Below, piece after piece: positions 1 through 64,000 of a stretch of 64,000 nt of DNA. The translations under genes were made by a program, and so were the position numbers. The number at the start of each line of letters is the position of its first letter. The stretch's first letter is position 1. The stretch lies in NCBI GenBank assembly GCA_028819215.1, contig JAPPMG010000096.1, positions 253,328 through 317,327 on the forward strand, in the 5' to 3' direction. Below the pieces are notes generated by a model. That model worked only from the letters and a program-made list of their open reading frames with translations. It was not told the DNA's origin and did not search any database. The stretch is from Bryobacterales bacterium (lineage in GTDB: Bacteria; Acidobacteriota; Terriglobia; Bryobacterales; UBA6623).

Positions 1-110
1 GGGGGGTGGGGGCCCGCGGGGGGGGGGGGTTGGGGGGGGCCCCCGCCCCCCCCCCGGGGTGTTGTGGGGGGGGGGGGGGGGGGGGCCGGCGCCCCCCCCC
101 CCCCCGCGTC
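1..110. other. G/C homopolymer run at contig end (probable artefact)
   Basis: The first ~110 bases are almost only runs of G and C, unlike anything else in the window. This is typical of low-quality sequence at the end of an assembled contig. Any reading frame through it is not meaningful. Confidence 0.8.
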
Positions 111-133
111 CCCCTGGGACAGCAGGAGGAAAG

Positions 134-595
134 CTGGATCTCTCCGACGCCATAGAGGTCTTGACTGCGCTCGGCGCGGCGGCGGCCGCCCTGGCCTCTT
201 GGCGCATCCACATGCACGCGCTTGCCAGGGACCTTCCGTTGATCAGCGGCTTCCTCGCTGACGACGTACCGCAAGACGGCCCTCGGATCTACGAGTTCCA
301 CATGAGCGGCGATACCGACAGGTGGGCGATATATGGCGCGCGGATCGGCCGGGGATGGCGCAGGCGAATCGCGCCGACCACGGGTGAGCCGCGAGATTCG
401 TTCTACCGGTTTTCCATGCATTTCCAAGGCGCTCCGTGGGTCCGAGCGCTCGAATTCGACCGCCCGGATACCGCCGGCAGGCTGGCGATTCATCCCGACA
501 CCCCCGAATCCTTCTGGGTGCGCTTTGATGTCCGCCTGAAGTCGTCGCCCAGGCGAAGGAGATGCGTGCTGGTGCGCATCACCGCGAACGAGTGA
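134..595 (+). CDS. hypothetical protein, possibly phage-borne, start uncertain
   Basis: An open frame runs from the homopolymer to a TGA at 593-595. From about 134 the translation looks like a real protein: an Ala-rich hydrophobic N-terminal stretch that could be one membrane segment, then a mixed, aromatic-rich soluble part. A good Shine-Dalgarno-like AGGAGG sits at 124-129, but the next in-frame codon is CTG at 134. The true ATG may therefore be lost to sequence error at the contig end. Its 3' 106 bases overlap the opposite-strand gene ending at 490. I recognise no family, and either overlapping frame could be spurious. Confidence 0.4.
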   Translation: MDLSDAIEVLTALGAAAAALASWRIHMHALARDLPLISGFLADDVPQDGPRIYEFHMSGDTDRWAIYGARIGRGWRRRIAPTTGEPRDSFYRFSMHFQGAPWVRALEFDRPDTAGRLAIHPDTPESFWVRFDVRLKSSPRRRRCVLVRITANE

Positions 596-756
596 ATCGC
601 GCCGATCAGAGTGGCCAGCGCCGCGCACGCCGACATGAACGGCACCGGGTTCGCGCACAGGCCGGCCCACGGGAGGCGGACGAATACTCCCGCCAGGAAG
701 CCGAGCATGAAGAGCGACAGCCACCACGCCGCAGCAGTAAGCCGGTAATCAAGCAC
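490..756 (-). CDS. small two-helix membrane protein of the element
   Basis: 88 aa read from a GTG at 756 that overlaps the stop of the upstream gene (TGA at 749-751), suggesting translational coupling. Two hydrophobic segments are visible at about residues 5-28 and 32-55, followed by a basic Arg/Lys-rich tail. It is the last visible gene of the leftward early operon. Size and topology fit a phage membrane accessory protein or a holin-like protein, but there is no diagnostic motif. The C-terminal 35 codons overlap a convergent frame. Confidence 0.5.
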   Translation of the reverse strand: MLDYRLTAAAWWLSLFMLGFLAGVFVRLPWAGLCANPVPFMSACAALATLIGAIHSFAVMRTSTHLLRLGDDFRRTSKRTQKDSGVSG

Positions 757-952
757 GGTCGCCCTCTTGCATCTGATTCGCCGGGACGCCGGCGAGGAAG
801 GGATCGGGACCGTCCAGGCCGTCCAGCAGCAGCGGGTCGATCGCTGCGTCGTGCATGCGACCGCCGCGCTCGCTGATGCGCTCGCGCTCCCACCGCGCGA
901 ACCAGATGTCAACGAGCCGGTCCAGCTGGGTGCGGCGGTCAGGATTCGTCAT
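749..952 (-). CDS. hypothetical small element protein
   Basis: 67 aa, acidic and aromatic, with an N-terminal stretch rich in Arg, Asp and Trp (MTNPDRRTQLDRLVDIWFAR). It overlaps the upstream gene by 14 bp and the downstream gene by 8 bp, the dense packing expected for a phage early operon. I recognise no domain. Confidence 0.6.
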   Translation of the reverse strand: MTNPDRRTQLDRLVDIWFARWERERISERGGRMHDAAIDPLLLDGLDGPDPFLAGVPANQMQEGDRA

Positions 953-1346
953 CGCCCCCCCCGAATGCCTCCATCTCCGCGATCCGGTCGAGCGCCCAGA
1001 GACAGTGAAGCTGCAAGCCCCGGAAGGCGCGCTCCCCGCGGAACGGCCGGGTCTCCTTCATCGGGCGCGACAGGCAGTGGACGGCATGCATGGCCAGCAG
1101 GTGCGCCGTCGAGCGGCGCTTGCCCGCCGCGGCCGTCGCGGCCTTGGGCTCGCGGTACCCGGTGTCGCGGCACAGGCGGACCCGGTACGAGTTGATGCGG
1201 GCGGGCAGGGCCCGCTCAAATATCGGCAGCAGGAGCAAATGGGCGAAGGTCTCGCCCGCGCCCGCGTTGGGGCGGTACATGAAGCGCGCGGACAGGGCGG
1301 CGTCGGCGCCGCGCTTGAGGATCGTCACCGGCGCCGCCTCCTCCAC
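939..1346 (-). CDS. hypothetical element protein, 135 aa
   Basis: A 135-aa protein with a basic, Arg-rich middle (around residues 52-78) and several His/Cys residues (LLAMHAVHCL; LQLHCLWALDR). It overlaps its upstream neighbour by 22 bp and the downstream gene by 14 bp. It lies in the middle of the leftward operon behind the Cro-like gene. There is no recognisable catalytic motif. It could be a nucleic-acid-binding regulator, but that is only an inference from the basic character. Confidence 0.55.
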   Translation of the reverse strand: MEEAAPVTILKRGADAALSARFMYRPNAGAGETFAHLLLLPIFERALPARINSYRVRLCRDTGYREPKAATAAAGKRRSTAHLLAMHAVHCLSRPMKETRPFRGERAFRGLQLHCLWALDRIAEMEAFGGGDDES

Positions 1347-1480
1347 AGGGCCTTCAAGGCGACGGTGAACACCCCGAGATAGAGCAGGGCGGCGCAGAGC
1401 AGGTAGCCGAGAAAGAACAGGGCTATCAAGCCCAGGGCCGCCGTTCCGGCGATCGAGAGGAAGTCCAGGACGGCCGTCAT
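1325..1480 (-). CDS. 51-aa single-pass membrane protein
   Basis: 51 aa starting at ATG 1478-1480, which overlaps the stop of the preceding gene by 4 bases (ATGA arrangement). About 35 residues are hydrophobic (for example LIALFFLGYLLCAALLYLG), and the C-terminus is a block of five arginines after a Trp. This is a positive-inside anchor as seen in small phage membrane proteins. No specific function is recognisable. Confidence 0.5.
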   Translation of the reverse strand: MTAVLDFLSIAGTAALGLIALFFLGYLLCAALLYLGVFTVALKALWRRRRR

Positions 1481-1617
1481 CGGGCGCCTCCCAGGGAGAG
1501 CGCCAGCGAGAGCGCGGGGCGCAGCAGGCGCTCGCAGGCGGCCAGCAGGGCCAGCGCGGCGAGCAGGGCCGCGGCGCGCGCGGCGAGACAGTATATATGC
1601 GAGCGGGGGTCGGCCAT
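1477..1617 (-). CDS. 46-aa small hydrophobic or lipoprotein-like protein
   Basis: 46 aa from ATG 1615-1617, two bases after the stop of the upstream gene. The hydrophobic stretch ALLAALALLAAC resembles a signal or lipobox, though the cysteine lies about 28 residues in. Its stop overlaps the next gene's start by 4 bases. The pair with the following 51-aa membrane protein recalls small overlapping lysis-accessory genes in phages, but nothing proves it. Confidence 0.45.
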   Translation of the reverse strand: MADPRSHIYCLAARAAALLAALALLAACERLLRPALSLALSLGGAR

Positions 1618-1619
1618 GG

Positions 1620-1901
1620 TCACGCAGCGGCCTCCAGCGCGACGATCGCCTTGTTGACGTGGTCCTGGGCGATGGCCTTGGCACCGCGAGACATGCCGGA
1701 GGTGCCGATGAGATACGACAAGACGCCGGGGCAGATTAACCAGGCGTCGTACACCCAGCCTTCCGGCGGCCGCCCGCCCGGGCAGACCGCGCCGGGCCGG
1801 GCCGACGGCTCCCGGCGGCGGACGCAGTAGAACGCGGTGTCGTCGACCCAGATGCCCCAGGGCGAGACCTTGGTCCAGCGGAGCTTCAACGTGGCGCTCA
1901 C
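1620..1901 (-). CDS. hypothetical element protein, 93 aa
   Basis: 93 aa, rich in Trp, Cys and Gly in the first 55 residues (VSPWGIWVDDTAFYCVRRRE), then an amphipathic C-terminal helix with Lys and Ala. It overlaps the upstream gene by 4 bp (1898-1901) and is followed 2 bp later by the next gene, so it is probably translationally coupled. The paired Cys residues are too few and irregular to call a zinc finger. No family recognised. Confidence 0.55.
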   Translation of the reverse strand: MSATLKLRWTKVSPWGIWVDDTAFYCVRRREPSARPGAVCPGGRPPEGWVYDAWLICPGVLSYLIGTSGMSRGAKAIAQDHVNKAIVALEAAA

Positions 1902-2173
1902 GAAGCAGCCTCCTCGCGGTTCTTGCGGCTCTTGTCCTCAAGGGCGAGCAGCATGTCGACGTGGGCCAGCACGGCGTCCCAGCTGATGCCGGGCTCGACG
2001 AGGCCGCGTGACTCGGATCTCTCGGTGGCGAGGACCAGGGTGCGCCGGCGCTCGCCCAAGGGGGTGGCGTCGAACGGTTCTCCGAGGGCGACCCGGACGC
2101 GGCCGGCAGTGCCGCGACCAGGGATCTCCAGGGTGACTTCCCTGGTGAAGCGCCCGAAGCTGTCAAACGGCAT
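1898..2173 (-). CDS. hypothetical element protein, 91 aa
   Basis: 91 aa starting at ATG 2171-2173, overlapping the end of its upstream neighbour by 11 bp. The first half reads like beta strands (VTLEIPGRGTAGRVRVALGE). The second half is a helix ending in a charged tail (LEDKSRKNREEAAS). It is part of the leftward operon behind the Cro-like gene. No known domain is visible. Confidence 0.55.
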   Translation of the reverse strand: MPFDSFGRFTREVTLEIPGRGTAGRVRVALGEPFDATPLGERRRTLVLATERSESRGLVEPGISWDAVLAHVDMLLALEDKSRKNREEAAS

Positions 2174-2480
2174 GGCGGTCCAGCTCCCCCAGCGCGGCGT
2201 CCAGCTCGCGCTCGCTGATGCGGCTGTCGCCGGCGGGGCCGCGCGGGCGCAGGCGCTGCACGATCTCGTGGGCGCGGCGGCCGAGCTCCTCGAGGTCCTC
2301 GAAGTCGCCGTAGTCCAGCGGGCCGTCGACGGTCTCGCTCCAGGCGGCAAGGTTGTCGGCGAGCTCGATGAGATCCCGCACGTCGCCGGGCGTGATCCGA
2401 GATGTGTCGGTGCAGCTGGAGGCGGGCGAGAGGGCAGTCTCGAACGGGCCGGCCAGCGGGCTTGGGCGGACGGGCTCCAT
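2163..2480 (-). CDS. hypothetical element protein, 105 aa, acidic helical
   Basis: 105 aa with a low-complexity, Pro/Ser-rich first 30 residues and then acidic, Leu-rich helices (DVRDLIELADNLAAWSE; DFEDLEELGRRAHEIVQRL). It shares a base with the end of the upstream gene at 2480. It is probably a small regulatory or accessory protein of the element. No catalytic residues stand out. Confidence 0.6.
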   Translation of the reverse strand: MEPVRPSPLAGPFETALSPASSCTDTSRITPGDVRDLIELADNLAAWSETVDGPLDYGDFEDLEELGRRAHEIVQRLRPRGPAGDSRISERELDAALGELDRHAV

Positions 2481-2842
2481 CAGGCGGCCCTCCCGGTCTC
2501 TTCTTCACGCGCGACCGCTCGCGAGGCGCCTAGGTGCTCGCGGATGCGGGCCAGCGTCTCGTGAGAGCTCTTGAAGCGCGCGAGGGCCGACAGGGCCAGC
2601 GTGGCGATGACCTCGCGACGCATCCAGGCCGGCACGGAGCGGAGGCGCTGGCCGTTGTGGCCCCAGGCGGCCTCCAGGCCCTGCAGCGGGCCGAAGCCGC
2701 GCAGGCGCCACTCGCCTTCGCGGCGATGCAATTCCAGGTGCGCCCAGTCAACGCCCTCGCAGATCACGGTCCAGAGGCTCCGGCCGGGATCGAACGTGGC
2801 GACGGGCTCGAAGCGGAATTCGGTCTCGACGGAATCGGGCAT
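2480..2842 (-). CDS. hypothetical element protein, 120 aa
   Basis: 120 aa. The N-terminal half has a Trp-rich beta-like pattern (SLWTVICEGVDWAHLELHRR). The C-terminal half is helical and basic (around residues 72-110). Its start touches the stop of the Cro-like gene at 2842, so it is the second gene of the leftward operon. In many temperate phages this position holds replication or recombination accessory genes, but I see no motif for either. Confidence 0.6.
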   Translation of the reverse strand: MPDSVETEFRFEPVATFDPGRSLWTVICEGVDWAHLELHRREGEWRLRGFGPLQGLEAAWGHNGQRLRSVPAWMRREVIATLALSALARFKSSHETLARIREHLGASRAVAREEETGRAA

Positions 2843-3069
2843 CAGGCCGCCCTCCCTTGCGCGAGGACTCGCTCGCGAGCCTCGGAGGCCGCCCGCTCGG
2901 CCGCCTCCAGCAGATCGAGGGCGGCGGGCAGGCGAGCCTCGAAGCCCTCGGGCGGGGGGCGGTGCCCGTTCAGGATCATGTTCAGCGCGGTAGGGTCGAT
3001 ACCGAGCTGCCTGGCGACGTCCCGCTGCCGCAGGCCGCGCCGGACGATTTCTGCCTTCAGGTTTCGCAT
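2842..3069 (-). CDS. Cro-like HTH (XRE family) regulator
   Basis: 75 aa. Residues about 1-40 form a helix-turn-helix of the XRE/Cro type: LRQRDVARQLGIDPTALNMI is a typical helix 2-turn-helix 3, followed by a Pro-rich turn and an Ala/Glu-rich C-terminal helix. It is the first gene of the leftward operon and is divergent from the S24-type repressor at 3144, the classical cI/cro layout. The 19-bp palindrome at 3068-3086 overlaps its start codon. There is no Shine-Dalgarno sequence, so the mRNA may be nearly leaderless. The role as lytic-side regulator is inferred from position. Confidence 0.75.
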   Translation of the reverse strand: MRNLKAEIVRRGLRQRDVARQLGIDPTALNMILNGHRPPPEGFEARLPAALDLLEAAERAASEARERVLAQGRAA

Positions 3070-3086
3070 ATTGATCCAGTCAATAT
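3068..3086. promoter_or_regulatory. operator O1 (19-bp imperfect palindrome)
   Basis: ATATTGATCCAGTCAATAT: the outer arms ATATTGA / TCAATAT are perfectly inverted. It shares these arms with O2 and overlaps the start codon of the Cro-like gene (3067-3069). It is probably a binding site for the repressor, the Cro-like protein or both. Confidence 0.7.
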
Positions 3087-3089
3087 AGA

Positions 3090-3116
3090 GTAATATTGAT
3101 CAGATCAATATGTCAA
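3090..3116 (-). promoter_or_regulatory. candidate promoter for the leftward Cro operon
   Basis: On the minus strand TTGACA is followed after 15 bases by TATTAC. The spacing is shorter than the ideal 17, so the -10 assignment is tentative. Transcription would start near 3083, only about 14 bases before the Cro ATG, which fits the lack of a ribosome binding site. Confidence 0.45.
3093..3111. promoter_or_regulatory. operator O2 (19-bp perfect palindrome)
   Basis: ATATTGATCAGATCAATAT is a perfect palindrome around one central base. Its centre is 25 bp from that of O1. It lies between a leftward -35-like TTGACA (+ strand 3111-3116) and a -10-like TATTAC (3090-3095), so bound protein should block transcription of the Cro operon. 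Confidence 0.75.
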
Positions 3117-3143
3117 GAACTTTTTTTTTGATACTGTCCGGTT

Positions 3144-3878
3144 GTGATCGGCGAACGGCTAGCGACTGCGCGCCGGCGTGCCGGACTGAAGCAGGTCGAT
3201 CTGGCTGTGGCACTCGGCGAGCGCTACAACCAGTCTGTGATTTCGGCGGTCGAACACGGCCAGTCCTCGCTCCGCCTGGATGGCGCGGTTCGTGCTGCCC
3301 AAGTGCTCGGCGTGTCGCTGGACTACCTCGTCGGGCTGACCGATGATCCCGTTCCAGCTACCGATCGAGCTTCGAGTGTCGAGGCCCCACCCGAGCAGTC
3401 ACCGATCAAGTCGCGCTCCTCGGGCAGGATCCTGCATTTCACCTCCAGCGGAGACGCAGGTGCCGAGGATGAATTTGAGTCGGTGCGACGCTACGACCGG
3501 CGAGACTTGCGACTGGCGGCCGGGTCACACTCCTTTTCCGACATCGAGCCCGCGGCCGGAGAGGTTCGGTTCCGACTGGACTGGCTGCGCGCTCAAAACT
3601 TGCGCGCGTCAAACCTGGCGCTGCTGGACGCGGCCGGGGACAGCATGGCGCCGACGATCAGGGACGGCGACTCTGTCCTAGTGGACGAGTCTCGCATCGA
3701 GCCGGTTCACGGCAGGGTCTTCGCCATGCGAACGGTGGACGGCCCGCTTGTCAAGCGCCTGCGCAAGCGGCGTGACCGTTGGTGGGCGGACAGTGACAAC
3801 CAGGAACACGAGTCGCGCCCGATTCTCCGCGAGGACCGGCTCCTCGGCTTGGTGGTCTGGTGGGCTCATACGGAGTGA
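3144..3878 (+). CDS. phage repressor, XRE HTH plus S24 peptidase-like domain
   Basis: 244 aa from a GTG start. Residues ~4-66 are an XRE helix-turn-helix (LATARRRAGLKQVDLAVALG). The C-terminal part (~155-240) is the S24/LexA-CI fold: the serine of GDSMAPTIRDGDSVLVD matches the catalytic Ser, and the lysine in FAMRTVDGPLVKRL matches the catalytic Lys. Such repressors keep the lytic operon off and self-cleave under RecA activation. The gene diverges from the Cro-like gene with two operators between them. Downstream lies the repeat-rich gene-free stretch. The S24 assignment is strong; SOS inducibility is inferred from the family. Confidence 0.88.
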   Translation: MIGERLATARRRAGLKQVDLAVALGERYNQSVISAVEHGQSSLRLDGAVRAAQVLGVSLDYLVGLTDDPVPATDRASSVEAPPEQSPIKSRSSGRILHFTSSGDAGAEDEFESVRRYDRRDLRLAAGSHSFSDIEPAAGEVRFRLDWLRAQNLRASNLALLDAAGDSMAPTIRDGDSVLVDESRIEPVHGRVFAMRTVDGPLVKRLRKRRDRWWADSDNQEHESRPILREDRLLGLVVWWAHTE

Positions 3879-4346
3879 CGCAACCACCAGATCGGGCATC
3901 ATCGGCTCAAACCGCTACCCACTACATGTTGTGGTGCGCTCCGCCGACAGCTAGCTGTCGGTAGCTGTCGGGCGCATGGGCTCGAATTTCTTCCAGATCG
4001 CCCCAAAGTCCCTTCCCGGCAGGCGTTTGAACGTTTGAACGCGCTCGACAGCTAGTATCATTTCAAGTGTTCCAAAAGCGGTTGCTAGCTGTCGGATGTT
4101 CCATTTGAAGTGTTTCACGCCCAGTTTCTGTGAACGCCTTTCGCGCTGCGCCAGCCGCGGGCCCAGCGTCGCAACTAACTGATTTGCTGCGCGTTACTGC
4201 TCAGCCATGATCGCAATTGCGCGGAATTTTGCCGCTCGACAGCTATCCAAGTTCAAGTGTTCGCTCGCAGCCCGGAAGCGGGAGATGCAGAGTTGGGGCC
4301 CTGCGGCGGGCATCGCACTCCGCTTGTCCGCGAGGCCCGGGTGGCT
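3879..4346. repeat. gene-free stretch with iterated TAGCTGTC / GACAGCTA words
   Basis: No gene is seen. The 8-bp word occurs six times in ~300 bp in both orientations: 3946, 3952, 3962, 4047, 4086 and 4238. The first two form the perfect 18-bp palindrome CCGACAGCTAGCTGTCGG at 3944-3961. Two longer direct copies pair GCTCGACAGCTA with TTCAAGTGTTC after 7 or 6 bases (4043-4072 and 4234-4262). A tandem CGTTTGAA is at 4024-4039. The position next to the repressor suggests the element's end, an attachment region or protein-binding iterons. Confidence 0.65.
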
Positions 4347-5843
4347 CTAACGCCTCTCGTAGATATCAACGATCTCCGGTCGCTCGCCATCTGTCGAAAT
4401 GCCCGCCGCGAGCATCAACTTGGTAATGGCTTCGATCGTCTTGGCATCGGGCTGTGGGGAGCGATCGGCGTAACCTTCGGCAATGAATAGCGGCGTCCCG
4501 CCAGCTTGGTTGGGTTTCTTCCAGACTTGCGGATCGGCTCCGCGCGCGGCCAGCAGGTTCGCCACAAGCGGGTAAGCATTGTACGCGGCTCCGTGCATGG
4601 CTGTATCGCCGTTGTTGTCCACGGTGTTGAGGTCAGCGCCCAGATCGAGCAGCAGCCTTACCGCTTCCAGCGCTTCGCTTTCCTCGCCCGCCTCCTGGTC
4701 CGGCGACGTCGTGCCGACTCCGGCCGCAGCCATGAGCGGCGTGGTGTTGTTGAAGTTGGGCAGCAGGGGATCGCCCCCCAGTTCCATCAGCAGGCGCATC
4801 AGCGGAACGTCGGCGCGATCGGCGGCCAAGAGCAAGGGCGTCGCTCCCGCCGCCCCCGCGGTGGCGATGCGTGAGGTCGTACCGGGCAATCCCTGGGTGC
4901 CTCGAGGCAGGCGGAAATCGACATCCGCGCCGCGCTTCACAAGCTCGCGCACAAAGTCGGCGCTCGAGAGTCGGCCGGCTCCTATCGGCGGCGCGCCATC
5001 GTTGAGGTCGTTCGAATCCGGCTTGCGCACTCCCGGAATCAAGTGGAGAGCCGTGAATCCGGTCCGGGCGTCGTTTGGATCGGCACCCGCATCGACCAGC
5101 GCAATCGCAAGCTCGAAGTGGCCGTTCCGAACTGCAATCTGCAAGGGACACAGGGTCGGCGCTCCCCCCCTGGGCTTCCAGCCCTCCGCGGGCTGCATCA
5201 ACGCGTTCACATCGGCCCCGGCCTCGATAAATGCCTGCACGACGTCGAGATGGCCCTCCCGCACGGAAAGCAAGAACGGCGTAAACCCGGAATCGAGGCG
5301 GGCGTTCACGTCGGCTCCAGCATCGATCAGAGCGCGCACGACCTCGGCGTGGCCCTCGGCCGCTGCCCACATCAAGGCCGTCTGGTCGCGCCGCTCGCGC
5401 TGATAGGGGTTGGCGCCATGCGTCAGCAATGCCTCCACCGTCTCGGGATTCCCGGACCGTGAAGCCAGCATGAGGGCGCTCTCCCCGCCCTTCATGCGGG
5501 TATTCGCGTCGGCTCCAGCCTCCAACAGCAGCCTTACTATCGCGGCGTTGCCATTCGTGCAGGCCTCCGCCAGAGCTGACGCGCCGTAGCGGTTCACAGC
5601 GTTGACATCGGCGCCCGCTCGAACGAGCAACCCAGCCATCTCCGCGTCATCGTGATACGCCGCCCAATGCAGTGCGGTGGTCCCGTCGACCTGTGCGGCA
5701 TTGGCGTCAACGCCGGAATGGAGGAGCATGCGAACGCTCGCCCTGTCACGTTGCTCGGCGGCGTCGGGGAGCGATGCCGCGAATGCAGAACCTGAGAGGC
5801 TCAGCATCAGGAGCACGATTGCAGCGATCTGTCGCCAGCGCAT
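4347..5843 (-). CDS. secreted ankyrin-repeat protein
   Basis: 498 aa with a cleavable signal peptide (MRWRQIAAIVLLMLSLSGSAFA). The rest is a long array of ankyrin repeats carrying the typical G-x-T-A/P-L-x-x-A core, for example DGTTALHWAAYHDDAEMAGL and later NGDTAMHGAAYNAYPLVANL. Ankyrin arrays bind other proteins. This one should act outside the cytoplasm. It is the third gene of a leftward operon behind DUF1592 and DUF1552 genes, 11 bp after the latter. This trio recurs in Acidobacteria and Planctomycetes as far as I know. The partner is unknown; an assembly or adaptor role for the two upstream proteins is inference. Confidence 0.9.
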   Translation of the reverse strand: MRWRQIAAIVLLMLSLSGSAFAASLPDAAEQRDRASVRMLLHSGVDANAAQVDGTTALHWAAYHDDAEMAGLLVRAGADVNAVNRYGASALAEACTNGNAAIVRLLLEAGADANTRMKGGESALMLASRSGNPETVEALLTHGANPYQRERRDQTALMWAAAEGHAEVVRALIDAGADVNARLDSGFTPFLLSVREGHLDVVQAFIEAGADVNALMQPAEGWKPRGGAPTLCPLQIAVRNGHFELAIALVDAGADPNDARTGFTALHLIPGVRKPDSNDLNDGAPPIGAGRLSSADFVRELVKRGADVDFRLPRGTQGLPGTTSRIATAGAAGATPLLLAADRADVPLMRLLMELGGDPLLPNFNNTTPLMAAAGVGTTSPDQEAGEESEALEAVRLLLDLGADLNTVDNNGDTAMHGAAYNAYPLVANLLAARGADPQVWKKPNQAGGTPLFIAEGYADRSPQPDAKTIEAITKLMLAAGISTDGERPEIVDIYERR

Positions 5844-5854
5844 GTGCGCGTCCC

Positions 5855-7204
5855 CTATGCCACCTCGGTCAACTCGAAAAGGTCTTCGACTGTTCCGGTG
5901 CTGTCCATGAACGAATCCATATGGATGCCAACGCGATCCAGCAACGTGAGGTGGAGGTTGGCTAGGTTCGTTCCCTTCTCGTAGTTGATATGCTGGCCGC
6001 CCTTCAGGCCGCTCGCGGAGCCGCCCGTGACCAGGATCGGAAGGTTTTCGTGGTCGTGAAGGCTCGGATTGCCCATGCCGCTGCCGTACAGGTAGACCGA
6101 GTGATCCAGGAGTGAGCCGTCTCCGTCGGGAGTGGCCTGCATTTTCTGGAGGAAGTCTGAAAACAGCGAAACGTGGAACGTATTGATCTTCGCGATCTTC
6201 AAGATCTTTTCCGGATCGTTGCCGTGATGACTGGTTGGGTGGTGTGGCTCCGGGACGCCGATCTCGGGATACGTCCGGTTGTTGTGCTCGCGCGTGAACT
6301 GGAAGCTGACTACGCGCGTGATATCTGCTTGGAACGCCAGAACCTGCAGGTCGTACAGGAGCTTGGCGTGGTCGGCGAACGCCGCAGGTACCCCTACTGG
6401 CCGATCGGTGTCTGGCATCCTGTCTTCGGCTGCAGCCCGCTCGGCGCGCTCGATTTCGAGCTCAACTTCACGAACGCTCTCGAGATAGCGGTCCAAGCGC
6501 GCGCGGTCGGTGGCACCCACCTGCCCCTTGATCGTTTCGATGCTCCCGGTGAACGAGTCCAGTAGGCTTGCGCGATCGCGCAGCCCCGCTCGGCGCTCGG
6601 CCGAATCGCCGCCTTCGCCGAACAGGCGCTCGAAGACGACGCGCGGATGGGCCTCGGCCGGTAGCGGGGTCGTCGGCGATGACCACGAGAGACAATTCTG
6701 GTAGACGCAGGCGTACCCGTTGTTGCAAACACCGGCGAGCGGGGTCAGGTCCATCGCGAGCTGGAGCGAGGATACCTGCGTATCGCGGCCCATCTGCCCA
6801 GCCGCGATCTGGTCGACAGTCGTGCCCAGATAGTAGTCCGAGCTCTCCGTGTGCTTGGCGACCGCCGCGCTCAGGAACGCCGAATTGGAAGTGTCATGCG
6901 TGCCCGGATAAGCATTCGGTAACCGCATATTGCTGATCACGGTCACCTGATCCTTGACCGGCTCCAGCGAGTTCAGGATCGGGGAAAGCCCATCGAGTCT
7001 TCCCTGATCCGGGGGGGTCCATCGCGAATGATCACACCCCATCGGGACAAACACGAAGCCGAGCCTCGCCACCGGTTTCGCGGGCGTCTTGGCCCAAGCC
7101 GTGGCAGCGGGAATCATTGCGTCCAGCAAGGGCAGGGCCAGACCAGCCTGCGCGCTCTTCAGGAGCGTCCGCCTGGGAATCGCCTTCTTGGTCAGAAACG
7201 TCAT
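5855..7204 (-). CDS. DUF1552 Tat-exported protein
   Basis: 449 aa. The N-terminus carries a twin-arginine signal (PRRTLLKSAQAGLALPLLDA, about residues 10-30). The body matches DUF1552: an opening ARLGFVFVPMG block, a central region with many conserved Asp/His, and a near C-terminal segment of the kind YLYGSGMGNPSLHDHENLPI. DUF1552 genes are nearly always coupled to DUF1592-type cytochromes. The biochemical role is not established. The fold is thought to be related to alkaline-phosphatase or sulfatase-like enzymes, which I cannot confirm here. It lies 20 bp downstream of the DUF1592 gene. Confidence 0.9.
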   Translation of the reverse strand: MTFLTKKAIPRRTLLKSAQAGLALPLLDAMIPAATAWAKTPAKPVARLGFVFVPMGCDHSRWTPPDQGRLDGLSPILNSLEPVKDQVTVISNMRLPNAYPGTHDTSNSAFLSAAVAKHTESSDYYLGTTVDQIAAGQMGRDTQVSSLQLAMDLTPLAGVCNNGYACVYQNCLSWSSPTTPLPAEAHPRVVFERLFGEGGDSAERRAGLRDRASLLDSFTGSIETIKGQVGATDRARLDRYLESVREVELEIERAERAAAEDRMPDTDRPVGVPAAFADHAKLLYDLQVLAFQADITRVVSFQFTREHNNRTYPEIGVPEPHHPTSHHGNDPEKILKIAKINTFHVSLFSDFLQKMQATPDGDGSLLDHSVYLYGSGMGNPSLHDHENLPILVTGGSASGLKGGQHINYEKGTNLANLHLTLLDRVGIHMDSFMDSTGTVEDLFELTEVA

Positions 7205-7224
7205 GATCTCCCGCTCCTATGCTC

Positions 7225-9684
7225 CTATAGCTTGCCTGCAATCGCACGGCGCGCGGACGATTTTTCGGGTTCCATGCTCCGCATTTGGAACGGAAGGCTC
7301 TCGACTACCCCGAGAATGAGCGCAGAGAACCGGTAATCGTCCTTTTCGGCGTCTCTCACGATCTTCCGCACGGCCGGCGCGTCGTAGTACTCCAAGCCTC
7401 GCCCCAGCGCGAACGTCAGAAGTTTTTCCGTCAGCGTGGCGACAAACAACTCGGGACGGTCCAGAAGAGCGTCTTCGAGGCCGTCAGGCCCTCGGAACTC
7501 CCCGGTGCCGGGCAGAGTTCCCGACGCATCGACGAGTTCCCCGCCTACCTCCCGGTCGCGCCACTGTCCAACAGCATCGAAGTTCTCGAGCGAGAAGCCC
7601 GCCGGATCAATCGTGCGATGGCAGCTTGCGCACGCCGCGTTGCTGCGGTGCGCAGCCAGGCGCTCTCGCATCGGGAGGTTGGCCGCCACCGCGCTCTCGT
7701 CGAGGGCCGGGACGTTCGGGGGCGGAGGAGCGGGCGGCGCGCCCAAGAGATTGCTCAATACGAAGACTCCGCGCAGTACAGGCGATGTCCGGGTAGCGTA
7801 CGAGGTGACCGACAGCACGCTACCCTGCCGCAAGAGGCCGCCACGTTCGCTCTCGGGGGCAAGCGTCACACGGCGGAACCGGCTTCCGTAAACGCCGGGG
7901 ATTCCGTAGTGCTTGGCCAGGCGTTCATTGAGGAATGTGTAGTCCGACCGAACGAACGTGAGAACGCTGCGGTCCTCGCGCAGCACGCTATCGAAGAACA
8001 GCTCGGTTTCCTTTCGGAAGGCTTGCCGCAGGTTGTCGTCGAAGTCCCGAAAGAGATTGGCGCTTGGAAGCACCGCCTCGATATTGCGCAGCCGCAGCCA
8101 CTGTCCGGCGAAATTCGTCGCGAGGTTGATCGATCGGCGATCGGCGAGCATCCGGAGCGTCTGCTTCTCGAGTTCCCCCCGTTGCCTCAGGCGGCCCTGG
8201 ACGGCCGCGTCGAGCAACTCATCGTCCGGGATGCTGCTCCACAGGAAGAACGACAATCGCGATGCCAGATCGACATCGCTGACCTGGTAGACGCCGTTTG
8301 CCGGTGCGTGCTCCGGGTCGCTTTCCACACGGAGCAGAAATCCCGGGTTGGCGAGCACGGCGCTCACTGCCTTGGCGATGCCAGTGTCGAAATCAAGTTC
8401 GGCTCGTCCTTCGCGAAAGTACGCCATCGGACTGTCGAGCTCTGCTTCGGCGACCGGCCGCCGATAGGCGCGCCGCATCAGTGTCGACAGAATCTCCCTC
8501 GCGCATTCCTCCTCCTGCGTCTTGTCCGGTCCGGCTGGCCGACAGACCAACAATCGCCTTCGGCTCGGTGTGTCCCCGGGGCCCATGGGACTATAAGGCC
8601 CGGTCACTAGGATCTGATCGACAGCTGGCGCGGTGCGCGGATATCGATTGTCGTTGAAGCGGGCTAGCGCAGGCTGCCGGAGTGTCTCGGTAAGCGAAGA
8701 ACCCTCTTTGGCGAAAGTGACGGCCAAGTTGTGCGGACCGGCGGTGACCGCAACGCGCGCTTTCAAGTCCTTGTCGACCGGAGCGACCTGTCTGAACAGC
8801 GAGCCGTCGCCGCTGGCCGGTCTTTGGATCGTGAAGGTCTTGACCGGCGCTCGGTCGAGCAGCACCAGGAGCTCGTGCCGACGGTCATCGCGCATCCCGC
8901 TGACGGTCCCTGTCAGATTGCGAGCGAGCAGGATCTGGATCTCGTACTCGCCATCCCGAGGAAACGTATAGACCGCCGACAGTCCACCGCGGGTGCCAAG
9001 CGGCAGCCCGTGCAAGTGATCCTCCTGTGTCAGGTCAGGGGCAACTCGAATGATGTCGCCATCCAGAGACTGCGTCGTCCCGACCGCGAGGCGGCCGATT
9101 TTCTGCGCAGCCGAGATATAGCGGTTCAGGAGCGTCGGCGAAAGATCGCCGACGATGACGTTGTCGAAGCCGTGACCGCTTTCATCGGCTGGCAGTAGCG
9201 AGGCGGCGTCGATGTCGAGACCCAAGAGATCCCGAATCGCGTTCTGGTACTCGGTGCGAGTCAGCCGTCGCAGCGTTTCGGTGCGGCCGGGATTCAAGTT
9301 TGCGGCCGCCCCCGCATCGAGCGATGCACTCAGCCATGTCAGCATCGCGCGACGATCGGTCTGGGAAGGCTGCGGCAACTGGGGAGGCGGCATGAGGCCG
9401 GTGTGCAGCTTGCGCACCACCTTCTCCCATAGTTCGGGCTGTGCGGCGGGCCTCGACACGTCCGCCTGCTCCAAACTCAGCCCCCCGGTCTTGAGGCGCT
9501 GGTTGTGGCAGGTCCCGCAATAGCGATCGAGAAACTGACGCTGGCCCAAGGTCGGGGAGGCTCCCCCTGAGGCCGCACCGCTCTGCTGTGCGTGTAGGCT
9601 CCACTGCAGATTGAGCGAAAGTGCCGCTGCCAGCCCGGCAAGGACCAGCTTCAGCGGCCCAGGGAACTGCATTGGCTCGGTCAT
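7225..9684 (-). CDS. DUF1587/1595/1592/1588/1585 cytochrome-c-like protein
   Basis: 819 aa. A signal-anchor-like N-terminus is followed by a heme-c type site CGTCH (residues 56-60), then DUF1587 (~140-205), DUF1595 (~405-470), DUF1592 (~480-610) and DUF1588 (~615-715). A second CASCH motif lies inside DUF1588, followed by DUF1585 (~730-800). This is the full domain order of the planctomycete/acidobacterial cytochrome-associated family, so the gene looks intact. It should work in the periplasm, binding one or two hemes. The substrate is unknown; oxidative polysaccharide breakdown is often suggested from context. It is the first gene of the operon with DUF1552 and ankyrin genes. Confidence 0.92.
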   Translation of the reverse strand: MTEPMQFPGPLKLVLAGLAAALSLNLQWSLHAQQSGAASGGASPTLGQRQFLDRYCGTCHNQRLKTGGLSLEQADVSRPAAQPELWEKVVRKLHTGLMPPPQLPQPSQTDRRAMLTWLSASLDAGAAANLNPGRTETLRRLTRTEYQNAIRDLLGLDIDAASLLPADESGHGFDNVIVGDLSPTLLNRYISAAQKIGRLAVGTTQSLDGDIIRVAPDLTQEDHLHGLPLGTRGGLSAVYTFPRDGEYEIQILLARNLTGTVSGMRDDRRHELLVLLDRAPVKTFTIQRPASGDGSLFRQVAPVDKDLKARVAVTAGPHNLAVTFAKEGSSLTETLRQPALARFNDNRYPRTAPAVDQILVTGPYSPMGPGDTPSRRRLLVCRPAGPDKTQEEECAREILSTLMRRAYRRPVAEAELDSPMAYFREGRAELDFDTGIAKAVSAVLANPGFLLRVESDPEHAPANGVYQVSDVDLASRLSFFLWSSIPDDELLDAAVQGRLRQRGELEKQTLRMLADRRSINLATNFAGQWLRLRNIEAVLPSANLFRDFDDNLRQAFRKETELFFDSVLREDRSVLTFVRSDYTFLNERLAKHYGIPGVYGSRFRRVTLAPESERGGLLRQGSVLSVTSYATRTSPVLRGVFVLSNLLGAPPAPPPPNVPALDESAVAANLPMRERLAAHRSNAACASCHRTIDPAGFSLENFDAVGQWRDREVGGELVDASGTLPGTGEFRGPDGLEDALLDRPELFVATLTEKLLTFALGRGLEYYDAPAVRKIVRDAEKDDYRFSALILGVVESLPFQMRSMEPEKSSARRAIAGKL

Positions 9685-10091
9685 CTGCTGCGCCCCGCCG
9701 GCGAACTACATGTTATATGCTAGGCCGCCTTTCGAGGAACCGGCCCCTCGGCGCTCCTGACAACGGCCGCGGAGCCTGTTGTGTTTCTCGCGTGCAAGGC
9801 TCGCGGCCGTGCGGCAGGCCGAGGTGAACGATGCCGTCGACATTTTTGCGGCTGGAATCATCGCCACAGGCGCGTCAACGGGGGCCGTGGGGTCGTGCGT
9901 TGCGCCAGAGCCGTACTGTGCCCAGTCATCGGAATAGTTCCCGTTCCTGGCCCATGTCGCTGCCGTCTGGTGCCGGCGATGTCCGTTGTCGCACTAGCTT
10001 CGGTGCTCGGACTCCCGCCCGTTGCAAGGAGTGATGGCTGGCGCAGTCAAGAGTTTGCGCGCGCTCGGCAGGTTCGGAGATACTCGAATGC
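9685..10091. other. intergenic region between divergent DUF1592 operon and sulfatase
   Basis: 407 bases between divergently transcribed genes, so it should hold both promoters. I see a TATAAC-like hexamer on the minus strand close to the DUF1592 start (around 9710-9716) but no good -35 partner. No small gene or clear repeat was found. Confidence 0.4.
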
Positions 10092-11708
10092 GTGATGCAA
10101 CTAGGTCTTGATCGTCGCTCGTTCCTTAAGGCGCTCGGCGCCACCTCGCTCGCGGGCTGCTCCTCCGTGCCGGAGTCGAGAGCGGGCGAACGCCCCAACA
10201 TCGTCGTCATCATGGCGGACGACATGGGCTTCTCCGACATCGGCAGCTACGGCGGGGAGATCTCCACGCCCAACCTCGATGCCCTGGCCGCGAACGGCTT
10301 GCGTTTTCGGCAGTTCTACAACGCCGCGCGCTGCTGCCCGACGCGTGCCTCGCTGCTCACTGGGCTCTACCCGCACCAGGCGGGTGTCGGCCACATGGTG
10401 GCCGACTACGGCCATCCGTCGTACCAAGGGCGCCTGAACGAAAGCTGCGTGACGATCGCCGAGGTTCTCAAGGATGCCGGCTACACGACCTTGATGTCCG
10501 GCAAGTGGCATGTCGGCGAGAGCCGCCCCCACTGGCCGGTAGACCGTGGTTTCGATGACTACTTCGGCCTGATCAGCGGCGGCTCGAACTACTTCAAGCT
10601 CGACGGAGCCCGGCAGATGGCGACGGGCAACGATCCGTACACGCCGCCTGACGACGGATCGTTCTACATGACGGATGCGTTCAGCGACAACGCGGTGCGC
10701 TTCCTAGAGGAGCACGGCACCAAGCCGGACCCCTTCTTCCTGTACTTGCCCTATACCGCCCCTCACTGGCCGCTGCACGCCAAGCCGGAAGACATCGAAA
10801 AATATGTCGGCAAGTACGGCATGGGCTGGGACGGGCTGCGCCGGCAGCGCTTCGCCCGCCAGCAGGATACCGGGATCCGGGCCGAGACTTGGACGCTTAG
10901 CCCGCGCGACCCGGACGTGCCGGCTTGGGACGATGCCCAGGACAAGGCCCTGTGGGAACGCCGCATGGAGGTCTATGCGGCCATGATCGACTGCATGGAT
11001 CAAGGCATCGGCCGTGTTGTCGAGACCATCCGGAATCTGGGCAAGCTCGACAACACGCTCATCATGTTCCTGTCTGATAACGGCGGATGCCACGAGAACG
11101 CCGACATCGAGCAGGGATCGCCGCGAAATACCTGGGCCGATCCGAACGCCATGCCGGGCGACGCCGGATCGTTCGACGGCTACGACCGGCCTTGGGCAAA
11201 TGCCAGCAACACGCCGTTTCGGATGTTCAAGAGCTGGGTGCACGAAGGCGGGATCTCTTCGCCCCTAGTCTGCCACTGGCCGGACGGCATCAAGCTGCCG
11301 GGCGGCTCGATCACCGACGCTCCCGGTCATGTCATCGACCTGATGGCCACGTGCATCGACCTTGCGGAAGCGGAGTACCCGGCCGAGCGAAACGGCAGGG
11401 AAATCGTACCGCTGGAGGGCAAGAGCCTCCGTCCGATCCTAGAGACCGGCACCCGCGACGCTCACGAGGCGCTGTATTGGGAACATCAGGGAAATCGCGC
11501 GATTCGCCAAGGCCGCTGGAAACTCGTCGCGCTACGCGATCGCGCTATGCAGGCAGCCAAGCCCTGGGAACTCTACGACATCGCAGAAGATCGTAGCGAG
11601 CAGCACGACCTTGCCGCCGAGATGCCCGAGCGGGTCGCCGCCATGGAGGACGCGTGGCTGGAATGGGGCGAGAAGGTCGGCTGGGTGCCGTTCGAGCAGC
11701 TGCCTTAG
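10092..11708 (+). CDS. Cys-type sulfatase, Tat signal with possible lipobox
   Basis: 538 aa from a GTG directly followed by ATG (10092/10095), so the exact start is ambiguous. The N-terminus has RRSFLKALGATSLAGC, a twin-arginine signal ending in a lipobox-like LAGC, so it may be a lipoprotein. The sulfatase active site is CCPTRASL: Cys81 of C-x-P-x-R is the residue converted to formylglycine. MADDMG (Asp43/Asp44) and FLSDNGG supply metal ligands. Arylsulfatase A family enzymes remove sulfate esters from glycans, lipids or aryl compounds. The substrate cannot be told from sequence. Confidence 0.9.
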   Translation: MMQLGLDRRSFLKALGATSLAGCSSVPESRAGERPNIVVIMADDMGFSDIGSYGGEISTPNLDALAANGLRFRQFYNAARCCPTRASLLTGLYPHQAGVGHMVADYGHPSYQGRLNESCVTIAEVLKDAGYTTLMSGKWHVGESRPHWPVDRGFDDYFGLISGGSNYFKLDGARQMATGNDPYTPPDDGSFYMTDAFSDNAVRFLEEHGTKPDPFFLYLPYTAPHWPLHAKPEDIEKYVGKYGMGWDGLRRQRFARQQDTGIRAETWTLSPRDPDVPAWDDAQDKALWERRMEVYAAMIDCMDQGIGRVVETIRNLGKLDNTLIMFLSDNGGCHENADIEQGSPRNTWADPNAMPGDAGSFDGYDRPWANASNTPFRMFKSWVHEGGISSPLVCHWPDGIKLPGGSITDAPGHVIDLMATCIDLAEAEYPAERNGREIVPLEGKSLRPILETGTRDAHEALYWEHQGNRAIRQGRWKLVALRDRAMQAAKPWELYDIAEDRSEQHDLAAEMPERVAAMEDAWLEWGEKVGWVPFEQLP

Positions 11709-11802
11709 CACGGCGCGTCCGAAGCCCTGTTCCGGTCGCGCCGACCATCGCGAGCAAATGGCGCTACCGTCGTCCGGGTCGGTGTTCGTCAAGTCCGGTC
11801 GA

Positions 11803-14106
11803 TCACTTCAGCCACACGGGCGAGCTCCACGCATACTTGCCGACTTCCATCTGCTGGTAGTGGGGCTCTTTGAAGCGGCCCTTGAGCCAAATGCGGGCGT
11901 AATAGTACCGCCCGGCGGCGGGCTCGCGAGTGTCGCGGTACGTGAACTCGGCTGACGTCGATTCCGCGCTTGGTTCGTACGCATAGATGTACTGCCCGTC
12001 GCTGACGATCTCGATCTTGTCTACGGGCGAGACGGCCTTGACCTTCACTGCGATGTTCGGGGAAGACGCTCCGATCTCGGCCTCGCCGCCTTGGAACACC
12101 CCGTTGACCCGGAAATCCACCAAGATCGGCTCTCCGCCGCGCACTGCGAAGCTGCGCCGGGCGCGCAGCGCGCCCACGACCGATTCGCGGCTCAATTCCT
12201 TGGCGAACACGCCCAGCATGCCGGTGTTGTAGCCGCTGAGCCCATCGTGACGGTCGCTCGAGCCCACGAATCCGAACTTCTTGCCGTATCCGAGCCCGTC
12301 TTGCACGGACGTCTTGCCCACCGGCGGACGGCGCAGCCAGTCCGGGACAGCGCGTGGTTGATCGTACGTCTCGTAAACGCCGTGGCCGGACGTGATCTCA
12401 ACCACCGGTTCGGCGGTCGGGTCGTGCTTGGACCAATCCATGGCACCCCACGGCGCTCCGACGTGATGCACCCACGGGATAGCGTTCTCCCTCGCGAGAT
12501 TGCGGTGCAACTCTTCGATCGAGTTGCTGTCGGGATCGGTGATGCGATAGATCGGCGAGAACGGCTTGGTGAAGATCACGGTCCGGTCGCCGTAGCGGCG
12601 ACGCCCGGCTGCATCGCCGCTCCATTCGTAGCTGGAGAAGCCTTCGAAACGGCCTTCCTCTGACAAGACGTTGGAGTAGGATTGCTCGACCCGATACTTC
12701 GAGTTGGTCATCGAAGGCCAGTCGTGGTCGGACGAGGCGCCGAAGTCCAAGACGCCGGAATGCATGGCGTTCATGTAGTAGCGGTCGGTCCACATTTCGA
12801 TCGTACGGTCCCCCGGGTATTCCCCGAGGTGCGTGTGGAGTTCGCCGTAGTAGAGGGTGTAGATCTGGCCGTTGAGTTCAAGCGTCTCGTGAGGTACGTC
12901 CGCGGGCCTAGACTTGGCGCGCTTTGTCTCGCCCAGAGGGCCGCTCACAGCCTCGCCGCGCACGCTCGCGCTGACCGGCTCGATGGCCTTGCGGTACATC
13001 ATCATGTCGGTGGCGTGCCAGAAGCCGTCCTCTTCAAAGACTGGCGCCCGGTAGCCGATCGCCACGCCCAGGGTGAACTGCTGCAGCGTCTTGCCGTCGA
13101 ACCACGCCCCTGCCGAGCCCGGCGATCTCCCGGCCCGGTAGCCGGGATTGCCCGGATGGAACGAAGTGACTTGGTGCAGGAACCAGAAGCGCCCGCCGCG
13201 GTCGATCTGGAACTCGTCCAGCCGGTCAAGCTCGGCGACGAAGTCACGGACCTTGGCAGGTAGCTCGAAGCGCGTGCTGTCGCGGACGCCTGAAACCCTG
13301 CCCGAGGCGTGGATCCAAGCCGTGCCGTCGGCCGCGAAGCGGATCATCGGGCGCTGCTCGTCCTCGTCCGAGGCGAAAAAGGCCGTCTCGCCTGTCCAGT
13401 CGCCGTTGCTCGCGGTGCGCAGATAGACGTCGTAGTCGCCGTCCACCCAGCGGTCAAAAGCCAGCCAAAGCTTGCCATCGCGGCCCGCCGCCAGGTGGGG
13501 GCGGAAGTTGAAGCCGCTGTCGGGCGTCATGAGGCGCTCGTTCCACGCTCCATCCGACATGCTGGCCAGAGCGATTCGGACGGCTCCCTTGCGGGCGGAC
13601 TCCCATGCGATCACCGGAGAGCCGCTCGGCGTCACGGCCACGGACGGGCGCATGTCGGGACCGCGTCCGGAACTGACACGCGAGACCGTTCCCAGGCGGG
13701 TGCCGTCCCAATGGCGGGCGTAGATGTCGAAGTCCTGCTCCACTTCGTTGAACTCGGACCAGGCAATCCAAAGGCCGCCGGCATTGTCAGCGGCTGCTCC
13801 CGAACTGTAGACGTAGCCGTCCAGCTCGTTGACTCTGGCGATCTCGCTCCAGTGGTCGCCCTGCCAGCGCCCGAGCGAGACGAACTGACGCGTGGAATTG
13901 AGAAGGTCGGTCGCGTTGGACTGGATGCCGACCGTGTACACCGTGCCGTCGCTGGTGAATACGACGCTGCGGCACTCCTGGCGGACGGTCGGCTGGAAGC
14001 GATGGCCGTTCTGGGCGTCGTAGATTTCTTGGTAGGTGTATTCGATCGGGTCTTGGGCGAACAGCGCGCCGGCCAAGAGGACGAGGGACAGTCGAGGCAA
14101 CGACAT
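11803..14106 (-). CDS. DUF3604 protein with beta-propeller-like N-terminal half
   Basis: 767 aa with a signal peptide (LSLVLLAGALFAQ). Residues ~20-360 look like a repeated beta-propeller (recurring short segments with W and D-G, such as GLWIAWSEFNE and GKLWLAFDRWVDGD). The C-terminal ~350 residues match DUF3604, a PHP-like metal-dependent fold: YYGELHTHLG, GASSDHDWP and FVGSSDRHDG carry the His/Asp ligands. The function of DUF3604 is not established; phosphoesterase-like activity is plausible. It is probably co-transcribed with the Old Yellow Enzyme gene 51 bp upstream. A second DUF3604 protein lies at 52159-54774. Confidence 0.87.
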   Translation of the reverse strand: MSLPRLSLVLLAGALFAQDPIEYTYQEIYDAQNGHRFQPTVRQECRSVVFTSDGTVYTVGIQSNATDLLNSTRQFVSLGRWQGDHWSEIARVNELDGYVYSSGAAADNAGGLWIAWSEFNEVEQDFDIYARHWDGTRLGTVSRVSSGRGPDMRPSVAVTPSGSPVIAWESARKGAVRIALASMSDGAWNERLMTPDSGFNFRPHLAAGRDGKLWLAFDRWVDGDYDVYLRTASNGDWTGETAFFASDEDEQRPMIRFAADGTAWIHASGRVSGVRDSTRFELPAKVRDFVAELDRLDEFQIDRGGRFWFLHQVTSFHPGNPGYRAGRSPGSAGAWFDGKTLQQFTLGVAIGYRAPVFEEDGFWHATDMMMYRKAIEPVSASVRGEAVSGPLGETKRAKSRPADVPHETLELNGQIYTLYYGELHTHLGEYPGDRTIEMWTDRYYMNAMHSGVLDFGASSDHDWPSMTNSKYRVEQSYSNVLSEEGRFEGFSSYEWSGDAAGRRRYGDRTVIFTKPFSPIYRITDPDSNSIEELHRNLARENAIPWVHHVGAPWGAMDWSKHDPTAEPVVEITSGHGVYETYDQPRAVPDWLRRPPVGKTSVQDGLGYGKKFGFVGSSDRHDGLSGYNTGMLGVFAKELSRESVVGALRARRSFAVRGGEPILVDFRVNGVFQGGEAEIGASSPNIAVKVKAVSPVDKIEIVSDGQYIYAYEPSAESTSAEFTYRDTREPAAGRYYYARIWLKGRFKEPHYQQMEVGKYAWSSPVWLK

Positions 14107-14157
14107 TGCGCCTTGATTCTAGCCCGAATCCTTGCTTCGGAGAGCCGTCTGCAATGC

Positions 14158-15612
14158 CTAGAGCGAGGCCTTGATCTTGCGGACGAGCGCAGCTTCCGGC
14201 AGGTTGCGGTATGCCGGATCGAGCGGATAGCAGCCTGACACCAGGCCGTTGCGTGGACCGGTGGTGCAGTCGCTAAACGTGCGGCAGATCCTCTTGGAGT
14301 TGAGGCTGCCTCTGGAGAGAGTGTCATTGGGAAGGGTCGGGTAGGCCAGCACCATGCGCCCTAGGCCGACAGCATCGGCCTTGCCGCTGCGCACGACCCA
14401 CTGGGCCACGTGCGGAAGGAACTCCTGCAGGTAGCTGTAGCCGGTGCCTATGACGACCATGTCTGGAAACGCGGCCTTGATCTGGGCCGTGGCGTCGATC
14501 TGGCGCGCACAGCCGGCCAGCGGATCCTCGGGCGGCTGGTAGCCATCGGACGGAGGGAACAAGGCCGGCCGCTGGATGTGCGGGTTGTAATACGGACTGC
14601 CCGCCGAGACGTTCAGCAGGCGGATGTCCAGTTCGCGCAGCAGCTCGATGAACCGGAACGTGTCGCTGAGATCGAACTCCACCGGGTTTTCGGCATTGCC
14701 GCCGAAGGCGTGACGGTACGGCAGAGCGCCCGAAACGTCCTCGGGTATCCCGGGGCCAAGACGGGAGCCCGAGCTGCGTGCGGGGTCGGGGCGGTAGGGG
14801 GCGAAGTCGAAGGCGCTCAGTCGGACACCGATCTGAATGCGGGAGGTGGTTGCCCGGATGCCCGAGACCACCTCGCGCAGGAAGCGCGTGCGATTTTCGA
14901 ACGATCCCCCGAACGGTCCCTCGCGCGTGACCGCGCTCAGGAACTCGTGTCCCAGGTAGCCGTGACAGTGCTTCACGTCGACGAAGTCGGCGCCACAGCG
15001 CTCGGCAATGCCGCCCGCCCTGATGAACAGGTCGACAATCCTCCTCACCTCGTCGTCGCTTAGGACCGGATAGTCGTCCGGAATGCCGAACTTCCGGTCC
15101 AAGAAAGGGTGGCGGTAGAGGATCTTGGGCTCGAGGCCCGACTGGCTGGGTCGTGAGAAGCGGCCCGAATGGGTCAGTTGAAATCCCGTCAGCAGGTCTG
15201 CGTTCGAACCGAAGTAGGCGCGATGTCTGTCGAGCAGTTCGGCATGAAGGGCCTTGAGCGAGTCCTCTGTCTCCGGCCGGATCATCAGCTGGCGCGGGTT
15301 GGCGCGGCTGTCGGCAGTGATGGCCATTGCCTCGCCGCCCCAGATGCACTTGGCACCGCTGTGAGCGAAGTTGCGCCAGCGCCGGCGCACCAGCTCGTTA
15401 GGCTTGCCGTCGTCCTCGCCGTCCCAGCCCTCCATCGGGTGGATCACGAAGCGATTGCCGAGCGTCTTCCCGCCTGCCGTCAGCGGTTGGGCCAGCGGGG
15501 AGTCGGGAGCGGTCTCGATCCGGTCCTCCGCTTGCAGCGGCAGGCCGAGTTCCTCGCAGTATGCGCGGAACTCTTCTACGTTTCGCATGCGGGCTATACG
15601 CGGGTAAGCCAT
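14158..15612 (-). CDS. Old Yellow Enzyme family FMN oxidoreductase
   Basis: 484 aa. It has the TIM-barrel signatures of NADH:flavin oxidoreductases: an early RFVIHPMEGWDG, FQLTHSGRFSRP, the catalytic-pocket motif DFVDVKHCHGYLGHEFLS with the His pair, then SFENRTRFLREV and the FMN-phosphate region near VIGTGYSYLQ. It is longer than stand-alone OYE (~360 aa) but shorter than 2,4-dienoyl-CoA reductase (~670), with no C-terminal FeS/NAD domain. Such enzymes reduce activated C=C bonds. The upstream region has no ribosome binding site, so the transcript may be nearly leaderless. Confidence 0.9.
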   Translation of the reverse strand: MAYPRIARMRNVEEFRAYCEELGLPLQAEDRIETAPDSPLAQPLTAGGKTLGNRFVIHPMEGWDGEDDGKPNELVRRRWRNFAHSGAKCIWGGEAMAITADSRANPRQLMIRPETEDSLKALHAELLDRHRAYFGSNADLLTGFQLTHSGRFSRPSQSGLEPKILYRHPFLDRKFGIPDDYPVLSDDEVRRIVDLFIRAGGIAERCGADFVDVKHCHGYLGHEFLSAVTREGPFGGSFENRTRFLREVVSGIRATTSRIQIGVRLSAFDFAPYRPDPARSSGSRLGPGIPEDVSGALPYRHAFGGNAENPVEFDLSDTFRFIELLRELDIRLLNVSAGSPYYNPHIQRPALFPPSDGYQPPEDPLAGCARQIDATAQIKAAFPDMVVIGTGYSYLQEFLPHVAQWVVRSGKADAVGLGRMVLAYPTLPNDTLSRGSLNSKRICRTFSDCTTGPRNGLVSGCYPLDPAYRNLPEAALVRKIKASL

Positions 15613-15877
15613 AGAGCAAGAACCAAACAGTATAGGTTTACCGCCGAACCGCGGCGGTTGGGCGCCGCTGCTCCGGGACGCACTTGCGAGTCGCAGGCGC
15701 CTGCCGCAGCCGCGCTATACCCGGCATAGAGGCTGGCCGTCTCAGCGAACCGCGCTCTTGCGCTGTCGGGCGCAGCGCCGCACGCCCAGCGGCACCGGTC
15801 GCTCGGAGAATAGGTGCGGCGCGCTGCAGTCCCGCGACTTCCCGATGCGGTATCCTGATCAATAAGGCGAGTCAGCC

Positions 15878-16018
15878 ATGGCTGAGAAAAAGACAGAAGT
15901 TTACAGCGCGGAATACATGGGGAGCGGAACCTTTAGGATCAGCAAGCCCAAGCGCAAGCCCAGCAAGCTGAAGGAGATCCGTTCCAAGCGAAGCCGGCGT
16001 CGCGCTCGTCGCAACTAG
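15878..16018 (+). CDS. 46-aa very basic small protein
   Basis: ATG at 15878 with AAGG about 11 bases upstream. The product is 46 aa: an acidic/neutral first 20 residues with Tyr and Gly, then a tail dense in Lys, Arg and Ser (SKLKEIRSKRSRRRARRN). It resembles small nucleic-acid or ribosome-associated proteins in composition only. It stands alone between two larger genes on opposite strands. I recognise no family. Confidence 0.55.
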   Translation: MAEKKTEVYSAEYMGSGTFRISKPKRKPSKLKEIRSKRSRRRARRN

Positions 16019-16261
16019 CGCAGGCGGGGATTCCGCTCTGCGGCGGGCGCACTGTCCAATCCACTCCCTTCGAGAGTTAGGCCCTCGATCCAGCGAGAGC
16101 CCGGTGCCTTTCTTCCCCCTGCAAGCAGCGCCTTCTACAGCGGGCTTTCGGCTCCGAAGCGCACCGTCTGTCACGGTTTGCAATAATGCTTAGTGTCTGA
16201 AGCTGACGGTCGGCACCAGTTGGGTTGCAGGCCGTGCTGATGACGGCTCTATTGCAACCTT

Positions 16262-16269
16262 AAGGAGGG
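16262..16269 (+). promoter_or_regulatory. strong ribosome binding site deciding a TTG start
   Basis: AAGGAGGG lies 8 bases before a TTG at 16278. It is nearly a full match to the anti-Shine-Dalgarno sequence and supports TTG as initiation codon of the 71-aa gene. Confidence 0.75.
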
Positions 16270-16277
16270 TAGTTCCA

Positions 16278-16493
16278 TTGGCTAGTCGGTCCAACACTCG
16301 ATTCCAGAAGCGCCTTAAGGAGCTTGCGCGCGCCAATAAGCGTCGAGACAAGGAAGAGAAGAAACTGCAGCGCAAGGCTGAGCGCGTCTCGGACGGTGGC
16401 GGACCTCCCGTCGAGGCGATCGATCCCACAGATCTCGGACTGCCTCCGCTCGAGGAAGAGACTGTGGGCGAGGGATCGGCTACCCCCGCCTGA
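16278..16493 (+). CDS. conserved small Lys/Arg-rich protein, TTG start
   Basis: 71 aa. The first ~40 residues are a charged helix (RFQKRLKELARANKRRDKEE). The rest is acidic and Pro/Gly-rich. Short proteins with this N-terminal pattern are common in Acidobacteria and deltaproteobacteria and are usually left as hypothetical. The TTG start is backed by a strong ribosome binding site. It ends 3 bases before the convergent cysE gene. The function is unknown; the basic helix suggests RNA or ribosome contact. Confidence 0.7.
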   Translation: MASRSNTRFQKRLKELARANKRRDKEEKKLQRKAERVSDGGGPPVEAIDPTDLGLPPLEEETVGEGSATPA

Positions 16494-16496
16494 GGG

Positions 16497-17180
16497 CTAG
16501 CCGCTCGGCAGCGTCGTGCCCACGTCCGGCTCGGGCGTATCTGGCACCTTGACCTCCGCTTCGATCAGGGAGAGCCTTTCGTTCAGATTCGCGAGGGTCT
16601 GTCCGACCGGGTCGGGCAGCTCGCCATGCTCGAGCATCTGCCATTCGTCGTGGCTGACGCTGACGCCCTTCACGGCGACTACCCGGCCGGGTATGCCCAC
16701 GACCGTGGCGTGAGCTGGCACCGATTTCACCACGACCGAGCCCGCCCCGACCTTGACCCATTCCCCGAGTTCGATATTTCCCAGCACCTTGGCGCCCGAG
16801 CCCACCACGACGTGATTGCCCAGCATCGGGTGGCGCCGCTCCCGGCCGTGCCCGGTGCCTCCTAGCGTCACCCCCTGGTAGAGCAGGACGTCGTCGCCGA
16901 TTACGCTCGTCTCGCCGATGACGACTCCCATTCCGTGATCAATGAAGAAGCGGCGACCGATGGTTGCGCCAGGATGGATCTCGATCCCGGTGACTAGGCG
17001 CGATACGTGCGACAGCAGCCGTGCAAGCACGAACCAGCGCCAGCGGTAGAGCCTGTTGGCGAAGCGATGCAGCAGGATCGCATGGACGCCCGGATAGCAC
17101 AACAAGACCTCGAGACCGCTCTTGGCAGCGGGGTCGTGCTTGAAGACAGTCTGAATCTGTTCGCGAATTCCGTGGAACAC
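16497..17180 (-). CDS. cysE: serine O-acetyltransferase
   Basis: 227 aa from a GTG at 17180, chosen because AGAGG lies 5 bases upstream; an ATG at 17225 has no ribosome binding site. The protein shows the CysE N-terminal helical part ([18 protein letters not shown]) and the left-handed beta-helix of hexapeptide repeats. Catalytic motifs are [26 protein letters not shown] and [19 protein letters not shown]. It transfers acetyl from acetyl-CoA to serine, the first step of cysteine synthesis. No cysK lies beside it. The tail beyond residue ~180 is longer and acidic. Together with cysQ at 55 kb it points to assimilatory sulfur metabolism. Confidence 0.93.
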
Positions 17181-17416
17181 GTCAACCTCTAGGGTCTGGC
17201 AGCGTTCTCGCTGCCGGGGCAACATTGGGAGGGGCCGGGCCTAGGCCGGCCTTGTACAGGCGCAGGCAGTGAACCTGTAGATCGACATGTCGCGCGAGGT
17301 GCGTCTCCGACTATCCGAATCGTATGGCATCAAGCCGCTGAAGTCAACGCCAGACAGTGACCTCCGGACTGGATTGCGGTGGCCGCCGCGGATCAGGCCT
17401 CGCCCGGCCCGCACTC

Positions 17417-18358
17417 TCAGTTGCGATTCGCTTGGCGCATCGGCTCTACCTTTATCGGCTTCGCCCATTGCGGGTCGATCGCACGCGGCTGCACGCGGGC
17501 GTGCTTGCGCAGGAATGCGTCGGCGTCGCGGTTCGCCTGCAACGCTGTCGCCGGGTCCCGTCCGCGGCCCCAGTAGAACCCGTGCGGTTCGCCCGCATAG
17601 GTCTTGACGGTCACCGGCTTGCCGAGCGCTTTCATTTCAGGCACGAACAGTCCTAGGTTGAAAGCCTTCAGAGCATGCACGTCCCCGTGCAGGATGAGCG
17701 TGGGAGCGGACAGGCCCGCGAGCTTCTGCCGCGTATGCCGCCGGATGCCTTCGTCATAGAGGGCCTTCGGATCCGCATTCATCACATCCCACCGGCGGTC
17801 CCCAGTTGGGCTTCCGTCCGGTCCCACCACGACGTGGGCCTTTGTGAACATGCCCATGTAGATGATCGTGGCGGGCTCGCCCGCCACGATCGCCGAGAGT
17901 TCGTCGGAGACGCTCGCGACTTCCAGAGCCAACGTGCCGCCACCGCTACCTCCATACAGCGCGACGCTTCCGGCATCTACGTACGGCAGCTCCCGAACGG
18001 CGCGAACTAGAGCGAGGGTGTCTTCAACCACCCCTCGATCCTGCGGGTCGCGACGAATCTCCCTTCGCGTTGCCGTCACCGCAACATATCCCCAAGCCAG
18101 GAAGCGCGCCTGCGTGGGCTGTTGGACGGCGTCCTGGCGAAGGTTTGCCATGGAGCTCTGGACAAGCCCGCCGTGCATGAACACAATCGCCGGGAAGGGC
18201 CCGTCTCCCGGCGGCTTGCGAACCGCTGCGTAGGCCGTGTCGGTCACCGTCAACTCGATGACGGGAATGCGATCCTCCGAGATCAGCGGGTAGGTAACTT
18301 CGCTGGCAAAGGCGCAACAGCCTAGCGCCAAGCTCAGCGCACCGAACTTTCTAACCAT
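17417..18358 (-). CDS. secreted alpha/beta hydrolase (prolyl-oligopeptidase / dienelactone type)
   Basis: 313 aa starting at ATG 18356-18358, where GGGAGGGG lies just upstream. A short signal peptide (LSLALGCCAFA) is followed by an alpha/beta hydrolase core: oxyanion region IVFMHGGLV, nucleophile elbow YGGSGGG (Ser), an acidic residue in LILHGDVHALK and the catalytic His in AGEPHGFYWG. The family hydrolyses esters or peptides; the substrate is not predictable. It stands alone, divergent from the sulfatase at 18472 with ~110 bases between starts, so the two may be co-regulated. Confidence 0.85.
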   Translation of the reverse strand: MVRKFGALSLALGCCAFASEVTYPLISEDRIPVIELTVTDTAYAAVRKPPGDGPFPAIVFMHGGLVQSSMANLRQDAVQQPTQARFLAWGYVAVTATRREIRRDPQDRGVVEDTLALVRAVRELPYVDAGSVALYGGSGGGTLALEVASVSDELSAIVAGEPATIIYMGMFTKAHVVVGPDGSPTGDRRWDVMNADPKALYDEGIRRHTRQKLAGLSAPTLILHGDVHALKAFNLGLFVPEMKALGKPVTVKTYAGEPHGFYWGRGRDPATALQANRDADAFLRKHARVQPRAIDPQWAKPIKVEPMRQANRN

Positions 18359-18471
18359 AATCCCCTCCCAAACCGGGGAGTATTGTAGCCTAGGATCCGT
18401 CTTTGGGATGGTGCTCCGACGCGCCCAGGAGCCTTCATCGGGGGCAGGACCTTCGATTCGCACGAGCCAAC

Positions 18472-19968
18472 ATGCCGACCCTTAACCGCCGATCAGCGAT
18501 TTCGGTTCTTTCCGGTGGCTTGGCGTCAGTCGCCGCCGGTACGGAGCGGAAACCGAACGTCCTTGTAGTCATCTCCGACCAGCTCCACCACGGAGCACTT
18601 GGATGCTCCGGGAACGACGTCATCCGAACCCCCAATATTGACCGGCTGGCGAGCCAAGGGGTCCGATTCGAGAACGCTCTGTGTCCGACACCGTTCTGCA
18701 GTCCGACGCGGGCATCGCTGATGACCGGGCTGTTTCCGCACCAGCACGGAATCGTCTCGAATCTCAGGAGCGACAGTCCGGGATTGAACCCGGACCTGCC
18801 GACCACCGAGCAGGTGCTCGCGAATGCCGGTTACATGGCCCGGCAAGTCGGCAAGTGGCATCTCGGCGAGAAGACCCGCGTACCTGCATACGGCCAGGAT
18901 CCGGAGCGGAACTACCGTCAGCACTTCCGATCGATAGCGCAGGAGATGCCCGCGCCGCCAGACGGTCCGATCAGTCGAGTCGGGCGGCCGATATTCGCGA
19001 TTGACGCCGTGCACGCTGCAAACGCCGATTTCGACGGCAACGGGCCATCGAACACGTGGATCGGACGAACGGACGTTCCGGTCGAGCACACCGAGGAAGC
19101 ATGGATCGCTGACCGAGCGATCGAGACCCTAGCCGAGCTAGCGGGCAAGCCGTTCTTCATGACGGTCAGCTTTCCCGCGCCCCATGCGCTGTGGGTGATC
19201 AATGAGCCGTACTACAGCCTCCATGAACGCCAGCGTATCTCGCTGCCCGCGAACCGAGATTCGGTGCGGGACGTGGACCGCTCGACACCGGCTTGGCGCT
19301 TTGGACAGCTTCTTGGCGAGGACGGGATGCGCGAGTACCTCGGGGTCTACTACGGCATGGTCTCGATGATGGACGCCAACTTCGGCCGGATCCTAGCCGA
19401 GTTGGAGCGTCTCGGGGAGGCGGACAACACTCTTGTCGTCTTCACCGCCGACCACGGCGACATGCAGGGCGGCCACGGCATGTACGACAAGACCAGCTAC
19501 TCGATGTACGAGGAGACCACTAGGGTGCCGCTGCTGCTGCGTTATCCGGGCAGGATCCCGGCGGGAGAGGCGAGAAAGACCCATGCGGGGACGTGCGACA
19601 TCTCGCCGACCATCTTGGACTACCTCGGCCTAAGCGCACCGGAGACTCTGGCCGGGCGCAGTCTCCGGGATTCCATCGACGGTTCGGAGGACATGGGACG
19701 ACCGATGTTTGCCGAGCGCGATCGGTCAGCCTGGGGATCGGAGGGCCCGCCTCACTTCCAACGACTGGTTCGGACTCACGAGTGGAAATACTGCTACCAC
19801 TCGCGCGGCGATTCGCAACTCTACGACCTCGCCAACGACCCCGGCGAGACACGAAACCTCATCGACGACAGGGGGGCACGCAGTGTCAAGCGGAAAATGC
19901 ACGTCGAACTCGTCCGCTGGATGAGAGACACAGACGATCCAAGGGCTGGATCGGTCAGAAACGCCTAA
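18472..19968 (+). CDS. Cys-type sulfatase
   Basis: 498 aa from ATG 18472. Active-site motif CSPTRASLMTG: Cys76 of C-S-P-T-R is the formylglycine precursor. Metal ligands include the Asp of VVISDQL (one Asp where most family members have two) and VVFTADHGDMQGGH. The N-terminus has an NRRSAI twin-arginine-like start and a weak hydrophobic stretch, so export by Tat is plausible. It is of the choline-sulfatase / iduronate-sulfatase-like group by general pattern. Divergent from the alpha/beta hydrolase gene. Confidence 0.9.
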   Translation: MPTLNRRSAISVLSGGLASVAAGTERKPNVLVVISDQLHHGALGCSGNDVIRTPNIDRLASQGVRFENALCPTPFCSPTRASLMTGLFPHQHGIVSNLRSDSPGLNPDLPTTEQVLANAGYMARQVGKWHLGEKTRVPAYGQDPERNYRQHFRSIAQEMPAPPDGPISRVGRPIFAIDAVHAANADFDGNGPSNTWIGRTDVPVEHTEEAWIADRAIETLAELAGKPFFMTVSFPAPHALWVINEPYYSLHERQRISLPANRDSVRDVDRSTPAWRFGQLLGEDGMREYLGVYYGMVSMMDANFGRILAELERLGEADNTLVVFTADHGDMQGGHGMYDKTSYSMYEETTRVPLLLRYPGRIPAGEARKTHAGTCDISPTILDYLGLSAPETLAGRSLRDSIDGSEDMGRPMFAERDRSAWGSEGPPHFQRLVRTHEWKYCYHSRGDSQLYDLANDPGETRNLIDDRGARSVKRKMHVELVRWMRDTDDPRAGSVRNA

Positions 19969-20002
19969 GCGCTCGCCACGGAATGCCGATAGGACGGGGA
20001 GG

Positions 20003-21133
20003 CTAAGCTTCGCGACGCAGCGCTGTCGAGCCCGCGCTCATCGCACGCCCCGCTACCTTGGCCAATAGCTTGGCGCTGTAGATCGTGGAGGCGTAGTGGC
20101 CGCACTCGTGGGTACAGTGGCAGCCATCGGCCGCATCGGCGGCAATGCTCTCGGCTTTCGCGGAAAACCATAGGGAAGGGAAGTTGTAGTCGGCATCGCG
20201 CAGGTTCCCGACCAGCGAATTCTTGGTCTCGCACTCGGTCACGTCGCCGTTGCTGTAGATGACGCAAGCTAGCCGACCCGCTACGCACGAGAACTGCGCA
20301 CGCCCCTCGGTGACGGTCTTCTCGACGCTGCAACGGACTTGCTCGTCCAAGCCGTGGTTCAGCGCTCCGAATGCGCCTTCCCGGATCCGCCCGGCGCGGC
20401 GATCTTGCTGCACTCGATCCGCCAATTCGCGGTATATCTGCGGGTCTACTTCTGTCTGCGCCGCGTCGAGCGGGTTTCCCCGGCAGTAGTTGTAGGAGGT
20501 CCCGTCCGGCTCGAAGCGACGCTTGAGCTCCTCGTGGATGCGCAAGATCTCCGACTGGTTGTCGCGCATCACGGTAGTGAGGGTGTGCAGGATCAGGTTG
20601 GGGTGAGTCTGGCGCAAGCTCTTGACTGCATCGGCGGTCTTGAGCAGGCGCCGATAGGCGCCCTGCCTGCCGCGGATCCTGTCATGCTCATCCTCGTCCA
20701 CGTGGTCGACGCTGAGATTCAGGTGGAAGCGCAGTCCGGTGGCTCGCGGCAGGACCCGCGAGAGCGTGCTTACAACTCGCTCGGTGTGCTGCCCGTTGGT
20801 CGGCACATACACGTTCGCAACGCCGTTCACACGATGCGCCGCCAGGACAATCTCGGCCAGGTCCGCGCGCAGGAACGGCTCCCCGCCGCCGATGAAGAGG
20901 TTGAAGATCTCTCCCATCGACGCCAGCGTGCGCTCGAACTCAGCGAGCGTGAAGTCCACATTCGGCTTGGGATTGAGCTCATCCCAATAGAAGCAGTGGA
21001 TGCAGCGCTCGTCACAGCGCGTGGTCACGTACAGCGTGACGAAAGGCGGCGTAATGCGTCGCCCGAAGCAGGTTGCCGCCTTGACCTTCGCAAGGTGGGG
21101 CAGGAAACTCCGGGGACTCGAACTGGGCCGCAT
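20003..21133 (-). CDS. radical SAM protein with C-terminal extra Cys cluster (SPASM-like)
   Basis: 376 aa. The radical SAM [4Fe-4S] motif is C40-DER-C44-IH-C47 (CxxxCxxC). The SAM-binding GGGEPF and later barrel motifs follow. In the C-terminal third additional Cys occur (SCVAGRLACVIYSNGDVTEC and DGCHCTHECGHY), the pattern of a SPASM/twitch domain holding auxiliary FeS clusters. Such enzymes modify peptides or proteins, including sulfatases, or other substrates. No precursor peptide gene is seen beside it. It is convergent with the sulfatase ending at 19968. Confidence 0.88.
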   Translation of the reverse strand: MRPSSSPRSFLPHLAKVKAATCFGRRITPPFVTLYVTTRCDERCIHCFYWDELNPKPNVDFTLAEFERTLASMGEIFNLFIGGGEPFLRADLAEIVLAAHRVNGVANVYVPTNGQHTERVVSTLSRVLPRATGLRFHLNLSVDHVDEDEHDRIRGRQGAYRRLLKTADAVKSLRQTHPNLILHTLTTVMRDNQSEILRIHEELKRRFEPDGTSYNYCRGNPLDAAQTEVDPQIYRELADRVQQDRRAGRIREGAFGALNHGLDEQVRCSVEKTVTEGRAQFSCVAGRLACVIYSNGDVTECETKNSLVGNLRDADYNFPSLWFSAKAESIAADAADGCHCTHECGHYASTIYSAKLLAKVAGRAMSAGSTALRREA

Positions 21134-21161
21134 CGCTGTACGCCCGTTGGCTGTGTTCGCC

Positions 21162-21839
21162 TCAATTCAGCGGCTTGACGCGAATGTTGCGCCACGCGAC
21201 CTCGTACGGGCCAGTGCCCTGCCTGATGCCGTGAACCTGCAGGCCAATGAATCCCCCCGGGTGGGTCTTGAAGATCTCCTCGTCTGAGATGTCTTCAATC
21301 GCCTTGCCGTTGATCCAAGTTTGGATGCGCACTCCGTTGGCGACGATCCGGTAGCTGTTCCACTCCCCGTCGCGCATGGCCTTGTGGGGGATCAACTTGT
21401 CTTCGGGCGTCAGCCAGCCGCGGCCGGTGGCTTCCCCGTAGACGTAGCCCGACTCTGCCCCGTCCGGGCCGCTGGACTCGATCTCCACTTGCGGACCGTA
21501 GACCCTGCCGGCCCGTTCATTGCGACCGCTGCCGGTGGACTCCGGCTTCTGCGCCGAGCGGATCATGACGCCCGAATTGAGCCCGTCGTCGACCTTGACT
21601 TCGAACTCCAGCTCGAAGTCGCCGAAGTTGGTAGTTGTGCAGAGGAATGAGTTGGGACTGCCAGGCGATGTGCGCCCCAAGATGGTGCCGTCCTCGACGC
21701 GATAGGTCGCGTAGCCGTTGCGCTGGGACCAGCCGTTGAGCGTCTCGCCGTCGAAGAGCGTGATCCAGTCAGCGGCAGAGGCCGGGTAGCAGAGGCTGGT
21801 GCCTAGTACTGCCGCCAGCGCGAATTTCGTGAGCTTCAT
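21162..21839 (-). CDS. DUF1080 (3-keto-disaccharide hydrolase-like) secreted protein
   Basis: 225 aa from ATG 21837-21839 with GGAGGAAG upstream. A signal peptide (KFALAAVLGTSLCYPASA) is followed by the DUF1080 concanavalin-like fold: WITLFDGETLNGWSQRNG near the N-terminus, EFEVKVDDGLNSGVMIRS in the middle and GFIGLQVHG near the end. Family members act on keto-sugars or bind carbohydrate in the periplasm. It reads in the same direction as the radical SAM gene 28 bp downstream, so they may share a transcript. Confidence 0.9.
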   Translation of the reverse strand: MKLTKFALAAVLGTSLCYPASAADWITLFDGETLNGWSQRNGYATYRVEDGTILGRTSPGSPNSFLCTTTNFGDFELEFEVKVDDGLNSGVMIRSAQKPESTGSGRNERAGRVYGPQVEIESSGPDGAESGYVYGEATGRGWLTPEDKLIPHKAMRDGEWNSYRIVANGVRIQTWINGKAIEDISDEEIFKTHPGGFIGLQVHGIRQGTGPYEVAWRNIRVKPLN

Positions 21840-22005
21840 AGTTTCTTCCTCCAAGGTAGCTCTGATAACGCCTCCGGTTCGGCAAGCGGGAACCGCCTGC
21901 GTGCGAAACCGAATCGACGCTGCCTACGTCACAAAAGCAGTGACTCTGGTTTCAGGGTAGTAAAATGGCGGGAGACTGCCTCAGTCGCCCTAGGAGCCCC
22001 TCATC

Positions 22006-22896
22006 ATGTTCAAACAGCCCACACCCGAATCTGGCCGCTTGCATTCCACTGCGGGCGAAGGCCAGACGCCGCTCGTGGCCATCGTGCTGCTAGTCGGCAT
22101 CGCCCTGCTAGCCGGCCTGAACGTCTATACGTTCTTGCAATTGGACAAGTTTCGAACAGAGGTCAGCGAACAGTTCGAGACCCACGAAGTGCGCCTGTCC
22201 GCGCTGGACGGAAACTTGCAGCGGACCACGGAGGTGGCTTCGGAGTTGGGCTCACAGGTGGGCGAGGTGGCTTCGCGCGTCCAGACGAACGAGGAGCAGA
22301 TCGTGGCCAAGACGCGCGCGGTCGAATCGAGGGTCTTGGATCGCGCCGAGACCCTGGAGCAGGAGATCGTGAGCACGCGGGAGGCCAGCGAAGCCAAGAT
22401 CTCCGAAGTGGGCGGCAGGCTGGACGCCACGAAGTCCGAGATTGGCGAGTTGGGCGGCGAAGTCGACACCGTCAAGGAGGAGGTCGCTGCCACTAAGAGC
22501 CTGCTGGACGAGACGGTGGCCACGCTCACCACGGTCAAGGGCGACCTGGGCGTGCAGAGTGGCTTGATCGCAACCAACGGCGACGAACTCGCCGCGCTGA
22601 AGGCGCTTGGCGAGCGCAACTATTACGAGTTCAACCTACGCAGGACCAAGAATCCGCAGCGAGTGGGGCCGGTGAGCATCAAGCTGACCGGCACCGACCG
22701 CAAGCGCAACCGCTACTCGATCGAGCTCTGGGCTGACGACAAGAAGATCGTGAAGCGGCGCAAGACCTTGCTAGAGCCAGTACAGTTCTACGTCGAAGGC
22801 GTGCGGATCCCGTACGAATTGGTGGTCAACAAGATCGACAGCGGCCTGATCGAAGGCTACCTGGCCACGCCCAAGGGCGGGCCGCGCGGCGCATAG
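22006..22896 (+). CDS. single-pass membrane protein with long periplasmic coiled coil
   Basis: 296 aa. One transmembrane helix at ~residues 24-46 (LVAIVLLVGIALLAGLNVYT). Residues ~48-200 form a long heptad-type coiled coil rich in Glu, Val, Ser and Lys, with no Pro and little aromatic content. A C-terminal globular beta domain (~205-290) carries many Lys/Arg and Tyr. The topology suggests a spacer lifting a small domain away from the membrane. No family name is recognised. It stands alone and converges on the VWFA gene. Confidence 0.75.
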   Translation: MFKQPTPESGRLHSTAGEGQTPLVAIVLLVGIALLAGLNVYTFLQLDKFRTEVSEQFETHEVRLSALDGNLQRTTEVASELGSQVGEVASRVQTNEEQIVAKTRAVESRVLDRAETLEQEIVSTREASEAKISEVGGRLDATKSEIGELGGEVDTVKEEVAATKSLLDETVATLTTVKGDLGVQSGLIATNGDELAALKALGERNYYEFNLRRTKNPQRVGPVSIKLTGTDRKRNRYSIELWADDKKIVKRRKTLLEPVQFYVEGVRIPYELVVNKIDSGLIEGYLATPKGGPRGA

Positions 22897-22914
22897 GCGG
22901 GCGTCCCGTTCGCA

Positions 22915-22942
22915 AGCCTGACCGCGCTCGGGCGCTCAGGCT
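22915..22942. terminator. hairpin between convergent genes
   Basis: AGCCTGA (22915-22921) pairs with TCAGGCT (22936-22942), with an inner GCGC/GCGC stem after a small bulge. There is no T-run on either side, so termination is only suggested by its place between two convergent stops. Confidence 0.4.
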
Positions 22943-22949
22943 AGCAGCA

Positions 22950-23807
22950 TCAATCGATCGGCAAAACGGAGGCCGAGAGATTCGTCTTGGATTGCGAGAC
23001 TATCTCCGCGGTAACTTGGTCGCCGAGCGTATAGACGCCCGTCACGCATAGCTCGTACTGGTTGCGCACCGCCTCTAGGATGCGCGTGGCGAGCCGGCGC
23101 GGCTCTAGGCCCGTTCGCTTCGCGGCAATGCTGGCCCCGCCCGTGCGCAGGGCCAGCCTGCGCATCGCCCCGCGAGCGTCGGTGCGCACAAAGACGGTAT
23201 AGACCGATACGCCCTTGGCCCGGGCGAGTTCGACGACCTCCGCCTCGGAGGTCCGGCTCCGGGCGATGGCTCCCGCCGAGAAGACGATGATTGCCCGGCG
23301 ATTGGATCCTGTGTCAAAGCCGCCGTCGATCGCGGCAAAGAGGGCGTCGTGCAAGCGCGGCAGATTGCCGTACTCGATGCGATCCAGTGCCCTGGAAAGG
23401 GCCCGTCGGTCGGAAGTGAAGTCTTGGAGCAGATCGGCCGACTCATCAAAGCTCACGAGCGCCGCGGAGTCGCTTTCGCCCAACTGGCCAACGACGGCTT
23501 CGGCGATTGGCCGCACGGTGTGCCCGACCATGCTGCTGTCAACGAGCAGCAACGTGTCGACCGGCGTGCCGGGCTCGGAGGCAGATATGACTTGCAGGGG
23601 GGTATTCCCGTCCTTGACCGAGAAGCGCTCAGGACCCAGCCCGGTCACGGTTTCGGCGGTGCGCTCGTCATATGCCGTTACACGGAGAATGATCTCTTGG
23701 GCAGGCAGCGCGCCGTTGAGCACCAGCGCTGCCAGCAGACAGCAGTAGTGCCGCCAGTGCGCCACGGCAGCGGACTGGCGGGCCTCGGAATCATCCATCG
23801 CTCGCAT
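22950..23807 (-). CDS. VWFA-related acidobacterial domain protein
   Basis: 285 aa taken from ATG 23805-23807; a second ATG three codons later (23798) is equally possible. A hydrophobic signal (CCLLAALVLNGALPAQ) is followed by a von Willebrand A domain (~residues 80-260). The metal-site motif begins DTLLLVDSSMVGH: the first Asp and Ser fit D-x-S-x-S but the last Ser is Val, so metal binding may be weakened. Later SDRRALSRALD and RAIIVFSAG follow the fold. Proteins of this type are typical of Acidobacteria and act in envelope protein contacts. Confidence 0.85.
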   Translation of the reverse strand: MRAMDDSEARQSAAVAHWRHYCCLLAALVLNGALPAQEIILRVTAYDERTAETVTGLGPERFSVKDGNTPLQVISASEPGTPVDTLLLVDSSMVGHTVRPIAEAVVGQLGESDSAALVSFDESADLLQDFTSDRRALSRALDRIEYGNLPRLHDALFAAIDGGFDTGSNRRAIIVFSAGAIARSRTSEAEVVELARAKGVSVYTVFVRTDARGAMRRLALRTGGASIAAKRTGLEPRRLATRILEAVRNQYELCVTGVYTLGDQVTAEIVSQSKTNLSASVLPID

Positions 23808-23946
23808 GGTAGCAGTGCTGCCAGCAGCTTGAGCGAACGGGTGCTGGACCGAGCGACGCAGATCCGGCACCAAGACAGGCACGGATCGGTGGTCGGTCTA
23901 CGGTGTTCTTTCGGGCGTGCGAAGCTATGAATGCGGAACCCTGTTC

Positions 23947-24156
23947 ATGCTCAAGTTCCTGCTCTGGCTGATCCTGCTTGTGCTGTGCTGGCCACTTGCG
24001 CTGTTGGCATTGATAGCGTATCCGTTCGTCTGGCTGGTATTGCTGCCGCTTCGCTTGATCGGAATAGTCGTCAGCGGCGTCTTCGAGCTATTGCGCGCGA
24101 TAATCACCCTGCCCGCTCGGGTGCTTTCTAGCGGACCCAGCCGAGCATCGCAATAA
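23947..24156 (+). CDS. small hydrophobic membrane protein, 69 aa
   Basis: 69 aa from ATG 23947. An upstream in-frame start at 23917 would add ten polar residues. The product is almost entirely hydrophobic: two or three helical stretches rich in Leu, Trp and Val (WLILLVLCWPLALLALIAYP; FVWLVLLPLRLIGIVVSGVF), then a short basic end. I recognise no family. It is divergent from the VWFA gene. Confidence 0.6.
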   Translation: MLKFLLWLILLVLCWPLALLALIAYPFVWLVLLPLRLIGIVVSGVFELLRAIITLPARVLSSGPSRASQ

Positions 24157-24469
24157 CCTGCCAGGACTGTCGTATCGATCTGTTCAAGCCGCTGGGTGGG
24201 ACACTCATGCGACCGCCTCGCCTGTGCCAACCGACGGTAGCGTAGCCCGGCGTTCGTCTAACGGGGGCCGGACTGGGATTCAAGCGAGTCGCCATGCGGT
24301 TACTTTGGGTCGCGAACCGCGACTGGCATCCCGTTCCAGCGGGTGAGTGGGGGAGTCGGCGAGCTAGGTGAGCGTTCGCAAAGGCAGCCCGCAGTGCCGC
24401 TTGATGAACGCGGCGGACCAACCGTCCCGCCGCAATCGCTAATCCTGGTTTACGGCTAGTCGAGCGTGC
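24157..24469. other. gene-free stretch, nothing recognised
   Basis: 313 bases between two convergent genes. I see no gene, clear hairpin or repeat that I can support. Confidence 0.4.
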
Positions 24470-26356
24470 TCAGCTCTCGACTGCGAACGCTACGAACTCG
24501 TCGCTCGAAGCGGTGTCGCCCTTGCCGCCCCCCGCTGCGATCACCACGAACTGCTTGCCGTCAGCCTCGTACGTGCAGGGCGTGGCAAAGCCGCCGGCGC
24601 TTAGTTCGGTCTCCCACAGGACTTCGCCGGTGTCTTGGTCGAAAGCACGGAACTTCTTGTCAAACGTACCGGCCATGAACACGAGCCCGCCCGCAGTAGC
24701 GATGGAGCCTCCGTGGGATGGAGAACCGGTCTTCGGAATGCCCCGCGCTGTGAGTTCGGGGAACTCTCCGTTGACCACGCGCCACGCGAAGTCACCGGTC
24801 TCGAGATCGATCGCGGTGACATATCCCCACGGCGGCTTGATGGCCGGGTACCCTTCCGCATCCAGAAACTCGCTGCGGTCGGGCAGGGCGTAGTCGAACT
24901 TCTCTTCGGGAGCGAGCTTGAGCTCGATGCGATTAGTGGTCTCGTCCGAGCTGACGAAGACTCGATTCAGCGCCGGGTTGTAGCAGCAGCCGCCCCAGAG
25001 GCAGCCCCCGCGGAAGCCAGGATGGACCAAGGTGCCGCGCGTGCTTGGCGGCGTGAATAGGTCACCGGCGTCGGTGGACTCCCAAATCTTCCGCACTGCG
25101 GCGTGCGCTTCGGGCGAGATGTCAGTGATGGACGCTTCCGGAAAGCCCTGGCGTGACACCGGGGGCGGCTTGGTCGGGAAGGGCTGTGTCGGCCAGAGCT
25201 GCTCGCCGCCTAGATCTGACATCGGGATCCGCCGTTCTTCGACCGGCCAGACAGGGCGGCCGGTCTCGCGGTGCAGGAAGAACAGGAAGCCCTGCTTGGT
25301 GGGCTGCACCACCGCGTCGAACGTGCGATGGCTCTGGGTCATTTGGATCAGGGCCGGCTGGGCCGGCAGGTCATAGTCCCAGACATCGTGATGGACGGTT
25401 TGGAAGTGCCACCTTCGTTCGCCCGTCATCGCGTCCAGTGCCAGCACGCAGTTGCCGAATAGATTGGCGCCGATACGGTCTCCGCCGTAGAAGTCGAAGG
25501 CGGGCGAGCCGATGCCGGCGAACACGATCCCGCGTTCCACGTCGAGGCTCATGCCGGACCAGTTGTTCGTGCCGCCGACATGCTTGTAGGCGTTCGGCGG
25601 CCAAGTCTCGTAGCCGTACTGGCCAGGCCGCGGCGTGGTGTGGAAGATCCAGCGGCGCTTGCCGGTCCGGATGTCAAAGGCTCGGATATGGCCCGGCGCT
25701 TGCGGGTATGGTCCTTCGCCGCCGCCCCCGCCGACCACGATCAGATCCTTGTAGGCCACCACCGGACTGGTGCATTTGACCGAGACGCCCTCCACCTCGC
25801 TGTCGAGATTCTCGTTGAGGTCGATCATTCCGTTGGCCCCGAACGATGCATCGGGCTCGCCGTTGGTCGCGTCCAGGCTGTACAGCCTGTTCTGCACGGT
25901 GCTGAATATGCGCTTCTGCGAGCCGTCTTCCGACTGCCAGTAGCACACTCCCCGGCTGACGCCGGGGCTGCGCCGCGAGGACGTCCCTTGCTGCGGGTCG
26001 AACGACCACAGCAGCTTGCCGCTGGCAGCGTCCAAGGCTTGGACCTTGACTCGGGCCGTGGTGATGTACATCACTCCATCCACGACGATGGGCGTGCACT
26101 CGATAGTGGTCTGGGGCCGCTGCATCGAATCCCCGGTGCGGTGGACCCACGCCGGCTTGAGCTGCGCCACGTTGGACCGGTTGATCTGGTCGGCCGGAGA
26201 GTAGCGGTTCGCGCCTGCCGTGCCGCCGTAGTGCCGCCATTCGCGGCTGGGGTCGTCGCTGAGCCACTGGCGCGGACCGGGGGCAGGCCACGCCCGCGAG
26301 GCAGCGACTAGCGCTCCGCCGGAGGACTTGAGGAAGGTTCTACGGTTGGTGGGCAT
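24470..26356 (-). CDS. Tat-exported PQQ-dependent dehydrogenase (quinoprotein)
   Basis: 628 aa. Twin-arginine signal NRRTFLKSSGGALVAASRA. The body is an eight-bladed quinoprotein propeller with repeated W-motifs, for example ALDAASGKLLWSFDP, AFDIRTGKRRWIFHT and AIDLETGDFAWRV. It has the conserved WPPNAYKHVGGTNNW region of quinoprotein glucose-dehydrogenase-like enzymes. It should oxidise sugars or alcohols in the periplasm with PQQ and pass electrons to the respiratory chain. No cytochrome c domain is fused and no PQQ biosynthesis gene is near. Length is normal for soluble members. Confidence 0.9.
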   Translation of the reverse strand: MPTNRRTFLKSSGGALVAASRAWPAPGPRQWLSDDPSREWRHYGGTAGANRYSPADQINRSNVAQLKPAWVHRTGDSMQRPQTTIECTPIVVDGVMYITTARVKVQALDAASGKLLWSFDPQQGTSSRRSPGVSRGVCYWQSEDGSQKRIFSTVQNRLYSLDATNGEPDASFGANGMIDLNENLDSEVEGVSVKCTSPVVAYKDLIVVGGGGGEGPYPQAPGHIRAFDIRTGKRRWIFHTTPRPGQYGYETWPPNAYKHVGGTNNWSGMSLDVERGIVFAGIGSPAFDFYGGDRIGANLFGNCVLALDAMTGERRWHFQTVHHDVWDYDLPAQPALIQMTQSHRTFDAVVQPTKQGFLFFLHRETGRPVWPVEERRIPMSDLGGEQLWPTQPFPTKPPPVSRQGFPEASITDISPEAHAAVRKIWESTDAGDLFTPPSTRGTLVHPGFRGGCLWGGCCYNPALNRVFVSSDETTNRIELKLAPEEKFDYALPDRSEFLDAEGYPAIKPPWGYVTAIDLETGDFAWRVVNGEFPELTARGIPKTGSPSHGGSIATAGGLVFMAGTFDKKFRAFDQDTGEVLWETELSAGGFATPCTYEADGKQFVVIAAGGGKGDTASSDEFVAFAVES

Positions 26357-26472
26357 GTTGGATCTCGGTTTCCGGGGCGGGCATGGCCCCGGTAGGGAAA
26401 CAGGCGCTGCAAGGGCTCGCGAGGGCGACCAGAGGCGCGAAGAGCATCGAAAGCAAACAGGGGTTGTCGACG

Positions 26473-27447
26473 CTAGAAGCGGTGCAGCCAGCGGACTTTC
26501 GCCACGACGTCTTCGACGCTTGGCAGAAACGCCCTCTCCAGCGTCTCGCTGAACGGCACCGGCGTGTCAGGGGCGGCGATGCGCACGAGCGGGCCGTCCA
26601 GGTAGTCGAACGCATACTCGGAGATGATTCCGGCCAGCTCACCTCCCAGGCCACCCGTGAGGGTGTCCTCGTGCAGCAAGACGACCTTGTTGGTTTTCTT
26701 CGCCGTGTCCAGGATCGCCTGGCGATCAAGCGGGACGAGCGTGCGCAGGTCCAGCACTTCCACGCTGATTCCCTCCTCGGCCGCGTTTTCGGCAGCTTCG
26801 AGGGCGACATGCACCATCCAGCCGTAGGTGATGATCGAGATGTCGGATCCCTCGCGACGGACTCCGGCCTCGCCGATAGGCACCGTGTAGTCCTGAGTGG
26901 GCAGCTCTTCCTTGACCGAGCGGTATAGGTACTTGTGCTCGAGGAAAATCACCGGGTCGTCGTCGCGGACCGCCGCCTTGATCAGCCCCTTGGCGTCATA
27001 GGCTGTCGATGGCTGCACCACCTTGAGACCTGGCGTATGCACGTAGGGCATCTCGACGTTCTGCGAATGGAACGGGCCGCCGTGGATGTTGCCGCCGGCG
27101 GGGGCGCGGATGACCATTGGAATGGCCTGGCCCCAGCGGTAGCGGCACTTGGCAGCAAAGTTGGTGATCTGATCGAAGCCGCAGGCCATGAAATCCGCGA
27201 ACTGCATTTCGAGGATCGGGCGCAGTCCGTTGATCGCGGCACCGGTGCCAGCGCCGACGATGCCCGATTCGGCGAGGGGAGTGTCTACCACGCGCAACTC
27301 GCCGAAGCGTTCCAGCATGCCCTTGGTGATCTTGAACGCTCCACCGTAGACTGCCACGTCCTCGCCCATCACGAAGACCGTGTCATCGCGTTCCATCTCC
27401 TCCCAGATACCCTGGCGGATCGCTTCGACGTAGGTTGTTTCTGCCAT
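26473..27447 (-). CDS. pdhB: pyruvate / 2-oxo-acid dehydrogenase E1 component beta subunit
   Basis: 324 aa from ATG 27445-27447, chosen because it opens with the family's MAETTYVEAIRQGIWEEM. Conserved E1-beta features follow: VFVMGEDVAVYGG, RVVDTPLAESGIVG, EMQFADFMACGFDQI and the C-terminal VVLLHEDTLTGGLGGE. With E1-alpha it decarboxylates pyruvate or a related 2-oxo acid using TPP and passes the acyl group to lipoyl-E2. It lies 21 bp after the E1-alpha stop. E2 and E3 genes are not in the window. Pyruvate versus acetoin or branched-chain substrate cannot be decided. Confidence 0.92.
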   Translation of the reverse strand: MAETTYVEAIRQGIWEEMERDDTVFVMGEDVAVYGGAFKITKGMLERFGELRVVDTPLAESGIVGAGTGAAINGLRPILEMQFADFMACGFDQITNFAAKCRYRWGQAIPMVIRAPAGGNIHGGPFHSQNVEMPYVHTPGLKVVQPSTAYDAKGLIKAAVRDDDPVIFLEHKYLYRSVKEELPTQDYTVPIGEAGVRREGSDISIITYGWMVHVALEAAENAAEEGISVEVLDLRTLVPLDRQAILDTAKKTNKVVLLHEDTLTGGLGGELAGIISEYAFDYLDGPLVRIAAPDTPVPFSETLERAFLPSVEDVVAKVRWLHRF

Positions 27448-27468
27448 GGTGGGTCGCGGTTCGTGCAC

Positions 27469-28467
27469 TTAGGCGGGCGCGTAGACGTCGTCTTCCAGCG
27501 TCGCCGGATCGGGGAACGGCTGCTCAAGCGCCCACTCGACGGCGTCGGAGATCTTGTCAAGGACGCGCTTGCGCATGTCTACGAAATCTTGCTCGTCCGC
27601 GCCTAGATTCTCCACCATATACTTCTGCAGCATCAGGATCGGATCCTTGCGCGACCACTCCTCGCGGACTTGGTTGGGCACATAGTCGGCGGGGTCGTGT
27701 GCCGAGTGGCCGCTCATGCGGAACGTCTTGCACTCGATGAAATAAGGGCCCTTGCCAGCGCGGGCGTGCTCGACACCGCGCTTGGACGCCTCGTAGATTG
27801 CCAGCACGTCATTGCCGTTGACAATCTCGGAGGGAATGCCGTAGCCGGCCACGCGGTCGGCGATGTCCGCGATCTTCATCTGCTTGTCGAGCGGCGTGGA
27901 GTAGGCGAAGAGGTTGTTGTTGCACAGATAGACGATCGGCAGGTTCATGACCGCCGCCATGTTGAGGCCCTCGTGCCAGTCGCCGCGACTGGAGGCGCCA
28001 TCGCCTGAGTAGTTGAAGACGACGTTGGACTCGCCTCGGTAGCGCATCGCAAACGCGAGGCCGCCCGCGATGGGGATGCTCGCGCCGATCGACGAGATGA
28101 TCGGCACGCAGTGGCGCTCCGCGCAGCCCATGTGCATGTTGCCGTCGCGGCCCTTGGTCAGGCCCGTGGCGCGTCCCATGTACTGGGCGAGGATCTCTTC
28201 TGGCGTGATGCCGCGGATCAGCAGGGCCGCCATGTCCCTGTGCGACGGAGTGAGCCAGTCGCCCGGGCGGGAGAGGATGGCGCTGCCGACGGGAATGGCC
28301 TCTTGGCCGCGTCCGGTGTAGCAGCCGCCGACCACTTTGCCTTGGCGGTAGAGCTTGTTCTCGATGCGATCTTCCAGCTCTCGCATCAAGAGCATGTAGT
28401 AGTGAAATCGTTCGCAGAGGTCGCGGTCAAATTTGGCCTGTAGGTGTGCGACGGCTGGGGTGCTCAT
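27469..28467 (-). CDS. pdhA: pyruvate / 2-oxo-acid dehydrogenase E1 component alpha subunit
   Basis: 332 aa. The TPP-binding motif starts at GDGASSRGDWHEG and ends in LCNNN (the GDG-x(22-28)-NN signature). Other family marks are GCYTGRGQEAIPVG, PSHRDMAALLIRG, KGRDGNMHMG and the phosphorylation-loop-like FRMSGHSAHDPADY. It pairs with the beta subunit just downstream to form the heterotetrameric E1. A good sigma70-type promoter lies immediately upstream at 28482-28510 and no Shine-Dalgarno sequence is seen, so the mRNA may start only about 8 bases before the ATG. Confidence 0.93.
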   Translation of the reverse strand: MSTPAVAHLQAKFDRDLCERFHYYMLLMRELEDRIENKLYRQGKVVGGCYTGRGQEAIPVGSAILSRPGDWLTPSHRDMAALLIRGITPEEILAQYMGRATGLTKGRDGNMHMGCAERHCVPIISSIGASIPIAGGLAFAMRYRGESNVVFNYSGDGASSRGDWHEGLNMAAVMNLPIVYLCNNNLFAYSTPLDKQMKIADIADRVAGYGIPSEIVNGNDVLAIYEASKRGVEHARAGKGPYFIECKTFRMSGHSAHDPADYVPNQVREEWSRKDPILMLQKYMVENLGADEQDFVDMRKRVLDKISDAVEWALEQPFPDPATLEDDVYAPA

Positions 28468-28481
28468 AGCAGCATTAAAGA

Positions 28482-28510
28482 AAGATAAACCATAGGCGCT
28501 CGGTTTGCAA
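28482..28510 (-). promoter_or_regulatory. sigma70-type promoter of the E1 alpha/beta operon
   Basis: On the minus strand TTGCAA (28505-28510) and TATCTT (28482-28487) are separated by exactly 17 bases. The start of transcription would fall near 28475, about 8 bases upstream of the pdhA ATG. Confidence 0.65.
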
Positions 28511-29048
28511 GACGGAATTTGCTAGATCCCCCGGCGCCGACTTCGGGCTTGTCTCCGGCGGCCCAGCGGCCGCAGTGCCCGCTGGCCCTTGCTGAAGCGC
28601 TCTAGCTGCGCTCGATCCAAGGCAGGAGCAGTGCGATGACAGCTGCACTCAGCGTGCGCCACGCCATTGTTCCGATACGGAATCATCGCTGAGTCGGTCA
28701 CGCTGCCCTTCGCGCTTGGAATTCTGACGAATGAATGCGATCGTGCTGTCGATGACCAAACCACGACTGCTGACCAGTAGCGATTGACAGAGCTTCGACG
28801 ATCGCGAACGCTGGTGTGCCTGCAGGAATGGCGGACCTCCGGCGGTAGGGTGGCTCGGTGCTGCCGCGCCGTATCCACTGCTGGGCCGGCGCTAGCATGA
28901 AGCAACGCCTGCGCGCAGGTAAAGATAACGACAACTTCGGCAAGAATGGCAGGTTAGGCTGCGATGAGAGCCGCTGCCACAAACCTGGTCCCTCGCTGCG
29001 CCAAGCCTGTCCTCGCCGGTAGTCGTTTCTCGGGACGCGTCCTGCTAC
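28511..29048. other. gene-free stretch with no supported gene
   Basis: About 540 bases between the pdhA promoter and the 5-alpha-reductase gene. Only low-quality overlapping frames occur. One minus-strand frame near 28690-28800 has a PIN-like GLVIDSTIAFI segment, but no start, partner or complete domain. I annotate no gene here. Confidence 0.4.
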
Positions 29049-29813
29049 ATGTTGACAGAGCAGACATTCCACGGGGTCCTAGTGCGGGCCGTGTTCGCGA
29101 TGGCGGTCCTCACTTGCGTGGCCCTGCTGCGTCTCAACGCGCCGTACGGACGGCACTATTCGGGACGCGGCTGGGGCCCGGAAATCTCGAACCGAGTAGC
29201 GTGGGTGGTCATGGAGATGCCGGCGACGATCGTCTTCGCAGTCATCTACCTCATGGGAGGGCAGGCAAGCGAGCCGGTTCCGCTAATGCTTCTGGGGATC
29301 TGGCAGTGCCATTACCTGAATCGGGCCTTCGTCTACCCTCTTCGCACACGAACCGCAGGCAAGAAAATGCCGGTGCTGGTCGTGGGCAGTGCGATATCGT
29401 TCAACGTGGTCAACGCGTACGTCAATGCGCGTTTCATCTCGGAGTTTGGCGAATACGGTGCCGAGTGGCTGGGGGATCCGCGCTTCCTGGGTGGGCTGGC
29501 CGTCTTCGCGGCTGGCTTCGCTCTTAATGTCCACTCCGACAACATCCTGATTGGCCTTCGCAAGCCCGGCCGAACCGGGTACTCCGTCCCGCACGGTGGT
29601 GCGTTCCGCTACGTCTCCTGCCCCAACTATCTGGGAGAGCTGCTGGAATGGTCCGGGTGGGCGGTGGCGACGTGGTCTCTGGGCGGGCTCGCGTTCTTTA
29701 TCTACACTGCGGCCAACCTCGTCCCGAGGGCACTCAGCCACCACCGGTGGTACCGGCTGCGATTCCCGGACTATCCGGCTGGGCGCAAAGCGATGATCCC
29801 TGGAGTGCTCTAG
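29049..29813 (+). CDS. steroid 5-alpha-reductase family membrane enzyme (SRD5A-like)
   Basis: 254 aa with about six or seven hydrophobic segments. It matches 3-oxo-5-alpha-steroid 4-dehydrogenase closely: LNAPYGRHYSGRGWGPEI near the N-terminus, CHYLNRAFVYPLRTRT in the middle, ALNVHSDNILIGLRKPG, then FRYVSCPNYLGELLEWSGWA with the conserved NADPH-binding and catalytic residues, and a basic C-terminal HHRWYRLRFPDYPAGRKA. Enzymes of this family reduce the delta-4 bond of 3-oxo steroids or polyprenol-type lipids with NADPH. The full C-terminal signature is present. The natural substrate in this bacterium is unknown. No steroid pathway gene is adjacent. Confidence 0.88.
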   Translation: MLTEQTFHGVLVRAVFAMAVLTCVALLRLNAPYGRHYSGRGWGPEISNRVAWVVMEMPATIVFAVIYLMGGQASEPVPLMLLGIWQCHYLNRAFVYPLRTRTAGKKMPVLVVGSAISFNVVNAYVNARFISEFGEYGAEWLGDPRFLGGLAVFAAGFALNVHSDNILIGLRKPGRTGYSVPHGGAFRYVSCPNYLGELLEWSGWAVATWSLGGLAFFIYTAANLVPRALSHHRWYRLRFPDYPAGRKAMIPGVL

Positions 29814-30312
29814 GCCCGTCGCCGCGCCCGGTCCTGCGGATCGGCGGAAGCTGACAGGCTTCCGGGCCCCACATGTGAGCATGTTGACGAGCACCCAAGA
29901 GCGGACGGATTGAGGAGTCCTGCTGGAGAGCGCCTGAGTAAATCGAGACTGAGCCTTCGGGCATCTCGACCGAGACATGCCGATCTCAATGTCCCGAGTT
30001 GCTCGAGTTGCGGCAGCGTATTGTTGCACCCACGGTGCGCTCTGCGCTCGTGTATTGAAGAAGCCCGGCAGAGCGGTTAACTGTCACGTTTGGCGCCACT
30101 GCCGAGTTCAATGCCTGCGGTATTCCGATGGTCTGGCGCAAGACCCCAGAAGGCCAGAATTCTTTGTTGACAATTAGTGCGTGCACGTGATATGTTCGTG
30201 GCCGAATACTACAAATGAGTTGGCTCAGGGGTTGTTTGACTGCTAACTCAGTGGCGTACTGGAGTTGCGCCTGACGTAGTACGAGTACCTTGTTTTCCAA
30301 GGAGGGAACTTC
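29814..30312. other. intergenic leader region of the first TonB receptor
   Basis: 499 bases without a gene. It holds the promoter at 30167-30196 and the ribosome binding site AAGGAGGG just before the receptor ATG. The first ~340 bases contain nothing I can name. Confidence 0.5.
30167..30196 (+). promoter_or_regulatory. sigma70-type promoter of TonB receptor 1
   Basis: Perfect -35 TTGACA (30167-30172), an 18-base spacer, and -10 TATGTT (30191-30196). The predicted 5' untranslated leader is about 110 bases. Confidence 0.65.
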
Positions 30313-33300
30313 ATGATGAAACGACAGCGCTGCCTAGTCGCAGCCCTAGTCTTGCTGTTGGGACTGGTGCCGTTTGCGGCCGCCCAACAGGCCGACACTG
30401 CGTTGATTGTAGGGACGGTCTCCGATACCACCGGGGCCGTGATCCCTGGCGTCAACGTGACATTCAGTCACATCGAGACCGGGATCGAATCTGCAGTGCA
30501 AACGAACGAGACCGGCAACTACCGTTCAAACCCGCTCCGTATCGGAACGTACATCGTGGTTGTCGAGTCCGACGGCTTCAAGACGTACTCTGGTTCGGGC
30601 GTCACGCTGTCCATCGGCGACGTGCGCGAACTCAATGTCGCGCTTGAGGTTGGCGCGGTTACGGAGGTGATCGAAGTCGAAGCGTCCGCGCCCCTGCTGC
30701 AGACCACCGAGAGTTCGGCGGGCACAGTGATCGAGAACCGCCAGATCGTCGACCTTCCGCTGAACGGCCGCGACTATCTGCAGCTCGCCGTCATTTCTGC
30801 GGGCACCGTCGTGTCGCGAGGCCAAGGCATTTCGATCGGTGGCCAGCGCGGCACGGAGATCAACTTCATGATCGATGGCGTCGACAACAACAACCAGTCG
30901 ATCGCTTCCCAGGGTGCCCAGAAGGAAACGGTCAAGCCGTCGGTAGACGCCGTGGCGGAGTTTAAGGTCATCACCAACGGCTTCTCCGCGGAATACGGCA
31001 AGTCCTCATCTGGAATCGTTTCGCTGGCCATCAAGTCAGGAACGAACGAAGTGCATGGCACGGGCTTCTTCTTCTACCGTGACGAGACGATGGACGCCAA
31101 GCCCTACTTCGCCCCAGGGGACAAAGCGCAGTTCGGGCGCAAGCAGTACGGTTTTGCGGTAGGCGGGCCCATCAAGAGGAACCGCTCGTTCCTGTTTGGC
31201 GACATGGAGCTGACGGACATCCGCGAGTCGGATACGTTCGTGCGGACTATTCCGTCAGCCGCTATGCGGCAGGGGGATTTTTCCGGCGAGTTCCTGGACG
31301 TGACGGGGCGGACGATCTACGATCCGTTCACAGCGGAAGGCGCGATCTCCAACGCGAGGCAGCCCTTCCCGAACAATCAGATTCCGTCATCTCGGTTCGA
31401 CCCGATCGCTGCGGTCGCCAAGGATTTCTATCCGGATCCCCAGGTTGCCGGGCTGCGGAGGAACCATACCTACCAGCCTCCTCGCAACCAGGACTTCAGC
31501 AAGTGGGACATCCGCTGGGATCACAATCTGTCGGACAAGGACAACCTGTTTTTCCGCTGGAGCTCGCAGCAACAAAATCGCGGGAACAGGCCAGGCCTGC
31601 CGCCCACCGCGAATTTCGGCACGCTCGTTCCGGGTGGCAACTCCCTCGATGTGACTAGCAACAACACCGCCTTCGGATGGAACCGCATTTGGAGTCCCTC
31701 TCTAATCTCGAACATCAGGCTCGGCTGGAACTACCTTGACACCGACGCCGAGATTCACCCCGACGTTCCCGGGAACATCAACAAGGAGATCGGGCTCCCT
31801 GGATTCGATACCAACCTCCGCGGCATGGCGATTCTTGAGGTCGGCGGCTGGCAAGCCCTCGGAAACTCCAACTGGGCTCCCAACCTGATCCAGTCGCAAA
31901 CGCGACAGGTTTCGGTTGACAACACGTGGACCAAGGGCGATCACGCCGTTAAGTTTGGCGCGCAGATCTTCTTCATGCAGACCGGAATCGTCAATCCGCA
32001 GCTCGCACTCGGTAGGGTTGCCTTCCCGCGCCAGTTCACGCGTGACGAGCCATTCGGCGGTGGCGGCGACGGATTCGCTGACTTTCTGCTCGGTACTTCG
32101 AATGGCCTGCGTGGATCGAACTTGATCTACATGAATATGCGTTCTCCGTACCAGCACTTCTACGTGCAAGACGACTGGAAGGTCAACGACCGTTTGACGC
32201 TAAACCTCGGGCTTCGCTATGAGTACAACCCGCCGTTCTTGGAGACACGTGACGGCATCGGGTACTTTGACCCTGACGGGGATCGGCCGGATGCCGACCG
32301 TCGCTACGCGCAAGACCCGGGCGAGGTGAACTACACCGGAAGCGTCACGCAAGGCATCATCAAGATCGCAGGTGTCGACGGAGTGCCGCGCCGGCTCACC
32401 AAACCGGATGCCATGAACTTCGGGCCCCGCTTGGGAATCGCCTACAAGCTGACCGAAAAGACGGTCTTGCGCATGGCATACGGTATCTTCTACGGGACCT
32501 TCTCGAACACGGGCGGCGGCGAGTATAAGGAGACTCAGCCTCCGTTCCACTTCAAAGTTGGTTTGGCCGCCGATCCTAGCAACCCGGCGCAGTACCCGTT
32601 CATGAACGGCCTGCCTCCCGACACTATTAGTGCCAGGAACGCGATCGCGGTGGAAATGTCGGGTTGGGAGCCGGAGCCGGACTGGCCGATGGCGCAGAAC
32701 TGGAACTTCAACGTCCAGTACTCGCTTCCCGGCGACACGCTCTGGGAGATTGGCTACTTCGGCAACAAGATGAACCACATGATGGGCCGCTGGGACGAGA
32801 ACGTGCCCAGGCCCGGCGAGTACGTCTATGACCCAGTCACCAGGAAGGTGATCCCCCCGACGGGTGGCATTAACGAGCGCCGTCCTTGGCGCGCCGCGTT
32901 CGTGCCTACTGGCAGGCGCGGCGATGTGGAGTTCCCGGGTAGCGATCCTGGCGGCTTCATTACCCTCGGGCGCTCCAACATGCATTCGTTCCGGTGGAAC
33001 TCCCTGTATCACGGCCTTCAGACCAAGGTTGAGAAGCGCTATTCGCAGGGCATGACCTACATCCTCTCTTACACGTGGTCGCACGCGATCGGGGATTGGC
33101 GCGCTATCCCAGGTTCAGGCGGGGCTCCGGGAGAGAATGCCAGGATCGTCAAGGATGTGCTAGACCTGAGTCACGAGCGTGGCCCGACACCCCAGGACAT
33201 CCGGCACCGCATGGTCGGCAGCGTCGTCTATGAACTGCCGTTCTTGAAGGGAGCGACTGGCGTCAAGCGGACGCTTCTTGGCGGGTGGTCGATCGGTTCG

Positions 33301-33729
33301 ATCATCACCCTCATGGGTGGCACCCCCGCTACGCCGGGCGTGCAGGGCGCGAGCAGGTCTAACATCAATGACCTCAATCACCTCGACAGGCCGGACGTCG
33401 TCTCCGGCCAGAGCGTCAATCCGGCCAAGCAGGATCCCAGCCTGTGGTGGAACGCGGCAGCGCTCGTGGCGAACCAGCCGCTGGCCTTCGGCGACGCCGG
33501 CAAGGGCATCCTGCGCATTCCGGGACGCGCGCAGTGGGACTTCTCGGCATACAAGAGCTTCCAGTTCGGCGAGAAGTACTCTGCGCAGTTCCGGTTCGAG
33601 GCTTTCAACTTCACCAACACGCCTCAGTTCGGAGCCCCGAACACGCGCGTGGGCAACCGGAACTTCGGCATCATCAGCAGCGCGGCCACCCCGCGTAACC
33701 TGCAGCTCGGCATCAAGTTCATCTTCTAG
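30313..33729 (+). CDS. Oar-like TonB-dependent receptor, paralogue 1
   Basis: 1138 aa. Signal peptide of ~25 residues (VAALVLLLGLVPFAAA), then a carboxypeptidase-regulatory-like beta domain (~27-123; TNETGNYRSNPLRIGTYIVV). The TonB plug (~135-240) contains IVDLPLNGRDYLQL and FMIDGVDNNNQS. The rest is a 22-strand-type barrel ending in a terminal aromatic (LGIKFIF). It should import a large substrate, such as oligosaccharides or peptides, across the outer membrane using TonB. The start has a good ribosome binding site. It is a tandem paralogue of 34109-37480, with many identical segments and its own terminator. Confidence 0.94.
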   Translation: MMKRQRCLVAALVLLLGLVPFAAAQQADTALIVGTVSDTTGAVIPGVNVTFSHIETGIESAVQTNETGNYRSNPLRIGTYIVVVESDGFKTYSGSGVTLSIGDVRELNVALEVGAVTEVIEVEASAPLLQTTESSAGTVIENRQIVDLPLNGRDYLQLAVISAGTVVSRGQGISIGGQRGTEINFMIDGVDNNNQSIASQGAQKETVKPSVDAVAEFKVITNGFSAEYGKSSSGIVSLAIKSGTNEVHGTGFFFYRDETMDAKPYFAPGDKAQFGRKQYGFAVGGPIKRNRSFLFGDMELTDIRESDTFVRTIPSAAMRQGDFSGEFLDVTGRTIYDPFTAEGAISNARQPFPNNQIPSSRFDPIAAVAKDFYPDPQVAGLRRNHTYQPPRNQDFSKWDIRWDHNLSDKDNLFFRWSSQQQNRGNRPGLPPTANFGTLVPGGNSLDVTSNNTAFGWNRIWSPSLISNIRLGWNYLDTDAEIHPDVPGNINKEIGLPGFDTNLRGMAILEVGGWQALGNSNWAPNLIQSQTRQVSVDNTWTKGDHAVKFGAQIFFMQTGIVNPQLALGRVAFPRQFTRDEPFGGGGDGFADFLLGTSNGLRGSNLIYMNMRSPYQHFYVQDDWKVNDRLTLNLGLRYEYNPPFLETRDGIGYFDPDGDRPDADRRYAQDPGEVNYTGSVTQGIIKIAGVDGVPRRLTKPDAMNFGPRLGIAYKLTEKTVLRMAYGIFYGTFSNTGGGEYKETQPPFHFKVGLAADPSNPAQYPFMNGLPPDTISARNAIAVEMSGWEPEPDWPMAQNWNFNVQYSLPGDTLWEIGYFGNKMNHMMGRWDENVPRPGEYVYDPVTRKVIPPTGGINERRPWRAAFVPTGRRGDVEFPGSDPGGFITLGRSNMHSFRWNSLYHGLQTKVEKRYSQGMTYILSYTWSHAIGDWRAIPGSGGAPGENARIVKDVLDLSHERGPTPQDIRHRMVGSVVYELPFLKGATGVKRTLLGGWSIGSIITLMGGTPATPGVQGASRSNINDLNHLDRPDVVSGQSVNPAKQDPSLWWNAAALVANQPLAFGDAGKGILRIPGRAQWDFSAYKSFQFGEKYSAQFRFEAFNFTNTPQFGAPNTRVGNRNFGIISSAATPRNLQLGIKFIF

Positions 33730-33754
33730 AGACTGACGCCGCGAAGCGGACCCA

Positions 33755-33786
33755 GCCCGCCCTCGATCTGAGCATCGAGGGCGGGC
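33755..33786 (+). terminator. rho-independent terminator of TonB receptor 1
   Basis: A perfect 13-bp stem (GCCCGCCCTCGAT / ATCGAGGGCGGGC) with a 6-base loop, followed by a T-rich TTTCTCTTTT. It lies 26 bases after the stop codon. Confidence 0.92.
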
Positions 33787-34108
33787 TTTCTCTTTTGAAG
33801 AACGGTCTTCTATAGTGTGGCGCTTCGCGCTGTTAGGCGAAGGCATCGAGACTTCCGGCGAGCATCAGAACTCAGCCTTCCAGCGCGTTTGATGCGTTTT
33901 TCAGGGAACCGGGAGTGGTCTTCGATGGACGGCTGTTGGCTTGGAGGAATATCCGCCTCGCAAGCTCAGACCATACCTGCTCGCGGAATGTGCTAATGTA
34001 GCGACAAGACACCGGTGGGGTGCGAGGCAATTCTTGCAGTATTGCAGGAAGGCTACAGCTGTATAGCCGACCCTCCCGGTGGGTTGAATATTTCAGGAGG
34101 ACAACACC
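33787..34108. other. intergenic region upstream of TonB receptor 2
   Basis: 322 bases between the receptor 1 terminator and the GTG of receptor 2. AGGAGG at 34095-34100 serves that GTG. I could not find a promoter with good spacing, although TAATGT near 33994 is a possible -10. No gene seen. Confidence 0.45.
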
Positions 34109-37100
34109 GTGAATCAGATTCGTCGAGCGCTAGTAGCGCTCTTGGTGGCGTTGCTGTGCAGTGGCGCACTCTACGGTCAAGCGGCCGACACAGCCCTGAT
34201 CGTCGGTACCGTATCAGACGGCACCGGTGCAGTTGTGCCCGGAACAGACTTGACGTTTGCACATCTCGCTACCGGAACCGAGTACACCACCCAGTCCAAC
34301 GAGACGGGCAATTTTCGCTCTCCCCCTCTCAGGATTGGCGAGTACATCGTCCTTGCAGAAGCGGAAGGGTTCAAGCAGTATTCCGGCAGCGGCGTGTCGC
34401 TTTCGATCGGAGACACGCGCCAACTCGACATCACCCTCGAGATTGGCGCCGTGACCGAGGTTATTGAAGTGGAGGCGGCCGCTCCGCTGCTACAGACCAC
34501 CGAGGCGTCGGCCGGCACCGTGATCGAGAACCGCCAGATCGTTGATCTCCCGTTGAACGGGCGGGACTATCTTCAGCTCGCCCTCATCTCGGCCGGGGTC
34601 GCACCCTCGCGCGGCCAGGGTGTCTCGATCGGCGGCCAGCGCGGCTCCGAGGTCGGATTCCTGATGGACGGCATGGACAACAACAACCAGTCGATCGCGT
34701 CCCAGGGCCGCCAGAAGGAAGTCGTCAAGCCCAACGTCGACGCCATTTCCGAGTTCAAGGTGATCACGAACGGCTTTTCCGCCGAGTACGGCCGTTCCTC
34801 CGCTGGCATCATCTCGCTTGCGATCAAGTCGGGTACCAACGACCTGCACGGCACGGGCTTCTATTTCATGCGCGACGAAGTACTCGATGCCAGACATTAC
34901 TTCGCCAATCCTGAGCAAGAGAAGCCGCAGTTCGGCAGGAAGCAGTATGGCTTTGCCGTTGGCGGCCCGCTCAAGCGCAACAAGTCATTCCTATTCGGCG
35001 ATGCCGAGTGGACAGATATTCGCGAAACGGCCACATATGTCGCAGGCGTTCCGACGTCAGCGATGAAGAATGGGGACTTCAGCGGCTACGACCGTGCCGT
35101 GCATGATCCCCTCACCCTCGAAAACGACGCGCGTCAACCTTTTGACAACAATCAAATCCCGGCGTCCCGCTTCGATCCCGTCACCAACATCATGCGCAAC
35201 TGGTGGCCGGATCCTCAGCGCGATGGCTTCAGGCGGAATTTCACGTTCCAGCCGCCCCGCAACCAAGACTTCTACAAGTGGGATATCCGCTGGGACCACA
35301 ACCTGACCAATGCCGACAACATCTTCGCTCGCTGGAGCAACCAGCAGCAGGTCGTCAACAATCCGCCGCGGCTGCCACCGACCGAGTTCGGCTCGCTCAC
35401 CCGAGGCGGGCCTTATGACGTCACAAGCAACAACGCGGTGGTGGGATGGAACCGCGTCTGGAGCCCGCTGCTCGTGTCCAACTTCCGGGTCGGCTGGAAC
35501 TACATCGACTCTGATATCGAAACGCATCTCGATATCCCTGACAACGTGAACGCAAAGATCGGGCTCCAAGGCTTCAACCAGAACCTGCGCGGTGTCTCCG
35601 AGATGTCGATGTCCCCTTGGTATCCGATCGGAACCAACACTTTCCGCCCGAACCTGATCCAGTCGCAGACGCGGCAGTTCTCGGCCGACAACACACTGAC
35701 AGTGGGCAACCATGCGGTTAAGTTCGGGGCGCAGCTCTTCTTCCTGCAGAGCTTCATCGACAACCCGCAGCGCACCATGGGCACGATCATCTTCGACGGG
35801 CGCTTCACCGAGCAGTCCCCGGTGGATCGCGGCGGCGGCGATGCGCTGGGCGACTTCCTGCTGGGCTACCCGCGCGAAATCTTCGGCTCGAACACGGTCT
35901 ACATGAACATGCGCGCCCCGTTCCTGCACTTCTACGCCCAGGACGATTGGAAGGTCAGCGAGAAGCTGACGTTGAATCTTGGGGTTCGTTACGAGAACAA
36001 CGCCCCGTGGATCGAGACAAGGGATGGTATCGGCCTGTTCTCTCGGGGGGGCGGCAGGGGCTCGCAAGGCTTTATCCGGGTCGCCGGCCACGAGGGCAAT
36101 TCGCGGGCTGACCGTGCTCTGATCGACCGCGACAACAACAACTTCGCACCCCGTTTCGGCATGGCCTATCGAATCAGCGAGAAGACCGTAATCCGAGCGG
36201 CCTACGGGATCTTCTACGGCAATATCACCAACACAGGTGGCGGCGAGTTCATGGAGACGATGCCGCCGTTCCACTTCAAAGCCACGCTGACAACGGGGCG
36301 TGCGGATCCGTTCCTGTCCATGCGACAGGGCTTGCCGCCAGGTACGATCTCGGCATCGAACGCGCGCGGCGTGGAAATGTCGGCCTGGGACGAAGACCCC
36401 CCTTGGCCGATGGCGCAGAACTGGAACGTCAATATCCAGCGCACGATCTTTTCGGACGTGTTGTGGGAGGTAGGTTACTTCGGGAACAAGATGAACCACG
36501 TCATGGGTCGCTGGGACGAGAACGCTCCGCGCCCGGGCGAGTCGGTTTACGACCCTGTGCTGGACCGTACCTTCGGACCTAACACTTCCCCCAACGAGCG
36601 CCGCCCATGGAAGCGCACGTTCGTGCCGTGGGCGGTGCGCGGGGATGTCGAATTCCCGGGCAATCCGTATTCTGGCGAGTTCTTCGATGGCTGCCTGTGC
36701 TTCATCACCTTGGGGCGTCAGAATACTCATTCCAACCGCTGGAACACGCTGTATCACGGCTTCCACACCAAGTTGGAGAAGCGCTACTCCGAAGGCGTGA
36801 CCTACATCGTGTCGTATCAGTGGTCGCATGCGATCGGCGACATTCGCGCAATTCCCGGATCTGGCGGTTCACCGGGCGAAAGTGCTCGCTTAGTGCTGGA
36901 CGTACTGGACCTCACGCGAGAACGCGGGTCGAACCCGACTGACCAGCGGCACCGCTTCGTGGGCAGCTTTGTGTACGAACTGCCATGGGGCCGCGGCAAG
37001 CGTTTCGGCAGTGGCTGGGGCGGAGTCACGGACGCACTGCTGGGCGGCTGGTCGGCAGGCACGATCATGACCGTGTCCAGTGGCACTCCGGCGACGCCCA

Positions 37101-37480
37101 GCGTGCGCGGCAACCCGGCCAATATCGGCGGTGGCGACCGGCCGGATGTGGTTTCGGGGCAAGATGTCAACATGCCGAACCAGGACCCCTCGGGCTGGTG
37201 GAACCCAGCGGCCTTCACGCCGAACGAAACACACACGTTCGGTGACGTAGGCAAGGGCATCTTGACCGGGCCGGGCAGAGCGCAGTGGGACTTCTCGGCC
37301 TACAAGCAATTCCGCATGGGCGAGAAGTACTCGGTGCAGTTCCGCCTAGAGGCGTTTAACGTCACCAACACACCGCAGTTCAACTTCCCGAACGTGCAGG
37401 TTGGGAACCGCAACTTCGGCATCATTTCCGGTGCCGGCCGGCCCCGCAACCTGCAGATTGGTCTGAAGTTCATCTTCTAG
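34109..37480 (+). CDS. Oar-like TonB-dependent receptor, paralogue 2
   Basis: 1123 aa from a GTG start with AGGAGG 8 bases upstream. Same architecture as the upstream receptor: signal peptide (VALLVALLCSGALYGQ), regulatory-like domain (TNETGNFRSPPL type block), plug with IVDLPLNGRDYLQL and FLMDGMDNNNQS, long barrel, and the C-terminal LQIGLKFIF. Long stretches match paralogue 1 while the barrel loops differ (for example around residues 640-690 and near 860-880), so the substrates may differ. It arose by tandem duplication. Its own near-identical terminator follows. Confidence 0.94.
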   Translation: MNQIRRALVALLVALLCSGALYGQAADTALIVGTVSDGTGAVVPGTDLTFAHLATGTEYTTQSNETGNFRSPPLRIGEYIVLAEAEGFKQYSGSGVSLSIGDTRQLDITLEIGAVTEVIEVEAAAPLLQTTEASAGTVIENRQIVDLPLNGRDYLQLALISAGVAPSRGQGVSIGGQRGSEVGFLMDGMDNNNQSIASQGRQKEVVKPNVDAISEFKVITNGFSAEYGRSSAGIISLAIKSGTNDLHGTGFYFMRDEVLDARHYFANPEQEKPQFGRKQYGFAVGGPLKRNKSFLFGDAEWTDIRETATYVAGVPTSAMKNGDFSGYDRAVHDPLTLENDARQPFDNNQIPASRFDPVTNIMRNWWPDPQRDGFRRNFTFQPPRNQDFYKWDIRWDHNLTNADNIFARWSNQQQVVNNPPRLPPTEFGSLTRGGPYDVTSNNAVVGWNRVWSPLLVSNFRVGWNYIDSDIETHLDIPDNVNAKIGLQGFNQNLRGVSEMSMSPWYPIGTNTFRPNLIQSQTRQFSADNTLTVGNHAVKFGAQLFFLQSFIDNPQRTMGTIIFDGRFTEQSPVDRGGGDALGDFLLGYPREIFGSNTVYMNMRAPFLHFYAQDDWKVSEKLTLNLGVRYENNAPWIETRDGIGLFSRGGGRGSQGFIRVAGHEGNSRADRALIDRDNNNFAPRFGMAYRISEKTVIRAAYGIFYGNITNTGGGEFMETMPPFHFKATLTTGRADPFLSMRQGLPPGTISASNARGVEMSAWDEDPPWPMAQNWNVNIQRTIFSDVLWEVGYFGNKMNHVMGRWDENAPRPGESVYDPVLDRTFGPNTSPNERRPWKRTFVPWAVRGDVEFPGNPYSGEFFDGCLCFITLGRQNTHSNRWNTLYHGFHTKLEKRYSEGVTYIVSYQWSHAIGDIRAIPGSGGSPGESARLVLDVLDLTRERGSNPTDQRHRFVGSFVYELPWGRGKRFGSGWGGVTDALLGGWSAGTIMTVSSGTPATPSVRGNPANIGGGDRPDVVSGQDVNMPNQDPSGWWNPAAFTPNETHTFGDVGKGILTGPGRAQWDFSAYKQFRMGEKYSVQFRLEAFNVTNTPQFNFPNVQVGNRNFGIISGAGRPRNLQIGLKFIF

Positions 37481-37505
37481 GCGAATCAGTCGCAGAGCGG
37501 CTTCC

Positions 37506-37537
37506 GCCCGCCCTCGATCCACGGATCGAGGGCGGGC
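37506..37537 (+). terminator. rho-independent terminator of TonB receptor 2
   Basis: A perfect 14-bp stem (GCCCGCCCTCGATC / GATCGAGGGCGGGC) with a 4-base CACG loop, followed by TTTT. The stem is the same as that after receptor 1, so terminator and gene were duplicated together. Confidence 0.92.
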
Positions 37538-37788
37538 TTTTCGCTCCCATCCGTCGCTGTGAAACATGTTCAGGCGACGGGCGCGTTTTGCCTCGGGCCG
37601 CTCTCGTACTATGAACGGCCGCCCTGCCGACCTAGCCCGGTAAGCGGGCAAGAGCGGAGCTAGGATCGGAGTCGCTGAAACCGAGATTCGAGCCGAAGTC
37701 TCGCTCGCGGTTGCCCGCGGCGAGCCAGCGCCCGAGGACTGCATGCGCCCTCAAGGCCTTGCCGGCAGAGACAGCTATTCTGTAGGTC
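37538..37788. other. gene-free stretch
   Basis: About 250 bases after the receptor 2 terminator. I see no gene or clear regulatory site. Confidence 0.4.
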
Positions 37789-37998
37789 ATGAGCGCGGAA
37801 CTGATAGCGATCCTAGCCGGCGGCATGGCACTGGGCGGGGTGCTGCTCACGTCCTTGCGGGGAATATCTGATCGGCTGGGCAAGGTCGAAGAGCGCTTGG
37901 GAGGCGTCGAGCAGCGGGTTGCGCGGCTAGAGGGGCTATTTGAGGGCTCGGGCCTTTTCCGTCCCGTGGGAACGCCCGAATCAGCGGCAGGCGACTAG
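37789..37998 (+). CDS. small membrane-anchored coiled-coil protein
   Basis: 69 aa: one N-terminal membrane helix (LIAILAGGMALGGVLLTSL), then a regular heptad stretch (RLGKVEERLGGVEQRVARLE) that should form a short coiled coil, and a flexible end. Small proteins of this shape occur widely and often accompany toxin-antitoxin or nuclease-type genes; here a toxin-like pair follows ~300 bases later. Function unknown. Confidence 0.6.
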   Translation: MSAELIAILAGGMALGGVLLTSLRGISDRLGKVEERLGGVEQRVARLEGLFEGSGLFRPVGTPESAAGD

Positions 37999-38297
37999 GC
38001 CCCAGACGCAAGCCAAGGCACTAGACCCTGCTGGATGTCCGATGGGGTGGTGGTACGGGCGCTCCATTCCTTGGTCTCAAGACACGCAGGCCAAGCGCAG
38101 CTTCGAAGCTCAGCTATCGCTGCCAGTCTCGTGGCACTCACAAGCCTCTCAGATTGGTCGAGAACCTCTTGCTCCAAAGTCCACTATTGCCATCGTTACA
38201 CCTCAGTCTGGGCGGCCACGTGTGCCGCCCTCGGAAGACTCGCTGGTGGGCGCATCCACGCCCAGCAGGTGCTGGGGTCACGCTTCCAAGACGCCCA

Positions 38298-38513
38298 TCA
38301 CGCTACGGTGTATGAACGAACGGGAAGCGCCTCGACCTCAAGCGTGGAGAGATCGAGACGTGCCGACGCATTGTCTATGTCGAAGCCCACAACATGTCCT
38401 GCAGCATCTAGATCGACGTTGAGTCCGCTGGACACTTCGCGCGTCTCTGTGCCCGGGCTTCCTTTGAGTTCAACGTAGAGGCTGTCAGTGTCGGCGTAGT
38501 ACGAGAGTTTCAT
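38298..38513 (-). CDS. DUF2283 protein (antitoxin-like partner)
   Basis: 71 aa matching DUF2283: MKLSYYADTDSLYVELKG at the N-terminus, TREVSSGLNVDLDAAGHVVG and a closing LDLSTLEVEALP. It follows the toxin-like gene at 38535-38759 by 21 bp in the same direction. This two-gene order recurs in many bacteria and is thought to be a toxin-antitoxin-like unit. No experimental role is known to me. Confidence 0.85.
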   Translation of the reverse strand: MKLSYYADTDSLYVELKGSPGTETREVSSGLNVDLDAAGHVVGFDIDNASARLDLSTLEVEALPVRSYTVA

Positions 38514-38534
38514 TTCCCTCCTCTTCGAAATCCG

Positions 38535-38759
38535 CTATCGAAAGACGCAGTGTACAGTGTCGCCGCCCTCCAGAGTCACTACGCGAAGAATACGCTGCGC
38601 ACTCTCGCCGGGGACTGCGATTGCGCCCCACCACCGGACGCGCCAGTCCGGTTGCTCGGAACTTCGTAGCCGAGTCGCGATGACCGCGGCACACCAAGCT
38701 GGCTCGATGTAAGGGCGCTTCCTCCGAACTTGCTTATCGAAGTAGCGTGTCGTCTTCAC
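38535..38759 (-). CDS. small toxin-like protein paired with DUF2283
   Basis: 74 aa starting MKTTRYFDKQVRRKRPYIEP, the recognisable start of a small conserved protein usually found directly before a DUF2283 gene. The rest (WRVRWWGAIAVPG; ILRVVTLEGGDTVHCVFR) fits the family up to the usual end, though it is a few residues shorter than most. The fold is probably a small beta-alpha nuclease-like or BrnT-like toxin. That role is inferred from pairing, not shown. Confidence 0.75.
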   Translation of the reverse strand: MKTTRYFDKQVRRKRPYIEPAWCAAVIATRLRSSEQPDWRVRWWGAIAVPGESAQRILRVVTLEGGDTVHCVFR

Positions 38760-39064
38760 CTACCGAGTCCTGCCTAAGCTCCTAGGTGCAACAGGGGACT
38801 ATCGAGGCAATCTCTCCGCTGAACACATGATAAGGGGCGCCGAGTCTATTGCAATGGCTATGCTTGGGAACGGACAGCGCTGGAGCCACCCGCCTGGCCG
38901 GCGACAATATTCTGGTCGGTCGGGCCGATGCGGCGACCGGCGTTCGATCCTCGGATCAGGCAGCGCAATAGGTGAAAGCGCTCGCAGCGTCAAGGATGTG
39001 TGCTTGACCCTTGATCGATGGATCGTCCATACGCATTGCTTGCTCGAAACACAAGGTTTGCCGC
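38760..39064. other. gene-free stretch
   Basis: 305 bases between the toxin-like gene and the AAA/PD-(D/E)XK gene. Only short, unconvincing frames occur, and no repeat is evident. Confidence 0.4.
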
Positions 39065-40618
39065 TTAGGCAAACGCGGTCTCGAACACTTCCACCGTGCG
39101 TGTCTGGGCGTTGAACTCCACCCCTACCAAATGGATCGGCAGCCCGCGGTGGTGGTACTTGGCTGCGTAGTCCCGCTCCTGTAGCTGCCGCAACGCCGCT
39201 CCTTGCTGCGACGCCGTGAAGACCTTGAACTCGAACAAGTACGTTCTGCTAGCCGTCTGCACTGCTAGATCCGCACGCCCGGTGCTGCCGCTGTCCTCCG
39301 CCGTTACCGTTGCGCCGGACCCGACGAAGAAGCTGTAGAACACGCTGGCATAGTAGCCCTCGTAGTCCGCGATCGTATTACGACTGTGCCAGTGGTATGG
39401 AATGCCGGCAAACAGTGCCCGGAACCAAGCCTCCAGCCCGTCCATGTCGCCTGATCGCAGCAGCCCCTGCAAGTCCTGACTCTGCTCCTCGCGCTGGCTC
39501 GGGTCTCCGGTGACGTAGTTCAGCAGGCTCAGGTTGAGGCTCTGGCGTACCTCCCGGTTCGGATATGCCAAGCGGAAGTATTCGATGCCATCGTCACCGC
39601 GTTCGCGCCTGCCAACCGTGAGGTAGCCGGTCTGGAACAGCAGAGCCTCGGTGGCGATGCTACCCACGTCGAAGGAGTTGAGTAAGGCCATGCTGGCACG
39701 TAGCCCGTCCAGTCTGTATGCGGCAACGCAGCGCTCAGTTAACAGCTTTGTGAGGAATGACGGCGTGCCAGTCTCGAACCACCACGGCGCAAACGTGCGC
39801 TTGTCGAATAGGAGTAGGAGAGCGAAGGGGTTGTACACCGTGTCAGCCGGTAGCCCCCAACTATAGCCGTTGTACCACTCACGGATTTGCTCGCGGTCTA
39901 GGCCCGGCAACTCGGCTGCGAATACCGTGTCAATGTCGCTCTCGGTGTAGCCGCAGATAGCGGCGTAGCGCTCATCCAGCGTGATGTCAATGAGGTTGTT
40001 CAGGCCTGAGAAGAGACTAACCTTCGAGAACTTACTCACGCCGGTGAGGAAAGAGAAACGGATGTGGGCGTCACAGGACTTGATCATTCCGTACAGCCCG
40101 TGCAGGTACTCGCGGTTGGCCCGTGCGAGGTCCGGCTTCTCCAGCGCGTCGAGAATCGGTTTGTCATACTCGTCGACCAACACGCAAACCCGCTGGCCGC
40201 TGTCGCGATGCAGGGTGCGGAGCAGGTGTCGAAACCGAAGCGGAGCTGAGGCTTGATGTGTTGGCATGTTTGCGTCGTTCTCGATTTCTGCCAATTGCTC
40301 TTGGACGTGTTCGTCTAGCGCACTGGGCTTCGTCGCGTTGAGGCCGCCAAAGTCTAGGCGTACAACCGGAAAGGCCACCGACCAGTCCCAATGGTCGTGC
40401 ACGTCCAGACCTACGAACAGGCTCTGGCTGCCGTCGAAGAGTTCCTTCAACGTGTCCAAGAACAGGCTCTTACCGAAGCGGCGCGGACGCGATAGGAAAT
40501 AGTGCTTGCCACTTTGGAACAGTCGTAGTGCGTAGCCGGTCTTGTCTACGTAGTAACAGTCGCTCTCGCGGAGTTCGCGAAACGTCTGGATACCGGTCGG
40601 TAGGCGGCGCTTGGCCAT
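39065..40618 (-). CDS. AAA-ATPase-like / PD-(D/E)XK nuclease family protein (paralogue A)
   Basis: 517 aa. The N-terminal half is the AAA-ATPase-like domain (PF09820 type): LPTGIQTFRELRESDCYYVD, the loop SRPRRFGKSLFLDTL (P-loop variant), and Walker B VCVLVDEYDKPILDAL. The C-terminal ~120 residues are the PD-(D/E)XK part: an Asp in GRADLAVQTA and ExK in TYLFEFKVF. The whole layout is intact. These proteins are common in bacteria with unsettled function; nuclease or defence roles are inferred from the fold. It is divergent from its paralogue at 41167. Confidence 0.9.
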   Translation of the reverse strand: MAKRRLPTGIQTFRELRESDCYYVDKTGYALRLFQSGKHYFLSRPRRFGKSLFLDTLKELFDGSQSLFVGLDVHDHWDWSVAFPVVRLDFGGLNATKPSALDEHVQEQLAEIENDANMPTHQASAPLRFRHLLRTLHRDSGQRVCVLVDEYDKPILDALEKPDLARANREYLHGLYGMIKSCDAHIRFSFLTGVSKFSKVSLFSGLNNLIDITLDERYAAICGYTESDIDTVFAAELPGLDREQIREWYNGYSWGLPADTVYNPFALLLLFDKRTFAPWWFETGTPSFLTKLLTERCVAAYRLDGLRASMALLNSFDVGSIATEALLFQTGYLTVGRRERGDDGIEYFRLAYPNREVRQSLNLSLLNYVTGDPSQREEQSQDLQGLLRSGDMDGLEAWFRALFAGIPYHWHSRNTIADYEGYYASVFYSFFVGSGATVTAEDSGSTGRADLAVQTASRTYLFEFKVFTASQQGAALRQLQERDYAAKYHHRGLPIHLVGVEFNAQTRTVEVFETAFA

Positions 40619-41166
40619 GGCTCAGCTATTACCCTAGCCCGTTTCGGCCCTGCTACGAAACTAGTGTGTCTGCGCGGACCCCGTCGACACGACGGAAAGT
40701 CGTTCGCTTCGGACTGCTACTGGCACAATACCTGCTGAACAGCCGCGTCTTCGAGCCCGTGCCGCCGTTCGCGGGCCGACGACATAATTCACGCACGCCA
40801 GAGTAGTCGCCGGCTAGGAAGCCCGCCAAGCCTCCTATGCGGAACCGGAGTGATAGGCTCCAGCCCAGCAATTTCGGCGCCCTCCTTCTCGGGCAGTAGC
40901 CAGAGCGGCCGTGGGTTCCGCCGCATTCACCCGAGGACTCCTTCGTCCGGCTCGCACTTCACACCACCGTGTCTGATGCCTCACGCTTCCGCGCTGGTCC
41001 TACACCGGACTCTCGAATTAGCGCGTCAGATCAACACACGTGAGTAGACTGAATCGTCCCATATCTGGAACTTGGGCCGTGCACCATCGCGGTCATACTC
41101 AAGATGCCACGGCGGCACCCTGAGCTTGGCATTGGGACTCCGACGGGCTACCGTTGAAGCTGGGCT
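40619..41166. other. gene-free stretch between divergent AAA/PD-(D/E)XK paralogues
   Basis: 548 bases that must hold both promoters if both genes are expressed. I see no Shine-Dalgarno sequence before either ATG and no clear repeat or small gene. Confidence 0.4.
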
Positions 41167-42714
41167 ATGGACAAGTGCACCCTGCCGATTGGTATCCAGA
41201 GCTTTCGTAACGTCCGCGAGCGCAACTGCTACTTCGTCGACAAGACAGGCTATGCCCTGCGTCTATTTCGCGAAGGTACGTACTTCTTCCTGTCACGCCC
41301 GCGCCGTTTCGGCAAGAGTCTGTTCGTCGATACTCTCAAGCATCTCTTCGAGGGTGATCGCGACTTGTTCGAAGGTCTCGAAGCCTACAATCGCTGGGAC
41401 TGGTCGGTGCGATATCCGGTGGTGCGGCTCGACTTCGCCGGCCTCAACGCGACTAGGCCCGGTGCGTTGGAAGAAGATGTCTTGGCGCAGCTGTTGAATC
41501 TAGAGCGCAATGCCGGTGTGCGGGCGCGCCACACATCTGGGCCCCGGCGCTTGGAAGATCTGATCCGCACTTTGCATCGAGACGCTGGCCAGCCCGTCTG
41601 CGTGCTGGTAGACGAGTACGACAAGCCGATCCTAGACGCGTTAGAGGATCGGGATCTCGCTCGTGCCAATCGGGACTATTTGAGCGGCCTCTATGGAATG
41701 CTCAAGGCCTGCGATCAGGATATTCGCTTTGCCTTCCTAACCGGGGTGAGCAAGTTCTCCAACGTCAGCCTGTTCTCCGGCCTGAACAATTTGCGCGATA
41801 TCACCTTGAACCCGGCCTACTCGGCAATCTGCGGCTACACGGACCGTGATCTTGACACAGTCTTCGCCGCAGAACTGCCGGGATTGGACCGCGAGCGAAT
41901 CCGCGAGTGGTACAACGGCTATACGTGGGGTGGCGAGCAGGAGGTCTACAACCCTTTCGATGTCCTGCTTCTGTTTGCCGAGCGCGAATTCAAGGCGTGG
42001 TGGTTTGAGACCGGAACTCCGAGCTTCTTGGTGAAGACCTTGGTCGAACGCAACATCTCGACCGCGAGCCTAGACGGCATGCTAGCGAGCGAAGGCGATC
42101 TCGGCAAGTTCGAGGTGGACAGCATCGCGCCGGAGGCGCTGTTGTTCCAAACCGGCTATCTCACCATTGGTGGCCAAGAGACGTGCCACGGCGAGCAATG
42201 CTATCGCCTAGTCTATCCGAACCGTGAGGTTCGGCTCAGTCTGAACGCAACTCTGCTGACCTATCTGACAGGCCGAGACACCCAGCGGCGACAGCACCGC
42301 GGCGCACTTGCAGAGCTCTTGACGAGCGGTGACCTGACCGGGTTGGAGCGGCGCATTCGCGCCTTGTACGAGAGCATTCCCTACGAATGGCACACGCGCA
42401 ATGAGATCGCGCGGTACGAGGGGTACTATTCGAGCGTGTTCTACAGCTATGTCTTGGGGCTGGATGTCGAGGTGACAGTGGAAGACAGCAGCAACCGCGG
42501 ACGGCTGGACTTAGCCGTGCAGGCAGGCAGCCAGGTGTACCTGTTTGAGTTCAAGCTATGGCGGCAGAGCGGTAGCGGCTCGGCACTGGCGCAGCTCAAG
42601 GATCGGGACTACGCGGCCAAGTACCGCCACCTCGGGCTGCCGATCCATCTAGTAGGCGTTGAGTTCAATCCTCAGACACGCAACGTGGAAGTGTTCGAGC
42701 ACGCACTCGCCTGA
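41167..42714 (+). CDS. AAA-ATPase-like / PD-(D/E)XK nuclease family protein (paralogue B)
   Basis: 515 aa, co-linear with the divergent paralogue A. It shares LPIGIQSFRNVRERNCYFVD, SRPRRFGKSLFVDTLK, VCVLVDEYDKPILDALE and the end LVGVEFNPQTRNVEVFEHAL, and its nuclease part has GRLDLAVQAGS and VYLFEFKLW (D and ExK present). Both copies keep all the putative catalytic residues and start near the same block, so neither is obviously decayed. The two probably come from an inverted duplication or from two insertions of the same mobile gene. Confidence 0.9.
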   Translation: MDKCTLPIGIQSFRNVRERNCYFVDKTGYALRLFREGTYFFLSRPRRFGKSLFVDTLKHLFEGDRDLFEGLEAYNRWDWSVRYPVVRLDFAGLNATRPGALEEDVLAQLLNLERNAGVRARHTSGPRRLEDLIRTLHRDAGQPVCVLVDEYDKPILDALEDRDLARANRDYLSGLYGMLKACDQDIRFAFLTGVSKFSNVSLFSGLNNLRDITLNPAYSAICGYTDRDLDTVFAAELPGLDRERIREWYNGYTWGGEQEVYNPFDVLLLFAEREFKAWWFETGTPSFLVKTLVERNISTASLDGMLASEGDLGKFEVDSIAPEALLFQTGYLTIGGQETCHGEQCYRLVYPNREVRLSLNATLLTYLTGRDTQRRQHRGALAELLTSGDLTGLERRIRALYESIPYEWHTRNEIARYEGYYSSVFYSYVLGLDVEVTVEDSSNRGRLDLAVQAGSQVYLFEFKLWRQSGSGSALAQLKDRDYAAKYRHLGLPIHLVGVEFNPQTRNVEVFEHALA

Positions 42715-42910
42715 CTCGCCAACAGGCGCTGCCCTGACCGGTCCTCTTTGGTGCAGGTGCGCCGTAAGTGGGGCCTAGCGCCTCTGCATCGCGCTGCTAT
42801 GCCAAGGCGTACGACGAGCGCGTCAACGGTTCCAGCAGCGGTTCACGAGGCTGACGGAATCACCTGCCAGTCAATTGTCGGTTCATTGCTGAACTACTCG
42901 GGACCAAGTT

Positions 42911-44620
42911 TCACCGAACGGCGGCCCCCCCACCCTGCACCAGGGACGCCGTCGTTCCTGTGGCGTCAACAGCGTAGCGCTCGTGTCCCCCTCCGGACCA
43001 TTCGACCACGGCATGACTGGGCGTTGCACTGTGTCTGAGCCCAAAGAATGCGACAGGCTCGCTGGAACTCAGATAACTCCCATCGCGGTGGATTCGCCGC
43101 CAAATGCACGTGCCATCGTCGCGGCACAGTCCGACGCGCGAGCCGAGCCCCGAGGTGTTGGCCCCAGAGCCTTCCAGCTTGATCCGCAGCCATTGATCGC
43201 CGTCAGTCTGGTTTAGGTACAGGCGGACTGGGCCATTGCAGTTGGTGACCACTAGGTCGAGATCTCCGTCTAGGTCTAGGTCTCCTGTCGCGAGCCCACG
43301 GCTGGTGCTGGCTTCTACGGCTCCCCAGACTTCGACACCGTCGGGCACGTCGAACCGGCCAGAGACTCCTTGGTAAAAGAGATTCGGTTGGACGAAAGGG
43401 AACGGCTCTCCTCGCTGGCCTTCCATCACAGCCACTGCTCCGTTGGCGATGAAGATGTCGAGAGTGCCGTCATGGTCGAAATCTTCCCAGGCAATCCCGA
43501 AGCCCGTATACGGCATGCTGGAGTTTCCAAGCCCGAAGCGATTGGTAGCATCGATGAACTGGCCGCTGCCGTTGTTGAGGTAGAGGGTGTTGGTCTCCTG
43601 CACGTTGTGGGTCATTAGGAGATCGTCGTCGCTGTCACCGTCGAAGTCGGCCGCCACAACGCCCATGCCGGCCTCGGCGCGTCCATCCGAGTTCACGGAG
43701 GCGCCGACCTGCATCGCGCGATCCTCGAAGCGACCTTCGCCGACGTTTCGCCAGAGCTGGTTCTCGGTGGTGTCGTTGGCCACGTAAAGGTCGGTGAGCC
43801 CATCGTCGTCAAGATCGGCTGCGATGACACCCAGCCCGTTTCCGAAGGCGCTTCCCAGGCCCGCAGTCACCGATACGTCCGCGAAGCTTCCGCCATCGTT
43901 CCGGAACAGACGGTCCGGCACGGGGTTATATACGGTTGGGATGCAGTAGTCGCGTTCTCCGGTCGGAGCGAAGCACTCCTTGTTGTTGGAGACGGAAAAA
44001 TCGACGAAGTTTGCGAAGAATAGGTCTAGGTCTCCATCGGAGTCGTAGTCTACGAACGAGGCAGATGTGCTCCAGCGCGTGTCTTGAGGCCCCTCCACGG
44101 CTTCGAACGTGCCATCGCCGTTGTTGCGGACCAAGAGGTTCGGCCCTAGGTTCGTCAAATACATGTCTGGGTCGGAGTCGCCGTCGAAGTCTCCCACGGC
44201 CACTCCCATGGCTACCGTCTCGAATCCAAGCCCGCTCTTTTCCGTCGAGTCTACGAAGGAGATCTCGCCATCTGGGATCACACGATTCTCGAACAGGCGA
44301 TTGCCGAGCTTGGTCTTTGGGGGAAAGAGCGATTGTGCTGGATCCGCGCCTTCGTCCAGCATCCCTCCTTGGAGCAGGTAGACGTCAAGATCGCCATCGC
44401 TGTCGAAGTCCAGCAACGCGACGCCAGGACCCATGATTTCGGGCAAGTAGAACCGCCCTGCCGCGCCCGGGAAATGGTGGAAAACGAGTCCGGTCTCGGC
44501 TGCCGACTCCCGAAATAGCGGGGGCTGCTCGTTTGCGGTCGAGGGGGCGCTGTCGCCGCAGCGGAGAAGGGCCAATGCGGTCACAGCGAGTAGTTTCCTC
44601 ACGAACCTCAATCTTGCCAT
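42911..44620 (-). CDS. CRTAC1-type protein: FG-GAP/VCBS repeats plus ASPIC/UnbV domain
   Basis: 569 aa from ATG 44618-44620. A hydrophobic signal (LLAVTALALLRC) is followed by several FG-GAP/VCBS repeats with the Ca-binding DxDxDGxxD pattern (DFDSDGDLDVYLL; DFDGDSDPDMYL; DLDLDGDLDLVVT) forming a beta-propeller. The last ~100 residues are the ASPIC/UnbV domain (LRIKLEGSGANTSGLGSRVG; VEWSGGG). Homologues are secreted or envelope proteins of adhesion or unknown function. The start of the following Ser/Tyr-TPR gene is ~400 bases away on the other strand. Confidence 0.88.
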   Translation of the reverse strand: MARLRFVRKLLAVTALALLRCGDSAPSTANEQPPLFRESAAETGLVFHHFPGAAGRFYLPEIMGPGVALLDFDSDGDLDVYLLQGGMLDEGADPAQSLFPPKTKLGNRLFENRVIPDGEISFVDSTEKSGLGFETVAMGVAVGDFDGDSDPDMYLTNLGPNLLVRNNGDGTFEAVEGPQDTRWSTSASFVDYDSDGDLDLFFANFVDFSVSNNKECFAPTGERDYCIPTVYNPVPDRLFRNDGGSFADVSVTAGLGSAFGNGLGVIAADLDDDGLTDLYVANDTTENQLWRNVGEGRFEDRAMQVGASVNSDGRAEAGMGVVAADFDGDSDDDLLMTHNVQETNTLYLNNGSGQFIDATNRFGLGNSSMPYTGFGIAWEDFDHDGTLDIFIANGAVAVMEGQRGEPFPFVQPNLFYQGVSGRFDVPDGVEVWGAVEASTSRGLATGDLDLDGDLDLVVTNCNGPVRLYLNQTDGDQWLRIKLEGSGANTSGLGSRVGLCRDDGTCIWRRIHRDGSYLSSSEPVAFFGLRHSATPSHAVVEWSGGGHERYAVDATGTTASLVQGGGAAVR

Positions 44621-45017
44621 AGCCGGGCGGTACTGGACTCCCAGCATTCAGCTTGCTCGTTCGTCTCAAGTGACGCAGTCGCTCCCGCGAACGGGATGAG
44701 ACAAGGGCTCTTTCGAAGCTCGTGCAGTACGCGGTACGTCGAGACATCTGCCGGGCTTGACGTTCAACGCACCCGAACGATCAGGAACGGATCAAGAAAC
44801 CCTTCGATTTGCTGCAACGGAATCCGTTCCTGAGCCGTCAACAACACAGCCTGCACAGGTGACACCCAGGTGTGGCGGCAGTTGCACGTCAGTTTTCCAG
44901 TACCGAGAACTCAGCCCGGCCAAATCGGCCCCGGGCAGAGTGTGCGGATACCCGACTTGTCAGGCTGGAACCACGCCCACCCCGGGCATCGTAGGCGAGA
45001 TCGAGCACGATTGGACC
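44621..45017. repeat. leader region, first copy of a duplicated upstream segment
   Basis: 397 bases without a gene. From about 44818 to the ATG at 45018 it is clearly similar to 46588-46789 in front of the second Ser/Tyr-TPR gene, including CGTCAGTTTTCCAGT-like and GGCTGGAACCACGCCCAC blocks. The duplication therefore includes the regulatory region. Confidence 0.7.
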
Positions 45018-46478
45018 ATGCGTAGATTCACGTTCGCGGGCACGTGCCTACTCACCTTTGTGCTAGCGATTTCGGGCCACACGGTATTCGGCCAATCGCA
45101 ACAGCGCGGCGGGAGTTCCTCGTCCTCCAGCAATTCCTACGGAAGTTCCAGCGGCAGCTATGGCAGCGCTAGCAATAGCCGCGGCACTTCCAGCAATTCC
45201 TACGGGACGTCGAGTAGCAGCTACGGAACCTCCCGCAATTCATACCGGACCTCCCGCAACACGTACCGAACTTCCCGCCGCACCTACGGTTCCTCGTCGG
45301 GCGGTCAGAGCCGGCGGTCGTCATCGACGTCTCAGAGGCCGGTACGTCGGCTGAAGGAGCGCAGTGAGAGGCGCCTATACCTGCCGATCATCTTGGCCGG
45401 AATAGCGGTCATCGAAGGTGGAGCCCGCCCGCCCGAGCCAGTAGTCGTTTGGATCAATTGTGGCGGCCAAGCGCTTCCGCAGACCTACACAGACAGAAGA
45501 GGCCGCTTTTCGTTTCAGCCTGGCTGTAACCCCGTGGCGGCCATGTCGGATGCCAGCGTCCGGAGCGCATTCTTCGGAGGGCCGGCAGGAGACCCGCTTG
45601 GAGCGGGGCGGGGCGGAGTGAGCCTGTCGGACTGCTGGCTGTATGCCGAATTGCCCGGCTATCAGTCGAGTCGCCTTTGGCTGGGTATGTGGCGTCCAAT
45701 GAGCCGCAACAATGTCGGCACAATTGTTCTGAGCCCCATCAAAGGGGCATCCGGAGCCTCCGTCAGCTTCACGACGCTGACGGCATCTACACGGGCTAGG
45801 AAGGCATACGAGAAAGGCGCGAAGGCTCTCCGCTCTGTCGACGAGCCCGACTACGCAGCGGCGATTCCCCTCCTCGAGCGAGCAGTGGAGTTGCATCCAG
45901 AGTTCGCCGCCGCTTGGGAGGCACTGGGCAGAGCCCGCCAGGGGCTTGGCGAGACGGCAAGCGCACGCGAGGCGCTCGAGCGCTCGGTAGATATAGACGA
46001 TCGATTCTTAAAGCCGTACCTGCCGTTGATCGAGATGGCCGTCGCGGAAAAGGACTGGAGCGAACTGGAGTCGCTGACGGACCGATACCTAGCGATCTCC
46101 CCAGGGTCCATGAAGCTCCGCCTGTACAACAGTTTTGGGGCCCTCAAGACGGGCAAGTTATCGAAGGCGGAGGCGATGGCCAAGATGATCGGCAATGCTG
46201 GCGAAATGGACAACTGGCCGATGAGCTATCTCATTCTGGCCGAGGTGCGTTCTCGGCGGGGAGAGTTCAATGAGGCGGCCAAACTATACGAGACGTATCT
46301 CAGGACTCTTCCGAACGGCCAGTATTCCGAGCTAGTCAAGCGGACGCTATACGACTGGAGCGAGCTTCAAGTCATCGACCCGGCTGATGTGGGGCCCCCT
46401 GTTACTCAGCACGCAGAGCGCATGCCCATTGCCAGTTCCTCATCAGCCGCGGTAGCCCCCAAGTCGCCGGGCCGCTGA
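45018..46478 (+). CDS. secreted Ser/Tyr-repeat TPR protein, copy 1
   Basis: 486 aa from ATG 45018; upstream in-frame codons belong to the leader. Signal peptide FVLAISGHTVFGQ, then ~75 residues of low-complexity Ser/Tyr/Gly/Thr repeats with a period near seven (SYGTSSS, YRTSRN). Next comes a small Gly/Cys beta domain like a carboxypeptidase regulatory fold (TYTDRRGRFSFQPGC, ~145-175), then a TPR-like helical part from ~275 (IPLLERAVELHPEFAAAWEA) to ~430. It may be a surface-exposed flexible stalk with protein-binding repeats. A close second copy follows 1772 bp downstream. Confidence 0.85.
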   Translation: MRRFTFAGTCLLTFVLAISGHTVFGQSQQRGGSSSSSSNSYGSSSGSYGSASNSRGTSSNSYGTSSSSYGTSRNSYRTSRNTYRTSRRTYGSSSGGQSRRSSSTSQRPVRRLKERSERRLYLPIILAGIAVIEGGARPPEPVVVWINCGGQALPQTYTDRRGRFSFQPGCNPVAAMSDASVRSAFFGGPAGDPLGAGRGGVSLSDCWLYAELPGYQSSRLWLGMWRPMSRNNVGTIVLSPIKGASGASVSFTTLTASTRARKAYEKGAKALRSVDEPDYAAAIPLLERAVELHPEFAAAWEALGRARQGLGETASAREALERSVDIDDRFLKPYLPLIEMAVAEKDWSELESLTDRYLAISPGSMKLRLYNSFGALKTGKLSKAEAMAKMIGNAGEMDNWPMSYLILAEVRSRRGEFNEAAKLYETYLRTLPNGQYSELVKRTLYDWSELQVIDPADVGPPVTQHAERMPIASSSSAAVAPKSPGR

Positions 46479-46789
46479 TCGCGTGTATGCTTTCGGAGCG
46501 CTGCCTCTACATTGTCAGACCGTGGCGCGAACGCAGTACGGAGCACGCCCGACTTACAGCCCCTTAAGAAATCTCTCGCTTAGCCGCAACGGAATCCGTT
46601 CCCTATACGTCAACAACACTGCCTGCATGGGTGAAACCTAGGCGTGGCGGCGGGTGCTAGTCAGTTTTCCAGTGCCAAGAATTCAGCCCGGCCGAATCGG
46701 CCGTGGACGGAGTGTGCGGATAGCCGACTTGCTAGGCTGGAACCACGCCCACGTCGGGCATCGCAGGCGAGGTGGAGCACGATTCGACC
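46479..46789. repeat. leader region, second copy of the duplicated upstream segment
   Basis: 311 bases between the two Ser/Tyr-TPR genes. From about 46588 it matches the leader of copy 1 with scattered substitutions. No extra gene is present. Confidence 0.7.
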
Positions 46790-48232
46790 ATGCGTAGACT
46801 TATATTCGCGGGCGCATGCCTGCTCAGCGTTGCGTTAGCGATTTCGGGTCATACGGCATTTGGCCAATCGCAACAGCGCGGGGGAAGTTCTTCCTCTTCC
46901 AGCAGTTCGTACGGCGGCTCCAGCAGTAGCCATGGCAGTTCCAGCACTACCCGCAGCACGTCCAGCAGTTCTTACGGCACGTCGAGCAGCAGCTACGGGA
47001 CCTCCAGCAGTTCTTACGGTACGTCCAGCAACTCCTACGGGACCTCCCGCAACACTTACGGTTCATCGTCGGGCAGTCAGCGCCGGCAATCGACATCGTC
47101 CTACGGGAGGAGTGAGCCTCGGTTCAGGGATCGCAGCGTCAATCGCTTGTACCTGCCGATTATCCTGGCAGGAAAGGTGATCGTAGAGGGGGAGGAGGGC
47201 CTGCCTGAGCCGGTAGTCATTCGAGTCTCCTGTGGCGGCGGGTCGCTCCCGCAGGTTTACACAGACAGAAGGGGGCGCTTTTCGTTCCAGCCTGGCTGCA
47301 ACCCCGTGCTGGCCATGTCGGACGCGAGCGCCCGGATGGCCTTCTTCGGAACACCGGGCGCACGAATCGGAGCCGGGCGAGGAAGAATGAACCTGTCGCA
47401 CTGCTGGCTATATGCCGAATTGCCGGGCTATCGCTCGAGCGAGATTTGGCTGGGCATGTCGCGCCCGATGAGGATGTCCAGGGTCGGCACAATTGTCCTA
47501 AGCCGCATTGATGGGGCATCGGGAGACCCGGTCAGCCTCACGACGCTGACGGCGCCCAAATCGGCCAGGAAGGCATACGAGAAGGGAGCGAAGTTTCTGC
47601 GGTCTGTTGAGGAGCCCGACTACGCAAGGGCGATTCCCTTCCTAGAACGCGCAGTGGAATTGCATCCGGAGTTCGCGGCCGCCTGGGAGGCACTGGGCAG
47701 AGCTCGCGTGGGGCTCGGCGAAAGGGAAAGCGCCCGCGAGGCATTCGAACGCGCAGTTGAGATTGACGGTCAATTCTTGAAGCCGTACCTAGCATTGATC
47801 GACATGGCCGTCGAGGACAAGGACTGGACGGAACTAGAGTCGCTCACAGACCGGTACCTAGCGATGTCCCCAGGGTCCATGAAATTGCGCCTATTCAACA
47901 GTTTCGCGGCCCTCAAGAACGGCAAGTCGTCGAAAGCGAAGGCAATGGCCGAGATGATCGAGAATGCTGGCGAAATGGACGATTGGCCTATGACCTACCT
48001 CATCTTGGCCGAAGTGTATACAGATTCGGGAGACTTCAATGAGGCGGCCAAGCTGTACGAGGCGTATCTCAGCACGCTTCCCGACGGCCAGTACTCCGAG
48101 CAAATCAAGCGGACCCTGCACGAGTGGAGCGAGCTCCGAGTCATCGAACCGGTTGGCTTCGAGATCTCCACCCTTTCAAAGGGAGCCCATACTCCTGTTG
48201 CGAGTTCTACTTCGAAAGAGGTAGCCCCCTAG
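46790..48232 (+). CDS. secreted Ser/Tyr-repeat TPR protein, copy 2
   Basis: 480 aa from ATG 46790. Same domain order as copy 1: signal peptide LISGHT-type start (ALAISGHTAFGQ), ~70 residues of Ser/Tyr/Gly repeats (SSSYGTSSSSYGTSSSSYGT), the Cys-containing beta domain, and the TPR part with AIPFLERAVELHPEFAAAWE. The repeat block has more SSSYGT units and fewer Arg residues than copy 1, so the low-complexity part diverges faster than the TPR part. Probably a recent tandem duplicate with the same role. Confidence 0.85.
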   Translation: MRRLIFAGACLLSVALAISGHTAFGQSQQRGGSSSSSSSSYGGSSSSHGSSSTTRSTSSSSYGTSSSSYGTSSSSYGTSSNSYGTSRNTYGSSSGSQRRQSTSSYGRSEPRFRDRSVNRLYLPIILAGKVIVEGEEGLPEPVVIRVSCGGGSLPQVYTDRRGRFSFQPGCNPVLAMSDASARMAFFGTPGARIGAGRGRMNLSHCWLYAELPGYRSSEIWLGMSRPMRMSRVGTIVLSRIDGASGDPVSLTTLTAPKSARKAYEKGAKFLRSVEEPDYARAIPFLERAVELHPEFAAAWEALGRARVGLGERESAREAFERAVEIDGQFLKPYLALIDMAVEDKDWTELESLTDRYLAMSPGSMKLRLFNSFAALKNGKSSKAKAMAEMIENAGEMDDWPMTYLILAEVYTDSGDFNEAAKLYEAYLSTLPDGQYSEQIKRTLHEWSELRVIEPVGFEISTLSKGAHTPVASSTSKEVAP

Positions 48233-48567
48233 TCACGCAGCTGATCGTCGCGTGCATGCCGTCAGAGCACCGCCTCTGCGTTGTCAGGCCATAGTGATCC
48301 CAGACTCGCCTGTTCCGCTAGTTCGTTTCCCGCCATACTGTCTGAAAGGTATTGGAACTCAATCTGGCCAGTCGGCTTGCAAATCTGGGACTGTTGGAAT
48401 CCCGACTCGCCACGGGGATCCACAGTTATTCCCAAGCGACGTGGTTCTAGGCAGCTATGGCGGGATCGTGAGGGCCAATGAGAGACTTACGTTGACCGGC
48501 GCAAGTCACTGCCGGGGCATCGCCGCCCCGGCAGTGACCTCTTGCCTCCGGAATCCTAGGCGGGACT
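48233..48567. other. gene-free stretch containing a perfect hairpin
   Basis: 335 bases between the Ser/Tyr-TPR gene and the convergent small secreted protein gene. Apart from the hairpin at 48505-48538 I see nothing. Confidence 0.45.
48505..48538. terminator. perfect 14-bp hairpin between convergent genes
   Basis: GTCACTGCCGGGGC pairs perfectly with GCCCCGGCAGTGAC around a 6-base ATCGCC loop. It lies 29 bases after the stop of the minus-strand gene at 48568. No T-run follows on either strand, so it may stop both strands by structure or protect the mRNA end. Confidence 0.55.
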
Positions 48568-48951
48568 CTACCGGCGGATCTGACCGCCACCAGACTGTGG
48601 CTGCGGCACCACCGTGGTGAATTGCCCCTCCATAACCACCGGAAGAGCCTCAATGCACCCGTTAATGCCCAGGTCACCGCAGCCCGTGAAGATGCGGTAC
48701 ACCTTTCCAGTCTGCGTGTTGTAGATGAAGAGCGGCCCTTCAGCGGAGGTCGGGTCTGTGTCGGCCGTGGTTCCGCTTCCGGCAGCACCTCCTCCCGTCG
48801 CTTCGAGAGCGACGACGTTTCCGCTGAACATCTCCCATTCGCCAGTGTCGGAATCCGACGAATCGGAATCTTCCATCGACTGTCCGAGAACGACGCCACT
48901 AACGGCGACACCTGCCAGAACGAATGAAAGCAACAAGTTGCGATTACTCAT
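48568..48951 (-). CDS. small secreted acidic protein of unknown function
   Basis: 127 aa from ATG at 48951 with GGAGGTGG upstream. Signal peptide (LLLSFVLAGVAVSGVVLGQ), then a Ser/Asp-rich acidic block (MEDSDSSDSDTGEWE), a Gly/Thr-rich linker, and a short beta part with two Cys (CGDLGINGCIEA) that may form a disulfide. It ends in Gln/Gly/Arg. I recognise no family. Confidence 0.65.
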   Translation of the reverse strand: MSNRNLLLSFVLAGVAVSGVVLGQSMEDSDSSDSDTGEWEMFSGNVVALEATGGGAAGSGTTADTDPTSAEGPLFIYNTQTGKVYRIFTGCGDLGINGCIEALPVVMEGQFTTVVPQPQSGGGQIRR

Positions 48952-49378
48952 GCTTAACCCCCACCTCCGTCAACCGGAGCATAGTCCCTTGCCAGCGCTG
49001 GCCGCTGACGTCCTTCGACAACACCGCCTCGAGGCTTTGCGCTCTGAGAGCTTGCGGGAGCGCTGTCGGCGCCCACTGTAGGGCTTCCAGAGACAAGAGC
49101 GAAGCTTGTTATCTGACCTCGAGAAAGGCACCATCAGTCAGACGCAGGACGCAGCGATAGGTTTCACTGACACGCTTCTGGATCGCTCTAGCCGCGTGCC
49201 TGACTGGAGGTCGCTACTTCGAATGCAGGAATCGGAGCGCGACACGGAGCCTTCATCGACATGTCGCATTGGCGATACCGCATGCCTTTCGCATGGCGAG
49301 TCACGGCTGTGGAGTTCGACCGTGGTGCAGTCCCGTCAAATAGAGGCGTTGTACTTGCCGCTATGGGGCTAGAGCGGA

Positions 49379-49404
49379 AGTGATGCTTGATGCGCAGCAT
49401 CACT
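49379..49404. promoter_or_regulatory. VapBC operator (8-bp inverted repeat)
   Basis: AGTGATGC (49379-49386) and GCATCACT (49397-49404) are a perfect inverted repeat separated by 10 bases. The repeat overlaps the -35 of the vapB promoter, as expected for an autorepressor site. Confidence 0.7.
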
Positions 49405-49415
49405 CTTGCTAGTAT
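49387..49415 (+). promoter_or_regulatory. vapBC promoter
   Basis: TTGATG (49387-49392), 17 bases, TAGTAT (49410-49415), about 14 bases before the vapB ATG. The -35 lies inside the inverted repeat, so VapB/C binding should block RNA polymerase. Confidence 0.55.
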
Positions 49416-49428
49416 TAGGGGTACGGCG

Positions 49429-49668
49429 ATGAGGACGACCTTGAATCTTTCCGCCGAGGCCTTGGCGAAGGTGCGGCAGCTTGCGCAGCAGCGCTGCGAA
49501 ACGATTGGTGCAGTAGCCTCGGAACTGATCCTTCGGGCGCTCGAACCTGAAGGCGCACCCAAGGTTCGAAATGGTGTCCCGGTGTTTCCCATCGATACAG
49601 AGACCGACTACGAAGGAGCACCGCCTGACCTTGCATTGGTCAATCGACTGCGTGACCCGGAACTGTGA
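49429..49668 (+). CDS. vapB: VapB-like antitoxin (ribbon-helix-helix)
   Basis: 79 aa from ATG 49429. The first ~45 residues look like a ribbon-helix-helix domain: strand MRTTLNLSAEA, then helices EALAKVRQLAQQRCETIGA and VASELILRALE. The flexible C-terminus probably wraps the toxin. The stop overlaps the start of vapC (GTGA), the usual translational coupling of TA pairs. The inverted repeat upstream supports autoregulation. Confidence 0.82.
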   Translation: MRTTLNLSAEALAKVRQLAQQRCETIGAVASELILRALEPEGAPKVRNGVPVFPIDTETDYEGAPPDLALVNRLRDPEL

Positions 49669-50102
49669 GCCATCTCTTGGACATCAACTTCTTGGTGGCG
49701 TTGTTCGATCCTCGGCACGTCAATCACGGCGTGGCCCATCATTGGTTTGGGACCCAGTTTTCTTCCGATTGGGCCACCTGCTCGGTGACAGAAGCCGGCT
49801 GCATACGAATCCTGTCGAATCCAGCCTATCCGACCGTGTCTGCAACACCCGTCGAGGTTCTTCGACGGCTAGAGCAGTTCTGCGCCTCAGGCGGACATTG
49901 CTTTTTGCCGGACGACCTTTCTCTGCGAACTGCCCTCGAGGATGAACTGAGGAATCGGTTGCTAGGCCATCAGCAGTTGACAGACTTCCACCTTGCCGTG
50001 CTCGCGTCACGGTGGGACGGACGCCTTGTGACGTTCGACCGAAGGCTTGGGCGGTCCGTACAGGGAACGCGGCTGGAGAAGGCAGTCTTGCTAGTTGAAT
50101 AG
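49665..50102 (+). CDS. vapC: VapC-type PIN-domain ribonuclease toxin
   Basis: 145 aa from GTG 49665, overlapping vapB by 4 bases. PIN-domain acidic residues are visible: LLDINFLVALFD (first Asp), a Glu in SVTEAGCIRI, LTDFHLAVLA (Asp) and VTFDRRLGRS (Asp). These chelate the Mg/Mn used to cut RNA, often tRNA or rRNA loops in this family. It is a full-length toxin of the 'TfdA' PIN type (RWDGRLVTFDRRL). The target cannot be told from sequence. Confidence 0.88.
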   Translation: MSHLLDINFLVALFDPRHVNHGVAHHWFGTQFSSDWATCSVTEAGCIRILSNPAYPTVSATPVEVLRRLEQFCASGGHCFLPDDLSLRTALEDELRNRLLGHQQLTDFHLAVLASRWDGRLVTFDRRLGRSVQGTRLEKAVLLVE

Positions 50103-50413
50103 CCTTTCGGGCGACCGCCAGTCCCGGAACAAGTCCTGCTCGTTGCCGATTCCAAGACTGAACGGCGACCGGCTCGACCCGGGGCCGTGACGCGAATACC
50201 ACCGTCAGATCCGTTGGCAGCTGGGCCATTGCTACGGAAGGATCAACACGGGCCGATGCGCTGGCCGGCGCTCCAGAATGCCTTGCCTGAGTGCCGCCGG
50301 CACACTTGCATACGACCCCCGGTATAATCCCGTGAAGTTGGCCGTCCCGAATCCGCTCCTCTACCCACCTGCGCCCTTCAGGTCTGCAACTCCGAGCGAC
50401 AGATCACTGACCC
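50103..50413. other. intergenic region upstream of recN
   Basis: 311 bases with a perfect -10-like TATAAT at 50323-50328 but no -35 at correct spacing. No gene and no LexA-like box were recognised. Confidence 0.4.
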
Positions 50414-52102
50414 ATGCTTCAAGAACTCGACATTGAGGGGTATGCCGTGGTTGACAGGCTCCGAGTCGAATTCCACTCGGGCCTCAACCTCCTGACCGGC
50501 GAGACCGGTAGCGGCAAGTCCATCGTCGTTGATTCCTTGGCGCTGCTATTCGGTGCGCGGGCCAGCGCGGATGTCGTACGTGCAGGCGCTAGCAAGGCGC
50601 GTGTCTGTGGGCGCTTTGAATGCCCTCCTGACGTTGCTGCGCAGCTGCCGTCAGAAGATGGCGACGGCGATAGCCAAGATGATGAGTTGATCCTCGAGCG
50701 GCACGTTCTCGCCTCGGGCAAGAGCCGTGCCTATATCAACGGCTCTCCGGCCACGCTGGCGCAACTCCGGCAACTGGCGGCCCACATAGGAGACATCCAT
50801 GGCCAGCACGAGCAACAGACCCTGCTGTCTGCCGCGGCGCAGCTGCGCATGGTCGATGTCTATGCTGGGCTGGGCGATCAGGCTAGCGCTGTACGAGCGG
50901 CCCACCAGAAATGGACTCAGTGCACGCAGGCCTTGAGCCAGGTGAAGGGCGACGAGCAAGAGCGCCTGCACCGCCTAGACCTGCTGCGCTACCAATCAGA
51001 GGAGCTCTTCCGGGCCGCTCTAGTGGCGGGCGAAGACGAGGTTCTCGGTCAAGAGCAGAAGCTGCTGGCCAATGCGGAGGACTTGCGCACGAGCGCCTTT
51101 GCGGCGTTTGACAGCCTCTACGATTCGTCAGAATCGGCCTCGACGCGAATCAAGTCTGCCTCAGCCGACCTTGAACAGATCGCGCACATTGATCGCAGCT
51201 TGGCGGAGCTTGCACAACGGTTGGAAGAGGCGCGGGCCACGGTGGACGATGTCGCGTTCGAGCTGCAGGCGTACCTAGGCCGGATCGAGGCAGATCCGGC
51301 GCGACTGGAAGAGGTCGAAGAGCGGTTGGCGGCGCTGGACCGGCTGAAACGCAAGTACGGTCCGAGTTTGCCCGAAGTCTTAGCGTTCCAGCACCGTGTC
51401 GATGAAGAACTGGCCTTGCTGGATTCCAGCGACCAACAGATCGAGGCGCTCGAGCGGGTGGTTGAAGAAGCGGCCGCGGACTATGCCAGAAGGGCTCAGG
51501 AGTTGTCAGGCGCCAGACGCAAGGGCGCGAAAGCGCTGGCCGCGCAAACTAGGGCGGAACTGCGCGACTTGGCCTTGCCCAAGGCAGAGTTCGCAGTGGC
51601 CATAGACACCATCGACACTTGGACCGAGACCGGGACGGACAGGGCCGGGATTCTCTTCTCGGCCAACCCTGGACAGCCGGCCCGTCCGCTCGGCCAGGTC
51701 GCCTCCGGCGGAGAACTCTCCCGTGTCGCGCTGGCGCTGAAGACCGTTCTTCAGGCCGCGACCGAACACGGCGAGCATCGCCGGACATACGTCTTCGACG
51801 AGATCGATGCCGGGGTGGGCGGCGGCGTGGCGGAGGCCATCGGGCGCAGGCTGGGTCAGCTGTCGCGGCAGAGCCAGATCTTGTGCGTGACGCACCTGCC
51901 ACAGATCGCATGCTTCGCAGACGCCCACTTCCACGTTTCCAAGTCGGATGACAGTTCCCAGACGACCGCAACCGTCCGGCACCTGTCCGCCAGCGAGCGG
52001 GTCGGCGAGGTCGCGCGCATGCTGTCGGGAGCGGAAGTTAGCGAGGCGGCGCTGGCAAACGCCAAGGAACTCTTGCGGGCGTACGCGCCTGCCCCCTCGT
52101 GA
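50414..52102 (+). CDS. recN: DNA repair protein RecN
   Basis: 562 aa. An SMC-like ATPase: Walker A GETGSGKS at residues 29-36, followed by the lid/insert region and a long coiled coil (~155-385). The ABC signature is ASGGELSRVALALK and Walker B is TYVFDEIDAGVGGG. The length is normal for RecN. It works in the cytoplasm in double-strand break repair, holding and processing DNA ends with RecA. The 3' neighbour is convergent. Regulation by LexA is common for recN, but I see no clear box here. Confidence 0.95.
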   Translation: MLQELDIEGYAVVDRLRVEFHSGLNLLTGETGSGKSIVVDSLALLFGARASADVVRAGASKARVCGRFECPPDVAAQLPSEDGDGDSQDDELILERHVLASGKSRAYINGSPATLAQLRQLAAHIGDIHGQHEQQTLLSAAAQLRMVDVYAGLGDQASAVRAAHQKWTQCTQALSQVKGDEQERLHRLDLLRYQSEELFRAALVAGEDEVLGQEQKLLANAEDLRTSAFAAFDSLYDSSESASTRIKSASADLEQIAHIDRSLAELAQRLEEARATVDDVAFELQAYLGRIEADPARLEEVEERLAALDRLKRKYGPSLPEVLAFQHRVDEELALLDSSDQQIEALERVVEEAAADYARRAQELSGARRKGAKALAAQTRAELRDLALPKAEFAVAIDTIDTWTETGTDRAGILFSANPGQPARPLGQVASGGELSRVALALKTVLQAATEHGEHRRTYVFDEIDAGVGGGVAEAIGRRLGQLSRQSQILCVTHLPQIACFADAHFHVSKSDDSSQTTATVRHLSASERVGEVARMLSGAEVSEAALANAKELLRAYAPAPS

Positions 52103-52158
52103 GGCGCTCGCCCGCTTGCGGATCGCCGTTCCGTACCCAATCGACGCGGCTTAACCGC

Positions 52159-54774
52159 TCATTCGCGGATCACCCAGATTGGCGACGACCAAGCGATCTC
52201 GTCGTTTACCTGCACCGCTCGCACGTAGTAGAAGTTCTCATCCGACGATGGCGCCTTGTCTGTGTATTCGAACTCGACATCCTTCGACATGGGGTTAAGC
52301 GTGTACACGACTTGGTTGTTGCGTACGAGCGCGACTTCTCGGATTGTGTCGGTCCCGAGAATCACGGCCCGGATTGCCGGGACTTCGCCGTGCGAGCGGA
52401 TCTCGTCTCCCATGAAGGCTTCGCCGACCCGGAATTCTACGATGATGTTGTCGGTCGCGCCATAGGTGTGGCGTTGCTTGATGGCGCTGTAGACGCCTTC
52501 CCTGGTGGCGTCTTCGGCATACACCATGGCGTACGACATATGCGTCGAGAGGTGGTCGGAGCTGGCGATGACGCCCAAGCGATGGCCCTTGGCCCAAGCG
52601 GCGGCAACCATCCCGTCCGGGTGGATTTCCTCAAGCATCGCCGAACCCTCTGACGGATAGTCGTCCCCCTTGTCTGAGAACGGGCAGCCCATGCATTCGT
52701 AGCTGTAGCGATCGCCTTGGAAGATCTCGACCACCGGCTCCAGATCGGGGTCGTTGTCGCGCCAGTCGGTTCCCATGTTGGTCGCGGAAGTGTGTGAGAT
52801 CGCGAGACCGCCGGAGCGCCGAATCTCTTCATACAGCATCTTGGTGTCGCCTTCGATCACAGGGCCGATGCCGTTGTGCCGCTGCATGTACTCGTCCGGC
52901 TTGACAAAAAACGGCACGTTCTGGATGCCGCGCCTGGTGTGGAACACGTTGCGATGCCCGTTCGGGTACCGCACCGAACGCTCGTAGCCGAACAACGACG
53001 CATAGCCTTGCGTGTAGAACAGATCCGCGGCCTTCTCGGTTAGCCACCACCAGTACGTTCGGTCGGCGCCGTACTGGTGGTCAGAAATGAAGCCCCAATC
53101 CATAGCCGCCCCGTCCAACATGTAGCGGTAGAAGTCTAGGATCGATCCGTCCGGCGACCCGCGCAGATCCATAGAGAGTTCCGTGTGCCGGTGAGTGTCG
53201 CCGCGCAGGATTTGCAGTTGCTTGCCCGCTACGCGGGTCCGATAGGCGCGGATGCGGCGCACGTCCTGGGCCTCGTTGGGATGGGCTGTGGGCCGCGCCG
53301 GCACAACTGGCTCCCGGTCGCTCAAGGCTGGTTGCGATGGCCGGACACCGGGCGCGTAACGACCCGCGTAGACGTTTTCGATGACGGTTTCCTCTGGCAA
53401 GTTGACCATTACCGAGAAAGTCGGGTGGCCATCGCGGGGCCAGGCGATCCACAAGCCATCTTGCGCCGGCGTCGCGGCTGCGAACATGCTGGACCTTCCC
53501 CGGCTGTACGGCAGCATGGCCGGCTCGGTCCAGCCTTCGTCTGTCAGCGTGGTAACGAAAAAGCGCCAGTAGTCGGCGAGCCGCCTTCCTTGGCGGTTGC
53601 GAATCAGCAGGTGCAGGCGATCTTGGTCGTCGATCGCCAGCCGACCGTAGTGGTGGAGTTGGCCGGTATCGGGCGTATAGACCTTTTCGCCGCGCTCGAT
53701 CGCAAACTCAGCAGCCATGCCCAGCTTGCTCTCGCCAGCGTATGCCGCCACCTCGACGCTGCGCAGGTCGTAGATCGGATAGCCGGCCGCGGTGTCGACC
53801 TTGTCCAGTCGGCCCTGGTCCTTGGCCCAGTTGACCCTGCCGACCTCGTAGCTCACCCACAGCCGGTCCTGGCTGTCCACTACCAGGTCGGGCCGGGCTT
53901 CCAGCCGCTCTGTCGCGGCAACTTCGATCACTCTCCCGGGCTCTCCGCCGGAGATCCGGCGCATGCGCACGTCATACCGCCCTTGATCGTACGTATCCCA
54001 AGCAACCGTAACGTGACCCAGCGAGTCCACTGCGATGGCCGGTTCCCAGTCGTTCTGCTCGCTGTCGCTGACCAGCAGCTCTGGGCCCCATGTGCCGTCC
54101 TCGTACGCCATGTAGTACACGTCGGACTGCTTGCCCCGGAACGCCTGCCAGGCCAAGTGGATCTTTCCGTCCCGAAATGCCACGTCTTGGTCGAAGTCCG
54201 ATTGCGGCGCGCTGGTCAACCGCTGCAGAGGGCCGAAAGTCGTGCCGTCGTACCAACGTGCGTACAGATCGAAATTGCCGTCGACTTGTTGCGACCACAC
54301 GGTCCACAGGCGCTCGTGCTCGTCGAACGCCAAGCGGGGCTTCCAGACGTCTCCGCTGACCCCGGGCACTTGGGTCCAAGTGCTCCAACGCTGCTTCTCG
54401 TTGTCAAAGCGCGCCAAGCGCACCTCGTCTTGGAATCCGTCGTAGCTGGCCCACGCCAGCCAGACTTCCGACCGATCCGCGGGATTCGTGACGATGTCCG
54501 GGAAATCGTCAGAGCGCGTGTCTTCGGTCATGCGCATTACGTCGACGATGCGTGGATCTAACGGTGGCTCGGGCTCCGGATCGCGTGGCTTCATGAACTG
54601 CTCTGACGAGCCCAGGTCAGGGATATTCTTGCGGGCGGACTCGTGCTGTGCGGGCGCGTCCGGACGCAAGCGTCCCGGCTGGGCGTCGTTTGGCTGGGCC
54701 GGCAGTATCGTCGCTGCGGCCAAGCCAAGGCTCAGGAGGTAGACAATCGAACGGTACAAGCCTGAAGAGGTCAT
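52159..54774 (-). CDS. DUF3604 protein with beta-propeller-like N-terminal half (copy 2)
   Basis: 871 aa with a signal peptide (SLGLAAATILPAQ). The N-terminal ~480 residues have propeller-like repeats (SEVWLAWASYDGFQD; GKIHLAWQAFRGK). The C-terminal DUF3604 part has ILRGDTHRHTELS, FISDHQYGADRTYWW and GVIASSDHLSTHMSY with His/Asp ligands. It is the same architecture as 11803-14106 with an extra N-terminal stretch. The start has no ribosome binding site, and an 11-bp inverted repeat flanks it. Function not established. Confidence 0.86.
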   Translation of the reverse strand: MTSSGLYRSIVYLLSLGLAAATILPAQPNDAQPGRLRPDAPAQHESARKNIPDLGSSEQFMKPRDPEPEPPLDPRIVDVMRMTEDTRSDDFPDIVTNPADRSEVWLAWASYDGFQDEVRLARFDNEKQRWSTWTQVPGVSGDVWKPRLAFDEHERLWTVWSQQVDGNFDLYARWYDGTTFGPLQRLTSAPQSDFDQDVAFRDGKIHLAWQAFRGKQSDVYYMAYEDGTWGPELLVSDSEQNDWEPAIAVDSLGHVTVAWDTYDQGRYDVRMRRISGGEPGRVIEVAATERLEARPDLVVDSQDRLWVSYEVGRVNWAKDQGRLDKVDTAAGYPIYDLRSVEVAAYAGESKLGMAAEFAIERGEKVYTPDTGQLHHYGRLAIDDQDRLHLLIRNRQGRRLADYWRFFVTTLTDEGWTEPAMLPYSRGRSSMFAAATPAQDGLWIAWPRDGHPTFSVMVNLPEETVIENVYAGRYAPGVRPSQPALSDREPVVPARPTAHPNEAQDVRRIRAYRTRVAGKQLQILRGDTHRHTELSMDLRGSPDGSILDFYRYMLDGAAMDWGFISDHQYGADRTYWWWLTEKAADLFYTQGYASLFGYERSVRYPNGHRNVFHTRRGIQNVPFFVKPDEYMQRHNGIGPVIEGDTKMLYEEIRRSGGLAISHTSATNMGTDWRDNDPDLEPVVEIFQGDRYSYECMGCPFSDKGDDYPSEGSAMLEEIHPDGMVAAAWAKGHRLGVIASSDHLSTHMSYAMVYAEDATREGVYSAIKQRHTYGATDNIIVEFRVGEAFMGDEIRSHGEVPAIRAVILGTDTIREVALVRNNQVVYTLNPMSKDVEFEYTDKAPSSDENFYYVRAVQVNDEIAWSSPIWVIRE

Positions 54775-54852
54775 AGGACACCGGGAAACGGCGCGACCAA
54801 TCTAGGAGCGCCAGCCTTCGGGGTTGGCACGATTCTAGCGAACCTCTTCAGG
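54761..54852 (-). repeat. 11-bp inverted repeat around the DUF3604 start
   Basis: CCTGAAGAGGT (54761-54771) and ACCTCTTCAGG (54842-54852) are perfectly complementary across 70 bases. In the mRNA the downstream copy lies immediately after the start codon, so pairing could hide the initiation region. Whether transcription begins early enough is unknown. Confidence 0.45.
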
Positions 54853-54976
54853 TACAACTCGGCCATGCCCATTCGTGGGGAAGAAGCAAGGGTCGGAATG
54901 TTCAACAATGGAGCAGGGCCGCCGGGCAGATGGAGGTCCGCGGGAGCTGCTTGGGACTTCCGCGTCTGCGCTTGAG

Positions 54977-55771
54977 ATGATCTCGCTTGACCGCGTCCGC
55001 GCCATCGCCGCCGATGCAGGCGCGGCCATCATGGAGGTGTACTCTCGCGATTTCAGCGTTCGCGCGAAGCACGATGCATCCCCGCTCACAGAGGCGGATC
55101 TCGCTGCTCACGCGATCATCGAGGGTCGCTTGCGGGAGCAGTTCCCCCAGATCCCGCTACTCTCCGAGGAAGGCTCCGAGCAGGTGCCGTATGCGACCCG
55201 CAGGCAGTGGCGGCGCTATTGGCTGGTCGACCCATTGGATGGCACCAAGGAGTTTGTCAAGCGCAACGGCCAGTTCACGGTCAACATTGCTCTGATCGAT
55301 GGCAACCGTCCGGTGGCCGGGGTAGTCCACGTGCCGGCCACAGGGACCACCTATTGGGGAGCTGAGTCCGCGGGCTCGTTCAAGTCCAGCGAAGCGGGTG
55401 ATGCAGTTCCGATTCGCTGCAGCACTGTCCCGGCCAGCGGACGACTGCGAGTGGTTGGAAGCAGTTCGCACCGATCAGCCGAGACTGACAGATATCTGCA
55501 GGCCTTGAGGAGGCGCTACAGCGAGCTATCCTTCTTGGCGGTTGGCAGTTCGATCAAGATCTGCATGGTGGCCGAAGGTGCAGCCGACATCTACCCGCGC
55601 TTCGGACCCACGATGGAATGGGATACAGCCGCCGCACATGCGATCCTGAATACGGCGGGCGGACGATTGATCCGACACGACACCGGTGAGGACTTGCCGT
55701 ACAACAAGCCAGACTTGCTGAACCAGTGGTTTGTGGCCGAGGCGGCCCGCAGCGGGCACGGCGGGGAGTGA
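54977..55771 (+). CDS. cysQ: 3'(2'),5'-bisphosphate nucleotidase CysQ-like (inositol-phosphatase fold)
   Basis: 264 aa from ATG 54977, the usual length; earlier in-frame ATGs at 54875 and 54908 would only add a poorly conserved lead. Metal and phosphate motifs: LLSEEGSEQVPY, WLVDPLDGTKEFVKRNGQF and the C-terminal PTMEWDTAAAHAIL. The family removes 3'-phosphate from PAP/PAPS made in sulfate assimilation. It heads an operon: the GAF gene starts 5 bases later and the UxaA gene follows. Together with cysE it fits sulfur assimilation. Confidence 0.92.
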   Translation: MISLDRVRAIAADAGAAIMEVYSRDFSVRAKHDASPLTEADLAAHAIIEGRLREQFPQIPLLSEEGSEQVPYATRRQWRRYWLVDPLDGTKEFVKRNGQFTVNIALIDGNRPVAGVVHVPATGTTYWGAESAGSFKSSEAGDAVPIRCSTVPASGRLRVVGSSSHRSAETDRYLQALRRRYSELSFLAVGSSIKICMVAEGAADIYPRFGPTMEWDTAAAHAILNTAGGRLIRHDTGEDLPYNKPDLLNQWFVAEAARSGHGGE

Positions 55772-55776
55772 ACGCG

Positions 55777-56226
55777 ATGCCGGACAAGATGCCCCTGCGG
55801 GAATTGGCTACGTTGTCGCCGACTGAGGCGCTCTCCAGGATCCTCACTGTTCTCGACGCCGATACCGGTACCTTGCATAGCCTGCGCGCTGACGGGCTCT
55901 TGCACTTGGAACAGCACTCCGGCCCGATTCCCGACGCCTTGCTGCCGGTGATCCGGCGTATCCCGGTAGGCAAGGGCATGGCCGGGCTGGCTGCCGAGCG
56001 GGCCGAGCCCATACAGGTCTGCAATCTCCAGACCGATGCTAGTGGCACTGCTCGCCCAGGGGCGCGCTCGACGGGCATGCGCGGTTCAATCTGCGTGCCT
56101 ATGATGAAGGGTACGCGCTTGGTGGGAGTCTTGGGCGTCGCCGTGGAACGCGAGCGCGATTTCAGCGACTCTGAGACCGATTGGCTCTTGGAAGCAGGCG
56201 CGATATTGGCCGAGACCTGCGAGTAA
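55777..56226 (+). CDS. GAF-domain protein
   Basis: 149 aa from ATG 55777 with GGGGAG upstream. Almost the whole chain is a GAF fold: LSRILTVLDADTGTLHSLR, VGKGMAGLAAERAEPI and SICVPMMKGTRLVGVLGVAV. GAF domains bind small ligands or sense redox. There is no output domain, so it may be a stand-alone sensor or a methionine-sulfoxide-reductase-type (fRMsr) protein. Two Cys (VCNLQ and SICVP) could match the fRMsr catalytic pair, but I cannot confirm the positions. Located between cysQ and uxaA-like genes. Confidence 0.85.
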   Translation: MPDKMPLRELATLSPTEALSRILTVLDADTGTLHSLRADGLLHLEQHSGPIPDALLPVIRRIPVGKGMAGLAAERAEPIQVCNLQTDASGTARPGARSTGMRGSICVPMMKGTRLVGVLGVAVERERDFSDSETDWLLEAGAILAETCE

Positions 56227-56232
56227 TCTGGC

Positions 56233-57795
56233 ATGCCGACGCAATTGGTCAATCTCGACCCCTCCCGACTGCCTGCTAATCCTTGGATCCATCTGCATCC
56301 TAGCGACAACGTCGCCGTAGCGCGGGTCCACATCCCCGCTGGGGCCAAGCTGGAGTTCGAGGGGGAGCAGATCCAAACTTCCCAGCCGATCGCGCCAGGC
56401 CACAAGATCGCCCTGCGCGAAGTGGCGGCGGGCGAGACCGTGTACAAATACGGTGAAGAGATCGGTCGCGCGGGAGAACTCCTTCATCCGGGCACTTGGG
56501 TGCATACCCACAACTTGGAGTTCGACATCAACGAGCGCCAGTACGAATTCGGCACGGCGCGGTCTGACCTAGCGGACATCCCCCTGCCGGAGAACCGCAC
56601 TTTCATGGGGTACCCGCGCGCCGACGGCCGGGCAGGCACGCGCAACTTTGTTGCCATTGTGGGGGCGAGCAACTGTTCCGCCTATGCGACCGAACGCATC
56701 GCCGCTGCGTTTCGCGACGAGAGCTTTGCCGGGACCGGTGTGGATGGAGTCGTCGCGCTGCCTCACGCGGATGGCTGTGGCCAAGGCGAGGGTGCTGACA
56801 TGGACCTCTTGCGCAAAACGCTGGGGGGCTTGGCCGATCACCCCAACATCGCCGCCGCGGTCGTGGTCGGGCTAGGTTGCGAGGTGAACCAGATCGGCTA
56901 CTATCTCCGCGACGAGACGGCGCAACCGGGCATGGCGCCTCGCCGGGGGCTGACCCTGCAGGAGAGCGGGGGCACTCGTCGCGCGGTCGAGGATGGCGTC
57001 AGAGCCGTACGGGAGATGATCGAGTCTGCCGGCCGTTTGGAACGCCAGCCTTGTCCAGTGTCCAAAATCGCCATCTCGCTCGAGTGCGGCGGCTCGGACG
57101 CGTTCTCTGGGATCACGGCCAATCCTGGGGTGGGCTACTGCGCGGATCTTGTAGTCAAGCAGGGAGGTACGGCCTGTCTGGGCGAGACGACCGAGATCTG
57201 GGGTGCCGAGCACCTGCTGACGCGGCGCTCGGCCAGCCCGGCCGTGGGTAGGCGGCTGCTGGAGATGTTGGACTGGTACTTCGACTACGTGCGTCGCTTC
57301 AAAGACCCTGTCACGTTCAACAGCAACCCCTCGCCGGGCAACATGGCAGGCGGGATCACCAACATCGCCGAAAAGTCTCTCGGGGCGGTTGCCAAGGGCG
57401 GCCACGCCACGCTCAGCGCGGTTTACGACTATGCCGAGCGGATCGACGAGAGCGGCTTCGTGTTCATGAACAGCCCCGGCTACGACCCGGCCTCGGTAAC
57501 CGGCATGGTTGCCGGAGGTTGCAACATCTGTCTCTTCACTACAGGCAGGGGAAGTTGCTTCGGCTTCGCTACTGCGCCGGTAATCAAGGTCGCATCGAAT
57601 TCCGCAACCGCCAGGCACATGGACGAGGACATGGATATCAACGCCGGCACCGTCGCGGACGGCGAAGAGGACATTGCCGGTCTCGGACGCAGAATGTACG
57701 AGACGCTTCTGGAGGTGGCGTCCGGCCGCCAAACCTGCAGCGAGCGGTTGGGCCATCGAGAAATGATGACGTGGAGGATCGGCCCGACTCTCTGA
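56233..57795 (+). CDS. UxaA family hydrolyase (altronate / galactarate dehydratase-like)
   Basis: 520 aa, 6 bases after the GAF gene. N-terminal SAF domain (~15-100; GHKIALREVAAGETVYKYG), then the large UxaA part: GYPRADGRAGTRNFVAIVG, VALPHADGCGQGEGAD, VVVGLGCEVNQIG, SLECGGSDAFSGITANPG and TGRGSCFGFATAPVIKV. The Cys and His-rich motifs fit an iron-dependent dehydratase of sugar acids. The exact substrate (altronate, galactarate or other) cannot be fixed. It is the last gene of the cysQ operon. Confidence 0.92.
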   Translation: MPTQLVNLDPSRLPANPWIHLHPSDNVAVARVHIPAGAKLEFEGEQIQTSQPIAPGHKIALREVAAGETVYKYGEEIGRAGELLHPGTWVHTHNLEFDINERQYEFGTARSDLADIPLPENRTFMGYPRADGRAGTRNFVAIVGASNCSAYATERIAAAFRDESFAGTGVDGVVALPHADGCGQGEGADMDLLRKTLGGLADHPNIAAAVVVGLGCEVNQIGYYLRDETAQPGMAPRRGLTLQESGGTRRAVEDGVRAVREMIESAGRLERQPCPVSKIAISLECGGSDAFSGITANPGVGYCADLVVKQGGTACLGETTEIWGAEHLLTRRSASPAVGRRLLEMLDWYFDYVRRFKDPVTFNSNPSPGNMAGGITNIAEKSLGAVAKGGHATLSAVYDYAERIDESGFVFMNSPGYDPASVTGMVAGGCNICLFTTGRGSCFGFATAPVIKVASNSATARHMDEDMDINAGTVADGEEDIAGLGRRMYETLLEVASGRQTCSERLGHREMMTWRIGPTL

Positions 57796-58028
57796 GCCGC
57801 CAAAGGGCCTGGATTGTTCCAGGTTGGCCGTAGTTCGAGAAAACCGCCGCCCTGCCATTGCAACCCTCGACCGCCAAGCCACGTCACCGTTTCAGGCTCC
57901 GAAACGTTCAGAGCCGCGCTCGTGCGGATGTCGTTCTGCGCTGAACACTCACCCTATTCCCACTGCGGACCAGCGCCAGGTTGCGCGCGTTGGATGCCGT
58001 CGTGCGAGCGGCTAGGATAAGAGGAGCG

Positions 58029-58105
58029 GCCGGGGTAGCTCAGCTGGTTAGAGCGACGGACTCATAACCCGTAGGTCGGCGGTTCAAGTCCGCCCCCCGG
58101 CACCA
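58029..58105 (+). tRNA. tRNA-Met (anticodon CAT)
   Basis: 77 bases with CCA encoded. The acceptor stem GCCGGGG pairs with CCCCGGC. The D-arm, the anticodon loop with CAT at 58063-58065, the variable loop and the T-arm with GGTTCAAGTCC are all present. Elongator Met is favoured over Ile2 or initiator by overall pattern, but this was not tested by a program. Confidence 0.93.
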
Positions 58106-58170
58106 GCCTCAAAAGGTCCGACCCGGACACATAGGTTACAGAACGTACCGGAGACATAGGTCACAACTTC
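58106..58170. repeat. two direct 18-bp repeats next to tRNA-Met
   Basis: CCGGACACATAGGTTACA (58123-58140) and CCGGAGACATAGGTCACA (58148-58165) differ at two positions and are 25 bp apart. The second, extended to 58144-58165, is nearly an inverted copy of 62737-62758. The motif resembles ends of IS481-type elements. Confidence 0.6.
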
Positions 58171-58205
58171 GCTCCGTACGGGTCGTCAATGCTCTGCGGT
58201 GTCCT

Positions 58206-58442
58206 TTGCTCGAGGTCAAGAGATGGCTGCTGGGAACTCACCAGGGCGCCGTCAAGAAACAGCATTTGGACTACTACCTGGATGAATTCACTTTTCGCTT
58301 CAATCGCAGGACATCCCGTTCCCGCGGCCTGCTGTTCTATCGCTTGCTCCAGCAAGCGGTCGCGACCGACCCAGTCCCGCGCAAGACGATACTCGGAGGC
58401 TCGCAAGCCCAACAGGTTGCCCCGGAAGGCAGTGTGGAGTAA
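58206..58442 (+). pseudogene. C-terminal fragment of an IS1595/ISXO2-type transposase
   Basis: The frame matches only the end of ISXO2-like DDE transposases: VKRWLLGTHQGAV, then HLDYYLDEFTFRFNRRTSRS and GLLFYRLLQQAVATDPVP. The N-terminal DNA-binding part and the first catalytic acidic residues are missing. It is a decayed remnant of a mobile element inserted beside the tRNA. Confidence 0.85.
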
Positions 58443-58663
58443 AGCACCTATATCGGATCACAACATATTGGGGCGCGTGGAGTGAAGCACCTATCCCAGT
58501 GCAGGCTATCTCGTAACGAACCGAACCGTTGCCATCGCTCCACGCGGTTGTGGCCAGATTTCTAGGAAAAGCGAAGGATTTCAGCCAAGAATCCCTTGAC
58601 GCCCCCCCCCATTCGCGATACGTTGTGGCCGGAGTTCGGAACTCACACGAGGAGGGAATTGCC

Positions 58664-61600
58664 ATGCATTCACGATCTGCGCAGTTGCTATTCATTGCGG
58701 CGATAACCGTGGTCCTTGTTCCCGCTGTTTGCGGGCAAACCTCGCTCGGCTCGATCTCTGGCCTCGTAACCGACCAGTCCGGGGCCGCGGTACCTGACGT
58801 GGCAATCAATGTCACGGACATCGGACGCAACTCGACCTTCAGCACTTCGTCGAACGAACAGGGCTTCTACGTCGTCACTCAACTGCCTCCTGGAGCCTAC
58901 GATCTGTCGGCGGAAACGGCCGGGTTCCGCCGCTACGAACTCGGGGCCATTGTCGTTTCGACACAAGAAAAGGTTTCGGCGGATATCATCCTCGAATTGG
59001 GTGCCGTCACGGAATCGGTGTCAGTAACGGCAAACGTCCTGGAGTTGGAGACGGGTACGTCCACTCTGAGCGCCGTCATCGAGAACAAGAAGATCCTGGA
59101 TCTGCCGTTGAATGGCCGCAACGTGTTCGCGTTGGCTCTGCTGACCGCCGGAGTCTATGCCAGCATCCCCACCCACTCAACCGGCGGTATCGGCGAGGCC
59201 TTTCACGTACAGGGCCGGTTCATCGCGAATGGTGGACGCGAATCTTCCAATGCGATCATGCTCGATGGCGTTTCGGTCAACTCCAACGGTATTGCCGAGG
59301 GTCGGCAGTTTGCCACCGGTGTCCCTTCGGCCGACGGCATCCAAGAGTTCAGGGTGCAGACCAATGGCTACTCTGCCGAATATGGTCGCAGTGGTGGAGG
59401 CGTGCTCACTCTCGCGACCAAGTCCGGAACCAATGACGTTCACGGCACGGCGTTCTGGTACCTGCGGGACAGTTCGATGGACGCGAACAACTTCTTTGCC
59501 AATGCCGCGGGCCGGGAATTAGGCGACTTCAGGCGCCACGACACCGGTGGCAGCGTCGGCGGGCCGGTTGTTGCCGACAAGGTCTTCTACTTCGTCAATC
59601 TGGAATCACGATATGCGCGCGCAGCGACGCTGCGCCGCCACACGGTTCCAACTCCGTTGCAGCACCAAGGGGACTTCTCTGAGTCGCGGAATGCCGGCGG
59701 GGCGCTGCGCGTGATTCACAACCCTTTCACGACGGTGCCGGACCCGGCCGCCCCCGGGCGGTTCATCCGCCAGCCGTTTCCCAACAACAGGATCCCGGAG
59801 AGTATGCGAGATCCCATTTCGCGCAACATCCTCGACTACTATCCAGAACCGAACGCGGCTGGGAACCAGTACACCAGCCAGTTCAACTGGGTCGGCCAGT
59901 TCTCCCGGCCGAATGACGCGAATCGCCTCACCACGAAGTCGGATTTCAATATCAGCGACGCGCAGCGCCTGTTCGTGCGCTACAACTACTTCGGCCACAC
60001 GAACGACACACCGCAAACATGGCCGGACAATCCCGCCTGCCCGAATCCGGACTGCACGAGCATCTACAGCCGTCAGCAAAACGCTGCGATCGACTATACG
60101 AACACGATCAACGCGCAGACGGTGCTGAATATGAGATGGGGAGTTGGCCGCTCCATCTTGGACCGGGAGGTGGGGCACCTGGGCTTTCGGCCATCGACAC
60201 TGGGCTACCCCGAATACATGGAGGAAGGTGCAGACGTCTTGATGTTCCCCCAGTACGCCGTGCAAGACTTTTCGGCTCCCGCCACCCAGCATCACATGAA
60301 CTACAAGTCTTCGATCATGGTGCACACCCTGCTTGCCAACCTCACACGCGTGGAAGGGCGCCACAACCTCAAGTTCGGGGGGGACTTCCGGTTCAATTTC
60401 GTGAACTACAGTCAGCGCGTCTACAACCCGCTCTTCAGGTTTAACCGGGCCATGACCCAAGGTCCGGACCCGCGGCGCCCAAGCGGCCGTGCAGGCCACG
60501 GACTGGCTTCCTTCATCCTGGGCACGGGCGCAGCCGGCGCACTGACCCATAACAACCGACCCGCTAGTGCAAACCGCTACTTCGGCTTGTACTTCCAGGA
60601 TGACTATAAGGTGAGTCGCCGGCTGACCCTCAATCTTGGTTTGCGCTGGGATGTCGAGACGGGGAAGACGGAGCGGTACGACCGGATTACGGTCTTCGAT
60701 CCGTTCGTCAAGAACCCGGTCAGCGATGACGTGGGATTCGAGGTGCGAGGAGGCTATTTGTTTCCCGGGAAGGGCATGGCCAGCAACAGACTGCATCCAA
60801 CGCAGTGGGCAAACCTGAACCCTCGGGTAGGCTTCGCCTATCAGGTCGCCGAGAAGACGCTGATCCGCGGCGGCTACTGGGTCATGTTCGATGCAGCCAT
60901 TTACGGAGCCGCCGGTCGCCTGGGTTCGGGAACGGTGTTCAACGCCAGCACCCAATGGCTAGCAACCTTGGACGGAGTCACTCCCTTCCGCAATATGAGC
61001 GATCCGTTTCCCGACGGGATCAACTTCGCGGAGGGCGATTCCAGAGGTGTCGCAGCGGCCCTGGGCCAAGCCGTTTCCCAAGCTCCGTACCCGGACAGCA
61101 TGCCAGTACCCTACAACCAGCAATGGAACTTCACCATCCAAAGATCCTTGGGATCGAATCTCCTTTGGGAGGCCGCCTACGCGGGCAGCAAGGGAACGCA
61201 TCTGCCACTTGACTGGCAAGTGGACCAGTTGCATCCGGACTACATCTCGCCAGATAACAACCTTCTGCAGCTCGTCGACAATCCGTTCTACGGGATCATT
61301 ACCACGGGCGTGATGGCGCAGCCGAGGGTGCAGCGTGGCCAGCTTCTCACACCATTCCCGCAGTACCCCGGTGCCCGGCTACCCAGGCAAGGCTGGGGCA
61401 ACTCAAACTATCACTCGTTCCAGACCCGGCTGGAGCAGCGTTTCGCCGCCGGCACGAGCTTCATGGTCGCCTACACGTTCGCGAAGACGATTTCTGATGG
61501 CGGCGACGATGTGTGGCTGGGCTCCAATGAAAGCAATGCATACTGCAGGCACTGCGATCGCTCCGTCTCTGTCTATAACCAGACTCATAGGCTCGTCACA

Positions 61601-62128
61601 AACTTCACCTACGAGCTGCCGTTCGGTCGGGGCAAGCGATTCGGCCGCGGCTGGAGCAAGGCGCTGGACGCGATTCTGGGCCAGTGGCAGATTAACGGAA
61701 TCGGGACATTGAATAGCGGTCTGCCGCTTCGGATGCGGATCAATCAGAACACCAGTCGTTCGTTCGGAGGTGGCCAGCGTCCGAACTCCACGGGGCGAAG
61801 CGCCGAACTGGGCTCCGAAAAGACCTTGAATCGGTGGTTCGACACGGAACAATTCGTGAGACCTGCGCAATTCACCTTTGGCGACGTCGGTAGGGTTCAT
61901 CCAACGTTGCGGTCCGATTTCATCGAGGCTCTCGACTTCTCCGTGTTCAAGAACTTCCGTTATGGCGAGCGCTGGAAGTTCCAGTTCCGAGCCGAAGCGT
62001 TCAATGTGTTCAACCATCCCGTATTCGGCGCTCCCAACACGGTCTTCGGGAATCCGAACTTCGGTCGCGTCGTCAGCCAGGCCACAGCTCCACGACAACT
62101 TCAATTGGCTTTGCGATTGCAGTTCTGA
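58664..62128 (+). CDS. Oar-like TonB-dependent receptor, paralogue 3
   Basis: 1154 aa from ATG 58664, chosen for GGAGGG just upstream. Signal peptide (FIAAITVVLVPAVCGQ), carboxypeptidase-regulatory-like domain (~25-115; GFYVVTQLPPGAYDLSAE), plug (~125-250; ILDLPLNGRNVFAL and IMLDGVSVNSNG), then the barrel ending LQLALRLQF. It has the same architecture as the pair at 30-37 kb but is clearly more distant. It sits between an IS1595 fragment and a repeat inverted with respect to its upstream side, so it may have been moved as a unit. Confidence 0.93.
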   Translation: MHSRSAQLLFIAAITVVLVPAVCGQTSLGSISGLVTDQSGAAVPDVAINVTDIGRNSTFSTSSNEQGFYVVTQLPPGAYDLSAETAGFRRYELGAIVVSTQEKVSADIILELGAVTESVSVTANVLELETGTSTLSAVIENKKILDLPLNGRNVFALALLTAGVYASIPTHSTGGIGEAFHVQGRFIANGGRESSNAIMLDGVSVNSNGIAEGRQFATGVPSADGIQEFRVQTNGYSAEYGRSGGGVLTLATKSGTNDVHGTAFWYLRDSSMDANNFFANAAGRELGDFRRHDTGGSVGGPVVADKVFYFVNLESRYARAATLRRHTVPTPLQHQGDFSESRNAGGALRVIHNPFTTVPDPAAPGRFIRQPFPNNRIPESMRDPISRNILDYYPEPNAAGNQYTSQFNWVGQFSRPNDANRLTTKSDFNISDAQRLFVRYNYFGHTNDTPQTWPDNPACPNPDCTSIYSRQQNAAIDYTNTINAQTVLNMRWGVGRSILDREVGHLGFRPSTLGYPEYMEEGADVLMFPQYAVQDFSAPATQHHMNYKSSIMVHTLLANLTRVEGRHNLKFGGDFRFNFVNYSQRVYNPLFRFNRAMTQGPDPRRPSGRAGHGLASFILGTGAAGALTHNNRPASANRYFGLYFQDDYKVSRRLTLNLGLRWDVETGKTERYDRITVFDPFVKNPVSDDVGFEVRGGYLFPGKGMASNRLHPTQWANLNPRVGFAYQVAEKTLIRGGYWVMFDAAIYGAAGRLGSGTVFNASTQWLATLDGVTPFRNMSDPFPDGINFAEGDSRGVAAALGQAVSQAPYPDSMPVPYNQQWNFTIQRSLGSNLLWEAAYAGSKGTHLPLDWQVDQLHPDYISPDNNLLQLVDNPFYGIITTGVMAQPRVQRGQLLTPFPQYPGARLPRQGWGNSNYHSFQTRLEQRFAAGTSFMVAYTFAKTISDGGDDVWLGSNESNAYCRHCDRSVSVYNQTHRLVTNFTYELPFGRGKRFGRGWSKALDAILGQWQINGIGTLNSGLPLRMRINQNTSRSFGGGQRPNSTGRSAELGSEKTLNRWFDTEQFVRPAQFTFGDVGRVHPTLRSDFIEALDFSVFKNFRYGERWKFQFRAEAFNVFNHPVFGAPNTVFGNPNFGRVVSQATAPRQLQLALRLQF

Positions 62129-62353
62129 AGCCGCAATGCTGTGGGAGGGACCAGTGGCTCCTTGGGAACAAGGGCCGCTCGATGCCCCACCGGTACTGCC
62201 TGGAACGACGTACCGAGGCAAGACCTCTCCGCTTCCGGGAGTGCCTTCCCGCGGAAGAGAGTTGCGGGAATTACTGGCAGTGCGTCTGGTGGGACGGATC
62301 GGCTCCGATCCGGCCGCTTTCGCGGCCAAGCTCAAGAACATGGGGCTGAGTAC

Positions 62354-62551
62354 ATGCCCCAAGGATCCAAGCCCACAACCGTCGAACTCGTCAAGTCCGA
62401 CTACCAGCCGACCAAGTTCGAACTCGAGGAGGAATTCGACCTCGACATTCCCGGAGGCACAGAGGAGGAGCGGCTGGATTTTCTCGGACAGGCCCTGACA
62501 GAAACCGTGAACATCCGCTGGATCAACCAGCCTCGGAACCGGCGGAAATGA
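62354..62551 (+). CDS. conserved-looking 65-aa hypothetical protein
   Basis: 65 aa from ATG 62354: VELVKSDYQPTKFELEEEF and DIPGGTEEERLDFLGQALTE, then a basic end (RWINQPRNRRK). It resembles a small protein family seen in many proteobacteria and often near mobile elements; function unknown. It follows the third TonB receptor by ~225 bases in the same direction. Confidence 0.65.
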   Translation: MPQGSKPTTVELVKSDYQPTKFELEEEFDLDIPGGTEEERLDFLGQALTETVNIRWINQPRNRRK

Positions 62552-62736
62552 CGAAAATTGTCAAGCGGATTCGGGGGCTATTTCGTCACTATTCGATGTA
62601 ATCTCCCAATCAAACTCCGATCGTAGTGCATGTCATGCCCTCGCCGTCTAGCGAGCGGGCGATGAATCGCGAGCGTTCTGCCATGACCGAAGTCTCCTTC
62701 CACGGCATCGACGCGTCGTGCCTATTCGGCACAAAG

Positions 62737-62758
62737 TGTTACCCATGTCTCCGGTACG
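62737..62758. repeat. inverted copy of the 58144-58165 repeat
   Basis: TGTTACCCATGTCTCCGGTA begins the segment. Its reverse complement matches 58144-58165 over 22 bases with two differences. The two copies therefore flank the transposase fragment, TonB receptor 3 and the 65-aa gene in opposite orientation. Confidence 0.65.
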
Positions 62759-62843
62759 AATCGCTACCTAAGCCTTGGGTCGCTCACCCCAGTTGCGGCT
62801 GGGGAACGTGCGTTGGGCAGGTGGATTCTGTATCCTCATACCC

Positions 62844-63404
62844 ATGCCTGTGAAGCGCTCGCTTGCTCTCGCGGCGTGCGTCGCTCTCTCCTTATTGGCA
62901 CAGGCTCAGGAACCGCGTCCGATCGTGGCACTGCAGACCTCGATGGGCGTTGTGCGCGCAGAACTCTACCCAGAGGTAGCGCCCAAGACCGTTGCCAACT
63001 TCCTCGCCTACGTCAATTCCGGATTCTATGACGACACCGTCTTCCACCGCGTGATCGAAGGCTTTGTCGTCCAAGGGGGTGGCTTTACCCCGGAACTCAT
63101 CCCTAAGCCCACCCGCAAGCCCGTGCGCATTGAGACGAAGAACGGCATAAGCAACGACCGCGGTACGGTGGCCATGGCGCGCCAGATGGGCAGAGACACC
63201 GCGACCTCACAGTTCTTCATCAACCTAAAGCCCAACACCGCGCTGGACCGGGGAGCGCTGCGATTCGGCTATACGGTATTCGGCCGCGTGATCGAGGGCA
63301 TGGATGTCGTGGACCGTATCTCGCGGGTCCAGACCAGTCGGCGCGGTCGCATGCAGGACGTGCCCATCCTGCCGGTGTTCCTCGAAACGGCCCGGGTGGA
63401 GTAG
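62844..63404 (+). CDS. periplasmic cyclophilin-type peptidyl-prolyl isomerase
   Basis: 186 aa from ATG 62844. Signal peptide LALAACVALSLLAQAQ, then a single cyclophilin domain: ELYPEVAPKTVANFLAYVNS, TVFHRVIEGFVVQGGGF, TSQFFINL and FGRVIEGMDVVDRI. The active-site Arg (FHRVI) and the FFINL core are present, but the usual Trp of eukaryotic cyclophilins is not, as in bacterial PpiA. It folds exported proteins in the periplasm. Confidence 0.93.
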   Translation: MPVKRSLALAACVALSLLAQAQEPRPIVALQTSMGVVRAELYPEVAPKTVANFLAYVNSGFYDDTVFHRVIEGFVVQGGGFTPELIPKPTRKPVRIETKNGISNDRGTVAMARQMGRDTATSQFFINLKPNTALDRGALRFGYTVFGRVIEGMDVVDRISRVQTSRRGRMQDVPILPVFLETARVE

Positions 63405-63423
63405 TAGGGGTAGGCGGCGGCGA

Positions 63424-64000
63424 CTATTGGCCCAGATCTAGCGGAACATCGTTGAAGTTCCGGGTAAGCGGCACTACTTCGGCGCCCTCGGGGGCCTTGA
63501 ACTCGAACATCGATTCGCTCAGGGCCGGATTGACCTGCTCGTCGGAGAACTGGTAGACGTTCACAGACTCGTCCCGTCCCACGACGCGAATGCCAGTGAT
63601 CGAGTACGCGGCCGGATCGAAGTCGAACTCGACGCGGGAATAGAAGTCCCGAGCGTTACGCCCCTCTCCGATCAGCATTGGCTGCCCGCCCGCCTCCTCG
63701 ATGCGCAGGTTGCGGAACATCCTGCGAAGGCGCATCCGACCCAGCAGGAACGATAGCGGAGCGCGCAGATCGGTCATCGCTTCCAACTCCACCTGCCGAA
63801 CTTGGTTGGAGTGCGGGTTGTACATCCGAAAGATCGTGCCGTCGCTGACCGCGATCTTGCCCTCGGGCTGGGTGTAGTCCCAGCGCATCTTGCCTGGGCG
63901 CTGCAGGTAGAGCGTGCCGGTCTCGACCATGCGCCGTTGCCCCGAGTACTCCATAGACTGTTCGAACTGCATCTGCAGCCCGCTCAGGCTGTTGTAGCGG
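63424..64000 (-). CDS. lolA: outer-membrane lipoprotein carrier LolA, 5' end beyond window
   Basis: At least 191 aa; the frame stays open to the window edge (RYNSLSGLQMQFEQ), so the signal peptide and N-terminus are cut off. The body matches LolA: LYLQRPGKMRWDYTQPEGK, the strand MYNPHSNQVRQVELE, SFLLGRMRLRRM and the end FEFKAPEGAEVVPL. LolA chaperones lipoproteins through the periplasm to the outer membrane. Convergent with the PPIase gene. The internal Met at 63972 should not be taken as the start. Confidence 0.88.
   Translation of the reverse strand, partial: RYNSLSGLQMQFEQSMEYSGQRRMVETGTLYLQRPGKMRWDYTQPEGKIAVSDGTIFRMYNPHSNQVRQVELEAMTDLRAPLSFLLGRMRLRRMFRNLRIEEAGGQPMLIGEGRNARDFYSRVEFDFDPAAYSITGIRVVGRDESVNVYQFSDEQVNPALSESMFEFKAPEGAEVVPLTRNFNDVPLDLGQ

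Follow-up and report, generated by a model that had tools for sequence, protein, structure and literature searches.

A two-operator repressor/Cro switch on the lambda plan is predicted in a Mu-like prophage of a Bryobacterales bacterium

What do two closely spaced palindromes control when they lie between a divergently transcribed phage repressor gene and a gene for a Cro-like protein, and in what kind of element do they do so? The question arises near one end of a 64,000-nucleotide stretch of DNA from a Bryobacterales bacterium (the window). An initial annotation had proposed a repressor/Cro switch here, and its basic description is confirmed: two palindromes with shared outer arms occur 25 bp apart between a divergent S24 repressor gene and an XRE gene. 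Two points absent from that annotation are that the switch belongs to a Mu-like prophage and that O2, one of the two palindromes, lies at the place from which lambda OR2 activates PRM. The genes and predicted operators are as follows.

3144-3878, plus strand: CI-like S24 repressor of 244 amino acids, with an HTH domain and an S24 peptidase domain (PF00717, 1.2e-14; HTH_3, 6.5e-8; phrog_4, 2.9e-33)
2842-3069, minus strand: Cro-like XRE protein of 75 amino acids, first gene of the predicted early operon (HTH_31, 1.4e-7; HTH_3, 1.6e-7)
3068-3086, no strand: predicted operator O1, ATATTGATCCAGTCAATAT; its centre, 3077, is at -67 from the repressor start codon, and the site takes in the predicted early RNA start and part of the Cro start codon
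3093-3111, no strand: predicted operator O2, ATATTGATCAGATCAATAT, a perfect dyad; centre 3102, at -42 from the repressor start codon; falls in the spacer between the -35 and -10 elements of the early promoter

The seven-base outer arms (ATATTGA) of O1 and O2 are identical, and 6 bp separate the two sites, whose starts are 25 bp apart. O2 is indeed perfect, as had been claimed, with nine of nine pairs symmetric; O1 has seven of nine. The reported overlap of O1 with the Cro start codon also holds, two of the three ATG bases (3067-3069) being inside O1.

This pair is not due to chance. Among 200,000 dinucleotide shuffles of 3067-3143, at least one perfect 7-5-7 palindrome arose in 1831 and two arose in 7, and none held two with the same arm. 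When any loop of 3-9 bases was permitted, a repeated arm was seen in 3 of 50,000 shuffles. The window holds 13 perfect 7-5-7 palindromes, and ATATTGA is the only arm occurring twice. At up to three mismatches to the motif, O1 and O2 are the only matches in the 64-kb window (0.36 sites expected; two matches were reached by 5 of 100 shuffles). The initial annotation had suggested searching the genome for ATATTGA-N5-TCAATAT. In the whole 5.86-Mb assembly, the motif occurs at up to one mismatch at the O1/O2 locus alone, both copies being exact, and at up to two mismatches at two further places, on contigs C58 and C84, each with two mismatches. In viral contigs the motif, which is AT-rich, occurs in at least 120 stretches.

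The window starts 34 kb inside the prophage, and the switch is located at the immunity end. The relevant features are these.

219186-257596 of contig C92, no strand: Mu-like transposable prophage of 38,411 bp; its part in the window is 1-4269, with the phage-left terminus at 4269
749-2842, minus strand: small early ORFs after Cro, six of which were compared with L165, a Mu-like prophage stretch in genome G010
3944-4245, both orientations: six copies of the repeat TAGCTGTCGG with at most one mismatch, near the phage end

A 5-bp target duplication, GCCCG, flanks the prophage on both sides (window copy, 4270-4274). The prophage ends are of the form TG...CA and have 17 of 22 terminal bases alike; the sole other candidate pair in the end search had 6 of 22. 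Counted from the phage-left end, the repressor gene occupies 392-1126, the operators 1159-1202 and Cro 1201-1428. MuA is encoded on the same strand as Cro (stretch L025, 10822-12936; phrog_310, 1.6e-108; PF02914, 5.3e-40), and its Pfam matches at 1e-3 are PF02914, PF09039 and PF09299. MuB lies left of the window, again on the strand of Cro (phrog_296, 9.3e-73; PF09077). Terminase, portal, Mu F, protease, capsid, tail sheath and tape measure genes are also found left of the window, among them Mu-type head and tail genes (Mu F, protease, sheath). Judging by gene order, the DDE transposase A and the ATPase B would be expressed from one early operon. Nine copies of TAGCTGTCGG occur in the whole window at up to one mismatch, against 3.95 expected, and the copies are probably candidate end-binding sites of the transposase.

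Some neighbouring sequences deserve mention. At L025 13634-14302, an early protein of 222 amino acids weakly matches the N-terminal part of the Mu transposase family (phrog_310, 5e-5) and is 79% identical over 175 amino acids to a protein in L165; it is perhaps a separate Mu-type DNA-binding protein. A G-rich, low-complexity stretch with undetermined contig bases lies around the window's left edge (L025 14482-15261), so ORFs there may be wrong. The small early ORFs 1898-2350 and 2163-2480 overlap. The chromosomal gene adjoining the prophage end, at 4347-5843, is an ankyrin-repeat gene.

How the palindromes could act depends on the promoters around them. The elements below include comparisons across five loci, namely the window's and four relatives.

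3111-3116, minus strand: TTGACA, the -35 element of the leftward early promoter; the hexamer's final base doubles as the first base of O2, and TCAA of the complement (3113-3116) is invariant in all five loci
3087-3092, minus strand: putative -10 element of the early promoter, TACTCT, a weak match with an 18-bp spacer
3130-3137, plus strand: putative -10 region of the repressor promoter, either GATACT (3130-3135) or TACTGT (3132-3137) behind TG-A

A scan for consensus promoters gave none at the threshold used, and the early promoter is assigned because its -35 element is kept in the relatives. The earlier placement of O2 in the spacer of a leftward promoter stands as far as TTGACA is concerned, which is present and conserved. 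On the other strand, T3132 and A3133 are invariant across the five-locus alignment. A gap of 6-8 bases separates the repressor's -10-like element (GATACT or TG-A-TACTGT) from the GTG at 3144. A leaderless repressor mRNA is therefore expected, with its RNA start predicted at or next to that GTG. A run of nine T residues (3121-3129) between the early -35 element and the repressor -10 region could serve to bend the DNA or to recruit a host factor.

The early RNA is predicted to start at 3080-3081, inside O1 and 11-12 nt ahead of the Cro ATG. The nearly leaderless Cro mRNA proposed previously is thus plausible, and the situation is similar in the relatives L029, L030 and L031, where by eye the predicted start is at or adjoins the Cro start codon. 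The initial annotation had allowed O1 to block either transcription or the start of translation. Of these options, we prefer a block of transcription, since an RNA from about 3080 holds at most about two-thirds of O1, and we set the other aside. In such translational control, O1 would form a hairpin in the Cro mRNA or block ribosome binding there, which would accord with its overlap of the start codon. However, the best-conserved dyad is O2, which is ahead of the predicted RNA start. Moreover, no O1 hairpin is possible from the predicted start near 3080 because one arm (3080-3086) would be untranscribed. We consider control at this level very improbable. Given the short Cro leader, the overlap of O1 with the start codon looks like a by-product.

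The positions of the sites invite comparison with phage lambda. The lambda record has the first base of cI at 37940 (minus strand), with OR1, OR2 and OR3 centred at -66, -42 and -19. With centres at -67 and -42, O1 and O2 can therefore be laid over OR1 and OR2. Both systems have a divergent S24-type CI and Cro, two operators at near-equal distances and a repressor mRNA that is predicted here to be leaderless. Leaderless mRNA is reported for lambda cI and PaaR2 (PMC8630535), and CI bound at OR2 is described as activating PRM in lambdoid phages (PMC5977221, PMC8630535). Unlike in lambda, no counterpart of OR3 was found at the present locus: besides O1 and O2, no site of their motif occurs at the OR3 place at up to three mismatches. 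Nor did L025, L026 or the window show a third or OL-like site of the motif at that threshold; for the leftmost 1.1 kb of the prophage, the search went up to two mismatches. A palindrome with other arms (six of seven pairs) is centred at -22 from the repressor start. Also in contrast to lambda, where cro starts 35 bp past the OR1 centre, Cro here starts inside O1, and the switch is part of a Mu-like phage. Because no OR3 was found, we do not class the locus as a three-operator OR of the lambda kind. Three CI operators are described for phage phi13 (PMC8516035).

We consider it likely, with good confidence, that the locus is the lysis-lysogeny switch of the Mu-like prophage, built on the lambda plan with two operators, where O1 and O2 are like OR1 and OR2. 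This explanation rests on the sites, their geometry, their conservation and the prophage context, from which we infer binding, activation, autocleavage and the RNA starts. The CI-like S24 repressor would bind O2 and, probably cooperatively, O1. Once bound, the repressor would cover both the -35/-10 spacer and the start region of the early promoter and thereby keep Cro, the small early genes, MuA and MuB off. A dimer on O2, at -42 of the leaderless start, would be well positioned for contact with RNA polymerase on the repressor promoter, in the manner of lambda CI at OR2. By this analogy, the repressor probably activates its own leaderless promoter from O2. Upon DNA damage, the S24 domain would cut itself and the early promoter would open. 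Cro would bind the same sites, removing the activation of the repressor promoter and later damping the early promoter.

The repressor itself has features consistent with such induction. Ser167, Lys204 and Ala126 are invariant in all five loci, and by analogy we take Ser167 and Lys204 to be the S24 catalytic pair and Ala126-Gly127 to be the scissile bond. This candidate cleavage site is Ala-Gly in four of the five loci and Ala-Asp in L030. The invariance of the presumed catalytic pair, together with the Ala-Gly in four loci, suggests that the repressor may cleave itself and that the switch may be SOS-inducible. SOS induction would differ from the situation in Mu itself.

If the arrangement is functional, is it kept in relatives? 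The repressor has a match in 15 of 100 genomes searched (its own included), and a divergent Cro relative stands beside it in 5 of the 13 stretches examined: that of the window, one in G004 and three in G008. The genomes G004 and G008 are uncultured Bryobacterales MAGs of the same genus as the window's genome. In a search of 399 genomes drawn from the class, 61 had a Cro match at E ≤1e-4. Matches of at least 125 bits were seen at only five loci in three genomes, and the next match had 47 bits; we took these weaker matches (47 bits or less) to be general HTH matches. The related repressors are 40-44% identical to the window's protein, and the Cro relatives 44-60%. A single-sequence search of viral contigs gave no relative of the repressor, and an alignment search there gave distant S24 proteins, the best 80 of which were kept as a comparison set only. 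In a PDB sequence search, the repressor had no match at 0.01, and Cro had weak matches only, two of them to 434-type repressor designs or proteins.

In all five loci, the best 19-bp palindrome in the 130 bp upstream (by arm-weighted score) is at -41 to -43. This palindrome adjoins a conserved TTGA(C/T)A in the four relatives, within which the TCAA of the complement is invariant. For each locus, 2.7-3.4% of shuffles have their best palindrome within -41 to -43. The same is true of 3 of 52 other S24 upstream regions, only a rough control because near-duplicates and distant proteins with uncertain start codons are included. This control comprised 57 upstream regions (5 of the family and 52 others, identical regions merged) for the best 80 proteins of each of two listings. 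We dropped cases in which the match started after residue 12, no start codon was nearby, less than 120 bp lay upstream or N was present. Shuffles scoring as high as the real sequence, of 2000 per locus, numbered 0 for the window, 47 for L031, 114 for L030, 181 for L029 and 1112 for L032. Taken alone, therefore, only the window's palindrome is rare. The L032 palindrome is below the threshold of a separate palindrome search, and when pairs are simply counted at widths 17-20, a palindrome elsewhere scores equally in L029 (at -112) and in L030 (at -16).

The arms of O2 change from locus to locus: ATATTGA in the window, ATATCAR in L029, AYATGAC in L030, ASGTGAT in L031 and MCATGAR in L032. In the alignment of the five O2 sites, six of nine dyad pairs have changes on both sides and 88.9% of cells are paired, where the dyad was defined on the same five sequences on which it was tested (n = 5) and the loci, all from one genus, are not independent. 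Neither value was reached in 500 shuffles, and partners slid by 1-3 columns pair in 23-49% of cells.

A second palindrome is present in every locus except L032, chosen by eye in L029, L030 and L031. The Cro start codon is within it in these three loci and overlaps it in the window. In L032, the only in-frame Cro start codon falls inside the single site, so that an operator-like palindrome is at the Cro start codon in all five loci. Extra in-frame starts occur in L031 upstream of the GTG in its O1. The O1-O2 spacing is not conserved (25, about 18, 28 and 29 bp, with the single site in L032). The O1 of L029 shares just part of its O2 arm, and this locus is without a clear -10 element for the repressor. 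Given the position of the sites, the chance tests and a layout kept with changing arms in four other loci, the two-operator repressor/Cro switch originally proposed is upheld as a prediction.

The single site of L032 has a probable explanation. L032 (3781-3799) and L030 (3483-3529), both from G008, have nearly identical Cro genes, but a 28-column gap in L032 removes the stretch between the operators, including the -10 place, so that a single hybrid site remains. The L032 element seems short, with genes that are chromosomal by eye soon after a nuclease gene, and it may therefore be a remnant. The L032 switch is likely a silenced remnant. Behind the repressor in three relatives are Sel1-repeat and ankyrin-repeat genes (L029 3422-4426, L030 613-1716, L169 3945-6158), which are possibly cargo expressed in the lysogen.

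The changing arms also bear on which protein reads them. Residue 35 in the recognition helix of the repressor, a position that we assign by analogy with lambda CI, is A, N, H, H and H in the window, L029, L030, L031 and L032, and goes with the half-site bases 5-6, which are TG, CA, GA, GA and GA. In the presumed recognition helix of Cro, the residue after L-N/S is M, A, H, R and H in the same order. The arm sequence goes cleanly only with the repressor's helix, and the Cro-like protein is short and divergent. These observations could mean that O1 and O2 are operators of the repressor alone, that the XRE protein works elsewhere as a Ner-like or other early regulator, and that there is no activation from O2. 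However, the divergent genes and the operator at the Cro start are kept in all five loci. The Cro helix residue varies by locus as well, although L031 (R) and L030 and L032 (H) have the same half-site bases 5-6. We therefore regard a role for the repressor alone as unlikely and favor a switch in which both proteins use the two sites.

The lambda-like reading must also be reconciled with the type of phage. The c repressor of Mu is not known to be of the S24 class, and Ner belongs to the Nlp type, corresponding to HTH_35. On the Cro-like protein, HTH_35 scores 13.8 bits against a cut-off of 25, while HTH_3 and HTH_31 pass theirs. The early regulator is therefore not an Nlp-type Ner, and we do not class the locus as a Mu c/Ner switch. 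The layout nevertheless recalls the c-ner region of Mu and D108, in which a repressor gene and a divergent gene for an early negative regulator precede A near the phage-left end. In the Mu record, c is at 339-863 and ner at 1099-1326, and the gene order c-ner-A is the same as here. Unlike Mu and D108, this prophage has an S24 CI and an XRE Cro.

Other phages share parts of this combination. The transposable Haemophilus phage SuMu has a CI-like repressor (COG2932) divergent from ner, 27.7% identical over its length to the one here, and its gene order agrees with that of this prophage; in the SuMu record, Ner is annotated as Nlp. The transposable Pseudomonas phage Fc02/B3 is described as having a CI-like repressor divergent from ner, and the accessible part of that source describes no operator pair (PMC9936078). 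In both SuMu and Fc02/B3, by contrast with our locus, the early regulator is ner/Nlp. The immB region of telomere phage PY54 has leaderless cI and cro mRNAs according to RACE and, as here, a short CI/Cro intergenic region with fewer operators than lambda (PMC4488713). Unlike the present case, PY54 is described there as having a single operator, OR3, which lies upstream of the repressor gene and is bound by Cro, and its prophage is a linear plasmid. CI-like repressors in transposable phages, leaderless cI and cro, and reduced operator sets are thus already known. A limited literature search by title and abstract (start-codon operators, SOS-responsive transposable phages, prophages of Acidobacteria or Bryobacterales) found no description of this locus.

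Could the operator pair double as a transpositional enhancer bound by the N-terminus of MuA, as in Mu? Such a role would be compatible with the two-operator switch. The repressor, which we take not to be of the Mu c type, counts against it. Further, no Mu I-alpha domain model scores for this MuA (Pfam, 1e-3), and genomes that lack a MuA match also have related switches. In its favor, the sites are 1159-1202 bp from the phage-left end, in the interval between repressor and early regulator, as in Mu, whose enhancer is described as the target of MuA subdomain I-alpha (PMC3362531). Overall, we judge an enhancer function to be quite unlikely.

The preferred reading, a lambda-type switch in a Mu-like prophage, raises the question of how this combination arose. 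Five of the six small early ORFs match L165 with 55-64% identity; one piece in an overlapping frame is 88% identical, and one match covers just 26 amino acids. The 120-amino-acid ORF at 2480-2842 has no match in L165, and the ORFs of 222 and 114 amino acids further left are 79-80% identical to L165. L165 (14 kb) contains no match to the repressor, and its sole Cro match is inside the MuB gene. Conversely, G004 and G008, which have relatives of Cro and the repressor, lack a MuA match. Near the related switches are an ERF gene (L031), a PD-(D/E)XK gene (L032) and tyrosine integrase genes (L168, L170), which we count as neighbors, assuming for none of them that it belongs to the same element. Because relatives occur in genomes lacking MuA and L165 lacks the repressor and Cro, the immunity module has probably been swapped. 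The simplest history suggested by these sequence relationships is that the module moved between phage types, in either direction.

As a switch, the locus is close to known ones. The most useful side of the finding is the set of five loci, which have differing arms and one geometry in a little-studied lineage and therefore form a natural set for studying operator/repressor co-variation. In addition, a transposing phage with a lambda-type switch offers a way to ask if an enhancer carried by the operators is required for Mu-like transposition. A broader interpretation is tentative, and we regard it as a possibility on the doubtful side. The Mu-like phage may have replaced its c/ner operators by a lambda-type, SOS-responsive OR1/OR2 module common to non-Mu phage elements of the genus. 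Its transposase would then either have adopted the new operators as an enhancer or need no operator-borne one. The module family, in turn, would change its arms together with the repressor helix, making new immunity groups while the -42 geometry is kept.
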